Part shown: positions 1 to 64,000 of the stretch, one piece after another
How positions within the stretch are numbered: position 1 is the first letter of the stretch
Layout of the letters: each line of letters opens with the position of its first letter
Position numbers and translations under genes: made by a program
Source: Flavobacterium sp. JAD_PAG50586_2
Lineage (GTDB): Bacteria; Bacteroidota; Bacteroidia; Flavobacteriales; Flavobacteriaceae
Direction of reading: 5' to 3'
NCBI GenBank assembly: GCA_023213215.1
Contig: CP096136.1
Location: forward strand, 372,001 to 436,000
DNA length: 64,000 nt
The notes under the pieces: generated by a model
The model's input: only the letters and a program-made list of their open reading frames with translations
Database searches by the model: none
What the model was told of the DNA's origin: nothing

Positions 1-179
1 TTAAAAGCGTAACCGTAATTAGCAGCAATGCAGAATTTGCAGATGCTATGGCAACACCAATAGCCGTTATGGGAATAAAAGCCGGACTTTATTTGGTAGA
101 CCAGATTCCGGATTTATATTGTATAATCATAGATGATAATAATAAGATTTACACTTCTAAAAATATTAACCTAAAATGA
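1..179 (+). CDS. apbE: FAD:protein FMN transferase, C-terminal fragment (ApbE family)
   Basis: Reading from base 3 gives 58 residues to a TGA at 177-179, with the stretch NAEFADAMATPIAVMGIKAG, which matches the end of ApbE proteins, where an aspartate/alanine-rich segment ADAMAT sits near the metal site. ApbE enzymes attach FMN to periplasmic or membrane flavoproteins. The stop overlaps the next ATG (ATGA), so this gene is co-transcribed with the DUF4266 and DUF3570 genes that follow. The N-terminus lies outside the window. The family call rests on this short tail plus the conserved neighbours. Confidence 0.75.
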   Translation, partial: KSVTVISSNAEFADAMATPIAVMGIKAGLYLVDQIPDLYCIIIDDNNKIYTSKNINLK

Positions 180-400
180 AAAAACCAACAATCAAATCAT
201 TGTTTATCATAGCCGGATTGACTGTCATGATTTCTTCCTGCGAATCGGTAAAGGAATACCAAAAAACAAAAATCAATGATGCCGAAATGGTACTTTCCAA
301 TCGTAAAATTGAAAAGACACAATTAAGTTTTCAATCCTACCGTGAGGGAGCTTCCGGTGCTAATTCGGGAAAAAGTGGCGGTGGCTGCGGATGCAACTAA
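176..400 (+). CDS. DUF4266-type small lipoprotein
   Basis: 74 residues. The N-terminus has a lipoprotein signal (lipobox around ISSC, Cys22) and the C-terminus ends in a glycine/cysteine tail GGGCGCN. That compact layout is typical of DUF4266 proteins, which occur between ApbE and DUF3570 genes in Bacteroidota and Proteobacteria. The start overlaps the apbE stop by four bases and the next gene begins 20 bases downstream, so this is an operon. The paired cysteines in the tail could bind metal or form a thioether or disulfide; the biochemical role is not known. The context suggests a periplasmic flavin-linked redox module. Confidence 0.75.
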   Translation: MKKPTIKSLFIIAGLTVMISSCESVKEYQKTKINDAEMVLSNRKIEKTQLSFQSYREGASGANSGKSGGGCGCN

Positions 401-419
401 TTATACACCCTAATCAAAC

Positions 420-1604
420 ATGAAAAGAATATTCATTACCGGATTTGCATTACTTAGTATATTCCGATTAAGCGCACAGGAAAAACCAGCAGATTCAACA
501 GCCTACAAAAGCAACAAACTAAAAATTGAAGAAGTAAATTTAGTTTCGAGCTATTACAAGCAGAATGGCGATAATTCGGCGGTAACCGGCGGTATAGGTA
601 CAGAAAAGCTTACTGATGTTTCCAACACTATTGATGTCAAGCTTATAAAGTATGGCAAATCGGGGAAAAAACATACCTGGGACGTTGAAGTTGGGCTTGA
701 TTACTACTCCTCAGCTTCTTCAGACATGGTCGACCTTCAGGCTAATTCCTCTGCTTCATCTGCAGATATCCGTGTTTATCCTTCTATAAGCTATAGTGTA
801 GAAAATGAAGCAAAAGGAAGTACATTTGGTGCTGGAGTATCTTCCTCAACAGAATTTGATTACCAGTCATTTGGTGGAAATATCAGCTATTCCAAAAAGA
901 CCAAGGATCGCAACGGAGAATTTACCGCAAGATTTCAGGCTTTTCTCGATCAGGTCAAATTGATTACACCCACTGAACTAAGGGCTCCTGGCGACGACAG
1001 TTATGGTACAGCTTCCCGTAACACTTTTGCAGGATCTTTAAGTTATGCTCAGATTGTAAACCAAAATTTCCAGCTGATGTTTATGGCCGATGTAATAACG
1101 CAAAAAGGCTATTTGGAGCTTCCTTTCCATAGAGTATATTTCGATGACAGCTCTGTTCACATAGAGAATCTTCCCGATACCCGATTGAAGATTCCTTTGG
1201 CAGTAAGAGCCAGTTATTTCCTCGGCGATAATTTTATCATAAGAGGTTATTATCGATTTTATACCGATGATTGGGGTTTGAACTCACACACTGCAGATAT
1301 AGAAGTACCTGTAAAGCTATCCACCGTATTTTCTTTAAGTCCGTTTTACCGATACTACACTCAAACTGCTATTAAGTACTTTAAGGGTTTTGAAGAACAT
1401 ACGGCAGCCGAAGAATTCTATACAAGCAATTATGACTTGTCCAGATTTAACAGTAGTTTCTTTGGCATGGGAATGAAATATACGCCACTTAAAGGAGTAT
1501 TTGGGCTGAAACATTTTCACACACTCGAACTACGATATGGTCATTATACAAGGACCACCAATATGGTTTCCAATATTATAAGTATCAATATTAAATACAA
1601 ATAA
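420..1604 (+). CDS. DUF3570 outer-membrane-like beta-rich protein
   Basis: 394 residues with a signal peptide (residues 1-20, ending LSAQ) and a body of alternating hydrophobic/polar strands with aromatic ends, as in outer membrane beta-barrels. Length and position after ApbE and DUF4266 match DUF3570 proteins. It is last in the operon; a strong hairpin terminator lies directly downstream. Function is unknown. The conserved trio suggests a barrel that works with the small Cys-rich lipoprotein and a flavinylated partner, which is inference only. Confidence 0.75.
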   Translation: MKRIFITGFALLSIFRLSAQEKPADSTAYKSNKLKIEEVNLVSSYYKQNGDNSAVTGGIGTEKLTDVSNTIDVKLIKYGKSGKKHTWDVEVGLDYYSSASSDMVDLQANSSASSADIRVYPSISYSVENEAKGSTFGAGVSSSTEFDYQSFGGNISYSKKTKDRNGEFTARFQAFLDQVKLITPTELRAPGDDSYGTASRNTFAGSLSYAQIVNQNFQLMFMADVITQKGYLELPFHRVYFDDSSVHIENLPDTRLKIPLAVRASYFLGDNFIIRGYYRFYTDDWGLNSHTADIEVPVKLSTVFSLSPFYRYYTQTAIKYFKGFEEHTAAEEFYTSNYDLSRFNSSFFGMGMKYTPLKGVFGLKHFHTLELRYGHYTRTTNMVSNIISINIKYK

Positions 1605-1607
1605 TTA

Positions 1608-1642
1608 AAACTAAAAAAGCTACTTAAACAGTAGCTTTTTTT
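1608..1642. terminator. bidirectional hairpin terminator
   Basis: An inverted repeat, AAAAAGCTACTT / AGTAGCTTTTTT with a short AAAC-like loop, lies between the DUF3570 gene (plus) and the DUF3788 gene (minus). The A-run and T-run on the two flanks let it serve both convergent genes. Confidence 0.85.
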
Positions 1643-2057
1643 AGTTCATGATTTTAAATTGGATAAGCTTTTTGATATCTTCCAAATTGGATGCGTCCCT
1701 TACTTCAATCCGTATTCCTCTTCCTTCAGCATAGGCTTTCGCTGCCATAAGATCTGTTTTTATAGTTTCAGAAATACTGCTGTCAAGTATTTGCCCTACG
1801 GCCTTTTGTCCAAACACCAAAGCAGCTTTAAAATATTTATCTCTTGGCAGCAGATAAAGAATCACTCTTTTTTTGTCTTTAATCCTGTAACTCCATCCAA
1901 ATTTTTCCCCAGAGAAATTCCAATCTGAAATCGCTTCGGGATAATTGTTTTTAGTAAAAGCTTCCAACTGGTTCCATATAATAAACGGCTCTCCTAAGGC
2001 ATTCTTTAAATCATTAGTTGTAGGTTGTTGGTCTTTATTGGAAAATACACTTTTCAT
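1641..2057 (-). CDS. DUF3788 family protein
   Basis: About 138 residues from the internal ATG at 2057 (MKSVFSNKDQ), which I prefer to the ATG six codons upstream because it follows an A-rich, purine-rich stretch. The conserved body includes WNFSGEKFGWSYRIKDKKRV and LLPRDKYFKAALVFG, the pattern of the DUF3788 family: small cytosolic proteins of unknown function resembling YdhG/YjbR-like folds. It has no signal peptide and no obvious partner gene. Its stop lies in the shared terminator with the upstream convergent operon. Confidence 0.7.
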   Translation of the reverse strand: MKSVFSNKDQQPTTNDLKNALGEPFIIWNQLEAFTKNNYPEAISDWNFSGEKFGWSYRIKDKKRVILYLLPRDKYFKAALVFGQKAVGQILDSSISETIKTDLMAAKAYAEGRGIRIEVRDASNLEDIKKLIQFKIMN

Positions 2058-2192
2058 TTTCTTTATTTTTTGCAATACAAAAGTATGAAAATAACATACC
2101 TGAATTGACTACAATCATATTTCAATGTGATATCTGTCACACGCTATTTAGTTCATTTAAAGGAATTTTGAGCACAATCAAATTTTCTCATC

Positions 2193-2807
2193 ATGAAAAA
2201 ATTATATTATCTATCGTTTGCCCTATTGTTCACAATATTTTTCTCCTGTAACTCCACAAAAATCACAAGTAGTTGGCGTGATCCTGAAAAACACCTTCAT
2301 AAGGGCGATTGGAAAAAAGTCCTGGTAGTGGCATTATTGCGAAATGAAACCAATCGCCATCACATTGAAGATGAAATGGTAAAATACCTTAACGGAAAAG
2401 GAGTTACATCCTATAATTATTTAGGTGAAAAATTCAACAGAAATGATGAGGCAGCCTTAAGGACTAAAATCAAGGAAGATGGATTTGATGCTGCCATTAC
2501 GATGCGGCTGATAGATGTAGAAAAGGAGAAAGTGTATACACCCGAACAACGTTACGCGTATCCGGTATATTATAGCGATTTCAGTAGGTATTACAATAGG
2601 AATTTGGTATATTATACAACCCCTGGATACTATGCCGTGACTAAGAAATTCATTATTGAAACCGTAATTTATTCAATCCCTGATGACAAAATAATATGGT
2701 CGGGAATAACTGAGACATATAATCCGGAGGGCGTGGAAAAACTAACTAATGAAATAGCCAATGCCATCCATAAAAAAATGCTGGATGAAGGGTTTGTTGA
2801 GAAATAA
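2193..2807 (+). CDS. lipoprotein of unknown function
   Basis: 204 residues with a lipoprotein signal peptide (lipobox FFSC, Cys19). The mature part begins with SSWRDP, then strand-helix segments (KVLVVALLRNETNRHHIEDEM), a tyrosine-rich stretch at residues 115-145 (YAYPVYYSDFSRYYNRN) and a C-terminal helix. The start of the mature part and the fold order recall DUF4136-type lipoproteins, where SxW near the N-terminus and a C-terminal IxxxL helix are typical, but I cannot confirm the family. It is followed after 27 bases by a second lipoprotein gene, so the two are probably co-transcribed. Confidence 0.6.
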   Translation: MKKLYYLSFALLFTIFFSCNSTKITSSWRDPEKHLHKGDWKKVLVVALLRNETNRHHIEDEMVKYLNGKGVTSYNYLGEKFNRNDEAALRTKIKEDGFDAAITMRLIDVEKEKVYTPEQRYAYPVYYSDFSRYYNRNLVYYTTPGYYAVTKKFIIETVIYSIPDDKIIWSGITETYNPEGVEKLTNEIANAIHKKMLDEGFVEK

Positions 2808-2834
2808 ATAAAAATAATATTTAAAACGGATACT

Positions 2835-3314
2835 ATGAAACCAATAACCAAAAACAGTTCATTTATATTTATCTTCTTTATGTTGGCAATTACCTGTGCC
2901 AAAGAAAAAGAGGAAAGCACACCCGATACAAATCAGGAAACTTATGAAGAGGCTAAAGCCGCGAATAAAGCAGCAGCCGAATGGAAGAAATTTAATAAAA
3001 CAGCAGAAAGTCTATTAGCCATAACAGCTACTAATTTGAAATCATTATCGGCTGTAAGGGAGAAAACCCTAATTGTTGACGAACAGCAATCCTTATTTTT
3101 AATCTATACACAAAGTAAAAATCAATACAATGAACTGAAAAGCCGTTTATTAAATAAAAATAGTACCTTTAAGAAAGATATCATTAATTATAAGCCCGAA
3201 ACCGAAACTAAGTATCGTGTATTTACAACTCAGTTTCTCCGTGAAATCGTGGATCTAAACAACAATCTCGAGGATTTAGTAGAGGAAATAAAGACTGGGC
3301 CAATGCATCAATAA
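2835..3314 (+). CDS. predicted lipoprotein, helical
   Basis: 159 residues. The hydrophobic N-terminus SFIFIFFMLAITCAKEKEE carries a lipobox-like LAITC, and the rest is charged and strongly alpha-helical (long Lys/Glu/Asn-rich helices, possible coiled coil). It lies between another lipoprotein gene and a P-type ATPase gene in the same direction with short gaps, so a shared transcript is likely. I do not recognise a family. Confidence 0.55.
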   Translation: MKPITKNSSFIFIFFMLAITCAKEKEESTPDTNQETYEEAKAANKAAAEWKKFNKTAESLLAITATNLKSLSAVREKTLIVDEQQSLFLIYTQSKNQYNELKSRLLNKNSTFKKDIINYKPETETKYRVFTTQFLREIVDLNNNLEDLVEEIKTGPMHQ

Positions 3315-3367
3315 CTCGAGGCGATTTTCTAGGAACACCTAAGCGTTATAATAACAAAACACCTTAA

Positions 3368-5861
3368 ATGCCCATAACCAACTTTAATATACAAGGATTA
3401 TCAATAGATCAGGTACAACACGCACGCGAAATTTATGGAGCAAACAAACTCACTTATAAAAAAGAGAATACACTTTTAGTTACTATTAAGCGTTTGCTGA
3501 CCGAGCCTATGATGATTTTGTTGTTAGGTGCGGCTATGATATATTTTTTTAGTGGAAAAATAGGAGACGGCATTTTTATGGGTGCTGCGATTATTTTCCA
3601 GGCATTTATTTCACTTTACCAATATACCAGAAGTAAAAATGCATTAGAAAAACTTAAGGATTTTGCCCAACCCAATTGCAAAGTCATCCGGCAGGGAGAG
3701 ATTACCTCAATTAAAAGTGAAGAGATAGTAATTGGCGACAGTCTCTTAGTAGAAGAAGGAGCACTAATTGCCGCCGATGGACAAATAGTTTATACAAACG
3801 ATTTTTCAGTAAACGAATCGATTCTGACAGGTGAGTCTTTATCCGTTCTAAAAGAGGTTTCTTCTGAAAACAATACTATTTCCAGCGGAACTATGGTATC
3901 AAGCGGAATGGCAATCGCAACTGTTACTGCCATCGGAAACCAAACCAAACTAGGAAAAATAGGTGTCAGTCTGGAAAGTGTTCAGGAAGAAAAAACACCT
4001 CTGGAAGTACAGATTGCCAATTTTGTAAAAAAATGGCTTTCACCGGAGCCTTAGTGTTCCTTATCGTATGGTCATTCAACTATTGGAATTCCAAAGATAT
4101 TTTAAGCAGCTTATTGAAATCGCTTACATTAGCTATGAGTATATTGCCTGAAGAAATACCAGTAGCCTTTACTACTTTCATGGCTTTAGGTGCCTGGCGA
4201 CTGATGAAGTTGGGTATTTTGGTAAAACAGATGAAAACGGTTGAAACCTTAGGAAGTGCTACTGTAATATGTACCGATAAAACCGGAACCCTTACCGAAA
4301 ACAAGATGGATTTAGCCCGGCTTTATACCCTAACCTCCAATAAAATTGTTGATCCTAAAGATAATCTAAATCCTGAAGAAAAGGAATTGGTATTATGGAG
4401 TAGCCTCGCCAGCGAACCCAATCCATTTGACCCTATGGAAATGGCTTTGCATGCTACTTATAAAAAACTATTTCCAAATGCTAATCCAAAGGAGTTCAGA
4501 TTAGTCCATGATTTCCCTTTAGAAGGCAATCCTCCTATGATGACCCATATCTATGAAGATAATAATGGTAAACGATTTATTGCAGCCAAAGGAGCTCCGG
4601 AAGCGTTAATTGAAGTATCAAAATTGACTTCACTGGAAAAAGAACACTTGAACGATACCCTAAAAACTTTATCTTCTAATGGATATCGACTCCTGGGTGT
4701 GGGGTCTTCGTCTTATTCCGGTGTGTCATTACCAAAAAAACAACAGGAGCTGTCATTCACGTTTAAAGGCATTATTGCTTTTTATGACCCTCCAAAAAAG
4801 GATATTCAAAATGTTATAGAATCCTTTTATTCAGCGGGTATATCAGTAAAAATCATCACTGGTGACAGTACAGCAACTACCAGTGCAATAGCTAAGCAAA
4901 TTGGTATCCGGGATAATGAGAAAAACATTACTGGTGAAGCCTTAATGAAAATGGACAATGAATCCTTGAAAACCTGTGTGATGGAAACCACTTTATTTAC
5001 ACGGATGTTTCCGGAAGCCAAATTAAAGATAATCAACGCACTCAAAGAAAACCAACAAGTCGTAGCCATGACAGGTGACGGCGTTAATGATGGACCTGCA
5101 CTAAAAGCCGCTCATATTGGTATTGCTATGGGAAAGAAAGGTAGTGAAATTGCTAAACAGGCTGCATCACTGATTTTATTGGAAGATGACCTTTCTAAAA
5201 TGGTAGATGCCATTGCTATGGGGCGTAAAATATATACCAATTTAAAGAAAGCCATACAGTATATTATTTCGATTCATATCCCAATTATCCTAACGGTTTT
5301 TATTCCATTAGCGCTAGGCTGGAAATTCCCCAATATTTTTTCACCCATTCATATTATATTCCTCGAAATCATTATGGGTCCAACTTGTTCAATAATATAT
5401 GAAAATGAACCCATGGAAAAAAACACTATGCAACTGGCTCCACGCAAACTATCAACCACCTTCTTTAACTGGAGCGAACTTTCTATAAGCATTGTGCAGG
5501 GCTTGACAATCACTGCAGGCACATTGTCTGTATATTTATATGCAATCGAAAGTCGGTTGGATGAGGCAACTACAAGGACAATGGTCTTTACGGTTTTAAT
5601 TTCTGCTAATATCTTTTTAACCTTAATTAACCGATCATTCTATTATTCTATTTGGACCACGCTAAAATATAAAAACGTTCTGGTTCCTACATCATCTTAA
5701 TTACAGTTGCAATAATGGCACTGTTGCTTTTCTTTCCTCCGTTTACACGCTTTTTTGAGTTTAAGCTACTATCCACGGCACAGATCTCATTATCGGCTGG
5801 AGTTGGTTTTATAACCGTTATTTGGTTTGAAATTTTTAAATGGATTAAAAGGAATCGCTGA
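3368..5861 (+). CDS. P-type cation-transporting ATPase (frameshifted twice in this sequence)
   Basis: Three consecutive reading frames make one ~830-residue P2-type ATPase. Frame one (3368-4054) holds the cation-ATPase N-terminal domain, the first membrane segments and the actuator motif TGES (residues 154-157). Frame two (from about 4033) holds the PEEIPV membrane motif, the phosphorylation site DKTGTLT, the nucleotide-binding domain and TGDGVNDGPALK. The last part (about 5683-5861) reads ITVAIMALLLFFPPFTRFF and ends at TGA 5859-5861. The first break is in an A7 run at 4027-4033 that should be A8. The second needs one extra base near 5680. The enzyme would couple ATP hydrolysis to cation export, most like Ca2+/Mn2+-type pumps. 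Sequencing error is more likely than decay, since all motifs are intact. Confidence 0.85.
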
Positions 5862-5922
5862 TCCATTCCAATAGCGGATGGGCATTGATAATAAGAAATC
5901 TTAAGTCTAAGGAAAATACCCT

Positions 5923-6165
5923 TTATAGGAATACAAGATTAAAACCCAACTCTGAAACGACCAATTTATGCGTACTACAAAATAGTACGTATTTATTAAT
6001 CATGGCCTGGGTTTCTTCTAGTGATGGAAAAGCAGCTTCGTAAAGACCTTCATTTACTGCAAAAAAGACCACCGGATTTTCAATCTTATCGCCCCGATAG
6101 TAGTACTCAAGTACTAATGGCGTACTAAAGCTTTTTGCATAGTCATATACTGCAGCTAAAATCAT
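5923..6165 (-). CDS. conserved 80-residue hypothetical protein (paralogue of the one at 21205)
   Basis: 80 residues, no signal peptide. It is clearly homologous over its whole length to the protein at 21205-21447: both share YYRG(D/E)KI, EETQ, MI(N/D)KYV, THKLVVSE and end GFNLVF. The conserved charged pattern suggests a small soluble domain, perhaps binding a partner. Both copies lie just downstream of, and on the same strand as, a very large T9SS surface protein gene. I do not recognise the family. Confidence 0.6.
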   Translation of the reverse strand: MILAAVYDYAKSFSTPLVLEYYYRGDKIENPVVFFAVNEGLYEAAFPSLEETQAMINKYVLFCSTHKLVVSELGFNLVFL

Positions 6166-6333
6166 GACAAAGGTTATCGTAGTTTGGGACTACAAAGATA
6201 CAGAAAAGAATCTGGAAATGCCTGTTTTTCAGCGGTGCACGACTGTTAAATAAAACGTCATTTCATCGAAAATATTAAAAGAAATAAAGATTACTTATGG
6301 AAGGCTGATGATTCATAGTAAAACTAATTTTCA

Positions 6334-6370
6334 TAAAAGACCGATTAGTTTCCCAATCGGCCTTCTTCAC
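6334..6370 (-). terminator. hairpin terminator of the 6390-10735 surface-protein gene
   Basis: AAGACCGATT / AATCGGCCTT form a stem around a short loop at about 6337-6366, with an A-run on the plus-strand left side that becomes a U-run for the minus-strand transcript. Confidence 0.75.
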
Positions 6371-6389
6371 TATGAAACTTAATTAACTT

Positions 6390-9300
6390 TTACTCTTTAA
6401 TCACACGAAGCGATTTTGCATTGTTTTCCTGAGTCACCACTACATTGTATATTCCTGAAGGATAGCTGTTACCCATTTCCATCTGGGATATTTGCTCCGA
6501 ACTGCTTTCCTGCTGCTCAATCAATCTTCCTAACATATCGTAAACTTTAACTTGGATATCTGATGAGCTATTAGTAATTACCTTTAATTTAAACGTACCT
6601 GAATACGGATTTGGATAGGCAGCAACGCTACGTAAAAATGCGGATGCTGGGTTAGCTAAATCGCAGTCAACTGTTGCAACCACTGGTACTCGTGCTGAAG
6701 AACATACCTCAGTAACATCCCAATTGTAGAAATAATTATAGTAAGATTCGTCTATAAAACCACCCGAAATCCCTCCAAGTATCGATACAGCACCAGTTGT
6801 TATTGGATAAGGATTTGGCCATAAATAACTAGTGGCTAAAGCATTATCATAAGAAGCTCCGTCCGTAATCTCAAGCGAATAACCGTCTCCTGCGGCAAGT
6901 TGGTAATTAAGTACTACTGTTTGAGCAGTATTTGTTGGCGACCAACCCGAGAATGTATCAGGCGTAAAAGTCACTGCTGTTGTTCCGGGAACGGCTACTC
7001 CATTTTGGAAAACCGTTACCGTAATTGGCGCAGCTCCACTTCCTCCCGGATTTTGTTGCGGATATACCTGTACCGAATTTAAAATAATAGCATTCGATAA
7101 ATTAAATGCCAGGCCTTTAAAACTTCCACTTCCACTTCCATCCTGCGTATAAACCATACCTGCAACTCCATTGGTTGTAGATTCTGTGCCCGCATAAAAT
7201 GTGGTAGTTTCAGTAAGGATTGGTGTAGTAAACGAAGTCCCTGTTCCCAAAACATTCCCACCGGTTTGTGCATCATACCATTTAACAGTATCTGCCGAAG
7301 CAGCCGATAAAGTTGCCGTGTTAGCTGTGTCTAAACAGATTGTTGCCGGAGTTGTAGCAGTGATAGTATTATTTAAAGCAATCAATACCGGTGTTGATGC
7401 CACTGTTGTTGAACTAAAGGAACAAGTTACATTACAACGATAGTACGTGTTTTCTAACGGAGTTGCATTGTAGGTTTTTGCATCAGCAGTTGCAATGTCT
7501 GTGTAGCCCGAACCGGTTGCTGAGCTTTGCCATTGATAGCTTATGCCTTCTCCAACAATAATATTCTGCAAACTTAAGGTTACCGATTTCCCTCCACAAA
7601 TAAGGGTTTCGCTGGCTAATGTATTTCCCGGAGCAACAACAGAACATTCAGCCTGCCTTGCCGTAGAAAAGAAACCCTTTAAAGCAGGCCAAGGCAATGG
7701 AGCTGTCATTGAAGTCAGTGTATTTGGTGTTCCTGCCTCAAAGGTTGCTGTTATTCCAAAATCATTGTCATAAACTCCGGCTGCAGAAGCTGCCTGAACA
7801 ATGATGTAATTTTCATCTACAGTGGCGTCTCCCACTCTAATATTGAAATCTGAAGCATCACCAGCAATCTTAGAAACTTCCCATCTGTTCTGGCTTAAGT
7901 GGGCAATATTGGCTGATGGTGTTCCGGTATTTGTTTCAAATGCTTCTACTTTTAATTTGGCTCCAGGTGTTTCAAAACCTCCTGATGGTGTAGTAATAGC
8001 TACCCAAATTGGCGCATAAGTTGATTTTCCTACCGGGAAAAAGAACGCGGAGTCAAAACCTGTTCCGTTGTTTAAGTTCGCAGCATTCTGGCCTCCGGAG
8101 ATATCTTTTGAAACCGGACCATCAATATAACAGTCAGGCCCAAAATTTCCGTTAATGCTTCCCGTGTATGCCATTGCCGGAGTTCCAACGGTAAGGACAC
8201 TGGATGCGGATGTATGGATAATTCCGGCAACCATATTAAGTCCGTTAGCAACATTAAATGGCACAGCGAAGGTAACTCCGGCCGGACTCGTATTGTTAAC
8301 TCTTAACTGGCTTACTGAAGCCGTATTAAATGGGTTATTCAGGATTACATCTACCTGCGCATTGAATGATCCTGTTCCTGAAATCGTCTGCGGATTGGAT
8401 GTAGCCACAAAATCTCCATCTATATAATTCCCTAAGTAAGTTGAATTGTATAGATTTAATTGGCCGTTGTTAACCACGTTTCCTCCATAATACGTATCAA
8501 CACCAGCACCAATGACTTTTCCCTGCATGATGGTAAAATCGTTTTGTACATTCATTATATTAAGGAAGTTCGGATTACTACCGTCAAGGTTAACAAACCT
8601 GTTGGTGGAATCAAGTGCATTAACAGTAAGATTATTCAAAGACAAGGCACCATCGGCAGCCTTAAAGATACAATTGAATCCGTTAGCAGTAACTGCACTT
8701 TTCTCTGTAGATATTCCATCCCCAATCTGTAAAGTATGCCCCGCTGCAGCAGCATAATTATTGGCTGACTCATAAATAAATGCCGAAACCGCAGTACCAA
8801 CCGTATAAAAAGATAAATTTAACGGCAATGTTAAGCCAGTAGCCGGTAAGCTTGGATTTGTATTAATCGAAACACCAGGGTTTATAGCGGCTATCGTTGT
8901 CCCGGCAGGAACACCGGCACCAACCACAATCTGGCCAATAGCCAAATCATCAGTCGAATCCATCATGATATCAGTAGGAAACCAGCAAAAGAATCCGGTA
9001 CAAGGCACAATGGTCGTAGCGGTATGGGTAGTTGCCAAAGTTGCCGTAACCACCGGTGGATCAACAATAGTTATTTTACCTCCCGAAAGGTTTAGGGCGC
9101 TTTCTCCTATTTTAAATAGGGTCTGGTCGATACTCGTTGCAGCATCGCCATTATGGTTTCCATCCACAATAATATCCCCGCCTGTTTGAGCAAACGTACT
9201 TCCATCAGCATGCACCACATTTCCGTTAACAATAAGAGAACCGCCATTGATGGTATAGGTTCCCTTGTTAAAAAATGTTGCATTATTATTGGTGCAACCC

Positions 9301-10735
9301 ACAGTTAGGCCCGAAGAATCACTTACTAAAGTAGCCCCCGGATTAATATTTACTCCAGCCGCAGAACAAGTTGAGTTAACCGTTATAGTATGACCGGAAA
9401 GTATCGTTACAGTATCTGTGCAGGATGGAACCGAATTACTGCTCCATGTAGAAGCGTCATTCCAGTTACCCGTCTGAGTTGAAGTTACAGGTGTATCAAG
9501 CACTGCGTTATATCCGACAAGGAAAGCATTGGCCAAATCAGTATCGGAAAGCCCAATCCGTTGCGCAAAAGGTGTAGTAGTTCCCGACTGATGGTTCCCA
9601 ACTGTTGTTTCATCCGTCTTAATTATCCTCGAATTTCCGTTCTTGATTAAATAGGCTCCTTCTATTGAAAAAGCTATGGAATGGTTTCCTAACGGAAAAG
9701 AATAAGTAGCATCTTTTTCGATAACCCACGCACCTTCATAAACATCGGTCACTGTATAAGCCCCATCTGCTATAGAGAAACCCGGGGAAACGGATGAAGC
9801 ATCATAATAACTTATCGAAAGTTCTCCCGAAACGGCAGAGTTAGTCGTATCATTTGGCCTTGAAATAAATGCCGCCCTGCTTTTGCCATCAGCACTTATA
9901 AAAGGATATAAAGCATTCGCGCTGTTGTAATCAGAACCTGGAGTTATCGCAGCAAAATTATCATATGCACCATACCATTTCCCAATGGTTCCGCTCAAAA
10001 ACCCGCTTCCTGCAGCACAGCTTATAGTGGCACTTCCATAATTTCCGATGGCCATTTTGTTTGTGCCCAAATCTACACGGGCATTTGTAAATGTCAAAAC
10101 ACTTCTTATCCTGGTATTATTGAATCCCCATACAATATTCGGGGTTGACGTACTCGAATTATCCACAATAAACTGATTAATCACTCCTCCTCTGTTAGTA
10201 TTGTCTGTACTGAAAATGGTTCCGCCAAAAGTACCCAAACCACTAACCGTTTGTACCGTCGTTCCATTCAGTTTCAAAACACCCTCAGGAAGATAACTTG
10301 CTCCATCAGATAAATCAATCCTACCATTGTTGATAATGTTACCCGCAACAGTAAGCTGGATTCCTTTATCGTAACCAAACGAACCCGCATCATAATAATA
10401 AATCCCTTTAAATAATCCACCCAAATTAACCGTCAGGTTACCCGTAACCGTAAACTCGACAGCATCAGCAGTACTTTCCAACGAACCACTAATGGTAACA
10501 TTATGAGCAGTCAGTATATCGTCAAGGACAACTATATTTCCAGTGCTGATCACAACATGGTCAATAGAAGTTGGCGCTGTTGCAGTTCCCCAGGTCGCTG
10601 GGTCGGTGTAGTCGCCCGATTGTACCGAAGTAAACGTAGCCTGCGAATGCATGGCAGTGATACTAAAAAAAGTATCGTTGCAAATGAAATCCTCTTCAGG
10701 TTTCCAATAGGTTTTAAAATGTAATTTAATGACAT
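6390..10735 (-). CDS. large secreted surface protein with T9SS type A sorting domain
   Basis: About 1448 residues when the signal peptide is restored. The ATG at 10733-10735 starts MSLNYILKPIGNLKRISF..., and a T7 run (T8 expected, on the coding strand near 10668) throws the frame; correcting it gives ILFFSITAMHSQATFTS, a normal cleavage region. The mature protein begins with a G8-like module (DYTDPATWGTATAPTSIDHVV), repeats such a module near residue 395 (GNWNDASTWSSNSVPS), then has Ig-like strands, a region with a cysteine pair (TLICGGKSVTLS) and a C-terminal T9SS type A domain (YPNPYSGTFKLKV ... GIYNVVVTQENNAKSLRVIKE). It is probably exported by type IX secretion and attached to the cell surface or released. 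Confidence 0.85.
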
Positions 10736-11007
10736 AGTTTATAATTGGTTTGATTAATATTTTCCGAATTTAATTACTTAACTCCTATATATATAACCCA
10801 ACACTTTCAAAATGGCGGAATTTAAAAAGCTAAAATCGAAGTTTCGCCGATAAAATACCTTACTTGGAATGTCACCAAAGACCTCTATTTATTAATACTC
10901 CGAATAAGCCATCTTCTTAAACAGGTATTTTCAAAAAGGATGAATTTCGATATTTAAACAATTGCCGTTCTTCTTTAAGAAATATAGATTTGTTGAAAAA
11001 TCACCAT
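10736..11007. other. divergent intergenic region between the surface protein and lysA
   Basis: About 270 AT-rich bases that must hold both promoters. I see no repeat, RNA gene or clear operator. No confident TAnnTTTG -7 element could be placed for either gene. Confidence 0.4.
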
Positions 11008-12209
11008 ATGCAGCCAGCAGAATTACTTTCGTTATCCAAAGAATTTGGAAATCCGTTATATGTTTATGACGCCGAAAAAATCGAGTTACAGTACAAGCGC
11101 CTAACCAATGCCTTCAAGGTAGAAAAGCTACGCATCAATTATGCCATGAAAGCCTTGTCTAATATTTCTATACTGAAGCTCCTGGATAATTTAGGTTCCG
11201 GGCTCGATACGGTTTCCATCCAGGAAGTAATGCTGGGGCTCCACGCCGGCTTCACTCCCGATAAAATCATTTTCACCCCCAACGGTGTTTCGTTCGAGGA
11301 AATCGAAGAAGTGGCAAAGATGGGTGTCCAGGTAAACATCGACAACCTTTCCGTCTTAGAGCATTTCGGCGCCAAATACCCAAAAATCCCTGTTTGCATC
11401 CGAATCAATCCACACGTAATGGCCGGCGGTAACGAAAACATTTCCGTCGGCCATATCGACAGCAAATTTGGCATTTCCATTTACCAGATACCACACGTAT
11501 TGCGTATTGTGGAAAATACCAAAATGCACATCAACGGAATCCACATGCATACAGGTTCTGATATTTTAGATATCGAAGTGTTCCTCTATGCGTCCGAAAT
11601 CCTGTTCGATACCGCAAAACAATTCAAAGACTTAGATTTTATTGATTTCGGTTCCGGATTCAAAGTCCCATACAAAAAAGGCGATATCGAAACCAACATC
11701 GAAGAATTAGGAAAAAACTAACCAAACGTTTCCTTGCCTTCGAAAAGGAATATGGCCGCGAACTCACTTTAGCATTCGAACCAGGCAAGTTCCTCGTTAG
11801 CGAAGCCGGGTATTTTTTGGCAAAAGTAAACGTAATCAAACAAACAACATCAACGGTCTTCGCCGGAATAGACAGCGGGTTCAACCACCTTATCCGCCCG
11901 ATGTTCTACGGTTCACAGCACAATATCGAAAACATATCTAACCCAAAAGGAAAAGAACGCTTCTATACCGTCGTAGGCTACATCTGCGAAACCGACACCT
12001 TTGCCAGCAACCGCAGGATTCCCGAAATCCACGAAGGCGACACCCTTTGCTTCCGGAACGCCGGCGCCTACTGCTTCTCAATGGCCTCCAACTACAACTC
12101 CCGCTTCAAACCCGCCGAAGTCTTATGGAAAAACGGAAAAGGCCATTTGATCAGGGAACGCGAGACATTTAATGATTTATTGCAGCACCAGGTTTTGGTT
12201 GAGTTATGA
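11008..12209 (+). CDS. lysA: diaminopimelate decarboxylase (frameshifted in this sequence)
   Basis: Converts meso-diaminopimelate to lysine using PLP. I start at ATG 11008 rather than the upstream TTG. Motifs in order: YAMKALSN with the PLP lysine (about residue 47), the glycine-rich substrate/phosphate loops, HMHTGSD, then in the second frame FEPGKFLVSEAG, the CETDTF active-site cysteine motif and GAYCFSMASNYNSR. The frame breaks at an A6 run at 11712-11717; one more A joins GKKLTKRFLAFEKEYGRE to the C-terminal half. The corrected length, about 400 residues, is normal for LysA. An essential biosynthetic gene broken in a homopolymer is most simply a sequencing error. Confidence 0.9.
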
Positions 12210-12239
12210 GTTGTGAGTCATGGGTTATGGATTTTGAAT

Positions 12240-12272
12240 TGAGAAGCCACTCTTTTAGGGTGGTTTTTCGCC
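12240..12272 (+). terminator. lysA terminator
   Basis: AAGCCACTC TTTT AGGGTGGTTTTT forms a GC-rich stem followed by a T-run, 30 bases after the lysA stop. Confidence 0.75.
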
Positions 12273-12370
12273 TTCAAAGTGTTTTACCTCCAAAAGTTTT
12301 ACTAAAAGTAAATCTGTTATTTCCTTATTCTGCCTTTTTCTTCCATAATCCCAAACCAAAAATGCACAAA

Positions 12371-12412
12371 TAACTACCGTTCGTAACACCAAACCTACCG
12401 TTCGTAACATTG
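12371..12412. repeat. tandem direct repeat CTACCGTTCGTAACA
   Basis: The 15-mer occurs twice, about 23 bases apart, in the 264-base gap upstream of the 12473 gene. It could be a pair of operator sites, but only position supports this. Confidence 0.5.
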
Positions 12413-12472
12413 GTGATTACGGAAAGGAAGAAAATTTAGATATTCAGCCTATAAATCTTAAAACATATTTTT

Positions 12473-13180
12473 ATGAATTCAACATCAGAAGTAAGTTTCG
12501 GAGCCCGGGTTGGAAATGCAGAAACCCTATTGACATCATTAACCAATTTTGTTGCATATCAACCGCTGAAACCCGAGTACAGCATCGAGAATTTCAGTAA
12601 TGAAATCCGTAACACAAAAGGATTTAACAACGTTGTTGCCGAAAAGAAACAAAATTACTCCCTGGCACTCGAGAAAAGGATTCAGGTAATAACAAAAGGA
12701 CCTGGATCAATTGAAAAAAGGCTTGCTCCAATCAACGGAACAGTCAAGGCAATTTACGGAAAGACCAGTAAAGAAGCAAAGGATATAGCAGGTATGATTG
12801 CCAAATATAGAGGTGCTAACATTACTGTTCCTAAGACAGCTACACCCGCAGACAATACAGTAAGCCAATCGTACCAGTCTTACAACTCCAAATTGCAGTT
12901 TTTTGCAGACATCATTGTAAACCTTTCCCAATTTGGAGAGGAATACATAACTCCAAACAATGATATAAAACCAGATAAATTGCAGCAGCTTTACCAGCTT
13001 GGGGTCGACGTCAATAATGAAGTAGTAACCACCTTCACCCAGTTTTCACAGGAAAACGCCAGGCGCATAGACAGTTACAAACTATTATCATACATCGCAA
13101 CAGGCATTAAGGAAAGCGTCAAAGCACAATACGGCGTAAGGTCCACTGAGTACAAACTGATAAAAGGGCTGAAAATCTAA
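12473..13180 (+). CDS. hypothetical protein, helical
   Basis: 235 residues, no signal peptide. The composition (long amphipathic helices, VAEKKQNYSLALEKRIQVITKG, then ITVPKTATPADNTVSQSYQSYNSKLQFFADIIVNLSQ) suggests a helical bundle. It is a single-gene unit with a strong terminator behind it and direct repeats in front. I do not recognise a family; related proteins seem to be confined to flavobacteria, but I cannot test this here. Confidence 0.6.
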   Translation: MNSTSEVSFGARVGNAETLLTSLTNFVAYQPLKPEYSIENFSNEIRNTKGFNNVVAEKKQNYSLALEKRIQVITKGPGSIEKRLAPINGTVKAIYGKTSKEAKDIAGMIAKYRGANITVPKTATPADNTVSQSYQSYNSKLQFFADIIVNLSQFGEEYITPNNDIKPDKLQQLYQLGVDVNNEVVTTFTQFSQENARRIDSYKLLSYIATGIKESVKAQYGVRSTEYKLIKGLKI

Positions 13181-13198
13181 CCAAGCTAATTATCCCTA

Positions 13199-13238
13199 AA
13201 CGCTAAAACCATCCCAACCAAAAGGGATGGTTTTTTAT
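13199..13238 (+). terminator. terminator after the 12473 gene
   Basis: AAACCATCCC / GGGATGGTTTTTT with the short loop AACCAAAA, followed by a T-run. Confidence 0.85.
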
Positions 13239-13263
13239 TCTTTATATTATAACATCACTTAAC

Positions 13264-13516
13264 GCTAGTCCGCATTCAATTACCTCTAGTCTATCTTCAA
13301 TTAACTCTAGTTCACCTTAAATCAACTCTAGTTAAGTACCCATCAACTCTAGTTCACCTTCAATTTACTCTAGTTCAGTACCAATTAACTCTAGTTCACC
13401 TTACATCAACTCTAGTTCAATACCAATCATCTCTAGTTCAGCCTCAATCATCTCTAGTTCAGCTCCAATTAACTCTAGTTCACGTACAATTAACTCTAGT
13501 TCACGCACAATTACCA
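13264..13516. repeat. 21-bp minisatellite, about 12 degenerate copies
   Basis: Twelve units of about 21 bases share the core CTCTAGTTCA, followed by a variable 4-5 bases and then CAATTAA or CATCAA. The period is exactly 7 codons. One forward frame stays open through all copies (heptads of type LVHxQLT) and the reverse strand reads heptads of type ELELIxx before hitting stops. No start codon or ribosome site precedes either, so I treat it as a non-coding tandem array between the 12473 gene and the accessory region. Confidence 0.8.
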
Positions 13517-13562
13517 ATCACATTTTGCGAGTTACGTTATAAATTATATAGCAAAAAGTAAG

Positions 13563-13650
13563 AATATGTTAATTTTATTCTTACTTTTGGTAGACCTCAA
13601 GTTTAAATTTTGCCTGCTGGGTTATAGGAGTTATAGAAGTATCTGTGAGT
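13563..13650 (+). promoter_or_regulatory. accessory-array leader (copy 1) with putative promoter
   Basis: An ~88-base stretch with a second, diverged copy at 18316-18405: both run from ATATGTTAATTTTATT through TTACTTT to ATATCTGTGAGTT or ATCTGTGAGTT. Copy 1 contains TACTTTTG at 13582-13589, a match to the Bacteroidota -7 element TAnnTTTG. Each copy ends in GTT immediately before a run of accessory genes, so it behaves like the leader of a cassette string. Confidence 0.5.
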
Positions 13651-13681
13651 TATAAGCAAACTTTAAACAACCATATCTAAA

Positions 13682-14832
13682 ATGACCAAAATCTGTTTAT
13701 ATTGTAAAGAAGAGAAAGAAATAAAAGAATTCTCGCAAGAACATGTATTGCCTCGAGGTGTTGGTGGAAATTTAATTAATAATCCATTTAGTATTAAAGA
13801 CGTTTGCGCTAGATGCAATAATCTTTGTGGATTATTTGTAGATGGCCCTTTTATTAAAAGTTGGTTCACAAATAATTATCGTTCAAAAATTGCCCAACAA
13901 TATTGTCATTTAACTCCTGAAACTGTGTTACCCCTGTCTTATATGGGAGAAATTGAAGACCTTAAATCGGACAATGAAATTTGTGATTTTTGGTTAGGGC
14001 CAACGGGAGATACTATATATCATTTTCATAAGCCATATCCTGACGATTTGGATACACCGAATATGATTGGAATACCTCCAACTGCGTATAAAAAAGATAT
14101 TGATCCTGGTTATGTATTTCTTTTTGTGAAGTCTAACAATCCGCTTTGGCATCCAACAATAGTTTTTTCTGTTATATCAAATTTTAAAAAATCAAAACTA
14201 TATCTAGGAAACGGTCCAAAACCAAATTTAGAACAGTTTGAAAATATTCCTGAACAACTATCTGATTTACACTCTAAATTAACTGAAAAACAGGAAGAAA
14301 TGCATAATAACACATTCACTATTAGTATTGATTATGCGGATAGATTTCTATGCAAATTGGCATTAGGAATGGGATCTTTAGTTTTGAAGCCTGAATTTAA
14401 ATTGAGTGCCGATGCGGATCTATTGCGAAAAGGGCTATGGACAAAAAACAAGGATGAAAGAAAAGAATTAAAAATTCATGGAGCGAATTTTTTAGGCGAT
14501 AAAGAATCAAAAAAAATTTGGACGAAATTTTTACGTGGCCTGGTGGACACTCATTAGTTGTAATTAAAAACAATCAAGGCATTTTATTATATTGTAATTT
14601 TTACGAAGAAAACAGCGCAGTAATTAAAATTTCAGGAAATCTTCAACATTGGCCAGATGCTTCTGAAGGAAAGGTTTTTGTAATGGTTCCTTCTCTTCGC
14701 AAAGCTGCTGGACCAATTGATTTTTTAGATTTTCTCGGTCATAAAGTAAAACCACCAGTAAAGAATATTAGACTAGAAGAATTAGAAGAGGAAATGAAAC
14801 AATTTTCTGGTCATCCTCCATTTATTATATAA
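13682..14832 (+). CDS. HNH-type nuclease-like protein (frameshifted in this sequence)
   Basis: The first frame (291 residues) opens with a zinc-ribbon-like HNH pattern: CLYCKEEKE, then EHVLPRGVGG, then CARCNN. This layout resembles the HNH_5 group, where the CxxC pairs hold zinc and the His is catalytic. An A8 run at about 14509-14516 shifts the frame; adding one A gives ESKKNLDEIFTWPGGHSLVVIKNN and continues to the stop at 14832, for about 383 residues. The C-terminal half is not recognised. It is the first gene after the array leader at 13563, so it may be a mobile cassette with a defence or nucleic-acid role. Confidence 0.65.
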
Positions 14833-14839
14833 AGAGTGC

Positions 14840-14938
14840 TTGAAAAATGGTTTTGTAATATGGCTGGTTATTTTCTTTAGCCTGAAATACTCAAGTTAAG
14901 CCACTGGCGAAGCCGCAACGTTCGTATCTATTTTCACA
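14840..14938 (+). repeat. degenerate attC-like spacer (second family)
   Basis: Contains AATATGGCTGGTTATTTTC followed by TTAGCCTGAAAT and, at the right, GCCACTGGCGAAGCCGCAACGTT. The block TGGCTGGTT...CTTAG recurs at about 16405, 17606 and 20016, and the ACGTT end is the attC-like core. The arms pair only partly. Confidence 0.45.
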
Positions 14939-14950
14939 AAAATCGCTAAA

Positions 14951-15559
14951 ATGACAATCAATAGAAAGGAAAAATTAGAAGAAGCAAATAAATTTCTGCT
15001 AAACGTAGCAGAAGCTATAATAAGGTCTGGAAATTTTTTAGCACATACTTTAGACTTTTATATTTTATCAAATATCAATAGAACAATTTCTTTGAATAAA
15101 GCATTTATCCTTCTATTAGAAAATGAAAACTCATTAACGGCAATTTCTATTGTTAGACTACAACTTGATAACGCTTTGAGATTAAATGCAATAAAAGTTG
15201 CTGATAACAAAGATGATTTTTTAAATCACTTCTTTGCAGGAAAATCAATTAATAAATACAAACAAAACAAAGAAAAGTTCACAGATTTTTATTTAGCAAC
15301 TCGACTAAACGAAGAGGTTCCTGGGGCATTGGATTTATATAATTATCTATGTGATTTTATTCATTTTAGTGACAAATACTTTGAAGCTACAAAAACAAAA
15401 CCGTTAAATGAAGAAGCAATGTTTAGAGTTGTTGTTGGCAACGCTGATGTTTTAAACGAGACCGAAAGAAATGCATTTTATGATAATATGATAAATATAA
15501 ACAATACAATTATTCGAATTAGTAAGGAGTGGATAAACACAAAAAATGTTAAAGAATAA
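14951..15559 (+). CDS. hypothetical protein, DUF5677/HEPN-like helical
   Basis: 202 residues, all-helical, no signal peptide. The segment SLNKAFILLLENENSLTAISIVRLQLDNALRLNA resembles cytosolic proteins of the DUF5677 or abortive-infection HEPN type, in which a long helical bundle precedes an RxxxxH-like site, but that catalytic motif is not evident here. It stands alone between two attC-like spacers, so it looks like a single-gene cassette. Function unknown. Confidence 0.5.
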   Translation: MTINRKEKLEEANKFLLNVAEAIIRSGNFLAHTLDFYILSNINRTISLNKAFILLLENENSLTAISIVRLQLDNALRLNAIKVADNKDDFLNHFFAGKSINKYKQNKEKFTDFYLATRLNEEVPGALDLYNYLCDFIHFSDKYFEATKTKPLNEEAMFRVVVGNADVLNETERNAFYDNMININNTIIRISKEWINTKNVKE

Positions 15560-15561
15560 AA

Positions 15562-15692
15562 TACTGCTACCAACAGAATTTTAGTCAAGCTCTTTAGTTT
15601 TTCTTAAGCGGAAAGTACCAAATTGAATTTTCTTTACTTTTAGAACTAATAATTAAAATCAAGCTACTGAGGCTAATTAGCGTAATGTTACA
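15562..15692 (+). repeat. degenerate attC-like spacer (second family)
   Basis: Left arm CTACCAACAGAATTTTAG, middle TTTCTTAAGCGGAAAG..ACTTTTAGAACTAAT, right arm GCTAATTAGCGTAATGTTACATG. The middle aligns with the spacer at 16370-16500, so these intergenic regions share ancestry. Confidence 0.45.
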
Positions 15693-15735
15693 TGCAAAAC
15701 CTAACTAATATTTTCAACTTTCAAACTTTATAAAA

Positions 15736-16359
15736 ATGAAAAAAATTCTTCTTTTAGGCCTATTAGGATTGAGTATTAAAATCTCTGCACAAAATGCGGA
15801 CACACTATTTGTCTCGAAACTTAAAGACGCAGAATGGGTAAAGCTTTATCAGAACTCTACAAAATTTAATGTTTTGAAGTTTGCAGACGGTTCTGTACTA
15901 AAACTTGGAGAAAAAATGACTTTAGGGAAACCAAGTGGGACTAATCAGTCTAATCAACAAATGGCAGGTATGTTTAGTTCAACAAATCATACTGTTAACA
16001 ATTTTTCATATATAATGTTAGGACGAATGGGAGCTGCAATGTTATCTGGAATAACTTTCTTACCAGAAACATTTAAAGGTAGGGAAGTTGAATTAGAAGA
16101 TATAAAATTTGTAAAAAGAAACAAAAAAGCTACAGAAGCTGGAGTAATGATTACTTTTAATAATCCAGGAATGGATATTACTGTTCTAAATTTAGATGCT
16201 GCATTACAGTACGGAGAATTAATAAACCAAAAAGCTGCAATGACAAGTGATCAGGCTTTAGCAGAATTACAGAAAGCAAAAACAAAACTTGATTTGGGAG
16301 TTATTACACAAGAAGAATATGACGTCATAAAAAAAGAATTAGTAAAAATAATAAAGTAA
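15736..16359 (+). CDS. secreted protein with C-terminal SHOCT-like helix pair
   Basis: 207 residues. Signal peptide at residues 1-19 (ending ISAQ). The body is unknown; the last 30 residues (LQKAKTKLDLGVITQEEYDVIKKELVKII) match the SHOCT pattern, a short helical hairpin usually found at protein termini and thought to mediate assembly. The segment SYIMLGRMGAAMLSGITFLP may be a membrane hairpin. It is a single-gene unit flanked by attC-like spacers. Confidence 0.6.
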   Translation: MKKILLLGLLGLSIKISAQNADTLFVSKLKDAEWVKLYQNSTKFNVLKFADGSVLKLGEKMTLGKPSGTNQSNQQMAGMFSSTNHTVNNFSYIMLGRMGAAMLSGITFLPETFKGREVELEDIKFVKRNKKATEAGVMITFNNPGMDITVLNLDAALQYGELINQKAAMTSDQALAELQKAKTKLDLGVITQEEYDVIKKELVKIIK

Positions 16360-16364
16360 CGGAC

Positions 16365-16505
16365 AGCCTGTAAAAACCTTTTGGCGTAATGGTTGGTTTA
16401 GTTTTCTTAGCCCGAAATTACTAAGTTGAAAATTTCATTATTTTTAGAACTTTTTATTAAAAAAGTCGCTACTGACGCTAAGCAACGGAACGTCATATTC
16501 AATAC
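16365..16505 (+). repeat. degenerate attC-like spacer (second family)
   Basis: Left arm GTAACGGACAGCCTG, then GGCGTAATGGTTGGTTTAG, TTCTTAGCCCGAAATT, and right arm GTCGCTACTGACGCTAAGC followed by AACGGAACGTCAT. Same block order as the spacers at 14840, 15562 and 19992. Confidence 0.45.
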
Positions 16506-16527
16506 TTCATAACTTACAACTAAATTA

Positions 16528-17580
16528 ATGAGAGAAATTTATTTTAATTCAGATATAACTCCAAAGTCACTTAAAGAAATAAAATTACTTGCATTATATT
16601 ATGATAAGATAAATATTGTAAATGATGCAGTATACACTCCAAAGTTTGATACAATTGACGGAGAATTTAAATTTACTGGTGTTGAGGATTTAGAGTTCAT
16701 TCCAAAATCTTTTAGAACAGATTATAAACTTCTCATAGACGAAAATTTAATTGGAATAACTGAAACGGCGGAGAATCAAAAAGACAAAGAAAGTAATCAA
16801 TTTGCAAGTGAAATAAGTAAAATAGTAAATGTAAATCACGACTTAATTTTTCCATTGCATCCAAATGACAAAGAAGCCAGAATTATTACAGAGGAAGTTT
16901 ATGATGTGATGAAAAACATGTGGGATTTCGAATGGGGAAAACCCGTTGAAACTGATTTAATTTGGTGGTATTATTCAAAAAAGCTACAATGGTTTATTAA
17001 ACTTTTAATTGACGGAAAGAATTGTTTAAGTAGTAGTAACAATTTAAATTCTCTTTTTGCTTCTTTCATCGATACTTATACAAAATCAAATCATGATTTA
17101 GGAACAAAAGGTTACAATAAATCTTTAGCTTTTGACGCATTAAAAATTAATTTGCCAAATCCGGATTTGTTAAGTTTCGAAGATATATTAGAATTAAAAC
17201 TTAAACTTAAAGATGAACTAGGATTGTTTTATCAGACCATTAATTCTATTGAGACCAGAAACAAGCAATTGTTTAGTACTGATATTCAAAATAATGAGTA
17301 TGAAGCAATTTTTTATGATGAAATACAAAAACCTCTAAGAGAGTTAGAAATAAAAATGAAGAATTTAAATAGTAAAACATTTAGAGGTTTTATTGATAAA
17401 ATGCAGAATCCAAAGTCTTATGTTCCTTTGGTAGGAACAGTTGTGGCAAGTATACCAATCCAATATTCTATTTTATGCTCTTTGGGAATGACTGTTGGAC
17501 AATCGTATTTAGAATATAAAGAAGAAAAAAGAGAAGTTACAAATAATGGCTTATACTTCTTGCTGAAATTGAAAAATTAG
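16528..17580 (+). CDS. hypothetical protein, possible defence cassette
   Basis: 350 residues, no signal peptide. It starts MREIYFNSDITPKSLKEIKLLALYYDKINIVND, reminiscent of DUF6236-like proteins, which begin by describing a target 'period' segment and are otherwise helical. A weakly hydrophobic stretch lies near the end (YVPLVGTVVASIPIQYSILCSLGMTVG), so it could touch a membrane. It stands alone in a cassette-like string with toxin-antitoxin and HNH genes. I cannot name its function. Confidence 0.45.
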   Translation: MREIYFNSDITPKSLKEIKLLALYYDKINIVNDAVYTPKFDTIDGEFKFTGVEDLEFIPKSFRTDYKLLIDENLIGITETAENQKDKESNQFASEISKIVNVNHDLIFPLHPNDKEARIITEEVYDVMKNMWDFEWGKPVETDLIWWYYSKKLQWFIKLLIDGKNCLSSSNNLNSLFASFIDTYTKSNHDLGTKGYNKSLAFDALKINLPNPDLLSFEDILELKLKLKDELGLFYQTINSIETRNKQLFSTDIQNNEYEAIFYDEIQKPLRELEIKMKNLNSKTFRGFIDKMQNPKSYVPLVGTVVASIPIQYSILCSLGMTVGQSYLEYKEEKREVTNNGLYFLLKLKN

Positions 17581-17650
17581 CCCTACTGTGGTTTTGCATA
17601 AGGCTGGTTTTTCCTTAGACCTAAAGAATTAATTTGTACTTTTGATTATT
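17581..17650 (+). promoter_or_regulatory. attC-like remnant and putative promoter of the 17666 toxin-antitoxin operon
   Basis: Contains GCATAAGGCTGGTTTTTCC and TTAGACCTAAAG (second-family spacer motif) followed by TACTTTTG at 17637-17644, a match to TAnnTTTG placed about 22 bases before the antitoxin ATG. Confidence 0.45.
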
Positions 17651-17665
17651 AAATCAAATTGAGTT

Positions 17666-17905
17666 ATGAAAATTGAATTAAACATACAGGATAAAAAGTT
17701 GGAATTAATCCAATGGCTTTCTTCAATCGAGGATTCATCAGTAATTGAGAAAATTATGGAGTTGCGAAAAAAAGAAAGTAAAGATTGGTGGAATTCAATT
17801 TCAGAAAGCGAGAAAGAAGCAATTGAAAGTGGAATTAAAGATGCTAATTCAGGTAAACTTAATCCTCATTCAAACGCAAGAAAGATTTATGAAAAGTGGT
17901 TATAA
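17666..17905 (+). CDS. antitoxin of a RelE/ParE-type toxin-antitoxin pair
   Basis: 79 residues, acidic and helical, with the layout of small RelB/AxeA-like antitoxins: an N-terminal part for DNA binding or dimerisation (MKIELNIQDKKLELIQWLSS), a central KKESKDWWNSISESEKEAIESGI and a C-terminal toxin-binding tail (LNPHSNARKIYEKWL). It overlaps the toxin start by 17 bases, as expected for coupled translation. The antitoxin would neutralise the toxin and repress their promoter. Confidence 0.75.
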   Translation: MKIELNIQDKKLELIQWLSSIEDSSVIEKIMELRKKESKDWWNSISESEKEAIESGIKDANSGKLNPHSNARKIYEKWL

Positions 17906-18192
17906 AATTCTTTGGACAGACTTTGCTCTTAAAGAATTAGAAAAAAATTGAATATCTAGAAGAAAATTGGACTGAAAAGGAGTTACGGAATTTAGCTGAG
18001 AACATTGAAGAGAAATTAGCCTTGATTTCTCAAAATCCAAATTTATTTCAAGCATCTGGTTATAAAAAAGAAATTCGTCGCGTTGTAATTTTAACATACA
18101 ACACACTTTATTACAGAGTTACAAATGAGCAGATAGAAATAATTTCATTTTTCTCTAACAGACAAAGTCCAAAGAAAAGAAAGCTAAAATAA
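17889..18192 (+). CDS. RelE/ParE-family toxin (frameshifted in this sequence)
   Basis: Starts at ATG 17889 inside the antitoxin gene. It reads MKSGYKILWTDFALKELEK and then breaks at an A7 run (17941-17947). Here removing one A restores KIEYLEENWTEKELRNLAENI...SGYKKEIRRVVILTYNTLYYRV...ISFFSNRQSP, about 100 residues. The terminal IEIISFFSNRQ motif is typical of ParE/RelE toxins that act on gyrase or on ribosome-bound mRNA. The indel is an apparent insertion, unlike most in this window. Confidence 0.75.
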
Positions 18193-18203
18193 AACCGTTG
18201 TAT

Positions 18204-18286
18204 AACATGAACTGTGTAAAAAAACAACTCCCTTAAACAGTTTTTAATAGGTAACTATCCTGGTAGCTAATATTGATAATCAGTTT
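18204..18286 (+). repeat. 83-bp direct repeat, copy 1
   Basis: Nearly identical to 19313-19395 (AACTGTGTAAAAAAACAAC ... GGTAACTATCCTGGTAGC ... TTGATAATCAGTTT). Each follows a toxin-antitoxin gene and begins with the AAC of an attC-like arm (GTATAAC here, GCTAAC in copy 2). Confidence 0.7.
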
Positions 18287-18315
18287 TGAATCACAGAAAT
18301 TAATGGTAAATAAAT

Positions 18316-18405
18316 GATATGTTAATTTTATTGTTACTTTCGTTAGCCTCACGTTGGAAGTTAGCTGGTAAGTTTATTGGAAGATTATAGAGATATCTGT
18401 GAGTT
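18316..18405 (+). promoter_or_regulatory. accessory-array leader (copy 2)
   Basis: Diverged copy of the 13563-13650 leader, again ending CTGTGAGTT directly before a string of small genes (HigB-like, XRE and others). TACTTTCG within TTGTTACTTTCG corresponds to the -7-like TACTTTTG of copy 1. Confidence 0.5.
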
Positions 18406-18504
18406 GGCAGTATTTATTTCTCATCATACTTAAGAATAAAAAACGAACAAAAAGTTTCCGTATATGGAAACTTTATATATATTTGCATTATAAATTTAAC
18501 ACAC

Positions 18505-18833
18505 ATGGAAAAATTTGAAGTTGTGTTTCTAGAAGAAGCACGTGACTTTCTTAAGATGATTGATAAAAAACATGCAGAAAAAATAATTTATAATATTCGT
18601 AAATCTCAAAATGAAATTGATCCAAAACTATTTAAAAAGTTAAATGAAAATATATGGGAATTTAGAACCTTATATCAAGGTATCCAATATAGATTACTAG
18701 CATTTTGGGACAAGAGAGATAATAAAGAAACATTAGTTATAACAACACACGGAATGATAAAAAAACTGATAAAGTTCCAAAAAATGAAATTGAAAAAGCT
18801 GAAAAATTAAAAATAGAGTATTTTAAAGAATAA
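18505..18833 (+). CDS. HigB/RelE-like toxin, phage-derived Gp49-like (frameshifted at its end)
   Basis: 109 residues when corrected. MEKFEVVFLEEARDFLKMIDKKHAEKIIYNIRK...LKKLNENIWEFRTLYQGIQYRLLAFWDK...LVITTHGMIKK is the Gp49-like HigB pattern: mRNA-interferase fold with the WEFRTxYxGxxYR strand. An A6 run near 18758 (A7 expected) changes the tail; the corrected end is KKTDKVPKNEIEKAEKLKIEYFKE with the stop at 18831-18833. The XRE gene 150 bases downstream is the likely antitoxin, giving the toxin-first order typical of HigBA. Confidence 0.8.
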
Positions 18834-18985
18834 AATAAATTGATTATAACATAAAATAATTAAAATTTCATCTACCCTAGCTAAACAATCTACTAGGATA
18901 GATTTTAGTGTTTATAAGTTAGCCGAGAAAAGTTATAAGTAATAAAAAGTGATTGTAAATAATAAAAATCGTAAAAAAAGTAATT

Positions 18986-19303
18986 ATGAAAACTTACAAA
19001 TTAGGAGAGATTCAAGATGAAATCATCGGAAAGATAGGAACTCCAGAGAGAGATAGGTTTGAATACGAATTACAACTTGACTTGATTGGTAATGCAATCA
19101 GGCAAACTCGTCAAGAAAGAAACCTTACACAGGAAGAATTAGGTAAATTAATTGGTGTGCAAAAGGCTCAAATTTCAAAGTTGGAAAAGAATGCTAATAA
19201 TATAACTTTAGACACACTCTTAAGGGTATTCAATGCTCTTAAAGCAAATGTCAAACTACATATAGAATTGCCAGATGGTGGAAAATATGAACTAAAAAAA
19301 TAA
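18986..19303 (+). CDS. HigA-like XRE-family antitoxin
   Basis: 105 residues with a helix-turn-helix at residues 37-90 (IRQTRQERNLTQEELGKLIGVQKAQISKLEKNANNITLDTLLRVFNAL), the classic Cro/C1 pattern. The N-terminal 30 residues probably contact the HigB-like toxin encoded upstream. The 150-base gap between the two is long for HigBA and contains a weak hairpin (AAAATTTCATCTACCCTAG / CTAGGATAGATTTT), so they may lie in separate or fused cassettes. Confidence 0.8.
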   Translation: MKTYKLGEIQDEIIGKIGTPERDRFEYELQLDLIGNAIRQTRQERNLTQEELGKLIGVQKAQISKLEKNANNITLDTLLRVFNALKANVKLHIELPDGGKYELKK

Positions 19304-19312
19304 ACTACTGCT

Positions 19313-19395
19313 AACATAAACTGTGTAAAAAAACAACTTCTTTAAACAGTTTTTAATAGGTAACTATCCTGGTAGCTAATATTGATAATCAGTTT
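19313..19395 (+). repeat. 83-bp direct repeat, copy 2
   Basis: Second copy of the 18204-18286 element. Its downstream flank reaches GTTATGTGTT (19430-19439), the start of a cassette whose end at 19992-20001 is the exact reverse complement. Confidence 0.7.
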
Positions 19396-19451
19396 ATGGG
19401 TTGAAATTGGTGTATAGTGATATACATTAGTTATGTGTTATACCAAAGAAA

Positions 19452-19981
19452 ATGACGAAAATACTTCTTCACATATTTATATTTACAACTTTGATTTCTT
19501 CGAAAGATAGATATCAAGTTCCTTCAAACTATCTATTCGAATTCGAAGATTCCACTTTAATTGAGTTGAGAGATGATCAAAAGTCAAATCTGGTTGAAAT
19601 TGATAGTCAAATTACTAAAGGACAAAAGAAACTGAAAGTAGCCATACTAAAATTCAAAACAGGAGAGGTCTTAGAGCTTAGACAGAAAAATAATCAATGG
19701 AAACAGATTAATGTTACATATAAAGATAGAACAGTAAAAATTTCAAAATCAGTTTTAAAAAAATCGGATTAATCCACTTTTCTAAAATAGAATACGTTTG
19801 GCATAGAGGAAGTGAAAATCCCTTTGACGCAGATTATTCGTCTATTAATTTTCCTGTTGGAAATATTAAAACTTTCAATCAATTGCCTGAGATTAGATTG
19901 GGTTTTTCTAAGGACAAATTTGAACATGCTCGAATAAAAAAATATACCAAAAAAAACTCATACAAATATTTTGAACTATAA
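19452..19981 (+). CDS. secreted hypothetical protein in a cassette (frameshifted in this sequence)
   Basis: Starts MTKILLHIFIFTTLISSKDRYQVPSN, a signal-peptide-like N-terminus. An A7 run near 19758 (A8 expected) cuts it at 106 residues. With one A the frame goes on as LKKIGLIHFSKIEYVWHRGSENPFDADYSS...KYTKKNSYKYFEL to TAA 19979-19981, about 176 residues. Unknown family. It lies in the best-preserved plus-strand cassette: GTTATGTGTT at 19430 and AACACATAAC at 19992 are perfect complements. Confidence 0.55.
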
Positions 19982-19991
19982 ACACCGGTAC

Positions 19992-20128
19992 AACACATAA
20001 CAGCGCATAAAACTTATGGCTGGTTTTCAGTTGCTTGAACTCTATTTTTCACGAAAAACATTATCTTAGCCGAGGCAACTCAGCTCGCTTCGCCGCCACA
20101 AGCTCTATGCACTGAACGTTATAAGAAA
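19992..20128 (+). repeat. attC-like recombination site, plus-strand array
   Basis: Starts AACACATAAC (R''-like) and ends GAACGTTATAAG (R'-like). The inner arms GCGCATAAAACTTATGGC and GCCGCCACAAGCTCTATGC pair imperfectly, with extrahelical bases, as in attC hairpins. The first ten bases are complementary to the start of the same cassette at 19430-19439. Confidence 0.65.
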
Positions 20129-20192
20129 CCCTATTCGCGTTTCTGCCCAAAATTAAGTACATTGCGGGAATATAATCTTTACAATAGTAAAT

Positions 20193-20728
20193 ATGAATTT
20201 AAATCCTTGGCATGACGTAAGTTTTGGCGAAAAAGCTCCAAAAGTAATCAATGGTATTATAGAAATTCCAAAAGGAAACAGAGCTAAATATGAACTTGAT
20301 AAGGAAAGTGGAATGCTCAAATTAGACAGGGTACTTTTCTCATCAGTATATTATCCAGCCAATTACGGCTTTATTCCAAGAACATATTGTGACGATAATG
20401 ACCCATTAGACATCCTAATAATTTCTCAAATTGACATCGTACCTATGTGTATTGTTTCCGCAAAAGTAATCGGCGTTATGCGAATGATTGATGGCGGAGA
20501 AGCAGATGATAAAATTATTGCTGTTGCAGAAGGAGATACAAGTGTCAACCACATTAACGATATTTCTGAATTGCCTAATCATTTCATATCTGAACTTAAA
20601 AGCTTTTTGAAGACTATAAAAAACTCGAAAACAAACAAGTGGTAGTTGAACAGTTTCAAAATCGAGAAATTGCTGAACAAATTTTGGAAAAAGCCATTCA
20701 AGATTATAAAAACAAATTCGAACATTAG
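20193..20728 (+). CDS. ppa: inorganic pyrophosphatase (frameshifted in this sequence)
   Basis: Hydrolyses pyrophosphate to drive biosynthesis. Family I soluble PPase: [17 protein letters not shown], then [13 protein letters not shown], then the signature DNDPLDILI with the metal-binding aspartates, and DDKIIAV. A T5 run at about 20604 (T6 expected) breaks the frame; corrected, the C-terminus reads [42 protein letters not shown], ending at 20728, about 178 residues. It follows the last attC-like site of the plus-strand array and is probably the first chromosomal gene beyond it. Confidence 0.88.
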
Positions 20729-20744
20729 TATTCGGGCTTCCTTT

Positions 20745-20782
20745 AACAAAGAACTGTGCTTAAAAACAAATAAAAGTTGATT
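20745..20782 (-). mobile_element. remnant of an IS110-type right end
   Basis: AACAAAGAACTGTGCTTAAA and the following AACAAATAAAAGTTGAT are the reverse complement of the right end of the IS at 48365-48407, with a few mismatches. No transposase sequence is attached, so only the end remains. Confidence 0.7.
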
Positions 20783-20860
20783 ACCTTTAAACTAATTATT
20801 ATAAATAGTTACTGAAGTCAGATGGCGGAAGGTTAACAGTCATGGTAATACCCTTGAATC

Positions 20861-21031
20861 ATGAGTAAATATAATCCCTTGTGGCAGCATATCAGGAAGA
20901 ATGGCGGGCAATCAATTAAATTATCTTTTGATGAAATAAAGAATATAACCGGAATTCCAATAGACCATTCATTTTTGAATTATAAAAAGGAATTGCTTGA
21001 ATATGGTTATGAGGTAAAAAAATTTCATTGA
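20861..21031 (+). CDS. small protein, DUF7662-like
   Basis: 56 residues: MSKYNPLWQHIRKNGGQSIK, then LSFDEIKNITGIPID, ending EYGYEVKKFH. The order PLW...L/KLSFxEIxxIxGxPxxxS...GYxV is that of small DUF7662 proteins found near restriction or mobile genes. It is too short for length-based ORF calling; the frame and codon use look genuine, but the ribosome site is weak. Confidence 0.55.
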   Translation: MSKYNPLWQHIRKNGGQSIKLSFDEIKNITGIPIDHSFLNYKKELLEYGYEVKKFH

Positions 21032-21115
21032 AAGATAAAACAGTCCTTTTTCAAAAGATTAATTAATCAACGACTACAAAATAAAAAAAGCCCAACTTAA
21101 ATTGCTCTTTTTTAT

Positions 21116-21203
21116 ACTTTGCAACTCTGCAACTTTGCTACTCTGCAACTTTGCTACTCTGCAACTTTGCTACTCTGCAACTTTACTACCCTGCAACTCT
21201 TCA
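21116..21203. repeat. 16-bp tandem repeat, about 4-5 copies
   Basis: The unit GCAACTTTGCTACTCT repeats with few changes directly before the stop of the 21205 gene. It looks like a short minisatellite. Confidence 0.75.
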
Positions 21204-21204
21204 A

Positions 21205-21447
21205 TTACCGGAACACCAAATTGAATCCATATTCAGAAACCACAAGTTTGTGGGTAGTACCAAACATTACATACTTGTCAATCATCATCTGCGTTTCTTC
21301 CGCCGATGGGAAAGCCTGTTCAAAAAGCCCAGGTGTCAGGTCAAAAAATAAAGCGGGATCATCTATTTTCTCACCTCTATAAAAATACTCAAGCAGTATC
21401 GGGTTATCGATACTCTGGCAATAGTCAAAAACAAGAGCTATACACAT
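21205..21447 (-). CDS. conserved 80-residue hypothetical protein (paralogue of the one at 5923)
   Basis: 80 residues, homologous end to end with the 5923-6165 protein (YFYRGEKIDDPALFF, EETQMMIDKYVMFGTTHKLVVSE, GFNLVF). No signal peptide. As with its paralogue, the next gene upstream on its other side is a large T9SS surface protein on the same strand, here separated by a terminator. Function unknown. Confidence 0.6.
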   Translation of the reverse strand: MCIALVFDYCQSIDNPILLEYFYRGEKIDDPALFFDLTPGLFEQAFPSAEETQMMIDKYVMFGTTHKLVVSEYGFNLVFR

Positions 21448-21649
21448 TAGGTTACATTATTATGATTTGGGACTATAAAGGTAGTACCTATTTCAATTAC
21501 CATAGCCTATATGGATGTTAAAAAAAGAACAGTTCATCGAAAACTTTGCAGGATATTAAGGTAAGATCAACACGCTACATTCAATCTCCTCCAATCCCGA
21601 TAGTACAGACCTGTAATTGTTTCCACATTCCTCCGGTAGGGAAACAATC

Positions 21650-21690
21650 AAAAAAAAGCCCCGATTAAATCAGGGCTCATTTTTAATTCT
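21650..21690 (-). terminator. terminator of the giant adhesin gene
   Basis: AAAGCCCCGATT / AATCAGGGCTCATTTT makes a GC-rich stem flanked by A and T runs, 15 bases past the stop of the giant gene. Confidence 0.8.
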
Positions 21691-21704
21691 TAATTTTTAA
21701 TTGT

Positions 21705-24700
21705 TTATCGCTTCAGCGTAAAGTGCGCCTTAAACTGCCTCATAGCCGAATTCTCCTCAAAGTCCACCGTAAACCAGTAATCATCCGATGGCAGGAGGTG
21801 TCCGTTGTACGTTCCGTCCCAACCCGCTCCTTTAGAGCTGATCTGTTTGAGAAGCTTCCCGTAACGGTCAAAGATGAAAATCTTAGCCGCAGGCTGTCCC
21901 TGCAGTCCCCAGATGTTCCACGTATCGTGTATACCATCCCCGTTCGGAGTGAAATAATGCGGATAATCGATGATGTTTACATTACCGATAATCAGTTCCT
22001 CACAGCTGTAGGCAATACCTCCCTCGGTATCCCACACATGGATGGTGTGCTCCACGCCGATGCTGACGTTCTCAAACACATTACTGGTCTGTCTCGGCCC
22101 GTCATCAAGGCTGTATTCATACGTTCCGTATCCCTCAGCGATTACCGTTATGATCTGTTGGTTACTAAAGGCATTGGTTACCGTATACCCTATCGTACCT
22201 GATGGTATAACCGCAGGACCTGACTGTATCACATCAAAAGGAGCTGATGTAGTATCACATCCCAATGCACTGATGCTTGTTACATGCACCGTATAGCTTC
22301 TGGTAGCTCCGCCTGTGGCTGGTGTATCCACCGTATAGGTAGGGTTTGTGCCTATCACAACCGTAGGGTTCGCGGCCTCAAACCACTCAAAGGTATAATC
22401 CGACGTATTGGTAATACCGCTGTCCAGTGTCAGTGGCCGTATCACAGCTCCCGTTACAAAGTCAACACAGATGGTAGTCACTCCGTTTGGCGTGTTTATG
22501 ATAGGATTCGGATAACGCTCCACATTTATTACAATGGTCGCCAGGGCATAACAGTATGGCGTAATGCTGTTGCTGCTGTTCTCTACCTTAACCCAGATCG
22601 TATCGGTATCTGGATCGGTAATGTAGGCCAATTCCTCTGCTGCCGTCAGCGGGTTGGTGCCTGCATCGGCATCGGCCTGCGTCCTGTAATAGCTCACAAG
22701 GAACACAGCCGGGTTCTGCCCGTTTAATATCGCTGTCTCGAACTGCGTCAGGTCAATCTCATATACACCGTCGTAAGGATCGGCATAGGTATCACAGGTC
22801 TCAAAAGGCGGTGGGCTGGTAGCCGTAGCATAAGCCTCCACGGCAAGGGTCAGTACCCCTGTCGCATTCACACAGCCGGTGGCATTGTTCACCACACGGA
22901 TGTAGATATTCTGGGTTGTTGGGGTTACATTAGGATAAGGTGATACCAAAGGCGCCGTACCTGAAGCGGCATTGCCCGGTGTCAGGTGGTAAGTTATCGT
23001 ATAGTCTGCCGGCTGCTGGTTGGTGGTCGCCGTTCCCAGTATAAGCGGTGCCAGTATCGGATTGGTCAGGTCAAACAGTGCCAGTCCGTCGGCATTGTCA
23101 TCACACATCCTGTAAGGAGCCAGTGGCTGTATAACCGTCGGAAGCGGATTAACCGTTAAGGCCTGCTCCACCAAAACATAACAGTGGTTGCCCAGATAAT
23201 CCACACGGTTGTTCTCCACACGGATCCATACATTGCTGCCAACCAAGGCTGATGTTGGGGTCATGATCTCATTCTGTGGCAGCTGTGCATCAGCCAGTGT
23301 ACGGTAGTAATGCAGGGTAAGGTTCGGATCACTGTTTTTGATATATGCCTCATTTACCGTCAGATCAAACAGCTCCAGCATATCCCCAGGATTGTTGTCA
23401 TCGCATTTAGGGGCCAGTGCCGGTGGGTTGGTACGCGGTGTCGGTATCGGAAGTACCCGGATATCAAGGGTCGTGATGCTCTTACAGCCGTCGGCCGTTG
23501 TCACTACAACGCCAAGGGTCTGTACCGCAGGGTGCTGCGGGTTCATATTCTGGTAAGCGGTTGGTGTCGTGATTTCTGTTCCGGCAACTCCTGCCTGTGC
23601 CAAAGCAAGGCTTGGGTAATAGGTTACCGTCTGTCCACCCGGAGCTATCTCAAGGTTCTTCACCGTTAAGTCAAATACATGGTACTGGTCGTTCGGGTTC
23701 GCATCATCATCACACACGCTCAGTGGCGTTGGGAAAGTAAGCAGCAGCGGGGTATTGATTACAAGGAAGAACGATCCGGTATTGAAACACTGCGTGGCGT
23801 TGTTCTCTACCCTTACCCATATCTGCTCGCCGTCAGATCCAAAATAGCTGTTGGCAGGGATAATTTCACCTGTTGGTGTTTCTGCATTAAGCTGGCTGGT
23901 ATAATACGTAACGGTATAGTTCGTTGCCGGTAAAGGCTGCTGCGACAGTACATCAGGTGTTCTCTGGGTCAGGTCCACCAGCTTGGTGGCACTCTGCGGA
24001 TTATTGTCATCATCACATACCACAATATCATTAAGCGATATCGGGGCTATAGGGCTCGGATCCACCATAAGCTGTATCGGCATAACCGTGAAGCAGTGCG
24101 TAACATTATCCTCTGCCCTTACATAAAGAAGCTGCATAAACGGATCATTGTTACAGTAAGGCTGGGTAGGGTCAATATCCGTAGCGGTATTGGCCGTAGC
24201 GGCATCGGTTGGTGTTTCATAGAACGTAAGCGTATAATTGGCGCCCTGAAGGATGTCCGGTATCAGGGTAGACAGATCAAAGCCACAGCTGAAGCCATCC
24301 TGGTTGTCATCACAGATAGTGTAAGGCTGCGCCGGTGGTATTGGTGTGGGTAGCGGCTCTACCCTTAAATCCATCGTGGAGATTACAAAACAGCCCGTCG
24401 TACGGTTGGTGATAATGATACCTATGGTCTGTACATACGGGATGGCGTTTTCATACATCAGGTTGGTAATCTCATTGGTGCGGTTCTGCGCATCGCCAAG
24501 GCTTCGCCAGAACGTTACATCCATACCGCCCTGCCCAAGCAGGATATCGGTTATCTTACTGCCCAGGTTAAAGGTCTCATACCCGATGCTCGACTGGTCG
24601 GTATCACAAAGCGAATACTGGGGATAGTTCGGCTGAAGCGAGTTCGGTAACGGATTCACTACAAGGTTCAGTGTTACGATATCAAAACAGCCCGTAGCCG

Positions 24701-27700
24701 TCGTCTCCACCCTTACGTAAAGTGTGGTATTCCCGCTAAGGTAATTGGTGATTCCGGCAATCGCATTGGACGGAGCCTGGGCATCCGGTAAGTTGGTGTA
24801 GAAGGTCACGGTAGTCAGTGCAGGGTTGATGCTCCCCAGTATCTCAGGAATCCTCGTTGTAAGGTCAAATACCTCAACACCCGCAGGGGCGGAATAATCA
24901 CACAGTTCATAGTCCGCTGGCTCGGTAGCCTCAGGCGTTGGGTTGACATTCAGTTTCAGCTGGACATAATTCGCACAGCCCGTCAATGTATAGAACACGC
25001 GAACATAGATAATCTGTGACCATGGATCGATATTGTCATAAGGGCTTACAAGCCCATTGGCGCCAATATAGGCATCATCCGGTGTCTCATGGAAGGTAAC
25101 CGTTACATTCGGATCCAGGGTACCTCCCTGTATCTCCAAAATCTTACTGTCCAGGTCAAAGACACCAAAACCGTCATTGTTCGGATCGCAGTACTGCAAA
25201 GCGGTCGGTGTTACCGCAAGTGGACCCTGGGTTACCCTTAGCAGTTGCGTAGTGGTCGAATAACAGCCAGTCGCATCATTCTGTAGGCGGATGATGATAA
25301 CATCGCCTTCATTGCCTGTATACGACGTAGGGGTTAGAATCGGATTAAACGGAGTCTGTGCTTCGGCCAATGTACGGAAATAGCTTATCGTAAATCCCGG
25401 TAAACCTCCCTTGACAAATCCCTCATTAACCGTAAGGTCAAACTGAGCCGTTAGCGTGGTTCCGTTGCTGCATTCAAATATCGCAGGTGGTGTGTTGGCA
25501 ACCGGCAGCGGATTGACAATCAGGTCAAAGGTTCCCGTTGTGTTACAGCCCGTAGCGTTATCCCGTATATTGATCCAGATCTGCTGCAGTGGAGTAACGA
25601 TATTCTGATAAAGGTTCGACAGCGGATTGTTCTGTGTCTGGGCATCTGTCAATGACTCGTAATACGTTATTGTGACGTTCGGCTGAGAATTGGCAATCTC
25701 AACACTTTTGCTGCCTAAATTAAAGATCTCAACGCCATCGCCGGGATTTGTGTAATCACACAATTCGTAATCTGTTATGACCGGATTTGGTAGGGGGATT
25801 GGGTTGATTATTAAATCAAATGTGGTAGTTGAATAACATAAAGGTGCACTAGGATTAAATACCCTAACATATATGGTCTGACTTCCCGAATCTATATTAC
25901 AATACAAAGGTATCGCAGGTATTGGATTTCCACCCGTACTTGCATCAGTCGGTGTTTCGTGATATGTAATGTCAACATTTGGATCAGTTGAAATTTCTAT
26001 ATCTTTAGTAGTCAAATCAAAAGCACAATAGAGTCCATCATTGTTCAAGCTATCATCACAAACCACATAGTTGGTAGGTGTACCAATAATTGGTGCTGCA
26101 ATTACAGTTACGGTAGCCGTTCCACTCTGATTTTGAGAACAGGTTGTTGAACTGCTGTCTTCTACGCCGACCAAATTATAAATATAAGTAGTAGCAGCTG
26201 CTGTTGATGGAATTGGTAAACTTACACTACTTGCAGTAGCAGAGGCTGTAGTAATCTGCATAGGGACAGTGTCACGTGTATAGAAAAAAGTATACGGCGG
26301 TGTACCATTGGCTCCCGTAAAAGTAATGCTAGGAGCAGCAGCACCCATACATACCGCAGTTGTTCCTGAAATAATAGCTGTAGGCAGCGGATTAACTGTT
26401 ACAGTAGCCGTACCGGATTGATTTTGCGAACAGGCAAGAGTACCAGAATCCTGAACACTAATTAGTGTATAAGTAAGTACACCCGCAGTTGCCGTTGGTA
26501 CAGAAACAGTAAATATATTTCCTGTACTTGGTCCTGTAGTTATTGTTGTGGCGCCGCCATCTGTACTATAAACAAATGTGTAAGGTGCGGTTCCGTTAGC
26601 TCCTGTGAAAGTGATATTAGGATTAGGGTCGTCCTTACATACACTTGTTGTCCCTGAGATGGTGGCCGTAGGCAATGGTATAACTGTTATACTTGCACTA
26701 CCCGATTGATTTTGTGAACAGACTGGCGTTCCAGCACTTTGCACACTAACTAATGTATAAGTAACTGTACCTACATTCGCAGTAGAAGCTGGGACAGTTA
26801 TAGTATTACCTATGCTAGGCGGAGTTGTTATGGTGGTTGCTCCCCCGTCTGTGCTATAGACAAAAGTGTAAGGAGCGGTTCCATTTGCACCCGTAAACGT
26901 AATATTTGGACTCGGAGCATCCTTACACACAGAAATAGTTCCGGATATGGTTGCGGTTGGTAAAGGATTGACAGTCACTATTGCCGTACCTGATTGATTT
27001 TGAGAACACGCAAGAGTACTAGACTCCTGAACACTAATTAATGTATAAGTAAATACGCCCGCAGTTGCCGTTGGCACAGGAATGGTTAATGTATTTCCTG
27101 TACTTGGTCCTGTTGTTATTGTTGTGGTACCGCCATCTGTACTATAAACAAACGTATAAGGTGCGGTTCCGTTGGCTCCTGTGAAAGTGATATTAGGATT
27201 AGCGTCGTCCTTACATACAGTGGTTGTCCCTGAGATAGTGGCCGTAGGCAATGGAATAACTGTTACACTTGCACTTCCTGATTGATTTTGTGAACAGATT
27301 GGCGTTCCAGAACTTTGCACGCTAATTAATGTATAAGTAACTGTACCTACATTCGCAGTAGAAGCTGGAACAGTTATAGTATTACCTATGCTAGGAGGAG
27401 TTGTTATGGTGGTTGCTCCCCGTCTGTGCTATAGACAAAAGTGTAAGGTGCAGTTCCATTTGCACCCGTAAATGTAATATTTGGACTCGGAGCATCTTTA
27501 CACACAGAAATAGTTCCGGATATGGTTGCTGTTGGTAAAGGATTAACAGTTACTGTTGCCGTACCGGATTGATTTTGAGAACATGCAGGCGGACCTGAAT
27601 CCTCAACACTTATCAAGGTATAAGTAAATACGCCCGCTGTTGCTGTTGACACAGGAATGGTCAATGTATTTCCTGTACTTGGTCCTGTAGTTATTGTTGT

Positions 27701-30700
27701 GGCACCACCATCTGTACTGTAAACAAACGTATATGGTGCGGTTCCATCGGCTCCTGTGAAAGTGATATTAGGACTAGCGTCGTCTTTACATACTGTCCTC
27801 GTCCCTGAGATTGTAGCAGTAGGTAGTGGTTTTACAGTCAAGGTAAAAGTCTCTGTGGCATATTGTGTTGGAGCTATATTCTCCTCCATTCTTATCCAAA
27901 TAGTCTGCGGATTAGAAGTATTGTTGTAGCCACTAATCGGACTTATCGGATTTATATCATCATTTGCATCAGTTAAACTTGTATGGTATGTTATCGTATA
28001 ATCAGTTGGACTGTTTGTTCCTAATGCGATTGCTGTTTGAGAGGTTAAATTAAATGTAGTACTTCCATCGGCAGAACTATCATCACAGAGAACCAGATCT
28101 GGAACATCTTCAACCACTACTGAACAATTGTCATAAATCAAATCAAACGGTTTTACGACCCTACAGTTAGAACTATTTAAATAAATACAGGCCCAAACAG
28201 GATAAGTTCCGAAGTTAATACCTGGAGAATATGCTGCTGGATTTGCAATTGGATTACTACCGGTATTGGCTTCAACCGCACTGGTATGGTAGCTAATTTC
28301 ATAATCTAACGGGTTCAGTGATCCTAAAATAATACCATCATTAACAGTAAGGTCAAAAATATTTGTACATCTTGTGATATCTACTGGAGTACCTGTCAAA
28401 TCAGGTGTCACATTTAAGGTTTGTGTTGTTGTTGCCGTTTGTGGGACTCCACATACATTAAAAACAGTTTGCAATGTATAAGTAGTGGTCACAGTAGGAC
28501 AAACCTGAATGGTTGGTCCAGTACCTATTTGGTTTCCTGCTGAAACAGGGCCTTCATACCAATTTATCGTTTGAGAAACAGGTGGACCCGTTGGCGTAAA
28601 TCTCCATGCTTCAGAAACGTTATCAGAATTAGTGGGATTTGTTGGAGTGGGATCTGTACTAAATGGAGCTGCATTTCTACCAGGTGCGGCGACACCTTGT
28701 GCTCCTGTACCATCGATTACACCTATTGTACCATTTCCATTGTTCCAACCAGTACAGGCTACCCTTCTTTGCACATATACTTCAATTATATTGGAGACCT
28801 CATACAAAACAATTTGACTAGTCGAAAGACCTATAGTATTCCCACACGAGAATTGAGGACAATTAGTGAAATTAGCAATAAATTTCCGGCAAGGATAAGT
28901 ACCAATAACATTATAATTAACACTTATTTGAGTACCAGGCGGTGGTGTGACAGAAAAATCAGTATCCTGATAAACACCAAATATTGCATTTGTTATCGGG
29001 AAAGTAGTACTAGGTATTGTTTGGTTATATTGCCAAGGACAAAAATCGCCGGCAGCAAATAGAGCTGGATTCGGAAAGTGAATTACTTGATTAGTTCCAA
29101 CATTTAACTGCGTGTAATTTTGACCATAAAAACAAAAGTTCATACCTGCAGGAAAACTAAATGGCGCAGACCAATCGTCATCACCAATAGGACCTCCAGG
29201 AAGAATATTATTCCATGTTGGGTTTTCGAAAGCTGCCTGTGGACAATACGGAATTGAAGCAACACTATAACTTGTAGTAGAAGGCACGGGTGAAACATCA
29301 GCCTGCAGTGTTCTACACTCTCCTGGTGTACATAAAGTCAAATCTAAAGGCCTGGTTCCCGGCGCAGGAACTGTTCCAACAGTTGCACAACCATTTGGAA
29401 CCACATTCACAGTTAAAGTAATATTAAGAGGGGCTGTTGTACATCCGGTTAAGAAACTTCGGATTTCCGTTAAGGTATACACTACCGATTCGTTCAGTAT
29501 TGGGGTTGTAAAAACTACTGAGCCAGTGAGAGGAATATTGATTGGCCCTGTTGCCGGAGTCACAGTTGGATTAGTGAAAGTAACCGTAGAAAATGCTGTC
29601 CCAACAATGGTAAACGAAGCCGTGTTACCTGGACAGATTGTTACTGTTGCACTTGGATTCGGGCTTGTAACAACTGGTTTTGAAACTACGATATTTATAT
29701 TTGCCGTAGCAGTACAGCCTGCGCCATTTGCACCTGTAACCAAATACGTTGCACCCGCATCAGGAACATTTGTGGCATAAACCACAGCTCTTGAATCACC
29801 AGTGTAAGCAATAGTAGCCGCTGCATCATTAAATAAATTAGTAGTTGGTGACCATATAAGAGAGGATAATGGAGCATAGGTATAAGTTGTACCGGAGCTT
29901 GGAGTAGTAGTGTTTGCATCGTTAGGTACAGAAGTGCTGGCTGAATTCGAATTAAAAGTTATACTACTATAATTCGCCGCACTAACAGTATAACCTCCAG
30001 AAATACTATTTGATGTCTGAACGCCCATTGTCCCATAATGATACTCAATAACATTAGTAGTTTCATAAAGCCACATCTGAAAAGTGGAATTTGCAGCACC
30101 AGCAACATTTTTAGGAATAGTAACATTCCATTCTATAATAAAAATTCGGTTTGGTGCGGTTCCTGTAACTAAAACATTAACGCTTCCATTGCTCCCAGTG
30201 GCCAGATCATCCCAAAAAGGATAAAGCTTTGGTGTGTTCTGTACGTTTGTCGTGACATTATTAGGCTGACTAACGGCCACTGCTCCTCCCAATAGTAACC
30301 ATCCATCCGGAGAAACCGAAAACTGGGTATAATCTATTCCTCCAAAATTGAAATTAAATCCAATATTTGTAGCTGAAGAAGGATTGTTGTCATTTCCACT
30401 GCTAAGGATATTCGTAGCTCCAACCATTGGATTCAATGGAACGCCGGAAGCTGTACTAAATGTAAATCCAGTTGCTCTCAAAGCACTTGTTCCACCAACG
30501 CATATTGGATTTGGATTAGCAGTAACACCTAGCTGTATATCAACGCTTATTTTAACTGAACCAACAACAGTTTGTGTACAAAATGGTGGTCCAGCAGAAG
30601 TTACACTTACCAAAGAATAAACTGCTTGACTAGTAATTGCCGGTGTAGTCAATGTAGCATTTCCTGCAGCATCTAAAACAATCGTCAGATTAGCACCTCC

Positions 30701-31918
30701 GTTTATTTTATAGGTAACAGTGGCATTAGGGGTCCCTGTGAATGTAATCAAAGTAGTTGATCCATTACAGAGTGTAGTTGTTCCACTTATAGATGCTGTT
30801 GGCAAAGGATTTATGCCTACCTGAACACTTCTGCTAATTTGGGCACAAGAACCAATAGTTGATGTAACTGTATAGGTAGTAGGCACTGTTGGTGTTACTA
30901 TTGGATTTGCAATTAAAGGCGTTGTCAATGTTGGATCAGTCGGAGACGCAGTCCAGGAATAGGAAGCTGTACTTCCAGATGCAGTAAGTGTTATTGGGCT
31001 TCCGGCACAGGCTATAGCAGTATTGCTGTTGGATGTAAATATCGTTATCGTTGGCCCTACAACAACATTTGTCAATGTAGTTGTTATGGCTGTTGGCAAT
31101 GAACTATCGGTAACGGAAACAGTATAAACTCCGGGTTGTAGTCCCGAAAAAACACCCGTCAGATTATTTACATTAGTTGCTCCAGGACCTGTAATATTAT
31201 AATTAACATAGGGTGGCGTACCGCCAAAAGCACTAACAGTAACTGAACCATTATTTCCCACGCTACATACTGCATTAGTAACATTGTAAGAAATAATTAA
31301 ATCGTCCGTCAACATAAAATCATCAACAGCAAAATCATTTCCAACTCCACTGGCAATAGTGTTAGTATTCCATAATTCAATTGTGGCAGAGGTTGCAGTA
31401 GCGGTAAACGAGTAAACTACCTGTCGCCATGATTGTGCCGGAGCCGGTGCTGTAGCCGTCCCAGACAATAAAACAGGAGCTGTCCCACCTGTTACTGATA
31501 ATGAAATATTTGCCGGATTCCCTAAATTTGAAACCGATTTGATCCAATAACTGAAAAAGTAAATTGTTCCAATGTTTAAGCCGGTAACACCCGACCCTGT
31601 GTCGCCTGCCCTCCAAAAACGTGGCGATGTAGTATTGGTAGACCCATCAATAACCAACATATTACCAGTACCGGTTGTATGGTCACCTTCGGAAATATAA
31701 TTTGTAGTATTTATTAATTTTGGATTATTGACTACAGCAAAATTTCCTGGAACAGAAGTACCTGTGTAAGGAGCAGTCAACTGTGTATACCCTGCACCAT
31801 TGGTAACAAATCCAACGCCTGAACTACCTAATTCAAACCCAGGATTGGCAATTAAATTTTGTGAATTTGTATAATTAATAAATAGTAAACTTAAAAGAAG
31901 TAAAATTTTACTTTTCAT
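21705..31918 (-). CDS. giant repeat-rich adhesin with T9SS type B (gliding-associated) C-terminus (frameshifted in this sequence)
   Basis: About 3400 residues. The gene starts at 31918 with MKSKILLLLSLLFINYTNSQ (signal peptide). It breaks at a C4 run at 27417-27420, where the other copy of the repeat (about 26841) has C5; restoring one C joins the two frames. Order: carbohydrate-binding-like N-terminus (NLIANPGFELG), Ig/PKD-like strands, six 97-residue repeats between about 27836 and 26093 (TATISGTxxVCKDxxxPNITFTGANGTAPYTFVYSTDGG), about thirteen ~85-residue repeats with (V/L)CDDxxxP...FDLT...TGC, and a C-terminal type B sorting domain (YFTPNGDGIHDTWNI...FIFDRYGKLLKQ...FTLKR). Base composition is clearly more GC-rich from 21.7 to about 25.77 kb. 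Probably a surface adhesin exported by T9SS and linked to gliding. Confidence 0.85.
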
Positions 31919-32047
31919 AATGGCAAGTTTTTGGTAGGTATTTTATTTTTTTGGAGCGTAATTTACATAAATTTAACAGAATCACAACCCTCAAAATTGA
32001 ATATTTTAAATATTAACACTTTAAAGTTTATATTGAATTTTATTATT

Positions 32048-32055
32048 TATCTTTG
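32048..32055 (+). promoter_or_regulatory. putative -7 element of folE
   Basis: TATCTTTG matches the Bacteroidota TAnnTTTG motif 38 bases before the folE start. No -33 TTG lies at the usual distance, so this is weak. Confidence 0.35.
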
Positions 32056-32093
32056 TGTTTTGAATTTAAAAACCCAAATTAACAGAGACTTTA

Positions 32094-32765
32094 ATGACAA
32101 ATAGTGACCACTTTAATGACGAATTAGGAGAGAATCATATTGCAACGAGTGCCCAAAATCCTGTAAGAATTGATGCGTTTAATTTATCTGATGAAGAAAA
32201 AATAGAGTTAATTAAAAAAGACGTCGAAAGTATACTAAATACACTTGGAATGGATTTGACCGATGACAGCTTAAAAGGAACACCAAACCGAGTTGCCAAA
32301 ATGTTTGTTAAGGAAATTTTCGGTGGTTTAAATCCAAATAAAAAACCCAAAGCTTCCACCTTTGCCAATAACTATAAATATGGCGAAATGTTGGTTGAAA
32401 AAAATATAACCCTCTACTCTACCTGCGAACACCATTTACTTCCGATCATTGGGCGTGCTCACGTTGCCTACATTTCTAACGGAACCGTAGTCGGACTTTC
32501 AAAAATGAATCGAATTGTGGAATATTATGCCAAAAGACCTCAGGTCCAGGAGCGTTTAACGATGCAGATCGTTCAGGAATTACAAAGGGTTTTAGGAACA
32601 GAAGATGTGGCCTGTGTCATCGATGCCAAGCATCTTTGTGTAAATTCCCGTGGCATCCGCGATATTGAAAGCAGTACAGTAACTTCTGAATATGGTGGGA
32701 AATTCAAGGAAGAAAGAACCAGACAGGAATTTTTAAATTTCATCCGATTAGAAACTAAATTTTAA
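32094..32765 (+). CDS. folE: GTP cyclohydrolase I
   Basis: 223 residues. Converts GTP to dihydroneopterin triphosphate, the first step of folate/pterin synthesis. The zinc-site motif STCEHHLLPIIGRAHVAYI (about residues 103-121) and the C-terminal AKHLCVNSRGI with the second zinc cysteine are intact, as are RPQVQERLT and VGLSKMNRIVEYYAKRPQ. Length is normal. It is followed by a dispersed hairpin element and cysS, in the folE-cysS-yidD-lgt order seen in flavobacteria. Confidence 0.95.
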   Translation: MTNSDHFNDELGENHIATSAQNPVRIDAFNLSDEEKIELIKKDVESILNTLGMDLTDDSLKGTPNRVAKMFVKEIFGGLNPNKKPKASTFANNYKYGEMLVEKNITLYSTCEHHLLPIIGRAHVAYISNGTVVGLSKMNRIVEYYAKRPQVQERLTMQIVQELQRVLGTEDVACVIDAKHLCVNSRGIRDIESSTVTSEYGGKFKEERTRQEFLNFIRLETKF

Positions 32766-32876
32766 TAGCCCGGATTGCCGCGGCATCCTTTTTTATTTTT
32801 AGGAATGACTTGAGCGTTAATGTAGGCCTCCTAAAAAATAAAAAAGATACAGCAGAAAGCCGGAAATAGCTCCTAA
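32765..32876 (+). repeat. dispersed flavobacterial hairpin element
   Basis: AGCCCGGATTGCCGCGGCAT then TCCTTTTTTATTTTTAGGA pair with TCCTAAAAAATAAAAAAGA and ATACAGCAGAAAGCCGGAA, giving one long hairpin that closes with AGCTCC. A second element of the same plan (AGCCCCGATAGTAGTGAAAA...GGATAGCGGGA) is at 38029-38100. It fills the folE-cysS gap and may act as a terminator or a structured RNA. Confidence 0.7.
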
Positions 32877-32878
32877 AT

Positions 32879-34356
32879 ATGCAATTATACAAAGACCATC
32901 AGCTAAAGATATACAACTCCCTTTCGGGAGAAAAAGAGGTTTTCAAGCCTGTACATGCAGGAAATGTCGGCATGTATGTTTGTGGCCCAACAGTTTACAG
33001 CAATGTCCATCTTGGCAATGTCCGTACGTTCATGTCATTCGATATGATTTTCAGGTATTTATTGCATTTGGGATACAAAGTACGCTACGTCCGAAACATT
33101 ACCGATGTAGGCCATATAGTAGATGACGTGGATGATGGAGAAGATAAGATTGCCAAAAAAGCACGCGTAGAGCAATTGGAACCGATGGAAATAGTGCAGC
33201 GTTATACTGTCGATTTTCACGATGTACTGAACCAATTCAACTTCCTTCCGCCCAGTATTGAACCAACAGCAACTGGCCATATTATTGAGCAGATTGCAAT
33301 CGTGAGCCAGATTATTGAAAAAGGTTTTGCCTACGAAAAAAACGGCTCGGTATATTTTGACGTTGTAAAATTCAATGAAACCAATCATTACGGAAAACTA
33401 AGCGGCAGGAATATTGACGAAATGCTTGCCAATACCCGTGATACCGATGGTCAAACCGATAAAAAAACCCACAGGATTTTGCACTTTGGAAAAAAGCTGA
33501 ACCGGAACACATCATGCGTTGGCCTTCTCCATGGGGTATCGGATTTCCTGGCTGGCATTTGGAATGTACAGCAATGAGTACCAAATACCTTGGCGAAACC
33601 TTTGATATACACGGCGGTGGAATGGATTTGAAATTTCCGCACCACGAATGTGAAATTGCGCAAAATGAAGCATGCACAGGCCACAGTCCGGTAAATTACT
33701 GGATGCATGCCAACATGTTAAACCTGAACGGCAAAAAAATGTCGAAATCAACGGGCAATAATCTTCTTCCAAGTGAAATTTACTCTGGCGGAAGCCCATT
33801 TCTGAGCAAAGCATTTTCTCCAAACGTAGCGCGTTTCTTCATGATGCAGGCGCATTACAGAAGCATTCTCGATTTTACCGATGACGGAATTCTGGCTGCC
33901 GAAAAAGGATTTAACAGACTGATTGAGGGTTTAGACATACTAAAGAATCTTCATGCTAGCGCTACTTCTACTCTAGATGTCGCTTCCTGGCAGAAGAATT
34001 GTTATGATGCCATGAATGACGATTTCAATACACCAATATTAATCGCCACTCTATTTGAAGGAATTCGATTTGTGAATTTGATAAATGATGGAAAGGAAAC
34101 GCTAAATGCTGCTGACTTAAAAATGCTTTCTGAAACACTAAATACTTTCACTTTTGATGTGATCGGAATTAAAAATGAAAAATCTTCAGCAGACCATTCA
34201 GGCAAACTGGAAGATGTAGTGGAAATGCTGATTGGTATGCGAAACGAAGCCCGAGCGAATAAAAACTTTGCGTTATCTGACCAGATTAGAGACCAGTTAT
34301 CAGAACTCGGAATCCAGCTCAAGGACGGAAAAGACGGTACTACTTTTAGCGCGTAA
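32879..34356 (+). CDS. cysS: cysteinyl-tRNA synthetase (frameshifted in this sequence)
   Basis: About 493 residues when corrected. Charges tRNA-Cys. The N-terminus has [20 protein letters not shown] (zinc cysteine and HIGH-type motif HLGN); the second frame has [26 protein letters not shown] and KMSKSTGN. An A7 run at 33461-33467 (A8 expected) breaks it; one more A gives [28 protein letters not shown], exactly the family sequence. It stands in the folE-cysS-yidD-lgt cluster. Since this is an essential gene, the shift is almost surely a sequencing error. Confidence 0.93.
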
Positions 34357-34366
34357 GCACAAATCA

Positions 34367-34624
34367 ATGTTGAAGAAAATTGCCATAGCGCCATTATTAG
34401 CTCTGATTTATTTCTATAAAATTGTACTGTCGCCATTGCTGCCTGCTGCCTGTAGATTTCAGCCTACCTGCTCCACTTATTTTATTGAGGCATTAAAAAT
34501 CCACGGTCCATTTAAGGGATTCTATTTAGGGGTTCATCGAATCCTAAGATGCCATCCTTGGGGAAAAACAGGATATGATCCGGTTCCCGAAAAAAATGTG
34601 AGCATTAAAGTTTCCTTAATTTAG
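34367..34624 (+). CDS. yidD: membrane protein insertion efficiency factor
   Basis: 85 residues from ATG 34367, ten bases after cysS. One N-terminal membrane segment ([21 protein letters not shown]) and the YidD core [19 protein letters not shown] and LRCHPWG. YidD helps insert inner-membrane proteins together with YidC. The frame also reads upstream into cysS, but the start at 34367 fits the family and the operon spacing. Confidence 0.93.
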
Positions 34625-34677
34625 CCTACCTTTTAGAACTTATCACTATTTTTACAACCTAACTTAACCCGCAAATC

Positions 34678-35586
34678 ATGATTTGGAATCCCTCAGAAGG
34701 AATAAATATTGGCTTTTTTACCATACGATTTTACAGCTTAATGTTTGTAATCGCTTTTGGTTTAGGCTGGTATATTATGAAACATATCTATGTAAGAGAA
34801 AAACAACCGATTGACAAATTAGACACCTTATTTATCTGGACTGTCGTGGCGACCTTACTTGGTGCAAGATTAGGCCATGTCTTTTTCTACGACTGGGAAT
34901 ACTACCGAAATAATTTAATGGAAATCCTGCTGCCTTTCCGATTTACTCCAAAATTTGAGTTTACCGGTTTTCAGGGCTTAGCCAGTCATGGCGCAGCTGT
35001 TGCAATAATCGTAGCCATGTATTATTACAGCAAAACGGTTATTAAAAAACCAATGTTATGGATTTTGGACAGAGTGGTTATTCCGGTAGCTTCGGGAGCT
35101 ATTTTTGTTAGGATTGGGAATTTCTTTAACTCTGAAATCGTAGGGAAAGTAACTGATTCTCCATTTGGTGTTCGATTCGTAAGGGATTATTATTCGCCAA
35201 AGGAAGTGGTCAATTTCACCAAAATCCCAAACGTAAACCAAGCCTATGATGCGTTGGTTACCGATCCAAAATATGCGGCACTTTTAGAAAGGGTTCCGGC
35301 AAAACATCCGGCACAATTATACGAAGCAGGTTTATATGTAGTGGTCTTCCTAATTCTTTTCTTCCTATATTGGAAAACAAAAACAGCCGAAAAACACGGT
35401 TTGCTTTTTGGCTATTTCCTAATACTACTTTGGACTGTTCGTTTTATAGTGGAATATGTAAAGGAAAGCCAGGGCGGAATCGAAGAAACGTTCGGATTAT
35501 TTTCGACAGGACAATGGCTCAGCATTCCGTTTATCCTGTTAGGAATATACTATTTGTTTGTTGCCGAAAAACCAATTGAGGAATAA
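34678..35586 (+). CDS. lgt: prolipoprotein diacylglyceryl transferase
   Basis: 302 residues, multi-pass. Transfers diacylglycerol from phosphatidylglycerol to lipobox cysteines, the first step of lipoprotein maturation, needed for the many lipoproteins in this window. Motifs: GARLGHVFFYDWEYY, GLASHGAAVAI, VRIGNFFNSEIVGKVTDSPFGV (Lgt signature) and HPAQLYEA. Last gene of the folE-cysS-yidD-lgt cluster, with a terminator just behind it. Confidence 0.95.
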   Translation: MIWNPSEGINIGFFTIRFYSLMFVIAFGLGWYIMKHIYVREKQPIDKLDTLFIWTVVATLLGARLGHVFFYDWEYYRNNLMEILLPFRFTPKFEFTGFQGLASHGAAVAIIVAMYYYSKTVIKKPMLWILDRVVIPVASGAIFVRIGNFFNSEIVGKVTDSPFGVRFVRDYYSPKEVVNFTKIPNVNQAYDALVTDPKYAALLERVPAKHPAQLYEAGLYVVVFLILFFLYWKTKTAEKHGLLFGYFLILLWTVRFIVEYVKESQGGIEETFGLFSTGQWLSIPFILLGIYYLFVAEKPIEE

Positions 35587-35603
35587 TTATTCCAACTTTA
35601 AAA

Positions 35604-35634
35604 TAAATAAGCTCCTTTGTGGGGCTTTTTTTAT
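35604..35634 (+). terminator. lgt terminator
   Basis: AAGCTCC TTTG TGGGGCTTTTTTT: stem AAGC(T)CC/GG(G)GCTT followed by a T7 run. Confidence 0.8.
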
Positions 35635-35693
35635 GAAAATATTTTTTTCTTACAAATAAAATTCTATTTTCGCTGTCTAATAAATATAAAATA

Positions 35694-36122
35694 ATGAAAA
35701 AAAGAATCTCTAGTGTTGCGCTACTTTTGTCAATGACAATTTTATTGAATAGTTGTGGTGTAATATTTGGTGGTAGTAAATACCAAGGAACCATTGTTGC
35801 AAAAGATCACCCCAATGCCGAAATCTTTGTTGGTGGTAAAAAATTAGGAAACGGACAGGCAACTGCTCTTTTTCCTAGAAACAAAGAATTAGTAGTTGAA
35901 TTAAAAGAGCCTGGTTGCGAAACGAAAACTGAGACTTTTGGTAAAGCGTTCCGTACGGGTAATTTTATCCTAAGCATTTTAGGCTTTGGACTAGTTGGAC
36001 TTGGTGTTGATTTAGGTACTGGTGCTTCCTACAAACCAGATCATAAAGGTAATCCATCAATAAAAAAGGAAAGTGATAAGAATTATACTTTTACAGTTCA
36101 GCCCCTGTTTGTAAATAATTGA
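35694..36122 (+). CDS. lipoprotein with PEGA-like domain
   Basis: 142 residues. Lipobox LLNSC (Cys21). The mature part GTIVAKDHPNAEIFVGGKKLGNGQATALFPRNKELVVELKEPGCETKT is PEGA-like: a small beta domain that decorates an envelope lipoprotein. It is followed by a hydrophobic glycine-rich stretch (FILSILGFGLVGLGVDLGTGA) that may insert into the membrane. Single-gene unit between two terminators. Confidence 0.7.
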   Translation: MKKRISSVALLLSMTILLNSCGVIFGGSKYQGTIVAKDHPNAEIFVGGKKLGNGQATALFPRNKELVVELKEPGCETKTETFGKAFRTGNFILSILGFGLVGLGVDLGTGASYKPDHKGNPSIKKESDKNYTFTVQPLFVNN

Positions 36123-36134
36123 ATTATATAAATT

Positions 36135-36168
36135 AAAAAGTCCTGATTAAATCGGGACTTTTAATTTA
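36135..36168. terminator. bidirectional terminator
   Basis: AAAAAGTCCTGATT / AATCGGGACTTTTA between the convergent PEGA-like gene (plus) and rluD (minus). Confidence 0.85.
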
Positions 36169-37212
36169 TTCTTCATTTTCGGTTAAACCAGATTTGGCAT
36201 AATTCCGCCATTTTTCAATACAATCCTGCATATCCTTTGGCAGTTCTGTATCAAACGACATAAATTCCTTTGTTACCGGATGCGTGAATCCTAATGTTTT
36301 TGCATGCAATGCCTGTCGTGGCAAGGTCTTAAAACAATTATCTATAAACTGTTTGTATTTCGTAAAGGTAGTTCCTTTCAAAATCATATCACCACCATAA
36401 CGCTCGTCATTAAAAAGCGTGTGTCCGATATATTTCATGTGCACACGGATTTGGTGCGTCCTTCCCGTTTCCAGCTTGCAGGAAATCAAAGTAACATATC
36501 CAAAACGCTCTAAAACCTTATAATGTGTAACGGCGTGTTTTCCTATTTCACTGTCCTCGAAAACAGCCATCTGCATCCTGTCTTTTACGTGCCGTGCAAT
36601 ATTGCCTTCAATGGTTCCTTCGTCTTCCTTTACATTGCCCCAAACCAATGCAATATATTCGCGTTCAGATGTTTTATCTTCAAATTGTTTTGCCAGATAC
36701 GTCATCGCCAGTTCGGTTTTGGCAATGACCATCAGTCCGGATGTATTTTTATCGATTCGATGCACCAATCCTGGCCGTTCGCTGGAATTTTTAGGCAGGT
36801 TTTCGAAATGGAAAGCCAACGCATTGACCAAAGTTCCAGTATAATTGCCGTGACCCGGATGGACAACCAATCCCGGAGGTTTATTTATTAGTAATAACGA
36901 TTCATCTTCGTAAACGATATCTAACGGAATGTTTTCGGGAAGTATCAGGTTTTCAAACGGCGGATGCGAAAGCATAACCCTAACGACATCAAAAGGCTTA
37001 ACACGATAATTTGATTTCACAGGCACATCATTCACCCAGATATTCCCATCTTCGGCTGCCTTCTGTATTTTATTCCGCGTAGCATTCGCGATAAGCTGCA
37101 TCAGGAATTTATCCACACGCAACAGTGACTGTCCTTTATCGGCAACATGTCGGTGGTGTTCAAAAAATTCCTCTTCTTCTAATTCAGGGGAATTGTCAAT
37201 ATTATTCTCCAT
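36166..37212 (-). CDS. rluD: RluA-family 23S rRNA pseudouridine synthase
   Basis: 348 residues. N-terminal S4-like RNA-binding domain (VDKFLMQLIANATRNKIQKAAEDGNIWVNDVPVKSNYRVKPFD) and catalytic domain with RPGLVHRIDKNTSGLMVIAKT, whose HRID aspartate is the nucleophile. Also GRTHQIRVHMKYIGH. RluD-type enzymes make pseudouridines in helix 69 of 23S rRNA. Its start overlaps the end of the PASTA gene by 11 bases, so the two are translationally coupled. Confidence 0.9.
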   Translation of the reverse strand: MENNIDNSPELEEEEFFEHHRHVADKGQSLLRVDKFLMQLIANATRNKIQKAAEDGNIWVNDVPVKSNYRVKPFDVVRVMLSHPPFENLILPENIPLDIVYEDESLLLINKPPGLVVHPGHGNYTGTLVNALAFHFENLPKNSSERPGLVHRIDKNTSGLMVIAKTELAMTYLAKQFEDKTSEREYIALVWGNVKEDEGTIEGNIARHVKDRMQMAVFEDSEIGKHAVTHYKVLERFGYVTLISCKLETGRTHQIRVHMKYIGHTLFNDERYGGDMILKGTTFTKYKQFIDNCFKTLPRQALHAKTLGFTHPVTKEFMSFDTELPKDMQDCIEKWRNYAKSGLTENEE

Positions 37213-37819
37213 CTAAAGGTGGCATTTGGGTGGAATCTACTTCCATAGTATCAATCGTTTCTTCATAGGTAACTTTTCCATCACCCAGAACCAAATCGAT
37301 TTTAGAGGACTTCAGGACTTTATCGCCTGCTTTTAGTTTCTTTCCGTTCATTTTCATTTCAAGTACCATGTCTTTTCCAAGATAAGGTTTATAGGTAATT
37401 GTTCCTTCGCTCAAACCAACCGCTTCGAGTGTTGGCACTGCCTGGCGGTATGTCTTTTCAATGAGGTCCGGCACAGCAACCATGGTATATTTGGAAGCAT
37501 TTATTTTGATGTAGATCTTTCTTCCTTCCTTTACTTTTGCTCCCGCTTTTGGCTCCTGTTCCACTATCGTAAGCTTTGGGGCATCAGGCCTGAAATCGAC
37601 CGTATCCAAAATGATATAATCCAAATCGATAGCCGCCAGTTTTTCCTCGGCCTGTTCTGCAGAGAGTTTCCTCAAATCGGGAACCGTGATTTCCTGTCCG
37701 TGGTTTGTAGTAAAGGTTATCCAATGGAAAAACAGGTACGCCATAACTGCAAGAATGGCTAAAGCAGCAAGCATCTGAAGAAAGAAAACCCGACTGGTTA
37801 AATAGGCTCGTAAACTCAT
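37202..37819 (-). CDS. PASTA-domain membrane protein
   Basis: 206 residues from ATG 37819 (MSLRAYLTSRVFF), preferred over the upstream ATG. One membrane anchor (FFLQMLAALAILAVMAYLFF) then two to three PASTA repeats (VPDLRKLSAEQAEEKLAAIDL..., VPDLIEKTYRQAVPTLEAVGL...), extracytoplasmic beta-lactam/peptidoglycan-binding-like modules. No kinase or transpeptidase domain is present. Gene order PASTA-rluD, divergent from ddl, suits a cell-wall-linked cluster. Confidence 0.85.
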   Translation of the reverse strand: MSLRAYLTSRVFFLQMLAALAILAVMAYLFFHWITFTTNHGQEITVPDLRKLSAEQAEEKLAAIDLDYIILDTVDFRPDAPKLTIVEQEPKAGAKVKEGRKIYIKINASKYTMVAVPDLIEKTYRQAVPTLEAVGLSEGTITYKPYLGKDMVLEMKMNGKKLKAGDKVLKSSKIDLVLGDGKVTYEETIDTMEVDSTQMPPLDGE

Positions 37820-38211
37820 AAGGAAATTTAATTTGCACAAAGATATAAAAAAAGTCGGCGGTTGTCGGTCGTCAGTTGCTGGTAAATTTAAAAATACAAT
37901 AGGTCTCGCTAGCCCCGATAATTTGAGATTAAGAATTTGAGATTAAGAGGAGAATGTCCAGTGGACATTCGGTTTTAATCAGTGGCTTCAGGTATTTTTT
38001 TAGATTTCGTAGATGAGCTGAACGAAATCGCCAGCCCCGATAGTAGTGAAAATCCTTTTTGAGAAGCAAAAAGATTGTAACGGATAGCGGGACAGCACAT
38101 CCTTACGCAATCAGGGTCCTGCTCCTAAAAATCTTATTGGCCAATAAACGGCATGCTACTAACAATATGTGAAAAAAAATCATAATTTTGTTTCAACTAA
38201 AACTTACCTAA
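37820..38211. repeat. intergenic region with dispersed hairpin element and short direct repeats
   Basis: The 390 bases between the PASTA gene and ddl contain a direct repeat of AATTTGAGATTAAG (about 37919-37946) preceded by TAGCCCCGATA, and a hairpin element at 38029-38100 of the same family as 32765-32876 (ATCCTTTTTG / CAAAAAGATTGT arms inside AGCCCCGAT ... GGATAGCGGGA). No gene is visible. Confidence 0.6.
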
Positions 38212-39197
38212 ATGAACGTAGCAGTAGTAATGGGTGGATATTCGGATGAATCTGTGATATCATTACGCAGTGGTCAATTAATCCTAAATCATCTTGACAA
38301 ATCAAAATACCGGGCTTTTGAAATCCATATCCTTAAAGACGGATGGTATTGCCTGATCGGTTCGGAAAAATACCCTATCAACAAAGCTGATTTTAGTTTT
38401 ACCAAAGACAATCAAACCCTAAAATTTGATGTAGTTGTAAATACGATCCACGGAACTCCGGGTGAAGACGGCCATTTACAGGCTTATTGGGAATTATTGG
38501 AACTGCCTTATACCGGTTGTGGTTTTTATCAGTCGAGCCTAACGTTCAATAAAAGGGATACGCTTTCTGTTTTGTCTAAGTTTAATATCCCGAAAGCAAA
38601 ATCGATTTATTTAACGAAAGGTGATGTTGTAGACGGAAGGAAAATTGAAGCGGAATTAGGCCTGCCTTTTTTGTGAAACCCAACCAATCAGGAAGCAGTT
38701 TAGGCGTTTCTATGGTAAGTACTTTAGAGGATTTACCAAAAGCACTGGATTTCGCTTTCGCGGAAGATGATGATATCCTGATTGAATCCTACCTGAACGG
38801 AACCGAAGTTTCTGTTGGTGTCCTGCATTATCAAGGCGAAACCAGAGTTTTGGGCATTACCGAAATTTTATCGCAGAATGAATTCTTTGATTATGAAGCT
38901 AAATATTTAGGTAAATCGGAAGAAATCACTCCAGCCCGAATCTCCAAGGAACTGGAAGCTTTAGTTATTGAAACGGCCAAGAAAGTTTACCAGTCTTTAG
39001 GCATGGTTGGTTTTTCAAGGGCTGATTTTATCATTATGAACGGTATTCCCCATTTTATCGAAATCAATACCAATCCGGGATTATCGCCTCAGAGTATTTT
39101 TCCGCAACAGGCTGCGCATGCGGATATTCCGTTCGGCGATTTGCTTGATAGCGAAATTAACTTAGCTTTACAGAGGAAACTTATTTGGAAACGATAA
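38212..39197 (+). CDS. ddl: D-alanine--D-alanine ligase (frameshifted in this sequence)
   Basis: About 329 residues when corrected. Makes D-Ala-D-Ala for peptidoglycan. ATP-grasp fold: GGYSDESVISLRSGQ, NTIHGTPGEDG, YTGCGFYQSSLTFNKRDT, then, after the shift, VKPNQSGSSLGVS and the C-terminal EINTNPGLSPQSIFPQQA. A T6 run at 38667-38672 (T7 expected) causes the break; adding T gives GLPFFVKPNQSGSS. An essential gene, so most probably a sequencing error. coaD follows. Confidence 0.93.
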
Positions 39198-39225
39198 AAA
39201 GTTGTCCTTTTAAGTTGTCGGTTGA

Positions 39226-39740
<515 letters not shown>

Positions 39741-39795
39741 GTTGGGGATAAGGAAAATAAAACGAGCTATTATGCTAAGCGGCTGTTAGTGTGGT
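39741..39795 (-). repeat. truncated attC-like site (3' end of array 1)
   Basis: GGATAAGGAAAATAAAACGAGC ... AAGCGGCTGTTAGTGTGG matches the right half (plus strand) of the full sites at 54259 and 54816; the left half is missing and replaced by coaD. Confidence 0.7.
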
Positions 39796-39797
39796 CA

Positions 39798-40460
39798 TTA
39801 ATCCACATACAGTTTAAAAGTATAATATTTACCTTCTTTTGATAAAACCCATGCAGAATAATAGTTTTGGCCTTTTCCATATATTCCATATTTGAACTCT
39901 TCGCCTTTTACACTAAAATTTTTTCGCATCTCATTATTACTTTCTATAAATTTTAATACAAAGGTCGATTCTGATGTTTTTTTCAATTCTAATTTGGAAA
40001 AACTGCCATCTTCAAATTTTTCACTCCAGAGGTTTGAATCATTATTTACCATTACAATTTTGCCATCATATTCTTTATAGTGTAACTTTTTAAATGAAAA
40101 GAAGTTTTTTAAATCTTGTTCGTTTATATCATTTTTTGGTTTTTCTTCTGACATTCCCCAATCACTTTTATTTTGTTCTACTTTCGAAAGTAAGTCTAAG
40201 AAAGCGTCGCAATTTTTTTGAAGTCTAAAGTAAACCAAATCCATTATTGAATCTGATTTTGTCTTAGTATCAATTTTATATTTTGTGTAAAAATCAGGCA
40301 TGTGTTTTTGTAAAACCTCGTGGAGTTTTGATTCATCAAGAGAATTAAACTTCTCAAATGATTTACATATTTGATTATTTAGAGAATCTATCTGCTTTAT
40401 ACTTTGTGATTTTGCTGAAACCACAAAAAATAAAATTAGGAATGATATTGTTCTTTTCAT
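39798..40460 (-). CDS. secreted hypothetical protein (cassette 1)
   Basis: 220 residues, signal peptide MKRTISFLILFFVVSAKSQS. Helical N-terminal half (NNQICKSFEKFNSLDESKLHEVLQKHMPDFY) and strand-rich C-terminal half ending in GQNYYSAWVLSKEGKYYTFKLYVD. Unknown family. Single-gene cassette between the truncated site at 39741 and the full site at 40479; the start lies close to the left arm, so there is little room for an own promoter. Confidence 0.6.
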   Translation of the reverse strand: MKRTISFLILFFVVSAKSQSIKQIDSLNNQICKSFEKFNSLDESKLHEVLQKHMPDFYTKYKIDTKTKSDSIMDLVYFRLQKNCDAFLDLLSKVEQNKSDWGMSEEKPKNDINEQDLKNFFSFKKLHYKEYDGKIVMVNNDSNLWSEKFEDGSFSKLELKKTSESTFVLKFIESNNEMRKNFSVKGEEFKYGIYGKGQNYYSAWVLSKEGKYYTFKLYVD

Positions 40461-40478
40461 ATGGGTTTTCTAAGGCTT

Positions 40479-40617
40479 GCCACTAGCGTTCCGCGGCTTC
40501 GCGTCAGTTGCGAAGTTCGGAACGAATTATTTTCTGTTAAAGATAAAAATTCTTGCGAAACGTGAAGGTGAACTTACCACAAAATTCGCAATTGCGAGAA
40601 ACGGCTGTTATGAGCCG
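40479..40617 (-). repeat. attC-like recombination site S1
   Basis: GCCACTAGCGTTCCGCGGC ... TTGCGAAGTTCGGAAC ... AAATTCGCAATTGCGAGAA, ACGGCTGTTATGAGCC. The outer arms GCGGCTTCGCGTCAGTTGCGAA and TTCGCAATTGCGAGAAACGGC pair with unpaired bases. The variable end GTTATGAGCC (40607-40616) pairs perfectly with GGCTCATAAC at 41206-41215. Confidence 0.8.
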
Positions 40618-40626
40618 TTTGATTAT

Positions 40627-40935
40627 TTACTTCTTTAGGAATTTCAATAACTTTTCTGGCTCTTGTCTATTGTCCCAAAAACCTGTAATTATAATTTTAG
40701 TATCGCTTTTTTGATAAAGTATATTGTAATGACCAAGCGATAATACTCTTGTACTGTTGAAATCTGTCTTTTTGCCTAAATCAGGATTCTGCTTTAAAAG
40801 ATTTGTTCTTTCTTTTATTTTCTCATTTAGCTTCTTTGCATAAGTTGTGCTTTGATTTCTTTCAATCCAATATTCCAAAATGTAATTACGTTGTCTGATT
40901 GCAGTTTCAGTCCAGTTTATTGTTAACTGAGCCAT
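40627..40935 (-). CDS. RelE/ParE-family toxin (cassette 2)
   Basis: 102 residues: MAQLTINWTETAIRQRNYILEYWIERNQSTTYAKKLNEKIKERTNLLKQNPDLGKKTDF, then VLSLGHYNILYQKSDTKIIITGFWDNRQEP, the ParE/RelE fold order with the terminal xFWDNRQxP motif. Encoded downstream of and overlapping its antitoxin by 13 bases. The pair fills one cassette with perfectly complementary ends. Toxin-antitoxin cassettes are known to stabilise large integron arrays. Confidence 0.85.
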   Translation of the reverse strand: MAQLTINWTETAIRQRNYILEYWIERNQSTTYAKKLNEKIKERTNLLKQNPDLGKKTDFNSTRVLSLGHYNILYQKSDTKIIITGFWDNRQEPEKLLKFLKK

Positions 40936-41156
40936 TTAGAGTCTCTTTTGCTTAACTCAGATTCTGAAACTAATTTTCCGTCTTCTATATCTTTTTCGCT
41001 CATTGATAACATTTCAATTTGTTCTGTTGAAAGAGAAATGATTTCTTCTGATTGAGTTGAGTCAAAAATATTTTTAATAGCTTCTAATAATTGCTCATTT
41101 CTTGTCGCCAAAATTCTGTCTATTAAACTGTTTTTTATATTTTCTAAAGCATTCAT
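40923..41156 (-). CDS. antitoxin of the cassette 2 toxin-antitoxin pair
   Basis: 77 residues, acidic: MNALENIKNSLIDRILATRNEQLLEAIKNIF, then TEQIEMLSMSEKDIEDGKLVSESELSKRDSKWLS. The C-terminal DI..G.(L/V)(V/I)SE motif is typical of short antitoxins paired with ParE-like toxins in Bacteroidota. It precedes the toxin, with a 13-base overlap. Confidence 0.8.
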   Translation of the reverse strand: MNALENIKNSLIDRILATRNEQLLEAIKNIFDSTQSEEIISLSTEQIEMLSMSEKDIEDGKLVSESELSKRDSKWLS

Positions 41157-41205
41157 AATTTCTATTTTTTAGTAAAGGTCTAAATTTACATCGGGATTTC
41201 CAAAT

Positions 41206-41345
41206 GGCTCATAACGTTCCGCGGCTTCGCGTCAGTTGCGAACTTCGGAACTTTTTATTTTCTGTTAAAGATAAAACTTCGTGCGCCACATAAACGTGAA
41301 CTTCCAACAAAATTGGCAATTGCGAGAAACGGCTTTTAGGGGCGT
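41206..41345 (-). repeat. attC-like recombination site S2
   Basis: CTCATAACGTTCCGCGGC ... AATTGCGAGAAACGGCTTTTAGGGG. The right core is changed (CTTTTAG instead of CTGTTAG), so this site may be defective. The open frame of the cassette 3 gene runs straight through it. Confidence 0.75.
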
Positions 41346-41933
41346 TAACTTTTTTAATTAGCTTCAATATGTTTTTTACATCAACTCTTAATATTTCAAT
41401 TGCAATATCTTTAGTTACTAACGTTTTATTTATTTCGTCATTTTCGGTTGTCTGAAACCAATATATGTCTTGCTTAATGAGATAAAGATTATCAGGAAGC
41501 GTTTCAATTTTTATAAATTTTGATTCGCCATTTACGTTTAATATTTTTTCTCCATAATCATATCCGTCAGATTCTTTACAGAGGCTTTTCACTGTCCGGT
41601 TCTTTTTATCAGGAATTGCCTCAAAAATGGTTTCTAAAACAAAACCGAATTTAGATTTTTCTGAATAACAGATTGAAGTAATATATTTTTCATTGTCTAT
41701 GCGAATAATTTGAAAATCATTTAACCATTCAAAACCAGCTAATTTCATTTCTTCTCTTAAGACTTTGGCGATTTCAAATACAGTAAGTCTGCCTGTTCCT
41801 AGCTTCTCTATTTTAAGCTTTGCAATATCATTATAATCTTTAAAAAGGAATAATAATTATCAGCGTTGATTTTGTTTTGTCCAAATGTCAAGCTAGTAAT
41901 TATTAATAAAGCGAAAGGTAAAATTCTAAGCAT
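41209..41933 (-). CDS. secreted hypothetical protein (cassette 3; frameshifted; tail encoded by the attC-like site)
   Basis: Starts at ATG 41933: MLRILPFALLIITSLTFGQN (signal peptide). A break in a T5 run of the coding strand near 41846 (T6 expected) separates it from the rest; corrected, it reads NADNYYSFFKDYNDIAKLKIEKL...EEMKLAGFEWLNDFQIIRIDNEKY. The gene has no stop before S2, so the last ~40 residues (SRFSQLPILLEV...SSQLTRSRGTL) are translated from the recombination site. About 241 residues; family unknown. Confidence 0.55.
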
Positions 41934-41949
41934 TAGTTTCTGTTATTTT

Positions 41950-42195
41950 GGGGTTTAAATGGCAACCTAACTTGTATACAAACGCTACCCTTTATCACAT
42001 ATCCCATCATTTGTTAGTAGATAGGTAAATAAATTGTGTGTTTATTTTTAACTAATATACTACAAATCCCATGACACCCTTTTCCCCTACCCAATAATTA
42101 TCAACAATTAATCCTGTTTCAAAATTTTCATTTTGAAAAAAATGAAACAAAAAGTGTTTCAAAAATTTTATTTTTAAAAATTTGAAACAAGTTGG
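41950..42195 (-). promoter_or_regulatory. array leader L1 (attI-like position)
   Basis: Starts next to AACCTAAC and TTGTATACAA, then shares TAATATACTACAAATCCCAT, CCCTACCCAATAATTATCAAC and two palindromes of type TGTTTCAAAA...TTTTGAAACA with L2, L3 and L4. It is the 5' boundary of array 1 on the minus strand. Its plus-strand neighbour is the T9SS gene at 42459, not a helix-turn-helix gene. Confidence 0.6.
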
Positions 42196-42458
42196 CAGCA
42201 TCATATTCCTGAAAATTGCACTCAAGTTGTCGTTTTTTAATCAAAAACCATTTTTCAGACTGAAATCCACTCCACAAAAATTGCAAATTTCAACGTTTAA
42301 AAACACTCTAACGTTTTCGTAAAAATCGACGAAATGACGCCGATTTGGAATTTAACATACATGAACGTCATAATCTTCCATTTAATCGAAAACCCTTATA
42401 TTTATTAGTATTGACACATAGTGACGCTGTAATTTTGCCACAGAAAAAAAATATTTAT

Positions 42459-45400
42459 ATGAAAACGCAAACCCCAAACAGTGTTATTATGAAATTGTCA
42501 TTTTTACTGATTTTTTTACCTCTTGCCGGCTTCGCTCAGGCCTTATCCGGAACTTATGTTATCGGAGCTTCACAACCGGCTCCATTCAACACATTGACTA
42601 ATGCTATCAATAGGCTCAATGCCTCAGGAGTTTCTGCTCCCACAGTATTTTTGCTCGACAATGAACTATACAACAGCCAAAGCGGTGAAGTTTTCCCTTT
42701 AACCATTAAGCCTTTTACAGGAAGCAGTACTGTAAATACACTAACCATCAGGCCAAATACAGGTAGGAATGTTGTCATCTCAGCGACAGGGCCTAACGGT
42801 TATACAGGAACTCCTGCCGCCATAGTGATAAAAGGCGCGGACAATATCATTATCAATGGAAGTAATACCATCAATGGTACGGATAAAAACTTAACCATTA
42901 CCAACAACGATAACATTGGATACCTAAACCGTACGGCCTTATGGATTGCCTCCGACAGTAATAACGGGGTTGTTGGAGTAACTGTCAGCAACACCAAAAT
43001 AAAAATGACCAACCGCAACCAGGAACAAATGTTCTTTACAGGAATCCTGGCGAGTGCTTATAGCTTAGGCTCAAATAATGACCTTATAGTTACCAATGCT
43101 TCGGCGGCCAATTCAACGCTAGTGTTCAACAACAATGAGTTTGTTAATGTAAGACAGGCTGTCTGGGTTAGCGGCGGTTCTTCCTTAAGTACGAATACGT
43201 CTAACCTTACCATTTCATCGAATGTTATGGGCAGCACTACGGATGCACAGAAGCCATCTATGGCGTTGTATATTGCTAATGCCGATACTTTTAATGTAAC
43301 AGACAATACAATCATCGGAGTGCTTAATGCTAATTATTCCAATCCGACTATAGCGGCTATGGTTATTGAATCTTCGGGACATTTTATCGTCAAAAGAAAC
43401 ATAATCCGCGATGTGAAACTTACTACTAACCATATCATACAGTATGCATTGCTGGTAAAAGGAAACTCAACTAACGGTATAGTGTCAGAAAACAAAATTA
43501 CCGATGTGAAGAATACGGGGAACGGGATTGTAAGGACACTTTGTGTTGACCTGAGTGGTGTAACTGCTTCCAATATTGTGGTTGCCAATAATTTTATCAC
43601 TGATGTTACTACAAATGGTACCACTACAAACGCCGCTCACGGAATATTCCTGCAAGGCGGTAATGGAACCAAAGTATATTACAATACAGTTGTAATGAAT
43701 CTCAATCAAAACAATATCTCGGCTGCGCTTTATATCAATGGCGGAAACCAATTGGATGTACGCAACAATATTTTTGCCAATACCGGAACGCAGGGAACAC
43801 GATATGCTATTTATTCCAATGTACCGGCTTCGGCTTTTACTTATATCGATAACAATGATTATTATGCCCAGTACACCGGATATATGAATAACAGCCAGGA
43901 AACGCTTGCACAATGGAGGGCAGCATCAGGAAAAGACAGTGCCTCAATACGTGTTCTGCCTACATTTACTGCTGACAGGTTCCACCTTGATGCGGCTGCC
44001 AATCTATCGATTAATAACACCGGAACGCCATTGACAGAAGTACTTTCTGATATAGACGGACAAACCAGAAGTGCTACAACACCCGATATTGGAGCTGACG
44101 AATTCGACCTGCCTTTATGTACGACCTCAACTATATGGAATGGAACTTCATGGAGCAACGGTTTGCCAGGAGCGGATACTAGTGCAATATTTACCGGAAA
44201 TTATACCGCTGCTTCGAATCTTACGGCCTGTGCAATGAAAGTATCTAATAATGCTGTGGTGAGAATTCCGGCCGGCCTTACTGTAAATCTTAACAGTTCA
44301 CTGACTGTCGACCCGGGAGCTTCGTTTAAACTGGATAATAATGCTAATTTGCTGCAACCTTCTGATGCGTTGAACACAGGAGCTATCTCAATGAAAATAA
44401 CTACTGCAGCATTGCTTCGCCAGGATTATGTTATGTGGTCGTCACCGGTTGCGGGACAGAACCTGCTTGCTTTTTCTCCGGCTACGCTGACAAACAGATT
44501 CTATGGTTATAATTCGACAAGTGATATTTATGTTGCTGTTGCCAGTCCTTCAACAACTACTTTTACTGCAGCTCAAAGCTACCTTATCCGTTTGCCGAAT
44601 ACCCATCCTGCAACTCCAACAGCCTGGACAGGAGAATTTACAGGAACACCTAATAACGGTTCGGTTTCTGTGGCTGTCACACCGGGTACTTATAATGCTG
44701 TTGGTAATCCTTATCCGTCCACCATCAATGCGGATGAATTCATCAAACAAAATAACCTAAACGCTCCGTTATACTTTTATCGTAAAACCAACGGTGCTCC
44801 CACATCGGCTTATGCGACTTACAATCTTGCCGGAAGTACCGCTACAGGAAGTTCAGGCATACAAAATCCTGCGGTAGGCCAGCAGTTGAAACCTACAAAT
44901 ATTATTGCTGCCGGACAGGGATTCATAGCAAAGGCAACAAGCACTTCACTGAATTTCAATAACACGATGCGGACCGGAACAGCCGGGCAAATGCTTCGTA
45001 TGAATAATGCTGGTGATCGCAACCGCCTTTGGCTTAACTTAACGACAACTGACGGTATGTTCAGCCAGGCTCTTGTAGCTTATTTAGAGGATGCTACGAA
45101 TGATGTAGATTCGAACCTTGACGGACTTTACATCAATGACAGCGAGACGGCATTGACTTCGCTTATCGACAATGATGAATATTCGATACAATCACGTTCC
45201 CTGCCTTTTGATCCATCAGATATTGTAAGGCTTGGATTTAAAACTGCTGTTGCGGGTACCTTCACCATTTCCATTGACCATATTGAAGGCCTTTTTGCCA
45301 ATGGACAGACGATTTTCCTTAAAGATAATACTACCGGAACCCTGCATAACCTGGAGTCTGGATATACCTTTACTGCTGAAGTGGGTGTATTTAATTCGCG

Positions 45401-45671
45401 TTTTGAGCTTGTATACCAGAATTCACTTGGAACGGTAGATGTAACTCCAAATGAAGCCATCAGTGTTATCAAACAACATGGCGAGATTATCATCAATACT
45501 GTGGAAGCTATGGATGATGTAGCGGTTTATGACATGTCGGGCCGCCTGATTGCCTCGCAAAAAAAGGTGGATGCCAATACAACGCGCATCGCTACAGGAA
45601 ATGTTACGGGATTATTATTGGTGCAGGTTAAAGTTGGAAACCGCATTGAAGTGAAGAAGGTGATGAATTAA
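42459..45671 (+). CDS. secreted beta-helix surface protein with T9SS type A sorting domain
   Basis: About 1070 residues from ATG 42459 (MKTQTPNSVIMKLSFLLIFLPLAGFAQ), chosen because the signal peptide follows; an ATG at 42489 is possible. The first half is a right-handed parallel beta-helix (repeated NIIINGS, NLTITNN, NNVVxN segments), then a strand-rich part (TTSTIWNGTSWSNGLPGADTSAIFTG) and a C-terminal type A sorting domain (VAVYDMSGRLIASQKKV...VQVKVGNRIEVKKVMN). Its upstream region lies in leader L1, so the duplicated palindromes could control it. Predicted surface or secreted polysaccharide-related adhesin. Confidence 0.85.
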   Translation: MKTQTPNSVIMKLSFLLIFLPLAGFAQALSGTYVIGASQPAPFNTLTNAINRLNASGVSAPTVFLLDNELYNSQSGEVFPLTIKPFTGSSTVNTLTIRPNTGRNVVISATGPNGYTGTPAAIVIKGADNIIINGSNTINGTDKNLTITNNDNIGYLNRTALWIASDSNNGVVGVTVSNTKIKMTNRNQEQMFFTGILASAYSLGSNNDLIVTNASAANSTLVFNNNEFVNVRQAVWVSGGSSLSTNTSNLTISSNVMGSTTDAQKPSMALYIANADTFNVTDNTIIGVLNANYSNPTIAAMVIESSGHFIVKRNIIRDVKLTTNHIIQYALLVKGNSTNGIVSENKITDVKNTGNGIVRTLCVDLSGVTASNIVVANNFITDVTTNGTTTNAAHGIFLQGGNGTKVYYNTVVMNLNQNNISAALYINGGNQLDVRNNIFANTGTQGTRYAIYSNVPASAFTYIDNNDYYAQYTGYMNNSQETLAQWRAASGKDSASIRVLPTFTADRFHLDAAANLSINNTGTPLTEVLSDIDGQTRSATTPDIGADEFDLPLCTTSTIWNGTSWSNGLPGADTSAIFTGNYTAASNLTACAMKVSNNAVVRIPAGLTVNLNSSLTVDPGASFKLDNNANLLQPSDALNTGAISMKITTAALLRQDYVMWSSPVAGQNLLAFSPATLTNRFYGYNSTSDIYVAVASPSTTTFTAAQSYLIRLPNTHPATPTAWTGEFTGTPNNGSVSVAVTPGTYNAVGNPYPSTINADEFIKQNNLNAPLYFYRKTNGAPTSAYATYNLAGSTATGSSGIQNPAVGQQLKPTNIIAAGQGFIAKATSTSLNFNNTMRTGTAGQMLRMNNAGDRNRLWLNLTTTDGMFSQALVAYLEDATNDVDSNLDGLYINDSETALTSLIDNDEYSIQSRSLPFDPSDIVRLGFKTAVAGTFTISIDHIEGLFANGQTIFLKDNTTGTLHNLESGYTFTAEVGVFNSRFELVYQNSLGTVDVTPNEAISVIKQHGEIIINTVEAMDDVAVYDMSGRLIASQKKVDANTTRIATGNVTGLLLVQVKVGNRIEVKKVMN

Positions 45672-45672
45672 T

Positions 45673-45780
45673 TAATGGCACCATTGCTGGCGGTTAGCTT
45701 ACTTACGGTTAACTGCCGGTGCTTTTCCAAAACACTTCAACTTTATTTTTTTTGATCCTTATTTTGATCCATTGCTCTCA
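45673..45780 (+). terminator. possible terminator after the 42459 gene
   Basis: CTGGCGGTTA / GGTTAACTGCCGG form an imperfect hairpin at 45682-45715, followed after 18 bases by a T8 run. TTTTGATCC is then repeated. Confidence 0.45.
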
Positions 45781-45823
45781 GGAAATATAAACGATCTTTG
45801 TGTGAAACGGCTGTTAGCAGTAG
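45781..45823 (-). repeat. truncated attC-like site (3' end of array 2)
   Basis: GAAATATAAACGATCTTTGTGTGAAACGGC, TGTTAGCAGTA. Only the right half is present. GTTAGCAGTA (45813-45822) pairs perfectly with TACTGCTAAC at 46344-46353. Confidence 0.7.
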
Positions 45824-45826
45824 CTG

Positions 45827-46315
45827 CTATCTTCCATTCACAAAATCAAACTGTGTAAATCTAATAAATTGAAGTTTTTTGTCTTTACTATAATGGAAAT
45901 CGAAACTAATATATATTTTACAACTACTGTCAAATTCAGTTTGCACGATAAAAGAAATTATTTGATTTTTCTTTTTAATTCCAACTAATTTATGTTTGAA
46001 TTTTGAATTGAAATTTAATGTTGCTTTTTCATTTTTATATTTCAGCCAAATGCTTTTATTGTCATAATTGATTTCAAAATTCTCATAAACTGATGAATAT
46101 TGAGCAGTTTTTGTTGATTTATTTTCTACAGTTTTTATCACCTTAAATTGTTTAGAAACATCTGCACAATCCATTAAATATTGCATCTTCAGATTATCAG
46201 GATTTTTTACTAAATCATGCAATGTGCAAGAATCATTGTATTTAAAACTTTGAGCTTTTATCTTAATGCCTGCTAAAAAACAAAACATAAAAAACAAACA
46301 GATTTTTGATTTCAT
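45827..46315 (-). CDS. secreted hypothetical protein (array 2)
   Basis: 162 residues with signal peptide MKSKICLFFMFCFLAGIKIKAQS. Two cysteines in the mature part (SCTLHDL, LMDCADVS) could form a disulfide. Strand-rich C-terminal half (IISFIVQTEFDSSCKIYISFDFHYSKDKKLQFIRFTQFD). Unknown family. Single-gene cassette with 10-bp complementary ends. Confidence 0.6.
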   Translation of the reverse strand: MKSKICLFFMFCFLAGIKIKAQSFKYNDSCTLHDLVKNPDNLKMQYLMDCADVSKQFKVIKTVENKSTKTAQYSSVYENFEINYDNKSIWLKYKNEKATLNFNSKFKHKLVGIKKKNQIISFIVQTEFDSSCKIYISFDFHYSKDKKLQFIRFTQFDFVNGR

Positions 46316-46343
46316 GATTATGTACTTTTGTGCTCTTTACAAT

Positions 46344-46400
46344 TACTGCTAACGTTAGGCCGCTTCAAACAGTGGCGACTTTGTTAAATTATAGTTGGAA
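46344..46400 (-). repeat. attC-like site, left half only
   Basis: TACTGCTAACGTTAGGCCGC TTC...CAGTGGCGAC matches the left arm of the full sites (46344-46380); after about 46400 the similarity ends and no GGCTGTT right arm is found before the next gene. Confidence 0.55.
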
Positions 46401-46514
46401 AGATAAGTAAATTCAAATGCTGAATGCCTATGGCCATTTTCTTTTTCAAAAATGAAACCGGCTTCGGTAAATTCATCGAGGTTCATTATCATCCCTTCTT
46501 TTAAATTTTAGGTA

Positions 46515-47039
46515 TTACTCCCAAAAAGCACTTAATTCGGTAAATCCTTCTTCATTGTTTCCTCCATTTTCATATTTGTATAGATTATCCCAATAAATTT
46601 GCCCACCTATTTTAACGAATACCCTATAATATCCTTTTTCAAGTGTTCCGATATTCATGCTAATTCCATCTGAAGCTTGCCCGTTAAGTGAAAAATCTGA
46701 TTGTGTGGCAATGGATTGCTGGGTATACAAACTGGTATTGAGAATACTGCTGAAATCTACATCCTGATAAATCTTTTGCGCATTTGCCCGTACAACCCAT
46801 ACATCTGTTATATTTTCCTGCGCGGAAACGTTAACGATTTCATTGGCCGGATTTGGATATATCACGAACTTGTTGTTCACCAGAACATTCGGATTTCCAA
46901 GTTGCATGGGTAGATCCTCCGGTGACTGCCTGCAGTTGATTCCTGTCACTAAATTTAGTGCAGTATTATCGGGATTGTTAGTATCATCGCTGCTACAGCT
47001 AAGTGCTAAAATGGAGGCAAGGAATAATAGTTTTTTCAT
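46515..47039 (-). CDS. lipoprotein of unknown function
   Basis: 174 residues with lipobox LALSC (Cys15) and a Ser/Asp/Asn linker. The segment FVIYPNPANEIVNVSAQENITDVWVVRANAQKIY resembles a T9SS-type sorting core (YPNPANExxxV) inside a lipoprotein, which is unusual; the rest is strand-rich (YRVFVKIGGQIYWDNLYKY). It ends 120 bases before the partial site at 46344, so its cassette has lost its own site. Confidence 0.6.
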   Translation of the reverse strand: MKKLLFLASILALSCSSDDTNNPDNTALNLVTGINCRQSPEDLPMQLGNPNVLVNNKFVIYPNPANEIVNVSAQENITDVWVVRANAQKIYQDVDFSSILNTSLYTQQSIATQSDFSLNGQASDGISMNIGTLEKGYYRVFVKIGGQIYWDNLYKYENGGNNEEGFTELSAFWE

Positions 47040-47060
47040 AGTGGTTATAATTTATTCAGT

Positions 47061-47178
47061 GTTCTGCGTAACGTACCAGGGCTTGGCATGAGTGGCGGCA
47101 ATTTAAGCAAAATATTATAAGAAATTCTAATGTTCAGAGTATTGCCAAGAAAGATAAACGAGCTATTTCGCGAAACCG
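47061..47178 (-). repeat. attC-like site S4, interrupted by an IS
   Basis: Left arm GCGTAACGTACCAGGGCTTGG..GAGTGGCGGCAATTT; right arm AAGAAAGATAAACGAGCTATTTCGCGAAAC, cut by the IS and resuming at 48404 as TGTTAGCGGCA. GTTAGCGGCA (48405-48414) pairs with TGCCACTAAC at 49017 with one mismatch, so the two halves belong together. Confidence 0.7.
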
Positions 47179-47189
47179 CCTTAAGTTTA

Positions 47190-47389
47190 CAATTATTAAA
47201 TTTATGCATTAATCAGAAAGAACAAAAGAGAGGAGTAAGGTTCTCGATAACCGCAGGAACTTCAGATTCCGTCAACAGTGATAATCCCCTCTCTTTTCTA
47301 CTTTTATTTCGTACAGTTCTGTGAGAGTTGGATCTCGTTTTCAAGGTGATGAAACACAAGTAGATTGTCCTTTCCAAAATCATTTTCTT
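47190..47389 (+). ncRNA. candidate bridge RNA region of IS copy 1
   Basis: About 200 non-coding bases precede the transposase. AAAAGAGAGG (47224-47233) pairs perfectly with CCTCTCTTTT (47288-47297) around an ~54-base loop. The loop holds GATAACCGC (47246-47254), like the left flank GCGAAACCGC, and CAACAG (47273-47278), complementary to the right flank CTGTTG. That is the target-guide layout of IS110 bridge RNAs; the match is my inference. Confidence 0.5.
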
Positions 47390-48364
47390 ATGGATAAAGA
47401 TAAAAAAACATTTGGTATTGACATCAGTAAAGAGACATTTGATGTTATGGATTGTTCAGGTAATTATTATCAGTTTGATAATAATACTAAAGGATTTGTA
47501 AAGTTTTTAAAGCTGCTATGTTCTAAAAGTCATTGCGTTATGGAGGCTACAGGTTATTATCATTATCAACTGGCTTACTTTCTTGTTGATAATAAAATAG
47601 CTGTATCGGTAGAGAATCCATTATCAGTAAAGCGTTTTATCCAAATGAAACTCAGTAGGATAAAAACAGATAAATCAGATGCCAGAATGATTTGTATGTA
47701 CGGTCAGGAGCAAGAGTTAAAGCTATGGGTTGGTTATTCAAAAAATCAGATGGAATGCCTTCAGCAGATACGTTTGTTAGATACTTATACCAAACAGAGT
47801 ACTTCTCTTCAAAATAAGATTCAGGCTGAACAAGTATTGGGTAATCCCAGTAAGCTGGTTGTTGGTTCGCTTAAAAGAAGCTTACGAAACATCGAAAAAG
47901 AGGTAGGCCTAATTGAGACACAATTGTTAGAGATGGTCAAATCTGACTATCAGGATGTACTGACCAAAATAGAAAGCATACCCGGAATTGGCAGAAAGAC
48001 AGCGATGATGCTAATAGTTTTAACAGATGGATTTGAACGTTTTGAAAGCAGTAGTCAGCTTTGTTCATTTTGCGGACTAACACCAGTTATGAGGCAATCG
48101 GGCAGCAGTGTAAAAGGCAGGACCAGGATAAGTAAAATAGGGAATGCCAAACTTAGGAATCTTCTCTTTATGTGCAGTTTTACTGCCTGTAAATGCAATA
48201 AGGCATGCAAGGCAATTTATGATCGGATTACGGGAAAAGGGAAGAGTAAAAAACTAGCATTAATAGCCGTTTGTAATAAACTATTAAGACAGGCTTTTGC
48301 CATCGCAAAATCAGGAGTAGAATACAATAATGAATACAGAAGTGCTATGCCAAAAATTATTTAA
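47390..48364 (+). CDS. IS110-family transposase (copy 1)
   Basis: 324 residues from ATG 47390 (MDKDKKTFGIDISKETFDVM); the longer GTG-started frame covers the presumed bridge RNA and is unlikely. N-terminal DEDD RuvC-like domain: FGIDISKETFDV, HCVMEATGYYHY, KTDKSDARMI (acidic residues D, E, D, D). C-terminal domain: IESIPGIGRKTAMMLIVLTDGFERFESSSQLCSFCGLTP and the catalytic-serine region RQSGSSVKGRTRISKIGNAKLRNLLFMCSFTA. Identical to the copy at 50662, so transposition was recent. Confidence 0.92.
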   Translation: MDKDKKTFGIDISKETFDVMDCSGNYYQFDNNTKGFVKFLKLLCSKSHCVMEATGYYHYQLAYFLVDNKIAVSVENPLSVKRFIQMKLSRIKTDKSDARMICMYGQEQELKLWVGYSKNQMECLQQIRLLDTYTKQSTSLQNKIQAEQVLGNPSKLVVGSLKRSLRNIEKEVGLIETQLLEMVKSDYQDVLTKIESIPGIGRKTAMMLIVLTDGFERFESSSQLCSFCGLTPVMRQSGSSVKGRTRISKIGNAKLRNLLFMCSFTACKCNKACKAIYDRITGKGKSKKLALIAVCNKLLRQAFAIAKSGVEYNNEYRSAMPKII

Positions 48365-48421
48365 AAAATCATCAATTTTTATTTGTTTTTAAGCACAGTT
48401 CTTTGTTAGCGGCAGGTTTTT

Positions 48422-48982
48422 TTATTTGAATTTTGAATTAAGTATCGATTCTGTTATTAACTTTTCGTCAATTATGTTATCAATAACACTTGTTATTTGC
48501 AATTCTTTATTAGCAATTTCTCCAATATACATACATGTTGTATATTTCTTTTTAGGATTTGAAACAATGTTTTTGATTACATAAAATACTTTTCCATCAA
48601 TTTGAATTTTCTCTTTAGTTATATTAATCGGAGTTTCTAAGTCTTTATACTTTTCTTTAACTAATTTAACAAGTTTGTTAATATATTCATCCATTCCATA
48701 AGTCTTTATGTTTTTATTAGACAAATAGCTTGACATAATTATATTAAAATTTGAATCTTTTTCTTTTGCAATTGAAAATAGAATATCTTCTTCAGGATTT
48801 AAGTTCAACCTCTTATCATCTTCAAGGAGTTTTTCTCCTGTTTTCACTATTTTAGAGAAATTGTCGGTTTTATAAAAATAATTTTTGGGTTTTTCATAAG
48901 ACCAAGAAATAGTTTCAATTTTATAAATCTTTTGTGCAAAAATTAAATTTGAAAATAACAATAATAAAAATAATTTGTTCAT
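48422..48982 (-). CDS. secreted hypothetical protein (array 2 cassette)
   Basis: 186 residues, signal peptide MNKLFLLLLFSNLIFAQK. Contains WSYEKPKNYFYKTDNFSKIVKTGEKLLED and a strand/helix body with FYVIKNIVSNPKKKYTTCMYIGEIANKELQITSVID, recalling small secreted proteins of the DUF4845/PsbP-like sort, but I cannot assign it. The cassette runs from the IS right flank (GTTAGCGGCA) to S5. Confidence 0.6.
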   Translation of the reverse strand: MNKLFLLLLFSNLIFAQKIYKIETISWSYEKPKNYFYKTDNFSKIVKTGEKLLEDDKRLNLNPEEDILFSIAKEKDSNFNIIMSSYLSNKNIKTYGMDEYINKLVKLVKEKYKDLETPINITKEKIQIDGKVFYVIKNIVSNPKKKYTTCMYIGEIANKELQITSVIDNIIDEKLITESILNSKFK

Positions 48983-49016
48983 TTTAATTTCGGTTTTCTA
49001 TGTGGTTCGGTAAACT

Positions 49017-49154
49017 TGCCACTAACGTTCCGCCGCTTGGCGTCAGTGGCGACTTTTTCAATAATTTGTTCTAAAGATAATCAAAATTTCAACTTAGTAA
49101 TTTCCGTCTAAGAAAAACTAAACCAGCCATTGCGCCAAACGGCTGTTACCAGCA
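49017..49154 (-). repeat. attC-like recombination site S5
   Basis: TGCCACTAACGTTCCGCCGC TTGGCGTCAGTGGCGAC ... CAGCCATTGCGCCAAACGGC, TGTTACCAGCA. GTTACCAGCA (49145-49154) pairs perfectly with TGCTGGTAAC at 50149-50158. Same subfamily as S9 (54816). Confidence 0.8.
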
Positions 49155-49177
49155 GGCTAAATTCAAACATTGCGCGA

Positions 49178-50129
49178 CTATATTTTAATGATTTTTTTAT
49201 ATTGATTCTTAGCTCCGCAAACATATTGAACAATATAAATACCATCTTGTAAGTCGCCAAGATATATTTGGTTGTTAATAATTTTTCTATTAATGCTTTT
49301 TCCTGTCATATCAAATATCACAATATTATTAAGATTCACATTAATTGAATTTTCTAGAGAAAGTAATTCATGAATTGGATTCACAAAATTTAAACAATTA
49401 GCTTCAGGTTCTCGGCGCATCAGTTTGAACTACCTGAACGAAGTCAACTAAATGATATGAAGTTTTTTGAGCTGAATTCATTACAATTTCTTTCGAGGTT
49501 TCTTCATTAGAATGAAAGTTTCCTAAAGTTAAAAATTCTTCACCACCTTCAGCCTTAAATACACCAGATACTTCAACCCAGTTAATTTTATCCCTAATAA
49601 TCAAAGAAGAATTAATTTGAGGGTTTATAACTAATTGTTCCATGTCGTCATTGCCAATTATAGGCTCATTTGTAAGTACGGCACCAATATTATTCATTGC
49701 ATGTGTTGAACTGTCCGTCAATGAAACTAAAAAAGATACTTTATAAAATTGACCTGCAACTAAAGGGGAAAGCAAATTAGTTTGGATATATTCTCTATAA
49801 GTAGATACAGGATTTAAGAAAACCAATCCAATATATGCATTACCATCATATGGTTCCTGAGTGCCAAAACGATTTGCAGGAATAGAAACATAACTAAAAG
49901 GTGCGCAGGTATTTAAATAGTCAACAGTTCCGTTATGATGAGCAACTCGATACCAACCTGTGGCATAAAAAGTATTGTCAGATGGACATTCGGAATAATT
50001 TTCAAAACTTGGATTATCCACTAGATTTTGGCAATTAGAACTCTCAAAATAAAATAATGAAGCCACTAAAAATAAAAATTTTAATTTTTTAAGAGTAAGT
50101 CTCAAGCGATTTATTTGAGTCGATTCCAT
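49178..50129 (-). CDS. secreted protein with T9SS sorting domain (array 2 cassette; frameshifted)
   Basis: Starts at 50129 (MESTQINRLRLTLKKLKFLFLVASLFYFESSNCQ), then NLVDNPSFENYSECPSD, a domain often N-terminal in Bacteroidota surface proteins, followed by a galactose-binding-like beta-sandwich. The frame changes near 49410: VQTDAP continues in another frame as EPEANCLNFVNPIHELLSLE...VIFDMTGKSINRKIINN...GIYIVQY, a T9SS type A sorting domain. The change is an apparent one-base insertion outside a homopolymer, so real decay is possible. About 316 residues. First cassette after leader L2. Confidence 0.65.
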
Positions 50130-50148
50130 CGTTAGTTCTTCTTTAGCT

Positions 50149-50440
50149 TGCTGGTAACTTGTTTATATGTATTCCTCATACATATCCCCTAATTTGAGAT
50201 CGATATATACAACAACCATAATAAAGCTAATATACTACAAATCCCATCACACCCTTTCCCCTACCCAATAATTATCAACAACTTAATTCTTGTTTCAAAA
50301 TTTTCATTTTAAAAAAATTGAAACAAAAAGTGTTTCAAAAATATCGTTTCAAAAAATTTGAAACAGAATAGCAGCATTTTTGATAAGGATTTTAAAACGA
50401 TGAGATTAAGGAAGGGGAATAAAGACAAAACCAGCTATAG
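50149..50440 (-). promoter_or_regulatory. array leader L2 (attI-like position) fused to a truncated attC-like arm
   Basis: Begins at the TGCTGGTAAC end of array 2, carries AGCTAATATACTACAAATCC, CACACCC, two TGTTTCAAAA / TTTTGAAACA palindromes and GCAGCATTTTTGATAAGG, then ATGAGATTAAGGAAGGGG, like the first codons of the helix-turn-helix gene at 61899, and finally AAAACCAGCTATAGCGC, a half attC. IS copy 2 starts directly after. Confidence 0.65.
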
Positions 50441-50450
50441 CGCAAAACCG

Positions 50451-51675
50451 CCTTAAGTTTACAATTATTAAATTTATGCATTAATCAGAAAGAACAAAAG
50501 AGAGGAGTAAGGTTCTCGATAACCGCAGGAACTTCAGATTCCGTCAACAGTGATAATCCCCTCTCTTTTCTACTTTTATTTCGTACAGTTCTGTGAGAGT
50601 TGGATCTCGTTTTCAAGGTGATGAAACACAAGTAGATTGTCCTTTCCAAAATCATTTTCTTATGGATAAAGATAAAAAAACATTTGGTATTGACATCAGT
50701 AAAGAGACATTTGATGTTATGGATTGTTCAGGTAATTATTATCAGTTTGATAATAATACTAAAGGATTTGTAAAGTTTTTAAAGCTGCTATGTTCTAAAA
50801 GTCATTGCGTTATGGAGGCTACAGGTTATTATCATTATCAACTGGCTTACTTTCTTGTTGATAATAAAATAGCTGTATCGGTAGAGAATCCATTATCAGT
50901 AAAGCGTTTTATCCAAATGAAACTCAGTAGGATAAAAACAGATAAATCAGATGCCAGAATGATTTGTATGTACGGTCAGGAGCAAGAGTTAAAGCTATGG
51001 GTTGGTTATTCAAAAAATCAGATGGAATGCCTTCAGCAGATACGTTTGTTAGATACTTATACCAAACAGAGTACTTCTCTTCAAAATAAGATTCAGGCTG
51101 AACAAGTATTGGGTAATCCCAGTAAGCTGGTTGTTGGTTCGCTTAAAAGAAGCTTACGAAACATCGAAAAAGAGGTAGGCCTAATTGAGACACAATTGTT
51201 AGAGATGGTCAAATCTGACTATCAGGATGTACTGACCAAAATAGAAAGCATACCCGGAATTGGCAGAAAGACAGCGATGATGCTAATAGTTTTAACAGAT
51301 GGATTTGAACGTTTTGAAAGCAGTAGTCAGCTTTGTTCATTTTGCGGACTAACACCAGTTATGAGGCAATCGGGCAGCAGTGTAAAAGGCAGGACCAGGA
51401 TAAGTAAAATAGGGAATGCCAAACTTAGGAATCTTCTCTTTATGTGCAGTTTTACTGCCTGTAAATGCAATAAGGCATGCAAGGCAATTTATGATCGGAT
51501 TACGGGAAAAGGGAAGAGTAAAAAACTAGCATTAATAGCCGTTTGTAATAAACTATTAAGACAGGCTTTTGCCATCGCAAAATCAGGAGTAGAATACAAT
51601 AATGAATACAGAAGTGCTATGCCAAAAATTATTTAAAAAATCATCAATTTTTATTTGTTTTTAAGCACAGTTCTT
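50451..51675 (+). mobile_element. IS110-family insertion sequence, copy 2
   Basis: Identical to 47179-48403, with the candidate bridge RNA at 50462-50661. It sits at the same point of an attC-like arm: left flank GCGCAAAACCG, right flank TGTTGTGTGATC. GTTGTGTG (51677-51684) pairs with CACACAAC at 52169-52176, so the right flank is the start of an intact cassette. Confidence 0.85.
50662..51636 (+). CDS. IS110-family transposase (copy 2)
   Basis: 324 residues, identical to the copy 1 protein: DEDD RuvC-like N-terminal domain (FGIDISKETFDV, VMEATGYYHY, KTDKSDAR) and C-terminal domain with PGIGRKTAMM and RQSGSSVKGRTRISKIGNAK. It would move the element by RNA-guided or site-specific recombination. 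Start chosen at ATG as for copy 1. Confidence 0.92.
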   Translation: MDKDKKTFGIDISKETFDVMDCSGNYYQFDNNTKGFVKFLKLLCSKSHCVMEATGYYHYQLAYFLVDNKIAVSVENPLSVKRFIQMKLSRIKTDKSDARMICMYGQEQELKLWVGYSKNQMECLQQIRLLDTYTKQSTSLQNKIQAEQVLGNPSKLVVGSLKRSLRNIEKEVGLIETQLLEMVKSDYQDVLTKIESIPGIGRKTAMMLIVLTDGFERFESSSQLCSFCGLTPVMRQSGSSVKGRTRISKIGNAKLRNLLFMCSFTACKCNKACKAIYDRITGKGKSKKLALIAVCNKLLRQAFAIAKSGVEYNNEYRSAMPKII

Positions 51676-52153
51676 TGTTGTGTGATCGGTTCTTAAAATT
51701 ATTAATTATCACATTTAATAAATCATTTTCTTTCTCTGAATAAATTTGGATTTCTTTTCCAGATCTAGAATTTCCAATACGCAAAATATATTCATCACTT
51801 TTGATAACAAAATCTTTCACATCGTTAGGTCGAACAACAAACGGTATAGTATAATTTAACTCCTCAAAATTGAATTTTTCATTTTGCGTAAAAACCAAAA
51901 TATTTTCAGAATAAAACAAAGTAGAATTTAAAAAACCTAAAGTTCCGCCACGATTTGAATAAGGAGAATATCTTGTTTCTGAAATTCTAACGTCAATTTT
52001 TTTCAACTCTTCCTTTGTAAGCAACTTTAAAATTTCGCGACCTTTTCTTTTACTGAGTTGAGTTTTTATATATCTAACTATGAATTGCAGAATAAAGAAT
52101 GCAAAACAAAAGATAAGTACTTTTTCGAGTATTAGAGTGTCTGTTTTATTCAT
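51644..52153 (-). CDS. membrane-anchored hypothetical protein (array 3 cassette), tail altered by IS
   Basis: 169 residues from ATG 52153 (MNKTDTLILEKVLIFCFAFFILQFIVRYIKTQ), one N-terminal membrane segment, then a cytosolic strand-rich domain (DVRISETRYSPYSNRGGTLGFLNSTLFYSENILVFTQNEKF) that looks PH-like. The last ~13 residues come from IS110 sequence, so the native end, which would run into the attC-like arm, is lost. Unknown family. Confidence 0.55.
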   Translation of the reverse strand: MNKTDTLILEKVLIFCFAFFILQFIVRYIKTQLSKRKGREILKLLTKEELKKIDVRISETRYSPYSNRGGTLGFLNSTLFYSENILVFTQNEKFNFEELNYTIPFVVRPNDVKDFVIKSDEYILRIGNSRSGKEIQIYSEKENDLLNVIINNFKNRSHNKELCLKTNKN

Positions 52154-52167
52154 AGTTTCTGGAACTG

Positions 52168-52306
52168 TCACACAACGTTCCGCCGCTTCTCGTCAGTTGC
52201 GAAGTTCGGAACTGCGTACTTTCTGCTAAAATAAGATTTTCCAGCGGAAAATCAACAACCGGCTTAAGCAAAATTCGCAATTGCGCCAAAAGGCTGTTGT
52301 GTGCAG
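52168..52306 (-). repeat. attC-like recombination site S6
   Basis: TCACACAACGTTCCGCCGC, TTCTCGTCAGTTGCGAAG ... AATTGCGCCAAAAGGCTGTT, GTGTGCAG. GTTGTGT (52296-52302) pairs with ACACAAC at 53127. Same subfamily as S12 (CTGCGTACTTTCTGCTAAAA in the middle). Confidence 0.8.
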
Positions 52307-52317
52307 TTTTTTGAGAT

Positions 52318-52704
52318 TTAATAGCCGTCAATAATCCCTCCATTTTTTCTTAAATAGCGCCTTTGCTCACGTTTCATTTTTTTGCTTATTGGTGGCTTAT
52401 AGTCGGGTATAAAAATGTTAAAAAAATCTTTGGAATCAATTGAGATTTCAACACTTCCCACTCCGGGAAAAAAAACTAAAAGTATTTCACCTTCTTTGAC
52501 TTCTAACTCAAATTTACCATCCCAATCTGTACTTGTTTTTCTCTCTGTACCTTTTACGGAAATATATGCGCCAGGTATAGGGCCATGTTTATCCATGACA
52601 ATACCCTTTATTATTTTATTATAGACTACAGCAGTTTTCTGTGATTTGCACTGTATGAGAGCAAACAAAAGGAATATAAAAAGTATGTGTTTTATAAGCT
52701 TCAT
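52318..52704 (-). CDS. lipoprotein with carboxypeptidase-like regulatory domain
   Basis: 128 residues. Lipobox ALIQC (Cys19), then IIKGIVMDKHGPIPGAYISVKGTERKTSTDWDGKFELEVKEGEILLVFFPGVGSVEISID, the CarboxypepD_reg-like beta-sandwich found at the start of TonB-dependent receptors and in small adaptors, and a basic tail (KKMKREQRRYLRKNGGIIDGY). Close relative of the gene at 53276, in the next cassette. Shares its cassette with the lipocalin-like gene upstream, 8 bases apart. Confidence 0.8.
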   Translation of the reverse strand: MKLIKHILFIFLLFALIQCKSQKTAVVYNKIIKGIVMDKHGPIPGAYISVKGTERKTSTDWDGKFELEVKEGEILLVFFPGVGSVEISIDSKDFFNIFIPDYKPPISKKMKREQRRYLRKNGGIIDGY

Positions 52705-52712
52705 TTTCTTTT

Positions 52713-53087
52713 TTATATTTTCTCAAATACATATTCGCAACCTTCATCACAAATTATCTCATACTTTTCAGTTCGCGGGCTTAGAAATAATTTTTCAACA
52801 TCCTTTTTATCATAATGAAAGTGATAATATTCATCTCCTGAAGGCAATACTATATGAAGATTTTCACCACTTACTTCAAACGTTCCCTGATTCCCTAATT
52901 TATCTTTTACAATATTGTTAGGTTCAAAAGTAAAGACCTTTTGATTTTCACGTTTTTCCGTGTAAGTTTTTGCGCCGTCGCTTCCCCAAAATTCAGTCAT
53001 CTCCCATCTCCCTATTAGAGAAAATTCCTTTACCTGAGATGAACAAGACGAAAAAACCAAAAGTAGGCAAATAACTATATATTTCAT
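52713..53087 (-). CDS. lipocalin-like lipoprotein
   Basis: 124 residues. Lipobox VFSSC (Cys15). FSLIGRWEMTEFWGSDGAKTY...VFTFEPNNIVKDKLGNQGTFEVSGENLHIVL is the small lipocalin-like pattern (GxW near the start). A terminal disulfide-like CDEGCEYVFEK is conserved with the paralogue at 54398. Probably an outer-membrane or periplasmic lipoprotein of unknown ligand. Located in the same cassette as the gene at 52318. Confidence 0.75.
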   Translation of the reverse strand: MKYIVICLLLVFSSCSSQVKEFSLIGRWEMTEFWGSDGAKTYTEKRENQKVFTFEPNNIVKDKLGNQGTFEVSGENLHIVLPSGDEYYHFHYDKKDVEKLFLSPRTEKYEIICDEGCEYVFEKI

Positions 53088-53124
53088 TTTACAAAGTTTT
53101 TCTTAATAGACGGTTCTTAAAATT

Positions 53125-53263
53125 GTACACAACGTTCCGCCGCTTCTCGTCAGTTGCGAACTGCGGAACATTTTATTTTCCGTTAAAGATAAAACTTCTT
53201 GCGGAACGTGAACATGAACTTACTACAAAATTCGCAATTGCGAGAAACGGCTGTTGTGTGAAG
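53125..53263 (-). repeat. attC-like recombination site S7
   Basis: GTACACAACGTTCCGCCGC, TTCTCGTCAGTTGCGAAC ... AATTGCGAGAAACGGCTGTT, GTGTGAAG. GTTGTGTG (53253-53260) pairs perfectly with CACACAAC at 54261-54268. Confidence 0.82.
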
Positions 53264-53275
53264 TTTTTATATAAT

Positions 53276-53653
53276 CTAAAATTCTGGAATATTACCATTA
53301 TGTTCTCTTGCATAGCGCTTGTAATAACGTATCGTTTTTCGAGATAGTTTAACATGTGGAAATAAGGTAATTTTATAATAATTTTTGGACTTAATTCTAG
53401 TTTCTTTAGTTTTCAGACCAGTATAACTAATTATTAGCGTATCTCCTTTTACTACTTGAATTTCAAATTTGCCATCAAAATCAGCTTGCGTATACTTTTT
53501 AGTTCCTTTCACTAAGATTTGGGCACCGGGAATCGGGCCAGTTTCATCCATTACAATTCCTTTTGCGATTTAAAATTCATTGTTTTTGTGTGATTTGCAT
53601 TGAACAAGAGAAAGCAAAAGAAATAATAAAAGTATGTTTTTTATATCTTTCAT
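53276..53653 (-). pseudogene. carboxypeptidase-regulatory-like lipoprotein with an internal stop
   Basis: From ATG 53653: MKDIKNILLLFLLLSLVQCKSHKNNEF, a lipoprotein signal, then an in-frame TAA, then IAKGIVMDETGPIPGAQILVKGTKKYTQADFDGKFEIQVVKGDTLIISYTGLKTKETRIK. The body is homologous to the gene at 52318. The stop lies between signal and domain; the frame is the same on both sides, so a point change (or a compensated indel) is implied. An internal restart at ATG 53551 would make an unexported domain. Confidence 0.7.
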
Positions 53654-53660
53654 TTGTCTT

Positions 53661-54230
53661 TTATTTATAAATTGAAGAACTCCATTTTCCATTTTTATAT
53701 TTCATCAATAATTTCATTTTTTCCTTTAAATTGGCTGTAACAATAATCTCTACATTACTTCCATTTACTATTTTAGAGCTTTGTCGATATATAGTAATGT
53801 CTTTTCCTAATTCTAAGTCAAAATTGACAGTATTTGAAAAAAACCATCGATTGTAGTTTTTCCCAAGTCGGGTGTTACCAACAATTATTACTTTATTATT
53901 AATACTATTTACTTCATCAAATGATTTTTCTAGATCAATAAAATAGGGATTTTGTATATAATAGTTTATTTGTTCTATTTTCTTTTGATATTCTGATAAA
54001 TGAGGTTTTGAATTATTACCGCATATTCCGTAGATGTCAAAATTTACAAAGTATATTGTATCACATTGTCTATCAATTTTTGTAATTTCTGAAAACATTT
54101 CTTTAAACAGTTCATTTGGTTTTGATATTTCTTTCTGCTCTGGGATAAATAAATTTGTAGAAATAAAAATATGATAAGCTGAAAATAGAGCAAGTATTAA
54201 TATAAATAAAAGATAGAATCGCTTTTTCAT
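53661..54230 (-). CDS. membrane-anchored hypothetical protein
   Basis: 189 residues. One N-terminal hydrophobic segment (FYLLFILILALFSAYHIFI), two cysteines in the mature part (RQCDTIYFV, YGICGNN), and a strand-rich C-terminal half (RWFFSNTVNFDLELGKDITIYR...VEIIVTANLKEKMKLLMKYKNGKWSSSIYK). Unknown family. Second gene of a two-gene cassette, 8 bases upstream of the 53276 pseudogene. Confidence 0.6.
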   Translation of the reverse strand: MKKRFYLLFILILALFSAYHIFISTNLFIPEQKEISKPNELFKEMFSEITKIDRQCDTIYFVNFDIYGICGNNSKPHLSEYQKKIEQINYYIQNPYFIDLEKSFDEVNSINNKVIIVGNTRLGKNYNRWFFSNTVNFDLELGKDITIYRQSSKIVNGSNVEIIVTANLKEKMKLLMKYKNGKWSSSIYK

Positions 54231-54258
54231 TTGTTCTTTATACTAGTGGGAGTAAAAT

Positions 54259-54395
54259 TGCACACAACGTTCTGCGGCTAAACGCAGTGGCGACAATTTA
54301 CCGCTTTATTATAAAGATATGTAAATTTCCGGTTGAGTATTTTCCGGCTAAGGAAAATAAAACCAGCCATTGCGCGAAACTGCTGTTATAGGCAG
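54259..54395 (-). repeat. attC-like recombination site S8
   Basis: CACACAACGTTCTGCGGC, TAAACGCAGTGGCGACA ... CAGCCATTGCGCGAAACTGC, TGTTATAGGCA. GTTATAGGCA (54385-54394) pairs perfectly with TGCCTATAAC at 54816-54825. Its middle (ATTTACCGCTTTATTATAAA) matches the truncated site at 58847. Confidence 0.82.
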
Positions 54396-54397
54396 TT

Positions 54398-54775
54398 TTA
54401 TTCTTTTTCATAAACTTCTGTACACCCTTCATCACATGCCGATGCATATTCTGAGTTTGTAAAATCTAATTCCATTCTATCAGTATCTTCTTTTCTATAT
54501 TTCAGTAAATAATGCTGATTGAAACTGGATATGAAGAGTCTATTTCCATTAAGTTTATATATTCCGATATTACCATTTTCATCAACTACTACATTATTAT
54601 TTTTGAAAATGAAAAATTTCTCTTCTTTAGGTTTTATTTGAATCGTTCTTTTTGCTATATAACTAAATTCATGAGTTTCAATTAATTCCCATTTTCCAAT
54701 TAACGAAAATTTTTTTTCCCGTGATTCGCAACCAGCTAAGGTGAAAAGTAAAATAAAATAAATTATATTTCTCAT
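54398..54775 (-). CDS. lipocalin-like lipoprotein, paralogue of 52713
   Basis: 125 residues. Lipobox TLAGC (Cys15), then KKFSLIGKWELIETHEFSYIAKRTIQIKPKEEKFFIFKNNNVVVDENGNIGIYKLNGNRLFI and the same C-terminal cysteine pair (ACDEGCTEVYEKE). Its relation to the 52713 protein is clear over the whole length, yet they are in different cassettes with different ends. Single-gene cassette; ligand unknown. Confidence 0.75.
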   Translation of the reverse strand: MRNIIYFILLFTLAGCESREKKFSLIGKWELIETHEFSYIAKRTIQIKPKEEKFFIFKNNNVVVDENGNIGIYKLNGNRLFISSFNQHYLLKYRKEDTDRMELDFTNSEYASACDEGCTEVYEKE

Positions 54776-54815
54776 AGCTTGTAATGTTGATTGTAAGAAG
54801 TGCGTCCTTAAAAAT

Positions 54816-54953
54816 TGCCTATAACGTTCCGCCGCTTGGCGTCAGTGGCGACTTTTTTAATAATTTGTCCTAAAGATAAGCAAAATTTCAACTTAGTAAT
54901 TTCCGGCTAAGAAAAACTAAACCAGCCATTGCGCCAAACGGCTGTTAGCCAAC
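54816..54953 (-). repeat. attC-like recombination site S9
   Basis: TGCCTATAACGTTCCGCCGC, TTGGCGTCAGTGGCGAC ... CAGCCATTGCGCCAAACGGC, TGTTAGCCAAC. GTTAGCCAAC (54944-54953) pairs perfectly with GTTGGCTAAC at 55377-55386. The stop of the next gene lies inside the right core. Confidence 0.82.
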
Positions 54954-55343
54954 GTTGCATTTTTTCCACAAACTTCTCATGTAAGGTGTTACTCGCCAAC
55001 AATCTTCCAAGTTATTATTGTCAAAACATGACCAATAAAATATTGAATATTCATGTAGCTTGAAATTTTCTGAGAGCAAATTTCGAGTAATTTCAGAATA
55101 CTTTACAAAATCTTTTTCTGCTTTTTGTTCTTCTGTAGCTTGAATTATAATTTCCATTAATGCGAATTTATTATCGTCATTAGTTTCCGAATTGTAATGT
55201 TTAATATACTTTTCTACATCTTCCGGTTTTCCAACAATAAATTCCCAATCCTGATAATCGTCCAAATCATATTCAAGATTTAAATCTCGAGTCAATTCTT
55301 CAATAGCTTTTTGAGTTACAAATCTCAGTTTAGGTTGTTTCAT
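54945..55343 (-). CDS. hypothetical cytosolic protein (first cassette of array 3)
   Basis: 132 residues, no signal peptide, acidic: MKQPKLRFVTQKAIEELTRDLNLEYDLDDYQDWEFIVGKPEDVEKYIKHYN...ILSEN...YSIFYWSCFDNNNLEDCWRVTPYMRSLWKKCNVG. Resembles small immunity-like or SMI1-neighbour proteins in composition, but no family is recognised. Its TAA is part of the R'' core (GGCTAAC), so the attC-like site directly supplies the stop. Confidence 0.6.
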   Translation of the reverse strand: MKQPKLRFVTQKAIEELTRDLNLEYDLDDYQDWEFIVGKPEDVEKYIKHYNSETNDDNKFALMEIIIQATEEQKAEKDFVKYSEITRNLLSENFKLHEYSIFYWSCFDNNNLEDCWRVTPYMRSLWKKCNVG

Positions 55344-55376
55344 GAATTTTGTTTTCGAGTACGGTTTTTAAGCAAT

Positions 55377-55613
55377 GTTGGCTAACATGTGTATATATAT
55401 GACAACTATCATTAGCTAATATACTACAAATCCCATCACACCCTTTCCCCCTACCTAATAATTATCAACAACTTAATTCTTGTTTCAAAAATTTCATTTC
55501 AAAAAATTTGAAACAGAATAGCAGCATTTTTGATAAGGATTTTAAAACGATGAGATTAAGGAAAGGGAATAAAGATAAAACCAGTTATTGTCTCAAATAG
55601 CTGTTAGTGTAGT
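55377..55613 (-). promoter_or_regulatory. array leader L3 (attI-like) fused to a truncated attC-like arm
   Basis: GTTGGCTAAC, ATGTGTATATATATGACAAC, TATCATTAGCTAATATACTA, then CACACCC and one TGTTTCAAAAA / TTTTTGAAACA-type palindrome, GCAGCATTTTTGATAAGG and ATGAGATTAAGGAAAGGG (start of a lost helix-turn-helix gene). It passes into GATAAAACCAGTTATTG ... AATAGCTGTTAGTGTAG, a half attC. The first 60 bases are nearly identical to L4. Confidence 0.65.
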
Positions 55614-55633
55614 TATTTCTTTAATTAACACAT

Positions 55634-55933
55634 TCAAAGTAAGATAACCACATCGATTTGTTTTTCCGTTTCGATCTTTTCCTTTTTCCTTATTTCCGCT
55701 TTTAAAGGCAACAAATAAGTTTCATTTTTTGAGTCGAACCAGATCGCGGTTTTCCATTCTGTATTTCCAATCTTTGCCAACACTTTCAATCTTCCCCAGC
55801 CTTCTTCTTCCGATTTTAATAGGCTTCTGATTTCTTTTGCCATTTGTTTAGGAAACGAAACAAAATACCAACCTCCAGGCGAAGAATGTTGCCATGGCTT
55901 TTCTGAGAATTCATATTTTATCCGTCCGTTCAA
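55634..55933 (-). CDS. DUF1905 protein
   Basis: 99 residues: IKYEFSEKPWQHSSPGGWYFVSFPKQMAKEIRSLLKSEEEGWGRLKVLAKIGNTEWKTAIWFDSKNETYLLPLKAEIRKKEKI fits DUF1905 proteins along their length (GGWYFV, GWGR, W.T..W, YLLPxK). Small cytosolic beta-barrel-like domain of unknown role. It follows the half attC at 55613. Downstream, CCGCTGACATTCCGCCTTG at 55966 looks like a decayed left arm, so this may be an old cassette. Confidence 0.75.
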   Translation of the reverse strand: MNGRIKYEFSEKPWQHSSPGGWYFVSFPKQMAKEIRSLLKSEEEGWGRLKVLAKIGNTEWKTAIWFDSKNETYLLPLKAEIRKKEKIETEKQIDVVILL

Positions 55934-55984
55934 AAATTACGTTTTAACAAAGGGGAACAATTACCGCTGACATTCCGCCTTGCA

Positions 55985-57871
55985 TTATTTTTCAATAATT
56001 TTCATCAACCACTCAAAATAAATTTTATTGGTTTCATCGTCTGGATATTCATGGGTTTTATCATCAATTATCCTTGCCGTGACAAATATCCCTTTCGATT
56101 TTAGCTTAGCTATTAATTCCTCTGCTTTAGAAACGGGTAATGCTCCATCTTTTCTTCCATGATAAATAAAGACCGGGGTTTTTGGGAAATGAGCCAGGAA
56201 TTTATCGTCCAGGAAATCCGGATGACCTGCACCCAGCCAATCGTTTGCCAAATCCGGGTGCCCGGCAAATACGGCTATCCCTTTATACATTTCCGGATGT
56301 TCGTAGTATGTCCGTAATGCTCCATATCCTCCCATAGAAAAACCGCCGATTATAATTTTATCCCTGTCTACCGAAAAATGAAGAGCTGCATCGTCTATAG
56401 CTTCAAGAATGTCATTTTGTGAATTGACCGAATCATAGCAATTGAACATATCCCTGGCAAATGGGGCAATTTCAATAAACCCGCCGCCACTCCTTGCCAT
56501 TTTCAATAAGCCCTGGTCGTCCTGCCCGCTGCCATGAAGGAATACCAGTAACGGGTATTTTTTAGTTGAATCATAATCTTTCGGTAATTTTATGCTATAT
56601 GGTTGATAGGTATTGTCATATTTCGACTTAAAAGCCCTTCTATAAGATTGCATAAGCCCTTTGTAAGGCTCACTGCCATTCAAAAACTGATTTAGTTCTG
56701 CCTCAAATTGGAGATACTCATCCAATACCTTTTTACCTGTTTCATATGTCTTTAGTTTATTTAAATGCTGCTCAATAGTATTTATTTTGAACATCAGCGT
56801 ATTTACTGTACCTAATTCTAAATGATGCTGATTGCTTACAATTTGGGAATGCAATGCCTCGAAATCAAACTTCGGAAAAACTACAAAATCATATCGGGCA
56901 ATGGTATCGTTGGAAGAACGAACAGTCATATTGTAATGACCCGGCTTTAAATTACGTGAATCCAATACTAAAAGTTCATTTTGCAAATCCTTTTTAATAG
57001 TGTAATTTATTTTTTTGTCAAGCACTATTCCAGAAGCATCATCCTGGATAGTAACTTCAATTGTTTTAGGTATTTTGGCCTTAGATAATGATATTATATT
57101 TAAACTTAAGGAGTCACCAAGCCTGGTGTTCCTTTTGGGAAGTTTTGCCGTTATAAATGCCTTGCTAACTTTTTTTGGCTTTTCAAAAATTACCGGTACG
57201 AAATTTCTTTTAGGGATTTCCTCATCCCATATCCCTTCATCTTCTACGACAGAGTAACCATTGGCCGAATCATTGCCAATTGCTTTTGCAAAATATAAAT
57301 TATATCCTAATTGCCCGGAACTCCAATGGTATGGTTCAATATCATCCCACGCTAATAATACTTCAAAACCGCATTTCCCGTTAAAGCTGGTTTCTTCAAA
57401 TTGGGTTTTGGCACTTAATTTTTTTCCATGCTTTTGGTTCCTGTTATATTCCCAGATCCTTTTCCTGGCCCAGTAATTTTTGTCTTTAGAAGGAGAGAAT
57501 ACAATATCATAAAACTCATCTGTTGACAAACCCTGCTGCTGCCTGGCAAGCAATAATTTAAATCCGTCCCCATTGATAAATCCCCTGTCCCTATAGGTGA
57601 TGCTGTCTGTTTTTGTTTCGATATATAAATAAAGATGTGTTGTTGTATAACCCAAAATATAAGTTATATCGATGGAATCGGTAACCGGGTTGTCGAACCT
57701 GAAAAAGTGTTTGAATTTTTTCCTTTCAAGAGTCTTTAATTTATCGTCTGGCTTTCCGTCTATTACAGGAGTGAAATCCAAAAAATTAACTCTTTCGGGT
57801 GTTAGTGACTGCCCATATCCAAGTTGTACAATGGATAATATCAAATATAGGATTTTTACTTTTTTTGCCAT
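55985..57871 (-). CDS. secreted hydrolase: CBM9-like N-terminus plus alpha/beta-hydrolase (PHB depolymerase/dienelactone hydrolase type)
   Basis: 628 residues with signal peptide MAKKVKILYLILSIVQLGYGQ. N-terminal ~230 residues resemble a family 9-type sugar-binding domain (PVIDGKPDDKLKTLERKKF, GDGFKLLLARQ, GFEVLLAWDDIEPY). The C-terminal catalytic domain has YPLLVFLHGSGQDDQG (oxyanion), GFSMGGYGALRTYY with nucleophile Ser in GxSxGG, FIYHGRKDGALP (Asp) and THEYPDD (His). Likely an exported esterase acting on polysaccharide esters. Twelve bases downstream of the SnoaL-like gene, so an operon, and not flanked by full attC-like sites. Confidence 0.8.
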   Translation of the reverse strand: MAKKVKILYLILSIVQLGYGQSLTPERVNFLDFTPVIDGKPDDKLKTLERKKFKHFFRFDNPVTDSIDITYILGYTTTHLYLYIETKTDSITYRDRGFINGDGFKLLLARQQQGLSTDEFYDIVFSPSKDKNYWARKRIWEYNRNQKHGKKLSAKTQFEETSFNGKCGFEVLLAWDDIEPYHWSSGQLGYNLYFAKAIGNDSANGYSVVEDEGIWDEEIPKRNFVPVIFEKPKKVSKAFITAKLPKRNTRLGDSLSLNIISLSKAKIPKTIEVTIQDDASGIVLDKKINYTIKKDLQNELLVLDSRNLKPGHYNMTVRSSNDTIARYDFVVFPKFDFEALHSQIVSNQHHLELGTVNTLMFKINTIEQHLNKLKTYETGKKVLDEYLQFEAELNQFLNGSEPYKGLMQSYRRAFKSKYDNTYQPYSIKLPKDYDSTKKYPLLVFLHGSGQDDQGLLKMARSGGGFIEIAPFARDMFNCYDSVNSQNDILEAIDDAALHFSVDRDKIIIGGFSMGGYGALRTYYEHPEMYKGIAVFAGHPDLANDWLGAGHPDFLDDKFLAHFPKTPVFIYHGRKDGALPVSKAEELIAKLKSKGIFVTARIIDDKTHEYPDDETNKIYFEWLMKIIEK

Positions 57872-57882
57872 AATTCAAAATA

Positions 57883-58808
57883 TCAATCATAAGTTCCGAT
57901 GTGGCGGAAAATTTTTAAACTTCCATCAGGTTCCCGTTTCCAAATAACCAAGTCCTTACCAGTAAAAACGCCTGAAAAATCTCCGTTCCTTATTATTGCG
58001 ATGTGGCTTGCATATTCTATTGTATACATTCCGGAACTGTCAATGCGGTCGTTTCTTACATCCAGTTTTTCAAATATAGGTAACTCGTCGACATGCTTTT
58101 TAAAGAAGCCGTCCAATGATTTCCGGCCCTGGATAACTTCATGTCCGGTATAAAGCCAGATAGCATCGTCGGTATAAAATTGTGACCAAATTTTAGAGTC
58201 GCGTTCCGGAATAATGGTTTCCATGAATTTATTCAAAGCTGCGAGCTCAAAACTAATTGAATTATTTACAGGCAGGTGCGATTCATAAGCTACAACTGTC
58301 GACGGAACCTCCTTAAATTGTAACTGTTCAGTGAAATCCACAGGATGGTCATAATTCCATGACTGAGTGAGTAAGAAGATTTGCTTTCCTTTTTTTCCCA
58401 CAAATCGACATACTTCCCTTTCAGCTCATAATACTTGTCCTGGGTTTTTGATTTGATTTTGGTCGAAAATGTTCCTATTTCGACTATACGTGTTCCGAGG
58501 TCGAGGACTTCGATCTCACTTCTGGACAGGCTTTGTGTGTCAAAACGGTCAGCAAACAGTTTAAAATACAATAAAGAATTTTGCTTATTTTTTATTGTTT
58601 TTTGAAATTCAGGCATTAAGCGAAAGTCGTCAGCCAGGTAGCCTTGGATAATCTCAGGATTCTCATCCAAAATACCTTTGAGGTAGTCAGCTTTAAATTT
58701 TTTTAACTGATCTAAAAAGTCCACACTGGGTTTAGTGGATTGACCAAACGTAGCCTGGCCATTGCAGTTAAATATCAAAATAACAAAAAAGCAAAAGATG
58801 GTTCTCAT
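57883..58808 (-). CDS. secreted protein with two SnoaL/DUF4440-like (NTF2 fold) domains (frameshifted in this sequence)
   Basis: Starts at 58808 (MRTIFCFFVILIFNCNGQATFGQS, signal peptide). Domain 1: FKADYLKGILDENPEIIQGYLADDFRLMPEFQKTIKNKQ. An A6 run on the coding strand near 58400 (A7 expected) breaks the frame; corrected it reads VDLWEKKGKQIFLLTQSWNYD. Domain 2: IIPERDSKIWSQFYTDDAIWLYTGHEVIQGRKSLDGFFKKHV ... DFSGVFTGKDLVIWKREPDGSLKIFRHI. About 309 residues. Such domains bind small ligands or catalyse simple lyase/isomerase steps. Operon with the hydrolase gene. Confidence 0.75.
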
Positions 58809-58846
58809 AGTTACTGTTTTTGAATTAATATAATTGAATACCTATT

Positions 58847-58938
58847 TACCGCTTTGTGTAAAGATATGGAAATTTTGTTTTGAGTGATTTTGGGATAAGG
58901 AAATGAAAGCAGGTATTGTGTGAAGCTGATGTTAGTGG
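58847..58938 (-). repeat. truncated attC-like site (3' end of array 4)
   Basis: TATTTACCGCTTTGTGTAAA, GATATGGAAATTTTG ... GGGATAAGGAAATGAAAGC, AGGTATTGTGTGAAGC, TGATGTTAGTGGC aligns with S8 from its inner left part to its right end; the outer left arm (ACGTTCTGCGGC) is missing. Confidence 0.7.
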
Positions 58939-59051
58939 CTTCCATTTACTTCAAATTTTCAACTGCTTCTATAACTCCAAACTCGTCCAACTTTAACTTC
59001 CAATTTCATCAATTGAAGTTTTTTATGTCGAAAAGCCAAGCGTAAATATAA

Positions 59052-59351
59052 TCATCCATAAATTAGTTGCTTATTTTTTTCGATAGCCTTTTTGAAATAA
59101 GGATTTCTTATCACTTTTTCTTCTAATAAATCTACGGATCTTTTAAGAGCATCTTCAAGAGAAAACTTCAGATCAAAATAATTGTCGGCGTAATCCAGCA
59201 ATTGAATGTCACTAAAATCGACAATTAAATCTATATCACTTTGTTCATTAAACTTGTCAGTTAATACAGAACCAAAAGCATATAAACGCTTTACTTTGTG
59301 TAATTTACAAAGTGCATTAATAAGTTCGATATTTTGACTAATCAAATTCAT
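59052..59351 (-). CDS. MNT-type minimal nucleotidyltransferase
   Basis: 99 residues: LYAFGSVLTDKFNEQSDIDLIVDF is the GSx10DxD signature, with the second Asp pair that binds metal and NTP; the C-terminal helix has SVDLLEEKVIRNPYFKKAIEKN. In MntA/HepT systems this protein AMPylates a HEPN toxin. No HEPN gene is next to it here, so it may act on a distant toxin or be an orphan. It lies in a cassette-like interval between 58938 and S10. Confidence 0.8.
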   Translation of the reverse strand: MNLISQNIELINALCKLHKVKRLYAFGSVLTDKFNEQSDIDLIVDFSDIQLLDYADNYFDLKFSLEDALKRSVDLLEEKVIRNPYFKKAIEKNKQLIYG

Positions 59352-59403
59352 AGTTTCAAATATACAAAATGGTTTTGTTTTTCGACGCGCGGTCTAGCCC
59401 TTT

Positions 59404-59544
59404 CTCACAACGTTACGCGGCTTCTCGTCAGTTGCGAACTTCGGAACGAATTATTTTCTGTTAAAGATAAAAATTCTTGCGAAACGTGAACGTGAACTTA
59501 CCACAAAATTCGCAATTGACGAGAAACGGCTGTTAGTTGCTGGC
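59404..59544 (-). repeat. attC-like recombination site S10
   Basis: CTCACAACGTTACGCGGC, TTCTCGTCAGTTGCGAAC ... AATTGACGAGAAACGGCTGT, TAGTTGC. GTTAGTTGC (59532-59540) pairs with GCAGCTAAC at 60219-60227 with one mismatch. Confidence 0.78.
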
Positions 59545-59546
59545 TT

Positions 59547-60134
59547 TTATTTACATAATGAATTATAAAGCGTAATCGTTTTTGTGAACTCTTCATAACT
59601 GCTATCAAAATTACCTTTATAAGCTGAATTAAAAGCATCGCACTGTTTTAGATAGGGGATTATGTACTTTTTGCGGTCGCCACTTTTTCTTATGTCATAA
59701 AAAGTGCCATCAGGCATTCTGATGAAAAATTTAGTTATGGAAGAAGTTGTAGTGCCTCCACCCATAAAACCAGTGCTCATATTATTGACTCTCATTTCAT
59801 TATAATAGTAGTTTACTTTTAGTTTGCCGTCAACAACGCGTGTTGCCCATTTTACATAGCTTTTAGGCTTACTTGCTTTTTGGGGAATTCTATCTATTGT
59901 ACTTCCTCCTATGTAAAAGGATGTTACGTCGGCTAAGTTTTTCTTTCCTTTCAATTCGACGGTTTTACCATCCATATCGGTATAGTTGATACTTGACAAG
60001 TAACTTTGAATGGTAAGGTTGTAACTTATTTGCTTTGCATATATGGTATCAGTGCCGCGAACGAAATAAAAAACATTATTTTGGGCAAATGAACTAAAAC
60101 AAAAGAAGAAGGATAATAGAAGAATTTTTTTCAT
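59547..60134 (-). CDS. secreted hypothetical protein (array 4 cassette)
   Basis: 195 residues from ATG 60134 (MKKILLLSFFFCFSSFAQN, signal peptide), preferred to the ATG nine codons upstream. FYFVRGTDTIYAKQISYNLTIQSYLSSINYTDMDGKTVELKGKKNLADVTSFYIGG, then TKFFIRMPDGTFYDIRKSGDRKKYIIPYLKQC. This strand-rich pattern is common in secreted Bacteroidota proteins of unknown function. Single-gene cassette. Confidence 0.6.
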   Translation of the reverse strand: MKKILLLSFFFCFSSFAQNNVFYFVRGTDTIYAKQISYNLTIQSYLSSINYTDMDGKTVELKGKKNLADVTSFYIGGSTIDRIPQKASKPKSYVKWATRVVDGKLKVNYYYNEMRVNNMSTGFMGGGTTTSSITKFFIRMPDGTFYDIRKSGDRKKYIIPYLKQCDAFNSAYKGNFDSSYEEFTKTITLYNSLCK

Positions 60135-60217
60135 AAATTGAGGTTTAAGTTTTAATTTCAAATATACTATTTAATAATTAGTGTCAGTTATGAATATTCT
60201 TGATTCTGGGGCAAGCT

Positions 60218-60357
60218 TGCAGCTAACGTGCAGCCGCTTCTCTTCAGTTGTGAACTTCGAAACTTTTTATTTTCTGTTAAAGATAAAAATTCTTGCGAAA
60301 CGCAAACGTGAACTTACCACAAAATTCGCAATTGCGAGAAACGGCTGTTATACCTAG
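60218..60357 (-). repeat. attC-like recombination site S11
   Basis: TGCAGCTAACGTGCAGCCGC, TTCTCTTCAGTTGTGAAC ... AATTGCGAGAAACGGCTGTT, ATACCTA. GTTATACCTA (60347-60356) pairs perfectly with TAGGTATAAC at 61052-61061. Confidence 0.82.
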
Positions 60358-60368
60358 TGCTTTATAGC

Positions 60369-60997
60369 CTAATCCCTTAGGCAACGAATAGAAATGCCCA
60401 TACCTTTATCGAAGTTGTGACTGAGTAAGTAGTCACTACTGTAACTGATATAGTAGAACCAAGCGTTATAAGTATCACCTTCGGTATATCTCCACCAACC
60501 TGCAGCTTTGCCAACATTAGTAAAACCACTATTTGCATAACGAAGGCCACCCAGAAGACCTAAGAAACCACTTTCGTTAGTACCATTGCCGTCTACTGTG
60601 ATTTTTATCTTCTTACCTGCAATTTTATCGCCTCCCAGATAAGATATTAAGCTATCCCATTCTGCTTTACTTGGCAAATGATACCCCTTTGGAGCTATCC
60701 CTCTAGGGTCATTCAACGCATACCAATTATATAGTTTACCATATTTTTGGCCATTTTTAGGGTCATTATCATAATAACACCAAGCTGGTTTACTTTCCTT
60801 CCAAGAATTTTTCCAGTCTGAATCACTTTTCACTTCGGGTATGGTATCGCCATTTCTAAACGTTACTACATCTAGGTTTTTGGTAGTCCATTCTTGGTTG
60901 CCTATTTCTATTGTAGTAGGCTCTTGGGATTTTGAACAACTAAATAATATAATAAAAAATGACGTAAAAAAATTGTGTGGAAAAATGAAGAATTCAT
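60369..60997 (-). CDS. FISUMP-domain lipoprotein (frameshifted in this sequence)
   Basis: About 209 residues when corrected. From ATG 60997 it reads MNSSFFHTIF; a T7 run on the coding strand near 60968 (T8 expected) breaks the frame. Corrected it goes on FTSFFIILFSCSKSQEPTTIEIGNQEWTTKNLDVVTFRNGD (lipobox LFSC). The rest, WCYYDNDPKNGQKYGKLYNWYALNDPRGIAPKGYHLPSKAEWDSLISYLGG...SFxIRC-type end GISIRCLRD, is the Fibrobacter succinogenes major paralogous domain, a surface domain of unknown ligand. Confidence 0.8.
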
Positions 60998-61050
60998 AAA
61001 TATCGTTTTAGATGCATTATAAAATTGTAAGTGATAGTCAGTTTTTTGCA

Positions 61051-61192
61051 TTAGGTATAACGTTCCGCCGCTTCTCGTCAGTTGCGAACTGCGGAACTGC
61101 GTACTTTCTGCTAAAATAAGATTTTCCGGCGGAAAATCAACATCTAGATTAAGCAAAATTCGCAATTGCGAGAAACGGCTGTTATACGCAGG
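61051..61192 (-). repeat. attC-like recombination site S12
   Basis: TTAGGTATAACGTTCCGCC, GCTTCTCGTCAGTTGCGAAC ... AATTGCGAGAAACGGCTGTT, ATACGCA. GTTATACGCA (61181-61190) pairs perfectly with TGCGTATAAC at 61678-61687. Confidence 0.83.
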
Positions 61193-61195
61193 CAA

Positions 61196-61660
61196 TTATT
61201 CTTTCTTTTGGTTTTCCCACCAAACTTTTAATTCTTCGGCTTCTTTTTCATTAAGCTTTGGGCAACTATATAATCCTAAATTCACCTTCTTATTCTCTTT
61301 AAATGCTTTTATAAATTCAATCGCAAATCCGCCAACTTGAGCACTGTCGTTTGGTATGTACGAAGAAAAAGGATTAAAATAACAATTACACTTTTCCTTT
61401 GAATCAATAATTGATACAAGTGAATCTATATCTACAATCTTAACCCAATCTTTGGGGAAATCATTTTGAGTTTCAAATAAATTTAACGGATTTCTATTTT
61501 GAGCAGCTTTTATAAAACTCAACGGTGTATATTCTGTTGCTGATTTAAAACCATACTTCAAACTTTCAAGCTGTCTATTTTCGGGTTTCTTTTTCGGTTC
61601 TTTTTGTCCACAACTTGAACTAAGAAAAGCGAAAATTAGAATGTAAAGATATATTTTCAT
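61196..61660 (-). CDS. lipoprotein of unknown function (first cassette of array 4)
   Basis: 154 residues from ATG 61660 (MKIYLYILIFAFLSSSCGQKEPKKKPENRQ, lipobox SSSC). The upstream in-frame ATG lies in the leader and is rejected. The mature part has paired cysteines (EKCNCYFNPFSSY) and ends SCPKLNEKEAEELKVWWENQKKE. Unknown family. The cassette's ends are perfect 10-bp complements. Confidence 0.62.
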   Translation of the reverse strand: MKIYLYILIFAFLSSSCGQKEPKKKPENRQLESLKYGFKSATEYTPLSFIKAAQNRNPLNLFETQNDFPKDWVKIVDIDSLVSIIDSKEKCNCYFNPFSSYIPNDSAQVGGFAIEFIKAFKENKKVNLGLYSCPKLNEKEAEELKVWWENQKKE

Positions 61661-61677
61661 AGATGCAATTAATTGCT

Positions 61678-61898
61678 TGCGTATAACATGTGTATATATA
61701 TGACAACTATCATTAGCTAATATACTACAAATCCCATCACACCCTTTCCCCCTACCCAATAATTATCAACAACTTAATTCTTGTTTCAAAATTTTCATTT
61801 TAAAAAAATTGAAACAAAAAGTGTTTCAAAAATTTCATTTCAAAAAATTTGAAACAGAATGGCAGCATTTTTGATAAGGATTTTAAAACGACAAAGCC
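61678..61898 (-). promoter_or_regulatory. array leader L4 (attI-like position) and control region of the divergent helix-turn-helix gene
   Basis: TGCGTATAACATGTGTATAT, ATGACAACTATCATTAGC, TAATATACTACAAATCCCATC, then two palindromes TGTTTCAAAATTTTC...TTGAAACA (about 61790) and TGTTTCAAAAATTTC...TTTGAAACA (about 61822), then GCAGCATTTTTGATAAGG before ATG 61899. The palindromes are probable operators of the adjacent regulator. This is the only copy that still has the intact gene. Confidence 0.65.
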
Positions 61899-62441
61899 AT
61901 GAAATTAAAGAAAGGGAACATTAGGGAGTTATTAGGTGCCAGCCAGGAAGAAATGGCCGTACTATTAAAAATAAGCCGTGCACAGTGGTCTATGTTCGAA
62001 TCAGGGAAAAGGGATTTGCCTTTTGAAGCGAAAAAACAATTTGCGGAAATGCTTACTTATGTACAATCCGCCAAGGAAAAAGCAGCCAAAAAGAAACCTG
62101 AGTCTGCCCAGCCTAATGAAAGGACAGCAAGGAAACTGAAATTATCACTGTTAACCAACTTAAACCGCCAGCGTATTGTGTCCAAAAAGATAAGTGACCT
62201 CCAAAAGAAAATATCGGGAGCTGAAGCGGCGCTTCACTTAGAGAGATATTGCGAAAACAGCAAAAACGAACAGCCTCAATTTGTAGCCGTTGAAATCAAC
62301 AAAATACTTAAACGTGCCAAAGAAGATGTACAAATCGGCGAATCGTTTGAAATGATTGAACTCCAGATAAAATTGAATGTATTGCAATATGAAGAAAAAC
62401 TGCTAAAGGCCGAGTTGGAAAAACTGAACACTAAAAACTGA
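61899..62441 (+). CDS. helix-turn-helix (XRE-like) protein divergent from array 4
   Basis: 180 residues. Residues 1-55 form a Cro/C1-like helix-turn-helix (IRELLGASQEEMAVLLKISRAQWSMFESGKRDLPFEAKKQFAEML). The rest is a long charged coiled-coil-like helix (RKLKLSLLTNLNRQRIVSKKISDLQKKISGAEAAL ... VLQYEEKLLKAELEKLN). It occupies the place where an integron would have its integrase, divergent from the first cassette. Remnants of the same start codon region are in L2 and L3. It probably binds the palindromes in L4. Confidence 0.75.
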   Translation: MKLKKGNIRELLGASQEEMAVLLKISRAQWSMFESGKRDLPFEAKKQFAEMLTYVQSAKEKAAKKKPESAQPNERTARKLKLSLLTNLNRQRIVSKKISDLQKKISGAEAALHLERYCENSKNEQPQFVAVEINKILKRAKEDVQIGESFEMIELQIKLNVLQYEEKLLKAELEKLNTKN

Positions 62442-62456
62442 ACACTGAACACTCTC

Positions 62457-63801
62457 CTATTCCTCCTTCTTAATCACTTTCCGCGCCACTTCAATCTTGA
62501 ACTTTTTGCCTTTCATTTTTTCGTCGCGGATGGCGTTCAATAAGTCCTTTACTTTTTGGATTTTACAGCGGCGAATGAAATGAAGTCTTTCACTTCTATC
62601 AATCCCAAATCGCCTTTCTCCAATTTCCCTTTTTGCGAAAAGAATCCAACGATGTCAATCTTGTTCAGCTTATTTTTCTTTCCGCCACTGATATAGATGG
62701 TCTGGAATTCCGGTGGCTTAGGCAAGGTTGTGGATTTTTCGACATTCAGGGTTTTCATGCCGTAGTCGATATAATCCATTTTTTTTCACTTTCGTGTGCG
62801 ATGATATAAGCCGTTCCCGAAGCAAGCATCCTTGCGGTCCTTCCGTTCCTATGGGTGAATTCGTCTTCTTTTGATGGTAAATGATAATGGATAACGTGCT
62901 TCATTTCGGGGATATCTAAACCACGTGCCGCCAGATCGGTTGTAACCAGATAGCTGACGCTTCCGTTCCTGAACTGGATTAAAGCGCGCTCACGTTCGTC
63001 CTGGTCCATTCCGCCGTGATAGTAAGTGGCATAGATTCCTTTTTCGTTTAAGGTGTCACTGATGCGTTCTGCGGCGTCACGATGGTTGCAGAATATAATC
63101 GCCGATTCCGATTTCAGTGAACAAATGAGGTTGAAAAGCGAATTGATTTTGTCCTTCTCTTTCGAAACCACCATTTTCATATCGAGGTTGGTATTTTCTT
63201 CCTGATGTGGAATAAAATCCAAAACGGTCGGATTGACAACTCTTGTATATTTCGGAATCTCTATATCAGAAGTAGCAGAAACCAATATCCGTTTGTTAAG
63301 CTTGGTCAGCCTCGAAATGATAAAGGACATCTGCTCATGAAAACCAAGTTGCAGCGATTTATCAAATTCATCCAAAACCAAAGTTTCAATATAATCGGTT
63401 TTGAATGTTCCTCTGTCGATATGGTCCATAATCCGTCCAGGCGTTCCAATTAAAACCGCCGGTGGATTCGACAGGTTCTTGATTTCGGTTTCGATGGAAT
63501 GACCGCCATAGCATACATTCACTTTATAATTGGTGCCCATCTTTTTCCAAACCTGTTCAATCTGCAGCCCCAATTCGCGCGACGGAACCAAGATCAGGCA
63601 TTGCACCCGCGTATTGATGTCCTCGTTCAGCATTTCATAAATTGGAAGTAAGAAAGCAAGGGTTTTCCCTGAACCTGTTGGCGAAAGCAATAAAACGTTG
63701 GCGTCATTCAATATGGCGTCAGCAGCGGTTTCCTGCATTTCGTTCAGGCTTTCAATGCCTAAATTCAGTAGTAGATTGTTGGAATGTGGATTTTTATACA
63801 T
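62457..63801 (-). CDS. DEAD-box RNA helicase (frameshifted twice in this sequence)
   Basis: About 449 residues when corrected. ATP-dependent RNA unwinding, probably in ribosome assembly. Motifs: Q-motif region ESLNEMQETAADAIL, PTGSGKT, VPSRELG, TPGRIMDHI, VLDEFD (DEFD in place of DEAD), SAT, TTDLAARGLDIPEM, HRNGRTAR. The first break is an A8 run on the coding strand near 62781 (A9 expected, HESEKKMDYIDYGMK). The second is an A4 run near 62564 (A5 expected, AAVKIQKVKDLLNAIRDEKMKGKKFKIEVARKVIKKEE). The C-terminus is DbpA-like. Confidence 0.88.
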
Positions 63802-63835
63802 GACGCAAAGGTACAGCCAATTATTTGTTTTTTAG

Positions 63836-64000
63836 CTATAGTTCGGCTTCACTGTCAGGAAACAACTCTTTGGTCCGCTTTTCCATTTCGCAGGCAATTA
63901 TTTGTCCGTCTCCGCCTTGTTGCGCCAGTTTCTCTTTGATGTTTTTATAGCTTTCGGCATCCCGGTCCTGGCTTAATTTGAATACATGTTCCAACGAAGT
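63836..64000 (-). CDS. hypothetical protein, C-terminal fragment
   Basis: 54 residues before a TAG at 63836-63838: SLEHVFKLSQDRDAESYKNIKEKLAQQGGDGQIIACEMEKRTKELFPDSEAEL. The sequence continues upstream off the window. Charged helical tail; no family recognised. It is on the same strand as, and 35 bases upstream of, the helicase gene, so it may share its transcript. Confidence 0.5.
   Translation of the reverse strand, partial: TSLEHVFKLSQDRDAESYKNIKEKLAQQGGDGQIIACEMEKRTKELFPDSEAEL

Follow-up and report, generated by a model that had tools for sequence, protein, structure and literature searches.

Two IS110 elements lie within a cassette array in the window (the whole 64,000-nucleotide stretch of Flavobacterium sp. 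JAD_PAG50586_2 analysed here), and the question they raise is what brings both of them to the same point of an attC-like arm. Sequence comparisons make it very probable that this is a bridge-RNA-guided IS110-type element aimed at one version of the attC arm, AAACCGC/TGTTR (the slash marks the junction). The first-pass annotation had reported two identical elements, each interrupting an attC-like arm at an equivalent position, and this description holds for both copies, which are in the same orientation and have no mismatches over 1224 bp (Table 1). Its start positions were one base too early, however, and its left target halves (GCGAAAC and GCGCAAAAC) too short: the CGC preceding CTTAAG is part of the target, as free arms next to a relative (AAACCGCTGTTA and AAACCGCTGTTG, at L136:3374 and 4053) have the form ...AAACCGC/TGTTR.

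Table 1. Features of the two elements, their predicted RNAs and their target sites (window coordinates).
Feature	Position	Strand	Remarks
IS110 element copy 1	47180..48403	+	1224 bp, CTTAAG...CAGTTCTT; ends fixed from relatives' empty sites
IS110 element copy 2	50452..51675	+	same sequence as copy 1
Transposase gene copy 1	47390..48364	+	324 aa; PF01548, PF02371, NF033542; IS621 and ISCro4 PDB matches
Transposase gene copy 2	50662..51636	+	same sequence as copy 1
Predicted bridge RNA copy 1	47224..47363	+	target loop, then donor loop; covarying helices, 28 leaders
Predicted bridge RNA copy 2	50496..50635	+	same sequence as copy 1
Putative left target guide	47246..47254	+	GATAACCGC; tracks left flank among relatives
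Putative right target guide	47271..47278	+	GTCAACAG, complement of C/TGTTGAC
Putative left donor guide	47313..47321	+	ACAGTTCTG, equals right end ACAGTTCT; read from table
Putative right donor guide	47338..47346	+	TTTTCAAGG, complements left end, one mismatch; read from table
Left target half, copy 1	47173..47179	+	AAACCGC; closes attC body with AACG arm from 47070
Right target half, copy 1	48404..48408	+	TGTTA; cassette begins here
Copy 1 cassette, far end	49016..49026	+	complements cassette start (L008, 10/12)
Left target half, copy 2	50445..50451	+	AAACCGC
Right target half, copy 2	51676..51680	+	TGTTG; cassette begins here
Copy 2 cassette, far end	52166..52176	+	complements cassette start (L007, 10/12)
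Right-end relic	20749..20800	-	52 nt, 87%; then TGTTAAAGG

The host genome contains nine full copies of the element (one of 1223 bp) and two end relics, a left end of 75 nt and a right end of 52 nt, and collecting these copies, a check proposed with the first-pass annotation, places all nine full ones at AAACCGC/TGTTR. The host genome yielded no free AAACCGCTGTTR, and the 31 attC arms that stand free in the arrays covered differ from the target by at least one base; arms that have a different base at -1 or -3 are left unoccupied in this genome. This count derives from 35 pattern matches, four of which were set aside by eye as non-attC arms; the pattern misses at least the arms at 45812 and 39788 (neither of which is AAACCGC), and its range begins at 36000, to the right of some arrays. 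Most free arms read AAACGGC, and we therefore considered a loss of GGC on insertion into the standard AAACGGCTGTT arm, an idea rejected because a relative has free AAACCGCTGTTR arms.

Recovery of empty sites, the second proposed check, succeeded next to three relatives (L136, L084 and L082), and gives blunt junctions without duplication and exact element boundaries. The junction reads N/CTTAAG on the left and CTT/TGTTR on the right, and the empty site N/TGTTR. Several registers were tried by hand for a shared core dinucleotide (CT or TT), and none yields both junctions and the empty site. At one of the host genome copies, L001, the left side is a short hairpin rather than a normal attC body, and a search for its empty site in 60 genomes including its own returned only the locus itself and two short partial matches. 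In relic L010 the AACCGC of the guide is joined directly to TGTTA; a single pattern for further guide-to-target fusions, run on 398 Flavobacterium genomes, recovered L010 and one match in G285 that by eye lies in unrelated sequence.

The shared site would be uninformative about targeting if a single insertion had been multiplied by cassette shuffling or homologous recombination, and cassettes within the arrays are duplicated (e.g. L044 and L052). The ten sites that retain a left end nevertheless have unlike flanks, the longest exact match at the junction reaching 25 nt to the left and 10 nt into the cassettes; because left flanks and cassettes differ, we take these as separate insertions, and copying of one insertion, which we consider extremely improbable, was rejected.

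The right flanks had been described as pairing with the opposite end of the cassette to which each belongs, and both do so at 10/12, ending at 49026 and 52176, a level that swapped-pair controls reach in ~3% of pairs for the copy 1 and copy 2 flanks. With the same 10/12 threshold, pairing is present at 31 of the 38 loci whose right flank exceeds 900 nt, compared with 86 of 1406 swapped pairs, with the qualification that L074 and L137 look like the same locus taken from two collections and that several rows represent copies of a single element inserted at different places; L001 is among the seven loci falling below the threshold. This pairing is the GTT/AAC complementarity of cassette start and end that characterises an integron attC array. 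It argues against the repeats being joints of some other cassette-like recombination system that the element targets, as do an AACG partner arm 118–126 nt upstream in 13 of 32 rows (a raw count without a control set), the breaking of duplicated units at AAC/G, and the match of the recombinase at the array end to NF040815 ('site-specific tyrosine recombinase/integron integrase'; 222.7 bits, just over the cut-off of 220). The same recombinase scores 218.2 bits on TIGR02249 against a cut-off of 265, the match falling into two segments between which the middle is absent, and a survey of Bacteroidetes, in the part drawn on here, gives only In0 and one complete integron, in Salinibacter (PMC9024848); with both points in its favour we still regard a non-integron origin of the repeats as unlikely. 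The integrase gene-family search of the host's own genome gave matches below the cut-off and alone says little, since the same signal appears in all 14 control genomes. As for the earlier suggestion that the insertions themselves support reading the repeats as attC, they do so only indirectly, because recognition seems to involve a sequence of ~12 nt; the pairing of cassette ends is the better evidence.

The transposase has two domains over cut-off, PF01548 (DEDD, 65 bits) and PF02371 (Tnp20, 87.6 bits), and scores 205.6 bits on NF033542 ('IS110 family RNA-guided transposase') against a cut-off of 140. The gene is preceded by 210 nt of non-coding sequence with conserved helices, whereas ~40 nt follow the stop codon. 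The predicted bottom-strand guide (47246) lies 5' of the top-strand guide (47271), the order that passages of PMC11187229 give as the criterion for the IS110 type. Inverted repeats near the ends reach 9 nt at one mismatch or fewer, as they do in 60 of 100 shuffles. The features of the IS1111 group, a downstream non-coding region and subterminal inverted repeats, were thus not found, and by its predicted features the element is of IS110 type with an upstream non-coding region.

Folded as a single sequence, the leader is no more stable than its shuffles (z -0.66). In an alignment of 28 leaders (including L098 and excluding L082) 97.8% of the cells in the predicted helices are paired and 14 of the 18 pairs show changes in both partners (0 of 500 shuffles), with one covariation measure being modest (36 of 500 shuffles). 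The two loops carry putative guides matching the target (by permutation) and the donor (by eye), as in an IS621-type bridge RNA; the left target guide contains AACCGC and the right one complements CTGTTG. By eye the donor guides disagree with the element ends in several relatives, including L074, L076, L080, L082, L095, L096, L102 and L103.

Among relatives the left guide varies with the left flank, agreeing at 172 of 224 positions in 28 elements (shuffled mean 118.5, sd 6.9; none of 20,000 shuffles as high), a statistic in which shuffling of flanks leaves shared ancestry. The 28 were taken from 33 elements, omitting the second copies L078, L085 and L094, L100, which lacks a left flank, and L098, whose right end was not recognised; the tree clade of 28, which includes L098 and excludes L139, differs slightly from this set and from that of the RNA alignment. 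For the host element six of the last eight flank positions match rather than eight, and guide and flank do not correspond in L079 (2/8 matching) and L102 (3/8 matching). One clade holds many guide wordings. This tracking and the covarying helices make it highly improbable that the protein alone reads the target and the leader is no guide RNA; RNA guidance has moreover been demonstrated for the IS110 and IS1111 families (excerpts of PMC11187229 and PMC11208160), although the leader RNA here is a prediction.

The relatives in other Bacteroidota likewise sit at cassette boundaries, with L078 and L142 inserted within ORFs of 420 and 189 codons. If the transposase recognised a folded attC, as an integron integrase does, and its sequence preference were a by-product, most testable insertions should be at attC-like arms and at an unvarying point, as they are; we find this very unlikely, however, as L078 and L142 lie inside ORFs, host attC arms that differ at -1 or -3 stay free, and the left flank tracks the left guide. 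The two insertions in ORFs indicate that recognition probably depends on sequence and not on attC structure. The first-pass annotation had regarded sites lacking attC-like structure as counting against its reading, and such sites do occur at a low rate, namely these two, with the left side of L001 also being unusual.

Its suggestion that an IS110 element shares the habit of proteobacterial IS1111-attC elements is supported and extends past Flavobacterium to other Bacteroidota. Those elements (ISKpn4, ISPst6, ISPa25 and ISPa21; described in part of PMC11616780) also combine a DEDD transposase with an RNA guide and have attC as target, exact points aside and with L078, L142 and the left side of L001 as exceptions here. 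The independence that had been proposed is supported insofar as the element is set apart by features under the IS1111 and IS110 group criteria (from passages of PMC11187229): its non-coding region is upstream rather than downstream, its bottom-strand guide precedes the top-strand guide, and it has no inverted repeats beyond chance. It differs also in having Bacteroidota hosts and guide wordings that vary between relatives, and thus appears to act like IS1111-attC elements without their group features. IS621 has a homologous transposase (124 bits) and an RNA that likewise lies upstream and forms two loops holding left and right guides for target and donor, but recombines at a CT core found in donor and target (part of PMC11208158), for which no shared counterpart can be placed here. 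ISEc21 and ISMch6, of IS110 type, also have an upstream region and no target duplication, and in them too guide and target change together between relatives (passages of PMC11187229); ISEc21 differs in that its target is linear and situated in transposase genes of the IS3 family, whereas the present target is attC arms, with many guide wordings in one clade.

The sequence itself shows the ends and orientation of the element, its target with a blunt junction, the agreement of guide and flank, the RNA helices and the cassette context. From these we infer a mechanism in which an RNA expressed from the ~210-nt leader would form two loops, one for the target and one for the donor. Of the arm AAACCGC/TGTTR, the bottom strand would be paired by the left target guide (AACCGC) and the top strand by the right one (CAACAG), while the donor guides would recognise both ends of the element, which would be joined as a circle. 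The transposase would then catalyse an exchange of strands between circle and target, accounting for blunt entry in a single orientation, antisense to the cassette genes, and splitting of the attC would presumably lock the cassette. Relatives would act alike with re-worded guides. We lean slightly towards a broader view of a Bacteroidota bridge-RNA clade specialised on integron-like arrays largely missed by surveys, with guides repeatedly re-worded to follow their own attC arms, all exact sites found in one genome being filled, and strand exchange proceeding without a shared core dinucleotide.

This would add a guide-RNA lineage targeting attC outside the IS1111 group, and suggests a route by which cassettes become immobile. 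The relatives provide a natural guide-target series, with single-base differences marking off filled attC sites from free ones, by which target discrimination of IS110 bridge RNAs may be read from genomes. They point also to the presence of cassette arrays in Bacteroidota, Flavobacteriia included, for which the large survey cited above, in the part used, records almost no complete integrons (PMC9024848); if so, the guides could act as probes for hidden arrays. Outgroup elements occur on Hymenobacter and Adhaeribacter plasmids.

The two elements in the window are identical over 1224/1224 bp, as the first-pass annotation had stated, and the genome (3.81 Mb, one contig) contains nine full copies, together with two relics, one of a left end (75 nt) and one of a right end (52 nt). 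Gathering all of these and inspecting the flanks, as had been proposed, gave AAACCGC on the left and TGTTR on the right in 9/9 full copies, and AAACCGC also precedes the left-end relic; sequence shared between sites extends at most 25 nt to the left and 10 nt to the right of the junctions. All but one of the full copies (8/9) are in two arrays of cassettes, at about 412-433 kb and at 1946-1972 kb, and the surroundings of the right-end relic are, by eye, a minus-oriented cassette array. The ninth full copy, L001 (2.076 Mb), lies outside both arrays and has a short hairpin, GCGGTTTTGTCAAACCGC, in place of the normal attC body on its left; its right side is cassette-like by eye, with a pairing test score of only 9/12. 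The expectation that insertions occur only at attC-like structures holds for most insertions, but not for the left side of L001 or for two relatives in which the site is inside an ORF (L078, 420 codons; L142, 189 codons). At L073, L094, L095 and L135 an ORF of at least 100 codons touches the site, at or near one ORF end.

Empty sites of the same kind, which the earlier annotation had suggested recovering, are present beside relatives at L136 (AAACCGCTGTTA and AAACCGCTGTTG), L084 (GTTAACCGATGTTG) and L082 (TATACACGGTGTTG). They show that the element inserts bluntly, between N and TGTTR. When right ends were sought without demanding TGTT, 32/45 listed loci had a TGTT junction; of the remaining 13, six have no detected right end, L098 and L103 are wrong or doubtful matches, and five have other junctions (L088, CTTAAG; L149, GGTT; and outgroup elements L144, L145 and L148). 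L100 and L103 gain TGTT in the guide-flank comparison, where such a start was demanded. The right end of L088 is followed by CTTAAGCACC where TGTTAGCACC is expected, which may be the remnant of a tandem arrangement or of a circle junction, and the right ends of the outgroup Flavobacterium IS110 elements are followed by TTCGACC, GCTGAAC and TTCGACT, not TGTTR. IS621 is described in PMC11208158 as recombining beside a CT dinucleotide common to donor and target, whereas, judged from genomic junctions and the empty site alone, no shared dinucleotide fits the Flavobacterium element, with at most one base shared where the target has T at position -1.

Coordinates of the features discussed
Feature	Location	Strand	Remarks
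IS110 element, two copies	window 47180-48403, 50452-51675
Right-end relic	window 20749-20800	minus	52 nt, 87%; then TGTTAAAGG
Left-end relic L010	L010:1501-1580 (G000:C1:3164627)		fused at guide's AACCGC to cassette start
Tyrosine recombinase, 345 aa	L066:17110-18147 (G000:C1 about 1972.6-1973.6 kb)	minus	end of second array, reads towards array
AACTTGTTTATATGTAT	window 50157-50173		cassette end
AACTTGTTTATATGTAT	L066:17007-17023		beside recombinase
D2, repeated ~150-nt element	window 42076-42224, 50252-50400, 55402-55550, 61743-61891		TTTCAAA palindromes

With some reservation, we regard the target sites as attC. The right flank pairs with the far cassette end at 10/12 positions or better in 31/38 loci, compared with 86/1406 swapped pairs; the loci below this are L001, L080, L081, L100, L101, L104 and L142. 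The pairing often covers 10-11 of 12 positions, with G against A frequent at one late position, and is longer than is usual for classical integron R boxes. In 13/32 rows, a count without a control, the left junction is preceded at 118-126 nt by an AACG...AGT arm, and the duplicated units at L044 and L052 share the body and the ORF on its right, breaking at AAC|G. Because many cassette ORFs are on the minus strand, the element in canonical orientation would lie just inside the R'' box and antisense to the cassette gene, with the box placed according to its consensus. The tyrosine recombinase of the second array contains PF13495 and PF00589 domains and scores just above the cut-off for NF040815 and below it for the integron-integrase model TIGR02249. 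AACTTGTTTATATGTAT may be an attI-like site. One D2 copy precedes an ORF at 61899 that has sub-threshold HTH matches.

The pattern AAACCGCN{0,3}TGTT has 24 matches in the genome, three of them gapless (next bases C, T and C), and none of the 24 is a free AAACCGCTGTTR. The examined parts of the arrays contain 31 unfilled attC arms, which read AAACGGC (23), AAACTGC (2), AAACCGT (2), and AAAAGGC, AAATAGC, AAGCTGA and AAACGAC (one each). In this one genome the exact version of the site is filled and neighbours differing by a single base at -1 or -3 are unfilled. The genome carrying L136 (G195) retains unfilled exact sites.

A predicted bridge RNA in the leader very probably accounts for this choice of target. 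An alignment of 28 leaders backs three helices, with 97.8% of cells paired and both-side changes in 14/18 pairs (0/500 shuffles as high), and the signal is lost when partners are slid by 1-3 columns; a second measure, which counts additional pair types, is only modestly raised (36/500 shuffles), and single-sequence folding of the leader gave no unusual stability. In the first loop, six of the last eight positions of GATAACCGC match the left target half, among them the whole of AACCGC; GTCAACAG, in the same loop, is complementary to C|TGTTGAC. Across 28 elements, including this one, the left guide has the same base as the left flank at 172/224 positions (shuffled flanks 118.5, sd 6.9; 0/20,000), ancestry not being accounted for. 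Local changes common to guide and flank are sharper evidence than this shuffling test, which ignores ancestry: AACTGC at L135, close to our element in the tree, GAACCGT at L089, and 8/8 matches at L095 and L096. Mismatched loci are L079 (2/8) and L102 (3/8). The second loop contains ACAGTTCT, identical to the right end of the element, and TTTTCAAGG, which complements the left end except at one position. Judged by eye, donor guides track the ends in many relatives (TAGTT guides with TAGTT ends; CCTAA with CCTAAG ends at L099, L101 and L103) and disagree at L074, L076, L080, L082, L095, L096, L102 and parts of L103.

A scan of named genomes yielded 62 loci, all from Bacteroidota-named records except L096, a clade member whose 3.1-kb contig is assigned to a Candidatus Lokiarchaeia MAG and is possibly misbinned from Bacteroidota; within the genus, 40/398 genomes have a match, many only over short stretches. 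We found no description of attC-targeting IS110-type elements of Bacteroidota in the open-licence papers searched. A tree of 31 transposases splits 28 attC-clade proteins from three outgroup proteins (support 100/100), and the guide classes AACYG and TAC each require three changes on it, at least two of these forced by well-supported branches; guides have therefore been re-worded more than once. An IS110 element on an Adhaeribacter plasmid (L170) has an attC-like AACGTTTCGCGGCT stretch a little downstream.

If the element ends are assumed to abut, 26/27 elements (counted without a control) would have a right-end TTTG, TTGG or TTGT 19-20 nt ahead of the TAAGTTTR-like sequence that begins the left end, an arrangement resembling the Bacteroidota promoter. 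This predicted promoter also resembles the junction promoter that PMC11187229 reports for IS110/IS1111 circles.

The left-end relic L010 retains the first 75 nt, ending at the guide's AACCGC, and continues directly with TGTTAGCAGTAG; the joint coincides exactly with both the guide end and the normal insertion point. A pattern search of 398 genomes gave no further convincing case. An aberrant excision in which the guide copy served as left target half could explain L010, as could a further insertion at this point and subsequent excision.
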